Origin: Candidatus Iainarchaeum sp.
GTDB lineage: Archaea; B1Sed10-29; WALL01; JAGHAM01
Reading direction: 5' to 3'
Assembly (NCBI GenBank): GCA_021161465.1
Contig: JAGHAM010000035.1
Span: forward strand, 1 to 17,633
DNA length: 17,633 nucleotides
Shown: piece by piece, positions 1-17,633 of the stretch
How the letters are laid out: the number at the start of each line of letters is the position of its first letter
Numbering within the stretch: position 1 is the first letter of the stretch
Position numbers and translations under genes: made by a program
The notes under the pieces: model-generated
What the model saw: only the letters and a program-made list of their open reading frames with translations
Database searches by the model: none
Told to the model about the DNA's origin: nothing

Positions 1-1076
1 CAATCAAATAAGTAGATAAACCCTTTCAGACGGTATGGTGGTTGCGTTGTTTGCTTGCCGGCACTCTCAGGAATGACTGCGCTGATGTCTTTCGGTCCGT
101 CAAAACCATTCTTTTTTGGTAGTTTATCATAGAATTGTTTAAATCTGGTATTCCCGGCGCTTAGCAGTTTATCCGCACCTTGCGGGATTTTATATAGGAC
201 TCCATCCAAACCCATCTCTCTTGCCCTTTCCTTTAAATGGTCCAGAAGCAACGAACCCCATTTGTCATATCCAATACCAGCAAACCCAATAGGAGCATGC
301 TCCTGAAGCTCTTCAATTGTCAGGAGTCTCTTGCCGTTTATGTGATGAATATCAGTTACAGTTGCGGAACCTAGATAAATACCATTCAGTTCAACACCAA
401 TTTCGCCCCCATTATACCTTACAAGCTGGTTTTTCATCGTGTGAACAATCGGCTTTATGGAGAGTTCAAGCCCTGGAGGGAGGTTTAATGAAGATTCTAG
501 GGACCTTCTTATCCCTTCTACACTTTCCTCTGGCTTTTCAACACCAGCGTTTTTTAGAATGCCCCACAAGCGAGAACCCCTTATTTCCTTAAGTTTCTCG
601 CCAGGGTTTTTGGATGAAAGCAGCTTTTTGAGCTCCTCTCTTGTCTTCATCCCAATTTTCCCAAAATTATAAGGGCCTGATTCCAGTTTCTTCTCTTTCA
701 GAAGTATATCAATCTTATCCTTTGGGATGTTAGAGCTTACGTACCTTAGAATGGCATTTAATGGCAGTTTCCCGCCGTGTTTCTCAGCTAGATGATTGAG
801 CTTTTCCCAGTCAACCCACGAGGCCCGGCCGTTGCAGATAGAAAGAACCTTTTCCTTCAGGTGCCCATTTGGTTTTGTTTGAAAGTAGTCAGGCTCTGTG
901 CCTTCTTTCTCCTCCACAAGCTTGCTGAGGACGCCTAACAAAGAATCCCTGCGGTTCCTGTACTCAAATGAGAATCTGTTGACGGTAGTCTTAATCCCAG
1001 GGTTTTCCTTGAGGACTTTTCCATACCTTTTCAGGAATTCTTGCTCCTTCTGGGCTCTTGATTCTAACTTTTCCAT
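1..1076 (-). CDS. Unrecognised protein with weak GNAT-like region (3' end outside window)
   Basis: This open frame runs without a stop from an ATG at 1076-1074 to the left edge, giving 358 residues of an incomplete protein. I do not recognise the family. The first 200 residues are charged and mostly helical, with many Lys/Glu and no signal peptide or membrane segment, so a soluble cytoplasmic protein is likely. Residues about 210-325 hint at a GNAT acyltransferase fold: a strand-rich stretch, then a helix (SLLLDHLKERAREMG, about 275-289), then GLDGVLYKIP, then FYDKLPKKNGF (about 315-325), like the fYeklGF end of GNAT motif B. The expected pyrophosphate-binding loop (Q/RxxGxG) is not clear, so this is a weak inference. 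The gene is divergent from the prenyl synthase. A TATA-like box 27 bases upstream points to a leaderless transcript. A full-length sequence could change the call. Confidence 0.75.
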   Translation of the reverse strand, partial: MEKLESRAQKEQEFLKRYGKVLKENPGIKTTVNRFSFEYRNRRDSLLGVLSKLVEEKEGTEPDYFQTKPNGHLKEKVLSICNGRASWVDWEKLNHLAEKHGGKLPLNAILRYVSSNIPKDKIDILLKEKKLESGPYNFGKIGMKTREELKKLLSSKNPGEKLKEIRGSRLWGILKNAGVEKPEESVEGIRRSLESSLNLPPGLELSIKPIVHTMKNQLVRYNGGEIGVELNGIYLGSATVTDIHHINGKRLLTIEELQEHAPIGFAGIGYDKWGSLLLDHLKERAREMGLDGVLYKIPQGADKLLSAGNTRFKQFYDKLPKKNGFDGPKDISAVIPESAGKQTTQPPYRLKGFIYLFD

Positions 1077-1098
1077 AATATCTTAGTAAAGGTGAAGG

Positions 1099-1107
1099 TT
1101 AATAAAG
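1099..1107 (-). promoter_or_regulatory. TATA-like box for the leftmost gene
   Basis: On the minus strand this reads CTTTATTAA, centred about 27 bases before the ATG at 1076. That spacing places transcription start at or next to the start codon, so a leaderless mRNA is likely. No ribosome binding site is visible. Confidence 0.5.
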
Positions 1108-1136
1108 TTATTGCAAACACATAGGATTAACAGATA

Positions 1137-1146
1137 ACCTTTAAAT
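1137..1146 (+). promoter_or_regulatory. TATA-like box for the prenyl synthase gene
   Basis: ACCTTTAAAT, centred near 1142. Transcription would start near 1167, which is downstream of the ATG at 1145. This argues that the ATG at 1145 is not the real start and that the ATG at 1184 is. Confidence 0.5.
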
Positions 1147-1183
1147 GTCTTATAGCTCATATCTTTTGAGGGGATTGAAGCCA

Positions 1184-2200
1184 ATGGATGTAAAGAAAAT
1201 ATTAGCTGAGAAGAAAGCTTTAGTTGACAGGGAGGTCATGAAGTACCTACCAAACAAAGAGCCGATTTTGCATTATAAGATGATACAAGATTACCCTTCC
1301 CGTGGTGGAAAAGGTCTCAGGCCTGGTTTGTGCATTTTGACATGCGAAGCCTATGGCGGGTCTGATGAGGACGCATTGCTTTCAGCCGCAGCCCTTGAAA
1401 TGTTCCATAATTGGGTTTTGATTCACGATGACATAGAGGATTATTCAGATGAGCGTAGGGGTAAACCCTGCCTACACAGAATCTATGGAATCCCCCTGGC
1501 GATAAACGCGGGGGATGCCCTCCATATAAAAATGTGGGAAGTTCTCCTTGGCAACAGAGAGAAACTTGGCGAGAAAAAAACACTTCATGTAATGGATGCG
1601 TTCGTGAAGATGATTACTGAAACTACAGAGGGCCAGACACTTGAACTTTCATGGGTTAAAAACAAGAAGTGGGACGTTTCAGAGGATGACTATTACACTA
1701 TGATAAAGAAAAAAACTGCTTGGTATACGTGTATAACTCCAATGAGGGTTGGCGGAATAATAGCAGATGCACCAGAGGAACATTTGGAGAGTATGGCTGA
1801 TTTTGGTGTCTCCCTTGGGAAAGCTTTTCAAATACAGGATGATGTGTTGAATCTAGTGGCAGATGAAAAGGAATACGGAAAGGAGACCGCAGGGGATATC
1901 TGGGAGGGAAAAAGAACCTTAATGCTAATACATTTATTTGATCATTGCACCCCTAAGGAGAAGAAGAGAATAGTTGAGATAATGAACAAATCAAGGGGAG
2001 AGAAATCCGAGAGCGAGGTTTTGGAAATTCTGGAGCTCATGAGGAGATACGGGAGCATTGATTATGCAAAGAGTGAAGCTCTTGCTCATGCCCAAAAAGC
2101 AAAAAACATATTTGACAATGAGCTTAAGGATATGCCAGAAAATGATGCGAAGGAAGCTATTCGTGCCCTAATCGACTATGTTATCGAAAGGAAACTATAA
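1184..2200 (+). CDS. idsA: Polyprenyl diphosphate synthase, probably geranylgeranyl diphosphate synthase
   Basis: Trans-prenyltransferase of 338 residues that condenses isopentenyl diphosphate with allylic diphosphates to make the C20 precursor of archaeal ether lipids, in the cytoplasm. It shows GGKGLRP (41-47), the first Asp-rich motif DDIED (82-86) followed by the RR pair (91-92), and a second motif DDVLN (219-223) in which the usual last Asp is Asn, a variant seen in relatives. GKETAGDIWEGKRTL follows (232-246). Trp77 sits five residues before the first motif; an aromatic residue there limits chain length in related archaeal and farnesyl synthases, which fits a C15-C20 product. Start choice: the frame is open from an ATG at 1145, but the TATA-like box overlaps that codon and a GAGGGGAT ribosome binding site lies at 1168-1175, so I chose 1184. 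The 3' end meets the RAD55-like gene tail to tail. The exact product length cannot be read from sequence. Confidence 0.9.
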   Translation: MDVKKILAEKKALVDREVMKYLPNKEPILHYKMIQDYPSRGGKGLRPGLCILTCEAYGGSDEDALLSAAALEMFHNWVLIHDDIEDYSDERRGKPCLHRIYGIPLAINAGDALHIKMWEVLLGNREKLGEKKTLHVMDAFVKMITETTEGQTLELSWVKNKKWDVSEDDYYTMIKKKTAWYTCITPMRVGGIIADAPEEHLESMADFGVSLGKAFQIQDDVLNLVADEKEYGKETAGDIWEGKRTLMLIHLFDHCTPKEKKRIVEIMNKSRGEKSESEVLEILELMRRYGSIDYAKSEALAHAQKAKNIFDNELKDMPENDAKEAIRALIDYVIERKL

Positions 2201-2210
2201 GCTTAAGCTT
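2199..2210. repeat. 12-base perfect palindrome between convergent stop codons
   Basis: AAGCTTAAGCTT is its own reverse complement. It holds the last two bases of the prenyl synthase stop (TAA, 2198-2200) and all of the RAD55-like stop (2203-2205 on the minus strand). It could form a short hairpin in either transcript, but the arms are only six A/T-rich base pairs without a loop, so a role is unproven. Confidence 0.4.
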
Positions 2211-2964
2211 TGAATGCTTCTTCCGGGTTCTCGACGCGTATGCCATTGTCTGTTATGTACAGTGGTATTATATCCTCTGAGTGCTTGGTAGCGCGCATCT
2301 TTCGGATGTATAGCGTCCTTTTCGTCCCACCCTCTGTTTCGCTTGTGCCGAGATAGTGCAACAATATAACAGCATCTGCAACATATTCTTCAACACCAAA
2401 TTTCGAGAATTGCATTGGGCCAACACCAAATTGCTGTTCTGGAACCTCAGACACAAAAATTGAGGTGAGCTTGTCTTTCCTTAACATGTAAGACAGCTTA
2501 AGCACGAGGTCTCTAACCTTGCTTGGGTCGCTAACGTGCACGCCTAGCGCTGGCAAAGAGTCAACTACAAGGCGCTTGGCTCCTATCTCTCTTGCCATCT
2601 GCATTATACCGAGTATGACCCTGTCTATATCAGTTATCTCTGTGGTGAGTTGGTACCTTTCTTCAGACGGCAAACCTATCCTAGAGCGCAATAAATCAAC
2701 GATTCTAAACTTGCCCTGGTCCTCAAGGCTCCTTAGGTCCCAGCCAAATCTAAGCATATCTTGCCTTGTAAGTTCAGGCCTTTCGTCTATAGTTACGTAC
2801 ACTCCAGGTTCTCCATAGTCAACAATACCCTTATACAAATACTGCATTGAGAATATGGTTTTTCCAGTACCACAGCCACCGCTAAGTAGGACGGTTCTGC
2901 CACGCGGGAATCCCCCTTCAATAAGTTCATCTAAACCATAGACGCCTGTAGGAACCCTTTCCAT
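2203..2964 (-). CDS. RAD55/KaiC-like single-domain RecA-fold ATPase
   Basis: A 253-residue cytoplasmic ATPase of the archaeal RadA/RAD55/KaiC-like group. The N-terminus has the family signature (PTGVYGLDELIEGGFPRG, 5-22), then Walker A GGCGTGKT (29-36). VTIDERPE (57-64) carries the acidic pair (D60-E61) that activates water in KaiC-type domains, and RLVVDSLP (131-138) is Walker B with D135. KMRATKH (222-228) near the end matches the basic strand that reaches the neighbouring subunit's nucleotide. It is a single domain, unlike bacterial KaiC with its two tandem domains, so no circadian role should be read from the name. Substrate and partner are unknown; family members are linked to signalling, motility regulation or DNA repair. 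The start is an ATG preceded by GGTGAT (2968-2973, 3-base spacing). It is divergent from the coiled-coil gene at 3052. Confidence 0.85.
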   Translation of the reverse strand: MERVPTGVYGLDELIEGGFPRGRTVLLSGGCGTGKTIFSMQYLYKGIVDYGEPGVYVTIDERPELTRQDMLRFGWDLRSLEDQGKFRIVDLLRSRIGLPSEERYQLTTEITDIDRVILGIMQMAREIGAKRLVVDSLPALGVHVSDPSKVRDLVLKLSYMLRKDKLTSIFVSEVPEQQFGVGPMQFSKFGVEEYVADAVILLHYLGTSETEGGTKRTLYIRKMRATKHSEDIIPLYITDNGIRVENPEEAFKA

Positions 2965-2997
2965 AAAATCACCGTTACAAAAATAAGTTGACGGAGC

Positions 2998-3005
2998 TTA
3001 AATAG
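2998..3005 (-). promoter_or_regulatory. TATA-like box for the RAD55-like gene
   Basis: Minus strand CTATTTAA, centred about 37 bases before the ATG at 2964. This predicts a leader of about 12 bases, just enough to carry the GGTGAT ribosome binding site at 2968-2973. Confidence 0.5.
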
Positions 3006-3021
3006 TTTTCCCTCACAAACC

Positions 3022-3030
3022 ATTTAAATA
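3022..3030 (+). promoter_or_regulatory. TATA-like box for the coiled-coil gene at 3052
   Basis: ATTTAAATA, centred about 26 bases before the ATG at 3052, with no ribosome binding site between, so the mRNA is probably leaderless. The TTG at 3049 directly before the ATG is therefore an unlikely start. It lies about 20 bases from the opposing box for the RAD55-like gene, so the two promoters are nearly back to back. Confidence 0.5.
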
Positions 3031-3051
3031 TCCCTTACCTACTAAAAATTG

Positions 3052-4194
3052 ATGGAAGTTATAGACGACTTCGATAAGGCTCTTGAGATAATGAAGAAAG
3101 ATGCAGGAGACAACCCTGCGTTGCAGGAAAAAGTTGAAGAGCTTAAAAAGGTGCGACCAGAGCTGGTGAAGGCAGTTCTTACTAGAAACCATAAAAGGGC
3201 AATGCAGATACTTGAAGACGCGTTTGAGATTGAGCGTAAAATTCATGATTCTCATGAGGCAAAGCCGCCGATAGAACTTCCACCTAAAAAGGAGATGGAG
3301 AAGGCTCCTGAAGCAATAAAGGAGAAGAAAGAGGAGCCAGTGCCAAGTGACGATGAGTTCAATCTTCCAGAGGAACCAAAGTCTCTGGTTAAACCTGTTA
3401 AGAAAGAAACAATCAAGCCCACCGAGCCAGCCCCACCAAAACCAGTCGAGCAGAAACCTGAACACCAGCAAAAGGAAAAGCATGTTGCACCTAAGGCTCC
3501 ACAAGCAGAGAAACATATTACACCTAAGGCACTGCAACTTCCTGAGCCTTTGGAACCACCCAAGGAGCCAGCAAAAGAGCTTTCTACTTTAAGTGATTAT
3601 GCAGAGAAGTCACTTGAACTTACTAAAAAGACACTCTCCCACCCAGTAAGGGGAATGTCAAAGGAAGAGAAAGAAAAGCTGGAGGAGTGGAATAAAAAGA
3701 GACTGCAGGAAGTCGAGGAGGAGTTCAAGAAGATAGCCCAGGAATGCGAGAGGATAAAAAGCAACTGGAAGAACATTGAGGACATAAAAGGTGATTATGG
3801 GGAAATTACCAAACAGGTTAAGGACGTTAAGAAGGAAGTTGAGAGGCTTCTCAGAGAGAAAAGAAGGATACAGGGGAGGATAAAGGCAATAAAGAAGAAC
3901 ATAGATGATCTGCACATAAAGAAAAACCAGGAGTTTGGGGTGACCAAGGATGCCTACAAATACTTCTGGAATGAGTTGCTTATGGTTTCAGTCAAGCTGG
4001 TTGAGATAGAGGAACTATTGGAGAAGAATGAGCAGGTTACTGATGTTGACCTGATGGAGCTGAAGAGGAACGTTGAGGCTCTTGAGAAAAAACTTGGTAC
4101 AATTCATTTCGTTGCAAAGAAGAAAGCTATGGCAGTCAGCAGGGTAAGACACAAACCAAATAAGTCCAACAAGGTAAAAGCTAAGTATATGTAG
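3052..4194 (+). CDS. Unrecognised Pro/Lys/Glu-rich coiled-coil protein
   Basis: A 380-residue protein I do not recognise. It has three zones. Residues 1-65 are predicted helical and charged. Residues about 70-180 are a low-complexity linker rich in Pro, Lys and Glu, containing two copies of an 11-residue repeat (EKHVAPKAPQA, EKHITPKALQL). Residues about 200-345 form a long helical, heptad-like region rich in Lys and Glu (for example EEKEKLEEWNKKRLQEVEEE), and the last 20 residues are strongly basic (KKKAMAVSRVRHKPNKSNK), which could contact nucleic acid or the membrane. There is no signal peptide or membrane span, so it is cytoplasmic. The layout resembles a tether or scaffold: folded N-terminus, flexible spacer, coiled coil. 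The gene shares a divergent promoter region with the RAD55-like ATPase, which may hint at a common role, but the sequence does not prove one. Confidence 0.8.
   Translation: MEVIDDFDKALEIMKKDAGDNPALQEKVEELKKVRPELVKAVLTRNHKRAMQILEDAFEIERKIHDSHEAKPPIELPPKKEMEKAPEAIKEKKEEPVPSDDEFNLPEEPKSLVKPVKKETIKPTEPAPPKPVEQKPEHQQKEKHVAPKAPQAEKHITPKALQLPEPLEPPKEPAKELSTLSDYAEKSLELTKKTLSHPVRGMSKEEKEKLEEWNKKRLQEVEEEFKKIAQECERIKSNWKNIEDIKGDYGEITKQVKDVKKEVERLLREKRRIQGRIKAIKKNIDDLHIKKNQEFGVTKDAYKYFWNELLMVSVKLVEIEELLEKNEQVTDVDLMELKRNVEALEKKLGTIHFVAKKKAMAVSRVRHKPNKSNKVKAKYM
3475..3540 (+). repeat. Two tandem 33-base coding repeats
   Basis: Copies at 3475-3507 and 3508-3540 encode EKHVAPKAPQA and EKHITPKALQL. They share the CACCTAAGGC core and differ at about a third of bases. 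They lie in the Pro-rich linker and look like an old in-frame duplication. Confidence 0.6.
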
Positions 4195-4195
4195 C

Positions 4196-4206
4196 TTATT
4201 TTTTGT
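4196..4206 (+). terminator. T-rich run after the coiled-coil gene
   Basis: Directly after the stop at 4192-4194 comes TTATTTTTTGT. Archaeal polymerase often ends at U-rich runs without a hairpin, so this is a plausible terminator for the 3052-4194 transcript. It also codes for the C-terminus of the opposing aminotransferase gene, so the sequence alone is weak evidence. Confidence 0.35.
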
Positions 4207-5500
4207 CTGTTAGTTTTGAGAGTGCACTGTCCAGTATGGGTATTGCAATATCTAGCTCTTTTCTAGTAATTGTTAACGGGGGCGAAAACCTGATGGAGCT
4301 TTCTCCACATGGCAGGAGTATAAGACCTTCTCTAAGGCATTCTTTGAGCACCTTGTCCCTCTCTTCCTTGGCTGGCTTTTTTGCTTTTTTGACAAGCTCA
4401 ATGCTAGCCATAAGTCCCTTCCCACGCACATCCCCAATAAGTTCGTGCCGTTCCTGCAGGTTTTTGAGGAGTTTTAGCAGATAAGCTCCCTGCTTCTTTG
4501 CGTTTTGGCCAAGTTTGTGGGTTCTCGCGTATTTGATGCTGGCAATCCCTGCAGCACAAGCAATGAGGTTTCCACCCATAGTATTAGCATGCGCGCCTGG
4601 CGGCCAGTCCATAAGCTCTTTTGGGGCGATGGTTGCCCCCATTGGGAAGCCCCCACCAAGCGGTTTACTCATGGAAACGATATCCGGCGTTACACCAAAA
4701 CCCTGCATTGCAAGGAATGTTCCAGTTCGATAGTAGCCAGCTTGGACTTCATCGTCTACCATAATTATATCCTGTTCATCACATATGCGCCTGAGCTCTT
4801 TATGGAATTCCTTTGGTGGGACTATATAGCCCCCTTCCCCCTGTATAGGCTCTACGAATAGTCCACTGATTGGTTTTTCTTTCAATTTTTTTTCAATCAC
4901 ATCGATGCATGCCATCCCGCAGTCAGGGTATTTGAGGCCGAGCGGACAACGGTAACAGTAGGCATATGGCAGGTGGATTGCAGGTAAGAACGGTCCGAAT
5001 CCATCACGATGGACTTTTTTAGAGTGTGTCAACGAAAGCGAGCCCATGGTGCGGCCATGGAAGCTCCCATTGAATGCTGCAACCCATTTCCTGCGCTTAT
5101 TCCATTTAACCAGCTTATATGCAGCTTCCACAGACTCTGTTCCAGAATTTGACAGGAATACTCTGCCATTGCGCAGTTTTGGTGGCATAAGGGCTAAGAG
5201 TTCCTCGCTAAATCTGACTGGTAGCTCGGAGTAGAAATCTGAGAAGGCTGGATGGGTAAGCTTTTTGACCTGCTTCTCCACAGCGCGTTGCACAACAGGA
5301 TTACTGTTTCCTATTGAGGCCACAGCGACAAAAGCAGCCATATCTAAGTACTTGTTCCCATCAATATCCCAGACATAGCAGCCTTTCGCGTGGTCAACCA
5401 CAAGTTCATAGGCCCTGGTTAAAGATGGGGACACAACCTTGCTGTCTCTGGCGATGACTTTCCTTGCTTTAGGGCCGGGTGGGTTTGATTTCATACTCAT
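4196..5500 (-). CDS. Class III (omega-amino acid type) PLP-dependent aminotransferase
   Basis: A 434-residue fold-type I PLP enzyme of the acetylornithine/GABA/ornithine aminotransferase family. Numbered from the ATG at 5500: SGTE (119-122) for the PLP phosphate, SFHGRTMG (146-153) with the aromatic stacking region, VDDEVQAG (249-256) whose Asp250 pairs with the pyridine nitrogen, and SKPLGGGFPMGA (278-289) whose Lys279 should form the Schiff base. The N-terminus (SNPPGPKARKVI) is typical of the archaeal subgroup, which includes both GABA/ornithine/lysine aminotransferases and the broad-specificity amino acid racemase of Pyrococcus. A four-Cys stretch (C182, C185, C194, C198) may bind metal or be structural. 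It follows the aldehyde dehydrogenase by 11 bases, which favours a transaminase making a semialdehyde over a racemase. Start choice: GTGAT plus AGGT precede the ATG at 5500; a GTG at 5509 and an ATG at 5494 are alternatives. The substrate is undetermined. Confidence 0.88.
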   Translation of the reverse strand: MSMKSNPPGPKARKVIARDSKVVSPSLTRAYELVVDHAKGCYVWDIDGNKYLDMAAFVAVASIGNSNPVVQRAVEKQVKKLTHPAFSDFYSELPVRFSEELLALMPPKLRNGRVFLSNSGTESVEAAYKLVKWNKRRKWVAAFNGSFHGRTMGSLSLTHSKKVHRDGFGPFLPAIHLPYAYCYRCPLGLKYPDCGMACIDVIEKKLKEKPISGLFVEPIQGEGGYIVPPKEFHKELRRICDEQDIIMVDDEVQAGYYRTGTFLAMQGFGVTPDIVSMSKPLGGGFPMGATIAPKELMDWPPGAHANTMGGNLIACAAGIASIKYARTHKLGQNAKKQGAYLLKLLKNLQERHELIGDVRGKGLMASIELVKKAKKPAKEERDKVLKECLREGLILLPCGESSIRFSPPLTITRKELDIAIPILDSALSKLTDKK

Positions 5501-5511
5501 ACCTATCACAT

Positions 5512-6972
5512 CTAATCAATGTCTATCTGTGCCTTTTGCAGCTTACCTGAATAGTCGAAATACACTGTTTTGGTTTCTGTGAATTCTTCTATGGCACCGA
5601 TGCCTCCTTCTCTTGTGCTACCAGTGTCCTTGACCCCTCCAAATGGCAGGTGTACTTCACTTCCAATAGTTGAGGAGTTCACATATGTCAGCCCTGCCTC
5701 AATGGCTCTCACAGCTGTGAAGGCGTTGTTCACACTGTTGGTGTATATCGCTGAGGATAAGCCATAACCTGTGGAGTTAGCCCAGTCGACAGCTTGCTTC
5801 AAGCTCTTTACGCGCATGATAGCAACTACTGGTCCAAAGACCTCTTTCTGGGCTATATACATCTTCGGTGTAACGCCGGTGAATATCGTGGGTTTGAAGA
5901 AGAATCCTTTGCCGTTGATTTTAGTTGGCTTTCCACCAATCACCAGCTTAGCTTCCTTTTTGGCTAATTCCACATCCTTTTTTATGCTTTCAAGCTGTTT
6001 CTTGCTGACAATCGGGCCAACATCTGTTCTTGGTTTGAGACCATCTCCAAGCCTAAGCTTACGTGTTCTCTTAACCAACATATCAAGGAATTCTTCATAT
6101 ATTTTTTCGTGAACTATTATCCTGGAAGTTGCTGTGCACCTCTGACCTGTAGTCCCAAAGGCCCCCCATATGCATCCATCCAGAGCCAGGTCAAGGTCGG
6201 CATCGTCCATAACTATTATTGGGTTCTTTCCTCCTAGCTCAAGTGAAATACGTTTTAAGCCTGCTTTTTGTTTTATTGAAAGCCCAACCTCACGTGAGCC
6301 CGTGAATGATATGCCCCGGACGTTGGATGTAACTATCGTTTCCCCTACTTCACGGCCAGAGCCAGTCACCAGGTTGGCTACACCAGCGGGGATACCTGCT
6401 TCATCAAATAGCTCAAAAAGCCTTGTTGCACAGAGAGGGGTGTAAGATGCTGGTTTGAATACTACAGTGTTACCAGCTATCAATGCTGGAGCAATCTTCC
6501 ATGCAGGAATTGCGAAAGGGAAATTCCATGGTGAAATTAGCCCTAGCACACCTATTGGTTCCCTTACAGTCATGCAGAATTTCTCTGGAAGCTCTGATGG
6601 AGTTGTTACTCCATAAAGTCGCCTTCCTTCGCCAGCCATAAGTTCAAACATATCTATGGCTTCTTGCACATCACCAAGACCCTCAGCCAGTACCTTGCCC
6701 ATCTCCTGTGTGACCAGTCGACCAAGCCTTTTCTTGTTCTTCTTAAGCAGCCTCGAGACCTCAAGCAGAAGCTCACCACGCTTTGGCGCTGGTACGAGCC
6801 GCCATCTTTTGTAAGCCCTCCATGCAGCCTTGATTGCTGCCTTGGTATCCTTTGCATTACTCAACTGAAATTTCCCAAGCACACTTTCCGTGGCTGGGTT
6901 TATGCTTTCAAAAGTCCTGTGAGAGGAAGAGGACACCCATTTCCCATCAATATAATTTTTGAAAGTTTTCAT
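5512..6972 (-). CDS. NAD(P)-dependent aldehyde dehydrogenase, semialdehyde type
   Basis: A full-length 486-residue ALDH superfamily enzyme that oxidises an aldehyde to an acid with NAD(P). SPWNF (147-151) holds the oxyanion Asn150, FKPAS (172-176) holds Lys173 for the cofactor, LELGGKN (244-250) supplies general base Glu245, and GQRCTA (276-281) supplies nucleophile Cys279. The C-terminal part has PFGGVKDTG and a TREGG motif, then a short tail (about 470-486) typical of dehydrogenases often annotated as aminoadipate semialdehyde or similar dehydrogenases. The start is an ATG preceded by GGTGG (3-base spacing after GGTGGT). It is the first gene of a tight two-gene operon with the class III aminotransferase, so the likely substrate is the semialdehyde that enzyme makes (for example from lysine, ornithine or GABA). 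Which one cannot be told from sequence. Confidence 0.9.
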
Positions 6973-7003
6973 CTTACCACCCTAACCTAACTAAACGAAC
7001 ATG

Positions 7004-7014
7004 CCCTTAAAAAG
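7004..7014 (-). promoter_or_regulatory. TATA-like box for the aldehyde dehydrogenase-aminotransferase operon
   Basis: Minus strand TCTTTTTAAGG, centred about 37 bases before the ATG at 6972. This predicts a leader of about 12 bases bearing the GGTGGT ribosome binding site. It lies in the 51-base gap after the metallo-hydrolase gene, so the operon can start here even if some readthrough occurs. Confidence 0.5.
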
Positions 7015-7023
7015 AATTTGGTT

Positions 7024-7620
7024 TTATTCTCCTGGGAGTCTCATGCCATGTCCAGACAGTAGTATCTTATAGTTGAGGGACCCAAGCAGCTGCAGTGACT
7101 GCTTTAGGGCATTCTTATCACCACCTGGGAGGTCTGTCCTGCCAGTGCCATAAGGAAACAACGTGTCGCCACTTATTAGGATTTGTTTCTTTTTGCTGTA
7201 AAGGCTTATAGAGCCAGGTGTGTGGCCCGGTGTGTTGAGCACCTCCCAGCTATGGAAGTTGTGTGGAATCTCCTTTGCTGCTACAGGAATGTATTCTGAG
7301 TTGAACATATCTGCAAGTACCATTTTTGAGCCCTTGGAGCTTATTGCCTGCAGGTCGGGGGAGCGCGCATATACTGGACAATCAAATAAGTGGTTTGCCC
7401 CAATGTGGTCAAAATGACAGTGGGTGTTAACAATTGCATCGATGCTGTTGATTGGAATGCCAATGTTATCTAATGCATCAGCAAGTTCTGCGAAGAAAAA
7501 GCCAGTTCCAGGGTCAATGAGGATTTTGATGTCCTCAAGGAGTAGGTAACTATAACAATCGAATTGCCTTCCAGGAAATGCATAAACAGTGTCCTTTACC
7601 TTGTAACTCATAGCGTTCAT
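7024..7620 (-). CDS. Metallo-beta-lactamase-fold hydrolase, glyoxalase II-like
   Basis: A 198-residue cytoplasmic metallohydrolase with all metal ligands. Numbered from the ATG at 7620: HCHFDH motif with H67, H69, D71, H72 (NTHCHFDHIG); H133 in NTPGHTPGS; D152 in SGDTLF; and H191 in SGHG near the C-terminus. This pattern fits the glyoxalase II/hydroxyacyl-thioester hydrolase branch rather than true beta-lactamases, and the enzyme is shorter than classical glyoxalase II because it lacks the C-terminal glutathione-binding helical domain. It probably hydrolyses a thioester or similar small ester; the substrate is unknown. The start is 5 bases after the stop of the upstream membrane-protein gene, without a clear ribosome binding site, so translation is probably coupled. 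An ATG at 7611 is the alternative; a TTG at 7632 is less likely. Confidence 0.85.
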   Translation of the reverse strand: MNAMSYKVKDTVYAFPGRQFDCYSYLLLEDIKILIDPGTGFFFAELADALDNIGIPINSIDAIVNTHCHFDHIGANHLFDCPVYARSPDLQAISSKGSKMVLADMFNSEYIPVAAKEIPHNFHSWEVLNTPGHTPGSISLYSKKKQILISGDTLFPYGTGRTDLPGGDKNALKQSLQLLGSLNYKILLSGHGMRLPGE

Positions 7621-7625
7621 AAAAC

Positions 7626-9008
7626 TCAGCAATTAAAATTCGTTACAGGTATGTTCTTCCCAAAGACTACACCTTCTATACCAGGGCTCAAGTCAGCGAC
7701 TTTACTCCTAGTGTACTCGCTGGTTCCACCTGGTGGTATAGGCGTGTTTGATGTGTCCTCATAGGTATTTCCAGCTACCATTATTGTGAGCCCATCTGCC
7801 TGTGGTTCTATGGGCAGGTCCCCCTGGTTTTTGATAATGAGTTTTCCATCAACAGCGTCGCAATTGACAGATATGCCCTTTAAGCCAATGGTTGGTTTCT
7901 GTACTGGGGGTGTATTGTCTTTAGTTGGTTGTCCAAATAGGATAAAGGCGCCCACCCCACCACCAATTATCACTATTGCCAATACTATTGCCATAAGTAG
8001 TAGTTTGGTTGGAAACTTTTTCTTGGGTTCGCTCTTTGGTGCTTCTGGCTGCTTAGGTTCTTGCTTTGGCCAGGGAGTTTGCACAATGGGCTTTGCTTGT
8101 TGCGTAGTTACTAGAGTTTTAGGTTCAGTTGGAGTAGCTGTCTGTGTTGGTGGAGTCTGTTCTCGTACCTGTGGTGTTGTTTCAGGGGCGGGTTTTGTGA
8201 CCTCCACCGGCTTGTAGCCAGCGAATTGTTTCGTTGGTGTCACGGGTGAAACTTTAACAGGCGTTTTCTCATCTTTGTTTATGTATTCCACTATACCCTT
8301 TGCAAAAGGCGATATCGGCCTACTGGTTTCTGAAGTTTCTTCCTTGGTGCTCTGGACAACTGGTTGGCTCACAGGGCTGAGAGTTTCTTCTACTTTAGGT
8401 ACAGTCTCTGGTTGTAGTGTTGGAGTTCCCTCTAATTTGGGCTCTTGAATAAAAGTTTGCTCTTTGAGCGTTTTCCCAGCAGACTCTTCTCTCATGGATT
8501 CACGGGCTTTTCTGGCAACAGTTTCTGCAAGCGGCTCTATGGTTGGTTTTTCAAGCGGCTCACTTATCGGCTGTGGTTCTGGTGATGCCATTTTTGGTTG
8601 TTCCACCACTGGGGGGGTTACCCCTGCTGATTTTTCAACAATGGGCTTTGGCATCTCTACAGGTTGAATAATATTTTTAGGTTTCTGTTCTGGCTTTGTT
8701 GGTTCTACCAATGGTTCCTCTGGTTCTACCAATGGTTTCTCTTCAGCTTTGGGTACTGTAGTTTCCGATGACCCAAACGGTTTTGGCTTACTTTCCATAA
8801 GATTCGATTTAGACTCAGAGCCAGCTTCCAGGCTTGTTACAAAGCTATCCTCTATGCCTTTACTAGCGATAGTCGTGCTCCCTTGGAAGGCATCTACAAT
8901 CTCTTCTTTGCTCAGTCCCATGATAGAGAGGATTTCCTCTATGTGTGAGCGAGGCACACCGCTCTTTAATCTTTCTTTAACATACTTTTTTATATGTTCA
9001 TCGACCAT
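7626..9008 (-). CDS. Unrecognised single-pass membrane protein with long Pro-rich linker
   Basis: A 460-residue protein of four parts. Residues 1-45 form a short helical domain with the pattern LKSGVPRSHIEEILSIMGLSKEEI, like the small L..G.....I...L...G....I motif seen at the start of many archaeal membrane proteins. Residues about 50-330 are a low-complexity linker rich in Pro, Glu, Lys, Thr and Val. A single transmembrane helix lies at about 336-358, after a basic patch (EPKKKFPTK). The last 100 residues look like a beta-rich domain (GKLIIKNQGDLPI, then PPGGTSEY) with two Cys, one of them the final residue, that could form a disulfide. By the positive-inside rule the long linker should be cytoplasmic and the small domain outside. 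Function unknown; it is probably a tether between the cytoplasm and the surface. The start is the ATG at 9008; a TTG at 9017 is the alternative. Confidence 0.78.
   Translation of the reverse strand: MVDEHIKKYVKERLKSGVPRSHIEEILSIMGLSKEEIVDAFQGSTTIASKGIEDSFVTSLEAGSESKSNLMESKPKPFGSSETTVPKAEEKPLVEPEEPLVEPTKPEQKPKNIIQPVEMPKPIVEKSAGVTPPVVEQPKMASPEPQPISEPLEKPTIEPLAETVARKARESMREESAGKTLKEQTFIQEPKLEGTPTLQPETVPKVEETLSPVSQPVVQSTKEETSETSRPISPFAKGIVEYINKDEKTPVKVSPVTPTKQFAGYKPVEVTKPAPETTPQVREQTPPTQTATPTEPKTLVTTQQAKPIVQTPWPKQEPKQPEAPKSEPKKKFPTKLLLMAIVLAIVIIGGGVGAFILFGQPTKDNTPPVQKPTIGLKGISVNCDAVDGKLIIKNQGDLPIEPQADGLTIMVAGNTYEDTSNTPIPPGGTSEYTRSKVADLSPGIEGVVFGKNIPVTNFNC
8701..8737 (-). repeat. Two 16-base direct repeats, 21-base period
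   Basis: GGTTCTACCAATGGTT occurs at 8701-8716 and 8722-8737, one 7-codon step apart. It encodes the repeated LVEP segment in the Pro-rich linker, so it is most likely slippage or duplication in a low-complexity region. Confidence 0.6.
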
Positions 9009-9037
9009 CTTCTTCAACTAATTGAAAAAGAAACTAG

Positions 9038-9046
9038 TATTTAAGC
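9038..9046 (-). promoter_or_regulatory. TATA-like box for the 9008 membrane-protein gene
   Basis: Minus strand TTAAATACT, centred about 34 bases before the ATG at 9008. Transcription would begin near 9017, leaving a leader of about 9 bases or a leaderless start at the TTG. Confidence 0.45.
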
Positions 9047-9078
9047 ATTCCAGAATTGTATGTTTAGCTTGGGATAAC

Positions 9079-9088
9079 CTTTTTAAAC
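9079..9088 (+). promoter_or_regulatory. TATA-like box for the surface-protein operon
   Basis: CTTTTTAAAC, centred about 34 bases before the ATG at 9118, with transcription start expected near 9109. A GGGGAT lies at 9111-9116, one base from the ATG. This rules against the upstream in-frame start at 9022. Confidence 0.45.
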
Positions 9089-9117
9089 AAGATAGCCTTC
9101 TTTTATTTGTGGGGATT

Positions 9118-9867
9118 ATGAGAAGTAAAGCGTTTGGGTTCATCGATGTTGCCCTGTTGGCTGTTTTGATTCTTGTGGTCATTGTGTTTACTGTTCTGCT
9201 ATTAAATCTCCCTGGCTCTCAAGTTCCTCCTACCAATGGGTCTGATTTGCCTCCGCCATCATGGAATGGAAGCGCCAAATGCGGCAATGGCATAGCTGAT
9301 GAGGGCGAGACCTGTCAAAACTGCCCACAGGACCTCAGTGCAGCGGAGTGTGCGTGTTTTTCTCCGCATACAACAGCACCAAAACTTGGAGAGAAGTTTT
9401 ATCTTTGTAGCAATGAAACTGTGACCATAGACTGGTTGAAGATAAAGCTACTGGATCCTACGGCAAAGAGAATAGAAGTAACCACACCCACAAGGTCGTA
9501 CACAACTACCTTATCGCAAGGCTTGGCCGAACCTGTTGGATACTGGAAGGGCACCGTTTTCAATGGTTTTGAACTGACACTTGAGAAAGCAGTTCAGGAT
9601 GGGATTGCTCTAAAGGTGGACTACCAAACTAAAGATTTGAGCCTACCTTTCACCGTGGCGAACGGAGAGATAATTAAGATTAGGAATACACCCCTGAAGA
9701 TAGTTGCAGACGTAAATATGTCCTCCCTAAGCGTGACACTTAAGACAGATGATGGAAAGAGCATAAAGACGCTAGATGTGGGGGATAAGGTTGATATGGA
9801 GGGGTACACTGTGACCTACTTAGGCTCAAGTGATGCTGAACCAATCCTGAAGGTGACACGAGAATGA
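9118..9867 (+). CDS. Membrane-anchored extracytoplasmic protein with CGNG Cys motif
   Basis: A 249-residue protein of unknown function. The N-terminus (MRSKAFGFIDVALLAVLILVV, 1-21) has two basic residues, then a hydrophobic stretch to about residue 30. It serves as a signal anchor or could be a class III prepilin-like signal with cleavage after Gly7, which is a tentative reading. A Pro-rich spacer follows, then CGNGIADEGETCQNCPQDLS (C55, C66, C69) with further Cys at 78, 80 and 97, a motif common in archaeal cell-surface proteins and probably disulfide-bonded outside. The remaining 150 residues look like beta-strands (for example YTVTYLGS near the end). Start choice: the ATG at 9118 with GGGGAT just upstream; the frame is open back to 9022, but the TATA-like box lies there. 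The stop overlaps the ATG of the VWA gene (ATGA), so the two are co-translated. Confidence 0.82.
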   Translation: MRSKAFGFIDVALLAVLILVVIVFTVLLLNLPGSQVPPTNGSDLPPPSWNGSAKCGNGIADEGETCQNCPQDLSAAECACFSPHTTAPKLGEKFYLCSNETVTIDWLKIKLLDPTAKRIEVTTPTRSYTTTLSQGLAEPVGYWKGTVFNGFELTLEKAVQDGIALKVDYQTKDLSLPFTVANGEIIKIRNTPLKIVADVNMSSLSVTLKTDDGKSIKTLDVGDKVDMEGYTVTYLGSSDAEPILKVTRE

Positions 9868-12095
9868 GAGCAATACCTCTTGTGCCGACTGCAATCATAT
9901 TCCTACTTTGCTTTGCTAGTGGTCAGGTTGGGCTGGCGTCTTGGGGGGATACTTTTGATAATAGTTCTCACGTAGCAACTTCTTCAAATATTGAGATTTC
10001 AAGTGGTTCTGCTCATTTGGCTCATTTAAGCACTGCTAGCTTCACCAGAGGGCAGTCAGTTGAAATTGTTACAGAACCCAATATTTGGAATTACACAGCA
10101 TCTGTGAGTGTTCCAATGGGTTTCCTCACTAACAAACTTTCATTGAATCTAACGGGAGAGGTAGTGGAAACAAGTTCGAAAAAACCTCTAGATGTTGTTC
10201 TGGTAACTGATGTTTCTGGGAGTATGGGTACCACAAAGATGCGTGCAGCAAAAGAGGCCGATAGAATTTTTGTTAATACGGTGCTACCAGATGACACGGG
10301 TCAGACACAGGTAGGTCTTGTTAGTTACTCTTCTGACGCGTATTTGGACAGCTGCTTGACTGATAATAAAGGGGCTTTGATAGATACAATAAATAGTTAT
10401 AGTAGTGGTGGCATGACTTGCATAGCATGCGGAATGGAAATTGCAATAAGCTTGCTTGAGGCAAGCCCAAAAGAGAATAAAGTAATTTTGTTAGTGACTG
10501 ATGGTGAGGCAAATACTGTCAACAAGACAACATCCAGTGGAACCTGTGATGGGATTGCAGTCCTAAATGAGGTTACTGGTTCTTCCTCTGGTTCTGCAAA
10601 AAGCATGTCTAGAAAACTAGCTAAGGTGGCTAATGAGAAAGGTATTGTACTTTACACCATTGGATTTGGAAGCGATGCTGATGATGCACTTTTGCAAGAT
10701 ATGGCAGATAGCGCTAATGGGGACTATTACTATGCTCCCTCTGCTGAAAATCTAAGGGACATCTATAAAGCTATAGCAGTCAAGACTAGCAGGTCTTATC
10801 CTGCAAATGTCACTATCAATGTTGGGGGAACAAACGAGAGCTCCACTCAGTTGTATTTACTAGGCGAGGTAAAAAGCAATGTAGTTAATTTGACTACTCA
10901 GTTGTCGAGCTTGCTGGCATTGTACAAAACCTGTAACTGCTCACATTGTAGTGTTAATGGAAATAACTGCGTGATAGGCATTGGCATCAAGTCAGAATCA
11001 GGGGGAACTTTGCACTTCAGCAATTTAGACTTAAGCGGAATGGCTGGCTCTGGTGGGCTTGCAAGCAAGGTAATCAGGGCGGGCACTCCATTTGGAGGCT
11101 GGCATGAACTGTGCTACGATGCTGGAAACATAGATTCGAACAAGGATATAACAATAGAACTATTTGATGAGTATGGGAATCATTTATTGTGCTCTTATTG
11201 TACAATCCCCATCAACAGCCTAGCCGATAATGGTATGCATTGCTTTGATATAAGCAATATTGTCACGTCAAGAACTAACATAACACTAAATGCAAGCCTA
11301 TATTCCACTGACAGGACAAGCTCACCAGAACTGAGATATTGGAACGTATCCTGGATTAATGCTGTACCTCCCGCCACGGATGCAGGCGGACCATATATCT
11401 GTACCACTGGAGAGACAGTGGTGCTTGATGGAAGCAACACAACAGATGCTTCATACTGTCCAGCTGGTGGCGGTTCCTGTTCTAGTTTAAATTATACATG
11501 GTCCCTAACTGGGCTGAACAGTGTATGGTCTGATACTTTTAACGGGGTTAAACCCTCATTCACATGCCCTCCTGTTGGGAGCTACTCAGTTTCTTTATCA
11601 GTTACTAATCCCAGTAACTTAAAGGGTGTCTATAACACTTACCTCCAATCAAACCCAACAAAACCAAATCTTACCATAGAGACGACATACGTGACTGGGC
11701 CATCGATTGTAGGTATACCCACTGAGATAACCCCAACCGTGAAAAACACAGGTATGTCAAAGAGCCAAAACTACAATATTTCTTATAGCGTTCTTGATGA
11801 GAATAACAATACAATATACCAGGGAAAGAACGTAAGGGTGTCAGGCTTGCCTGGTGACAGGAAGAGGAAGAACTCCTTTAAGTGGACACCGGATAAACCC
11901 GGGAAATATACAATCCAGATACAGGTGCTTAACGAAACTGGCGGCGTTGTATATGCTGATTTAAAAACTACTTATGTGAAGAAACCAGAGGGCACCAGCT
12001 TTGTTGCACCCGAATACCCTGGAGCCTCCATGTTGATAGTGCTGTTGCTGGTACCCCTTATCTCGTATGCATTCTTGCGCAGAAAGCGCGAATAA
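9864..12095 (+). CDS. Large secreted surface protein: VWA, PKD and CARDB-like domains, PEF-CTERM-like anchor
   Basis: A 743-residue exported protein. Residues 1-26 are a signal peptide. A von Willebrand A domain spans about 108-305 with a complete metal-ion-dependent adhesion site: DVSGS (116-120), Thr185 in GGMTC, and Asp213 in VTDGE. A Cys-rich segment follows (TCNCSHCSVNGNNC). A PKD-like domain starts near residue 505 (DAGGPYICTTGETVVLDGS), and a CARDB-like beta domain lies at about 605-695. The tail reads APEYPG, then a hydrophobic helix, then RRKRE, like archaeal PEF-CTERM sorting signals; a plain C-terminal membrane anchor is the alternative. There are at least fifteen N-glycosylation sequons (NxS/T), fitting a glycosylated surface protein. 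It probably binds another surface or cell through the VWA domain. It overlaps the upstream gene by 4 bases. No obvious archaeosortase is in this window. Confidence 0.85.
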   Translation: MRAIPLVPTAIIFLLCFASGQVGLASWGDTFDNSSHVATSSNIEISSGSAHLAHLSTASFTRGQSVEIVTEPNIWNYTASVSVPMGFLTNKLSLNLTGEVVETSSKKPLDVVLVTDVSGSMGTTKMRAAKEADRIFVNTVLPDDTGQTQVGLVSYSSDAYLDSCLTDNKGALIDTINSYSSGGMTCIACGMEIAISLLEASPKENKVILLVTDGEANTVNKTTSSGTCDGIAVLNEVTGSSSGSAKSMSRKLAKVANEKGIVLYTIGFGSDADDALLQDMADSANGDYYYAPSAENLRDIYKAIAVKTSRSYPANVTINVGGTNESSTQLYLLGEVKSNVVNLTTQLSSLLALYKTCNCSHCSVNGNNCVIGIGIKSESGGTLHFSNLDLSGMAGSGGLASKVIRAGTPFGGWHELCYDAGNIDSNKDITIELFDEYGNHLLCSYCTIPINSLADNGMHCFDISNIVTSRTNITLNASLYSTDRTSSPELRYWNVSWINAVPPATDAGGPYICTTGETVVLDGSNTTDASYCPAGGGSCSSLNYTWSLTGLNSVWSDTFNGVKPSFTCPPVGSYSVSLSVTNPSNLKGVYNTYLQSNPTKPNLTIETTYVTGPSIVGIPTEITPTVKNTGMSKSQNYNISYSVLDENNNTIYQGKNVRVSGLPGDRKRKNSFKWTPDKPGKYTIQIQVLNETGGVVYADLKTTYVKKPEGTSFVAPEYPGASMLIVLLLVPLISYAFLRRKRE

Positions 12096-12105
12096 CCTGA
12101 GCTGA

Positions 12106-13131
12106 CTAATCAAGTTTTATCTTTAGCTTTCTGGTTTTTGGATTTATCTCAACGCCAAGCTCGTTGGATATCTCTTCCCAGCTCTTGCCATCTTTCTTCA
12201 TCTGGTTTATCCTGGCGAAAAGTCCCTGTAGCTCGTATAAATGAGCGTAAATCATATCACCATTGGCTTTGCCCTTCTTTATCTTCTCCTCCAACTCTCC
12301 AATTGCTTTCTCTTGCTCCTTGAGTCTTTTCTCCAGCTTCATCTGTTTTTTGTCTTCCTTTGGTTCGGTTTCTATGCTGCTTGAGTAATAGTCATCGACT
12401 GCTTCATTAAAGGTCTTCCTTGGCTCGAATTTATCTTCCCTGGATTTTAACTCCACAATAACAGGTTCACCCTGTATCCCTGGTTTATACTCATCCAAAA
12501 TTTTCTTTAGCTCAGAGAATAATCTTAAAATCTCTTCATCAGTTGGTTCTTCCTTGTTTTTGTTTATGCCTGCTCTGAAGCAGACTTCTTCGAGGTATTT
12601 TCCACTCATGTTTAAGTGCTTTACCATAGAGCGGATTATGTCTTTTTGGTCGAAGATTTTTTTGAATTCCTCGATGGAAACCTCCCTCGGGTCGAGGCCC
12701 TGTGGCTTTGGGAGGGTATACAGCTTCCCGGGTTTGATTACCCTATCCTTCCATCTCTCATGTCTGAGGCAATGTAGGGTTTTACCGTCCTTTTCTATGA
12801 TTAGATTCCCCTTTGAGAATATCTCCATCACTATGGTGTACCCATTGTCGAATTTTATCCTAACCACCCGGTCAAAGCCAGCTTGGCTGACCTCGATGGC
12901 TTTAGAGCCCCTTAGGTGTTTTCGTGCAAACATAGATATGTTAGAGGGTGGTTTAGATTCACGTGAGTACCTGGTCATGAAGACAGATTCTCCAGGCATG
13001 AAAATCAACTCGTGAGAGGTAAGTTTTATCTTAAATCCCCCATCGATATCTTGCATTTTTTCGAAATAACAGCCTTCAAGCTCTTTAAATTCCTTTACTA
13101 GCCAGCTAACCTCAATGTTTGTGACGGACAT
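12106..13131 (-). CDS. rqcH: Rqc2/RqcH-like NFACT protein lacking the C-terminal NFACT-R domain
   Basis: A 341-residue protein matching the first part of archaeal Rqc2/FbpA-like proteins, which are normally much longer. NFACT-N spans about 1-145 and includes FARKHLRG (68-75) and GFDRVVRI (85-92) with Asp87-Arg88, the pair that Rqc2/RqcH proteins need to bind tRNA during tailing of stalled nascent chains. The early Asp (yeast D9) appears replaced by Glu7. A HhH-like helical stretch follows (about 146-215), then KFEPRKTFNEAVDDYY (234-249), typical of the family, then a coiled-coil middle segment (about 258-315, GKSWEEISNEL). It stops at VEINPKTRKLKIKLD, where NFACT-R (DUF814) usually begins. 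There is no room for a frameshifted continuation because the opposing VWA gene ends 10 bases on. The start overlaps the rhomboid gene by 20 bases. Confidence 0.85.
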   Translation of the reverse strand: MSVTNIEVSWLVKEFKELEGCYFEKMQDIDGGFKIKLTSHELIFMPGESVFMTRYSRESKPPSNISMFARKHLRGSKAIEVSQAGFDRVVRIKFDNGYTIVMEIFSKGNLIIEKDGKTLHCLRHERWKDRVIKPGKLYTLPKPQGLDPREVSIEEFKKIFDQKDIIRSMVKHLNMSGKYLEEVCFRAGINKNKEEPTDEEILRLFSELKKILDEYKPGIQGEPVIVELKSREDKFEPRKTFNEAVDDYYSSSIETEPKEDKKQMKLEKRLKEQEKAIGELEEKIKKGKANGDMIYAHLYELQGLFARINQMKKDGKSWEEISNELGVEINPKTRKLKIKLD

Positions 13132-13969
13132 GGTTTTTACCCCGTATTCTTCCCCACATACCCTTCAGGTCGTCAATCAGCCATTCAAATGCCTCTACCC
13201 TAAATTCGTATACATACAGCAGTCCTGCCAGTGCGCCAAACAGGTGTATCAGCATAGATGGGGGAGTTGCAGCCTCCTCTTTACTACCTCTCTCTATTGT
13301 CTGCTTCTGCTGTTCTTTTACTTCTTTTACCTTTACAGTCTCATTTAACTTTTGTGTGAGGTTCTGGACGATGACTATCTCAGGAGTTATGTTTTCTCCC
13401 TTAGCTTTCTTTTCATTTATCTTTTCCTGCAGTTCGCGCAAGCTTGTGTTCAATTGTTGTATTTCACTAACTTTTTCATTTATCACTTTTTCGTGGGCGG
13501 TTTCTATATAACTAATGACAGCTTGTGTTGCAGGGATTGCAATGAACGATGCGAAAACGACACATGCAATGATAACTATCACAGTCTTCTTTATGTCTGC
13601 CATATAACCAGCAACGAGTAGACCAGCTATCCCTGCTGATGAGCCTATGACCCATGTTCCTGGACTCAATAGGGCATAACAAAACCCAGCGACAGTACCT
13701 GAGAACAAAAACACACCGAGGGTATCTTTCCACCCAAACCTGTTTTCGGCGATTAACCCGACAGGTACGAGAACCAGCAGGTTGGCAAGTAAGTGCTTTA
13801 TCCCGATGTGCATGAAGGAGTAGGTGAGGGCCCCTATTAAGTTATTTCTACTGACGCCAAAGAGGTACATCTGGCTTATGGGATATACATACAGCTGGCC
13901 TTTTGACATGAGAAAATAAGCAACTATCAGCGATATAGTTATCGTTAGTGTAGCACGAGCTTTCATCAT
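13112..13969 (-). CDS. Rhomboid intramembrane serine protease with coiled-coil insert
   Basis: A 285-residue membrane protease. Residues 8-22, 56-75, 83-101, 109-124, 128-146 and 238-254 look like six membrane helices. FMHIGIKHLLANLL contains the H59xxxN63 motif that stabilises the oxyanion, GSSAG (109-113) holds the catalytic Ser111, and IHLFGALAG holds the catalytic His242. Between helices 5 and 6, residues about 155-235 form a Glu/Lys/Gln-rich coiled coil in place of a short loop. In GlpG that loop (L5) faces outside and covers the active site. The insert carries four N-glycosylation sequons (N174, N193, N203, N209), which fits an outside location. A soluble tail (255-285) with basic residues follows. 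The start is the ATG at 13969, about 25 bases after a TATA-like box; a second ATG at 13966 is equally in frame. The substrate is unknown. Confidence 0.85.
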   Translation of the reverse strand: MMKARATLTITISLIVAYFLMSKGQLYVYPISQMYLFGVSRNNLIGALTYSFMHIGIKHLLANLLVLVPVGLIAENRFGWKDTLGVFLFSGTVAGFCYALLSPGTWVIGSSAGIAGLLVAGYMADIKKTVIVIIACVVFASFIAIPATQAVISYIETAHEKVINEKVSEIQQLNTSLRELQEKINEKKAKGENITPEIVIVQNLTQKLNETVKVKEVKEQQKQTIERGSKEEAATPPSMLIHLFGALAGLLYVYEFRVEAFEWLIDDLKGMWGRIRGKNHVRHKH

Positions 13970-13989
13970 TAAGGCTTAAGTGCGTAAAC

Positions 13990-13998
13990 TATTTAAGA
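13990..13998 (-). promoter_or_regulatory. TATA-like box for the rhomboid-NFACT operon
   Basis: Minus strand TCTTAAATA, centred about 25 bases before the ATG at 13969, with no ribosome binding site visible. This predicts a leaderless transcript covering the rhomboid and the overlapping NFACT gene. Confidence 0.5.
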
Positions 13999-14010
13999 GT
14001 AGCCTTTGGG

Positions 14011-15222
14011 CTATATGTTCTTCAAAAAGCTCATGGCAAGCTTAGCGGCGGCTGGGCTCTTCTTGACCATGATTTTTAGCACAGTTTTCAAACCCTTGCC
14101 ATGCCCGAGCTCTAATATCGTTTCCGGGTCAACAGCATCAGCTATTAGTTCCATCTGCTCATCGTTGAGTTTTTCAAAGAACTGCCTCACTTTAAGTATT
14201 TTCTTGAACTCCTTCCCTCTGGTTTCTTCCCAAACCTCCTCATACTCCTTTAGCCTCTCCTCAGAGACGTCTCCTTCTTTTATAGCTTTGGTTCCAATTT
14301 CTGCTGCCATCATCCCTGCTTCCATAGCAGAGCCGATTCCACCACCGTGTATGGGGTTAACCATCCTTGCTGCATCCCCTATGACCATCAGACCACCAGT
14401 TACTTTCTTCTCAACAGCGGCTGTAACTGGTATAACACCAGCGTTTACTTCGATGATTGATGCATTCTCAAATTTTTCCTTGTTGTTTTCAATCCATTCA
14501 TCGAGGTACTCTTTAGCGGTTTTCTTCAAGTCACCGCGTATCCCAACACCAACGTTGGCCGTGTCATTGCCCTTTGGGAATACCCAGACATAGCCTCTAG
14601 GAGCCACATCAGTTCCAAAATATAGTTCCATCTTGTGAGGGTCCATCAGTTTAACCCCAGCCATTTCATATTGGTAGCCATCGTCACACTCGGTGAGTGG
14701 CATTGAAGTTTTTATACCAGCATATCTAGCTACCATAGAGTCCACACCGTCAGCCGCTATAACTAACTTTGAGTGGAGTTCTAACTCTTTTCCCTCATGT
14801 TTTACCTTCACACCAGTTACTTGCTCTCCCTCTTTTATGACATCATACACTAGTGCTTTCAGCATGTATTTTGCTCCAGCCCGTATGGCTTCTGCTGCTA
14901 GTTCCTTCTCCCACATCTTCCTCTCTATTATGTACCCTGTCTGACCTGTTTTGCGTGTGTCTATCTCAACACGTTTGCCAGATGGAGAAATTAAGATAGC
15001 ACCATGTATCTCCTGCAGTGCCCATTTAGGATTTGGCTTCTGGTTGGTTATCTTAATCCAGCGCATGGATAAGCCTTCACCACACCTCTTTGGCGCGCCC
15101 AATTCTTGTTTTCTGTCGATAACCAATGTTTTCATTCCTCTCTCCGCGAACTCCTGGGCGCATTTGCTCCCTCCAGGCCCAGCCCCAACTACAATTACAT
15201 CCCACGAAGAATCATACATCAT
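14011..15222 (-). CDS. Geranylgeranyl reductase (digeranylgeranylglycerophospholipid reductase)
   Basis: A 403-residue FAD-dependent reductase of the archaeal GGR family that saturates the isoprenoid chains of ether lipids, probably at the membrane surface. GAGPGG (13-18) is the dinucleotide-binding loop, RCGEG (46-50) contains the conserved Cys47, YVWVFPKGNDTANVGVG (211-227) matches the family motif YxWxFPx(7-8)GxG around the substrate pocket, and GDAA (282-285) with NPIHGGGIG (289-297) is the FAD-binding region. Length is normal for the family. Start choice: an ATG at 15222 with GAGGTGAT at 15227-15234 (4-base spacing); the frame is open back to 15261 but that part lies inside the ferredoxin gene. 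It follows the ferredoxin gene by 5 bases. In Methanosarcina acetivorans a neighbouring ferredoxin donates electrons to this reductase, so the same pairing is likely here. Confidence 0.92.
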   Translation of the reverse strand: MMYDSSWDVIVVGAGPGGSKCAQEFAERGMKTLVIDRKQELGAPKRCGEGLSMRWIKITNQKPNPKWALQEIHGAILISPSGKRVEIDTRKTGQTGYIIERKMWEKELAAEAIRAGAKYMLKALVYDVIKEGEQVTGVKVKHEGKELELHSKLVIAADGVDSMVARYAGIKTSMPLTECDDGYQYEMAGVKLMDPHKMELYFGTDVAPRGYVWVFPKGNDTANVGVGIRGDLKKTAKEYLDEWIENNKEKFENASIIEVNAGVIPVTAAVEKKVTGGLMVIGDAARMVNPIHGGGIGSAMEAGMMAAEIGTKAIKEGDVSEERLKEYEEVWEETRGKEFKKILKVRQFFEKLNDEQMELIADAVDPETILELGHGKGLKTVLKIMVKKSPAAAKLAMSFLKNI

Positions 15223-15226
15223 AAAA

Positions 15227-15234
15227 ATCACCTC
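15227..15234 (-). promoter_or_regulatory. Strong ribosome binding site for geranylgeranyl reductase
   Basis: GAGGTGAT on the minus strand is a near-perfect match to the archaeal 16S rRNA 3' end, with 4 bases to the ATG at 15222. It overlaps the ferredoxin stop codon (15228-15230) and decides the reductase start. Confidence 0.75.
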
Positions 15235-15404
15235 TTCACCTTTATGGCTCCAACCGGGCAAACTAGCTCACAGGCGCCACAATGTATGCATTTGTCTTTA
15301 TCCCATTCTATGCGCGTTTCTTTTAGAGTAAGTGCTGCAACAGGGCACACTGAGGTGCACCCTCCGCAATAACAGCATAAACCACGATTTATCTCCACAG
15401 TCAT
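15228..15404 (-). CDS. Small 2[4Fe-4S] ferredoxin
   Basis: A 58-residue protein reading from the ATG at 15404 to a TGA at 15228. Two cluster motifs are visible: CCYCGGCTSVCPVAA (CxxCxxCxxxCP, residues 10-24) and CIHCGACELVCPVGA (39-53). Each motif gives the four Cys of one [4Fe-4S] cluster, with the fourth Cys of each swapped between clusters as in bacterial-type ferredoxins. The first motif begins with an extra Cys pair (C10-C11). It is a soluble electron carrier. Its ATG overlaps the stop of the upstream coiled-coil gene (ATGA), and its stop overlaps the ribosome binding site of geranylgeranyl reductase, so it is tightly coupled to both. The likely job is passing electrons to the reductase; the ferredoxin-reducing partner is not in this window. 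Confidence 0.92.
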   Translation of the reverse strand: MTVEINRGLCCYCGGCTSVCPVAALTLKETRIEWDKDKCIHCGACELVCPVGAIKVKR

Positions 15405-16639
15405 TCTTCTTCCTCCTCATATGAGTTGTAGATTTTGTCGTTAAACTCGTAGAGCGTCCTGTTGACGAACCTACCATCAAAAACATATTTCTTAAGCGCG
15501 TCCTCCGTTGATATGCCGGTATAATCATCAAAGTTGCTTTTTGTGCTTGGGTCAAGTATCCTACCGTCCATCGCTACCAGCGTCTTGGCAAGGCCACCAT
15601 TAAGCTCGACAACTACAACTTTTGCATCTTCGTCGAGTGCTCGTAGCAACGAGCATAGCAGGATAGATTCATCTTCGGTATCTGCTGCCCTTAGCTTCAG
15701 CATCTCATCAACAGTGAGCCAGTAGGTTGCAGAGATACTTGATGAAACCTCTACTATGTTATCCCTAACAAACTCAAAAACTTTCTTTGGGGTATTGTAA
15801 ACTTTCACAATCTCCTTCACTTTTGGGTTGTCTGGCTGGACAAGTTTCTTTAATTCTTCTGCGGTTTTTGCTTCCTTGCCTTCTATAAGCTTGGCGTACT
15901 TCTCAAGGACAGCCCTCAGGACACCAAGGCTTTTTGAGAGCCTGTTAACTTTTTTGTTCTTTTCATCAAGGCTTTCTCTTAAGAGCCGGTTTTCTCGTTT
16001 TAGGTTCTCTATAGCCTCCTCTGGCGTTTCCGAAACCAATTCAGCCATTCTATCCTCCAACTTTTGTTTTTCTAGCTTAAGTTTTTCAATTTTTTTGTTT
16101 TTCAATTCAATCTCCCCTTCGAGGCTCTCGACTTTATTTTCGAAGTTATTCTTCTTTAGCAGGACTCTTTTCTTATCCTCTTCAAGTTCTCTCATCTGTA
16201 TGTGCAGTGCCTCTATTTTCCTGTTAAGCTCATTTATTTTGGCTTTTGCTTCCTTAAGCGCGCTTGCAAGCGTGCTTATATCACTCGCCTCCCTAATGAC
16301 ATTCCTGGATTTTTTAAGTTCCTCAGGGAGCGATGAATATGAAATCCGTGACAGTAAAAGTTCTATCTCCTTATCGTATCTCTCTATTAGGTGGGTGTAC
16401 TCGGCATCCTTTGACACAAATGTTGCTTCATCTAATGAGTGCTTTGCAAGTGCCCTGTGGAGTGCTTTTTGCTTCGCTTTTACTTTTGCCCGTTCTTCAG
16501 CTACTTCCTTCAGTTTCTTCCATGCGTCCTTCTCCTCTGGAACCTTAAATTCCTCTTTTGGCCTTCTGAGTATCAGTGCAATTATCACTCCTATCCCGAT
16601 ACCAAGGACAAATGAGGCTAAAGCTATCAAAGATTCCAT
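15401..16639 (-). CDS. Membrane-anchored coiled-coil protein with degenerate transglutaminase-like domain
   Basis: A 412-residue protein. Residues about 5-25 are a single hydrophobic helix, followed by RRPK, so the bulk lies in the cytoplasm by the positive-inside rule. Residues about 38-250 are charged and largely coiled coil. Residues about 270-370 resemble a transglutaminase-like fold: PKKVFEFVRDNI, TVDEMLKLRAADTEDESILL, SLLRALDEDAKVVVV, and ILDPSTK. In active members the segment reads GxCxDxA and the later one HAWV; here Thr321 takes the Cys position, no His is seen in GGLAKTLVAM, and only the Asp (D363) remains, so the domain is probably not catalytic. The C-terminus is a run of Glu. It is the first gene of the ferredoxin-reductase operon and overlaps the ferredoxin by 4 bases. 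The role is unknown; a scaffold near the membrane for lipid reduction is a guess. Confidence 0.8.
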   Translation of the reverse strand: MESLIALASFVLGIGIGVIIALILRRPKEEFKVPEEKDAWKKLKEVAEERAKVKAKQKALHRALAKHSLDEATFVSKDAEYTHLIERYDKEIELLLSRISYSSLPEELKKSRNVIREASDISTLASALKEAKAKINELNRKIEALHIQMRELEEDKKRVLLKKNNFENKVESLEGEIELKNKKIEKLKLEKQKLEDRMAELVSETPEEAIENLKRENRLLRESLDEKNKKVNRLSKSLGVLRAVLEKYAKLIEGKEAKTAEELKKLVQPDNPKVKEIVKVYNTPKKVFEFVRDNIVEVSSSISATYWLTVDEMLKLRAADTEDESILLCSLLRALDEDAKVVVVELNGGLAKTLVAMDGRILDPSTKSNFDDYTGISTEDALKKYVFDGRFVNRTLYEFNDKIYNSYEEEEE

Positions 16640-16661
16640 CCAAACTTATTTACTTCTCTGG

Positions 16662-16671
16662 AATTTATAAA
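16662..16671 (-). promoter_or_regulatory. TATA-like box for the coiled-coil/ferredoxin/reductase operon
   Basis: Minus strand ATTTATAAAT region, centred about 28 bases before the ATG at 16639, with no ribosome binding site. This predicts a leaderless mRNA for the three-gene operon. Confidence 0.55.
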
Positions 16672-16710
16672 TGATGGTCAATTTTAGCGGAAATCCCCAC
16701 ACCCTTTGTT

Positions 16711-16719
16711 TTTTATATC
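16711..16719 (+). promoter_or_regulatory. TATA-like box for the RecJ-like gene
   Basis: TTTTATATC, centred about 26 bases before the ATG at 16741. This predicts a leaderless transcript. With the opposite box at 16662-16671, the 101-base gap holds two divergent promoters. Confidence 0.5.
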
Positions 16720-16740
16720 TCCGTTTGTTAAATACTCCAG

Positions 16741-17633
16741 ATGAGTGGTGTGTTAGAATCCAGAGCTGGTGAGGTTGCTAGGTTCATTAAGGATAATGAC
16801 AATTTTGTTGTAGTGTCGCATTATGATGCTGATGGGCTTACAGCTGGTGCGATAGCTGCCCTTACTCTTGAAAGACTAGGCAAAAAATACACAATCAGGC
16901 CGACAAGGCAAATAGATGAACAGAGGATTAAAGCCCTGAAGGGTCTTGGAGAGAATTATATATTCGTTGACCTAGGCTCTGGCCAGATACCCATAATAGA
17001 GGAGAACTTCGAATCATTCGCAATAGTTGACCATCATGAGACCCTTGGTGAGACGAAACACCCCCATTTCAACGCCCACTTAGTTGGACTTAATGGCGCC
17101 ACGGAGATATCTGGTGCAGGATGCACCTATCTGGTATCCAAGATAGTTGACCATAAAAATGTGGATTTGTCACCTATAGCTATTATCGGCGCGCTTGGGG
17201 ATATGCAGGATTCCAGCGGAAGGCTGGAAGGCATGAATAGGAACATACTGGCAGATGCTGTGGAGGCAGGTCTCATCAAGGCAGAAAAAGACATACGGCT
17301 TTTTGGGAGGCATTCAAGGCCTCTAGTGCAATTTATAGCTTATTCTTCCAACCCTGTGTTCCCAAGTCTAACTGGAAATGAGGAAGCATGTAGTGAGTTC
17401 TTGGCAAACCTAGATATACCAGTTAAAGATAAAAGTGGGAATCTTCTCTACTACGCAGATTTGCTCCCGGAACAGAGAAAACGGCTGATATCTGCTTTGT
17501 ATGTGATTGGGAAGAAGAATTTTATTCCAGAATTCCTCTTGAGAAATCTTGTGGGAGAGGTTTATGAGCTTCTTAAAGAGCAACCTAAGACACCCCTAAG
17601 AGATGCGCGCGAATATGCAACACTCCTTAATGC
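16741..17633 (+). CDS. Archaeal RecJ-like DHH family nuclease (3' end outside window)
   Basis: The first 297 residues of a DHH phosphoesterase, open at the right edge. Motif I is SHYDADG (26-32), with the metal-binding Asp29 and Asp31; motif II is the region around VDLG (76-79); the name-giving DHH is at 97-99 (IVDHHE); SGAGCTYL (124-131) and GALGDMQD (150-157) follow, the latter with Asp154. This matches archaeal RecJ/GAN-type enzymes, which are Mn-dependent single-strand exonucleases; some bind the replication complex through GINS. Other DHH proteins degrade oligonucleotides or cyclic dinucleotides, and the missing DHHA1 C-terminal domain would help separate these. No membrane segment is present. 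The start is an ATG 26 bases after a TATA-like box, as in a leaderless mRNA. The gene is divergent from the coiled-coil/ferredoxin/reductase operon, with no visible functional link. Confidence 0.88.
   Translation, partial: MSGVLESRAGEVARFIKDNDNFVVVSHYDADGLTAGAIAALTLERLGKKYTIRPTRQIDEQRIKALKGLGENYIFVDLGSGQIPIIEENFESFAIVDHHETLGETKHPHFNAHLVGLNGATEISGAGCTYLVSKIVDHKNVDLSPIAIIGALGDMQDSSGRLEGMNRNILADAVEAGLIKAEKDIRLFGRHSRPLVQFIAYSSNPVFPSLTGNEEACSEFLANLDIPVKDKSGNLLYYADLLPEQRKRLISALYVIGKKNFIPEFLLRNLVGEVYELLKEQPKTPLRDAREYATLLN

What the first reader, a model, noticed from the sequence alone, without database searches (positions are those of the whole stretch)
12106..13131. Rqc2-like protein ends exactly before its NFACT-R domain
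The protein keeps NFACT-N with the Asp87-Arg88 pair used for tRNA binding, the HhH stretch and the coiled-coil middle, then stops where NFACT-R (DUF814) normally starts. The opposing gene lies 10 bases away, so the rest cannot be in another frame nearby. Either the domain is encoded elsewhere as a separate subunit (stand-alone NFACT-R proteins are known), or this lineage has a shortened ribosome-rescue factor. The early catalytic-region Asp also appears to be Glu7.
Basis: partly seen in the sequence, partly recalled or inferred. Interest (0 to 1): 0.62.

Follow-up and report, generated by a model that had tools for sequence, protein, structure and literature searches.

The report
Ribosome-rescue factor Rqc2 in two genes
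In this tiny archaeon the ribosome-rescue protein Rqc2 (RqcH) is not shortened but made as two separate proteins from two distant genes, cut at one small turn, and many related symbiont-type archaea carry exactly the same cut, so the factor probably works there as a two-part complex.

Summary
The missing part is in the same genome: contig C15:10567-11370 encodes 268 aa with the second coiled-coil helix, NFACT-R and the C-terminal tail. The two proteins match complementary parts of NCBI's archaeal RqcH model (1-349 and 381-644 of 645). The cut is not at the NFACT-R boundary but about 65 residues earlier, in the two-residue turn of the beta-hairpin between the coiled-coil helices (M-domain). The same cut occurs in every class relative where both genes could be read, and widely in DPANN-type archaea; Asgard, TACK and most euryarchaeal proteins are one chain. 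In nine single-contig genomes the halves are tens to hundreds of kilobases apart. Best reading: a two-chain Rqc2 that reassembles through hairpin and coiled coil (inferred, not shown). At least two split or re-fusion events hit the same turn. A split in Nanoarchaeota was tabulated in 2013 as "Predicted RNA-binding protein", very probably this gene; the wide spread and exact site were not found in the papers searched.

The parts
12106..13131 (-). Gene for the N-terminal half of Rqc2/RqcH (341 aa): NFACT-N, HhH-like region, first coiled-coil helix, M-domain strands; stop codon 12106-12108
   Evidence: Foldseek best hits: NEMF 9gy4, RqcH 8s1u/7aqc, yeast Rqc2 8aaf
12868..12873 (-). Codons of D87-R88, the pair matching D97/R98 of B. 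subtilis RqcH that reads the tRNA anticodon stem-loop
   Evidence: D87/R88 invariant in 17 class members; R88 in all split rows and D87 (24) or E (2) of 26; role from PMC8373112
13111..13113 (-). Codon of E7 (Asp in most one-chain archaeal RqcH)
12493..12675 (-). Helical segment after NFACT-N (residues 153-213), HhH region by position
   Evidence: AlphaFold2 secondary structure; HhH assignment by homology only
12193..12360 (-). First coiled-coil helix stretch (residues 258-313)
12109..12150 (-). C-terminal M-domain strands (residues 328-341, EINPKTRKLKIKLD); the cut falls right after them
13112..13969 (-). Rhomboid-family gene directly upstream, overlapping the N-half gene by 20 bases; neighbour in 18 of 18 class loci
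14011..15261 (-). Geranylgeranyl-reductase-like FAD gene, conserved neighbour in 16 class loci (context only)

Best explanation
The window carries the N-terminal half of a two-gene Rqc2/RqcH. The other half (268 aa: last strand of the M-domain hairpin, second coiled-coil helix, NFACT-R, C-terminal tail) is a separate gene on another contig of the same genome (C15:10567-11370). Both chains together keep every part of the one-chain protein; the cut lies in the two-residue turn between two adjacent strands. Shown: both genes exist, they are complementary with nothing of note lost, the breakpoint is conserved, and the tRNA-reading and NFACT-R signatures are kept. Inferred: the chains are made separately and associate by pairing the strands on either side of the cut and packing the two coiled-coil helices, rebuilding an RqcH that binds a split large subunit carrying peptidyl-tRNA and adds a C-terminal tail to the stalled chain as in bacteria and eukaryotes.
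For: One NFACT-R gene and no second Rqc2 in the genome. NCBIfam RqcH_arch matches the N-half at 1-349 and the C-half at 381-644 of 645. Same architecture throughout the class and in 50 of 80 named loci. N-ends and C-starts flank one turn: 387 and 389 in a one-chain model with strands 381-386 and 389-394, mean pLDDT 93.6. Nine single-contig genomes have separated halves. Hydrophobic pattern of the two coiled-coil helices and the strands matches that of one-chain proteins (rho 0.78-0.88). Both halves absent together in ten genomes tested with both profiles or families. D87-R88 conserved. Homologues with solved RQC complexes.
Against: No experiment or model of the complex; the folding tool takes single chains, so association is inferred. 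The halves are in different gene neighbourhoods, so balanced expression is not assured by an operon. Residue 7, Asp in most one-chain proteins, is variable in split ones. Tailing activity of archaeal RqcH was not tested here.
Confidence: 0.88

Rival explanations
1. The N-half is a shortened Rqc2 that works alone (tRNA/50S sensor), and the NFACT-R gene has an independent role.
For: The genes lie in different conserved neighbourhoods: rhomboid and geranylgeranyl reductase for N, radB/cdc48/topA for C. Stand-alone NFACT-R proteins are known elsewhere (own knowledge).
Against: The C-gene carries exactly the missing second coiled-coil helix and hairpin strand, with the one-chain hydrophobic pattern; exposed alone, these would be half structures. 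Both halves are absent together in ten genomes and both are present in nearly all split genomes.
Confidence: 0.08
2. Artefact: a frameshift, false stop or misassembly splits one gene.
For: The genome is a 40-contig draft.
Against: The halves are in the interior of two different contigs with intact neighbours; the same cut appears in many independent assemblies and in nine single-contig genomes, including one of 605,887 bp, the published length of Nanopusillus acidilobi.
Confidence: 0.01
3. The halves are joined after all, by trans-splicing of mRNA or by a split intein, giving one chain.
For: Trans-spliced tRNA halves are known in Nanoarchaeum; a split intein in its DNA polymerase is own knowledge.
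Against: The N-half ends at the turn with a stop and the C-half begins with a start codon at the turn in the sets read; there is no extra sequence for an intein.
Confidence: 0.02

Closest known systems
Archaeal RqcH (NCBIfam NF041120 RqcH_arch) and eukaryotic NEMF/Rqc2, bacterial RqcH
   Same: Same domains in the same order, the DR pair, coiled coil with M-domain hairpin, NFACT-R; both halves match the family model over complementary ranges.
   Different: Two genes and two chains; each half scores below the model's 400-bit cut-off (222 and 305 bits), so automatic naming by that model would miss both.
Split 'Predicted RNA-binding protein' of Nanoarchaeum equitans and Nst1 (NEQ438-506, Nst176-251; Podar 2013, PMC3655853 Table 1)
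   Same: Very probably the same gene split in Nanoarchaeota: COG1293, this family, bore the old name 'predicted RNA-binding protein homologous to eukaryotic snRNP' (own knowledge). The 605,887-bp genome (= N. acidilobi length, PMC4935971) has the split found here.
   Different: Reported there as intact in all other archaea and not linked to ribosome rescue; identity of the tags was not verified here.
Other split genes in DPANN and Altiarchaeales (reverse gyrase, PheT, Dph2, RpoB; PMC3655853, PMC4975002, PMC6349945)
   Same: Gene fission giving two chains presumed to assemble.
   Different: None of these is a ribosome-rescue factor; here the cut is in a beta-turn between the arms of a coiled coil.
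Stand-alone NFACT-R proteins
   Same: NFACT-R without NFACT-N in one chain.
   Different: The gene here also carries the second coiled-coil helix and the hairpin strand and has its N-half partner in the same genome.

Membership tests
Archaeal RqcH / Rqc2 (NEMF family) | NFACT-N domain with the tRNA-reading DR pair | tested here: met
Archaeal RqcH / Rqc2 (NEMF family) | HhH domain | tested here: inconclusive
   Helices in the expected place in the model with low confidence in parts; no separate HhH profile hit
Archaeal RqcH / Rqc2 (NEMF family) | Two-helix coiled coil with a small beta-hairpin M-domain between the helices | tested here: met
   Met across the two genes taken together (domain order from PMC8373112)
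Archaeal RqcH / Rqc2 (NEMF family) | NFACT-R domain | tested here: met
   Met in the second gene, PF05670 E=1.8e-30; absent from the window gene
Archaeal RqcH / Rqc2 (NEMF family) | One polypeptide reaching the curated 400-bit cut-off of NF041120 | tested here: not met
   222 and 305 bits for the halves; filed as a two-chain variant, not a standard member
Archaeal RqcH / Rqc2 (NEMF family) | Binds 50S-peptidyl-tRNA and directs C-terminal tailing | not testable with these tools
   No experiment possible
Split RNA-binding protein of Nanoarchaeota (Podar 2013) | NEQ438/NEQ506 are the NFACT halves | not tested
   Locus tags not available here; a genome of N. acidilobi length has split NFACT halves

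The most novel reading that the evidence does not exclude
Rqc2 was cut, or cut and re-joined, at the same two-residue turn more than once in archaea (two changes at the least, three to seven on the best trees). The M-domain hairpin is thus a recurrent natural break point, and two-chain Rqc2 is the usual form in DPANN archaea, perhaps with regulated assembly of the tRNA-reading half and the NFACT-R half.
Probability: 0.6. Interest if true: 0.7.

Novelty: new variant of a known kind. Interest (0 to 1): 0.58.

Why it matters
Rqc2 is held to go back to the last universal common ancestor (PMC6514570) and works as one chain in bacteria and eukaryotes. A natural two-chain form, kept even in very reduced genomes, shows which seam of the protein tolerates separation and offers split constructs for studying RQC. 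It also means surveys that score RqcH by a full-length model would undercount it in DPANN. A shared, exactly placed gene split is a rare character for the disputed relationships of DPANN lineages (compare the primase fusion in PMC7414124), but the sign that the same turn was hit more than once warns against using it as a simple marker.

Tried and rejected
A first translation reference to the C-half was out of frame and was corrected. A single origin of all split forms was tested: with G044 included it is rejected (p-AU 0.0003); without G044 it is not (0.19; 0.11 in a second set with one-chain relatives of the Nanoarchaeota phylum). The same test on 69 rows did not finish. An apparent lack of the N-half in G118, G239 and G005 was resolved: a closer profile found all three. 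The link with CDC48 next to the C-half was considered as a functional hint and kept only as a note.

Full report
Observation. ORF 12106-13131 is on the minus strand, 341 aa. Pfam finds NFACT_N (E=4e-35, profile 58-361 of 456) and no NFACT-R. The opposing VWA gene ends at 12095, 10 bases from the stop codon. D87-R88 and E7 are in the DNA as stated. The AlphaFold2 model of the protein (mean pLDDT 87.3) finds NEMF, RqcH and yeast Rqc2 as best PDB matches.

The rest of the protein. The same genome (976 kb, 40 contigs, 93% complete) holds exactly one NFACT-R domain, at C15:10765-11097, in an open frame that also matches NFACT_N positions 367-420. The gene reads from ATG 10567 to 11370, 268 aa, beginning MELELDLTKSVTENA (a GTG at 10522 is an alternative start). 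Pfam gives NFACT-R at residues 67-177 and the end of the NFACT_N/middle model at 2-52. Against NCBIfam RqcH_arch (645 positions) the window protein covers 1-349 and the second protein 381-644; each falls below the 400-bit cut-off, at 222 and 305 bits. No second full-length Rqc2 exists in the genome as held.

Where the cut lies. Split pairs aligned with one-chain archaeal proteins show the N-halves ending in a strand (window: KLKIKLD) and the C-halves starting in the next strand (M-ELELD), where one-chain proteins read, for example, IVLDL-DG-TNVEI. On the one-chain relative L161 the window half ends at residue 387 and 13 named C-halves all start at 389. The AlphaFold2 model of L161 (mean pLDDT 93.6) has strands 381-386 and 389-394 between the long helices 268-329 and 399-445. 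This is the small beta-hairpin M-domain between the two coiled-coil helices described for RqcH (PMC8373112). In 35 split pairs the N-end falls within one alignment column of the window's, except one with an uncertain placement.

Relatives. Of 19 genomes of the same class, 18 have the C-half and all 19 an N-half once a closer profile is used (the one missing a C-half is 72% complete). Among 80 named loci, 50 are split, 28 one-chain and 2 cut by contig ends. Split records are labelled Micrarchaeota, Diapherotrites, Woesearchaeota, Nanoarchaeota, one Altiarchaeales, or unnamed archaea; two labelled Chloroflexi sit among Diapherotrites in the tree and are probably mislabelled. One-chain records are Asgard, Bathyarchaeota, Thermoprotei, Methanobacteria, Thermoplasmata and one Aenigmatarchaeota, among others. 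In the phylum of G055 (Nanoarchaeota in the wide sense, judged from the named kin in the tree), 310 of 371 genomes have NFACT-R; of about 150 matches listed, about 17 are in long one-chain frames and the rest in short frames (classed by frame length, not inspected one by one). In nine single-contig genomes the halves are far apart: G037 (= AR10, CP010424, 255 kb), G095, G118 (36 kb), G181, G213, G314, G380, G449, G471. G471 is 605,887 bp, the published length of Nanopusillus acidilobi. About ten nearly complete genomes have neither half by the profiles used, so the halves tend to be lost together; absence by profile is not proof.

Why a working two-chain factor. D87-R88 is invariant in 17 class members and R88 in all split rows examined. 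The per-column hydrophobicity of split and one-chain proteins agrees in the first helix (rho 0.78), the strands (0.84 and 0.81) and the second helix (0.88). For the helices it falls to between -0.3 and 0.3 when shifted by one to three residues; the strands alternate, so a shift of two restores agreement there. Position 7 differs: Asp in 30 of 36 one-chain proteins, mixed in split ones. Association of the chains is inferred, not shown.

How often. The split label is strongly clustered: 6 changes on a 144-row C-half tree against 45.8 by shuffling; 7 on a 138-row set, at least 3 forced by starred branches; 4 on the 53-row N+C tree and 6 on a 69-row set. One clade for all split rows is rejected (p-AU 0.0003) because G044, whose N-half stops at the turn and is followed at once by another gene, sits among one-chain proteins related to that of an Aenigmatarchaeota record. 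Without G044 one origin is not rejected (0.19; 0.11). So at least two events hit the same turn, and which were splits and which re-fusions is open. These are single-family trees with long branches.

What is known. Podar 2013 (PMC3655853) lists a split 'Predicted RNA-binding protein' (NEQ438-506, Nst176-251, same site); the text says that three of the genes split at the same site are intact in all other archaeal genomes. This is very probably the same gene, under the old COG1293 name (own knowledge; tags not checked). Searches of the held literature found no report of a DPANN-wide split of Rqc2; the archaeal fusion/fission survey does not name the family under the terms searched in its main text. 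Subscription papers and supplements were not searched.

Mechanism and confidence. The two genes as one factor in two chains: 0.88. Steps shown: existence, complementarity, conserved cut, conserved signatures. Steps inferred: association through hairpin and coiled coil, binding to the split large subunit with peptidyl-tRNA, tailing of the stalled chain.

Noticed in passing
L004 10522-15574 (G000:C15): The C-half gene lies near radB and a CDC48/VAT ATPase gene (neighbours in 13 and 11 loci, the latter including AR10) and topA in 10 loci; CDC48 is part of eukaryotic RQC, so the neighbourhood is suggestive.
   Followed up: partly
window 13112-15261: Rhomboid-family and geranylgeranyl-reductase-like genes are constant neighbours of the N-half gene; the rhomboid protein has a long charged coiled region and overlaps the N-half gene by 20 bases.
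   Followed up: partly
L030, L214, L220, L227 (G050, G110, G070, G090): One-chain proteins of 556-589 aa that lack the M-domain hairpin, with a shortened coiled-coil tip; possible re-fusions or independent trimming.
   Followed up: no
L075, L111, L117, L107 (G012, G046, G057, G036): Shortened N-halves (262-303 aa) that appear to have lost the HhH region between NFACT-N and the coiled coil.
   Followed up: no
genomes G028, G031, G073, G142, G211, G203, G354: Nearly complete archaeal genomes without any detectable Rqc2 half: apparent loss of the whole factor.
   Followed up: partly
L152, L171: Contigs labelled Chloroflexi carry Diapherotrites-like split C-halves, probably mislabelled bins.
   Followed up: no
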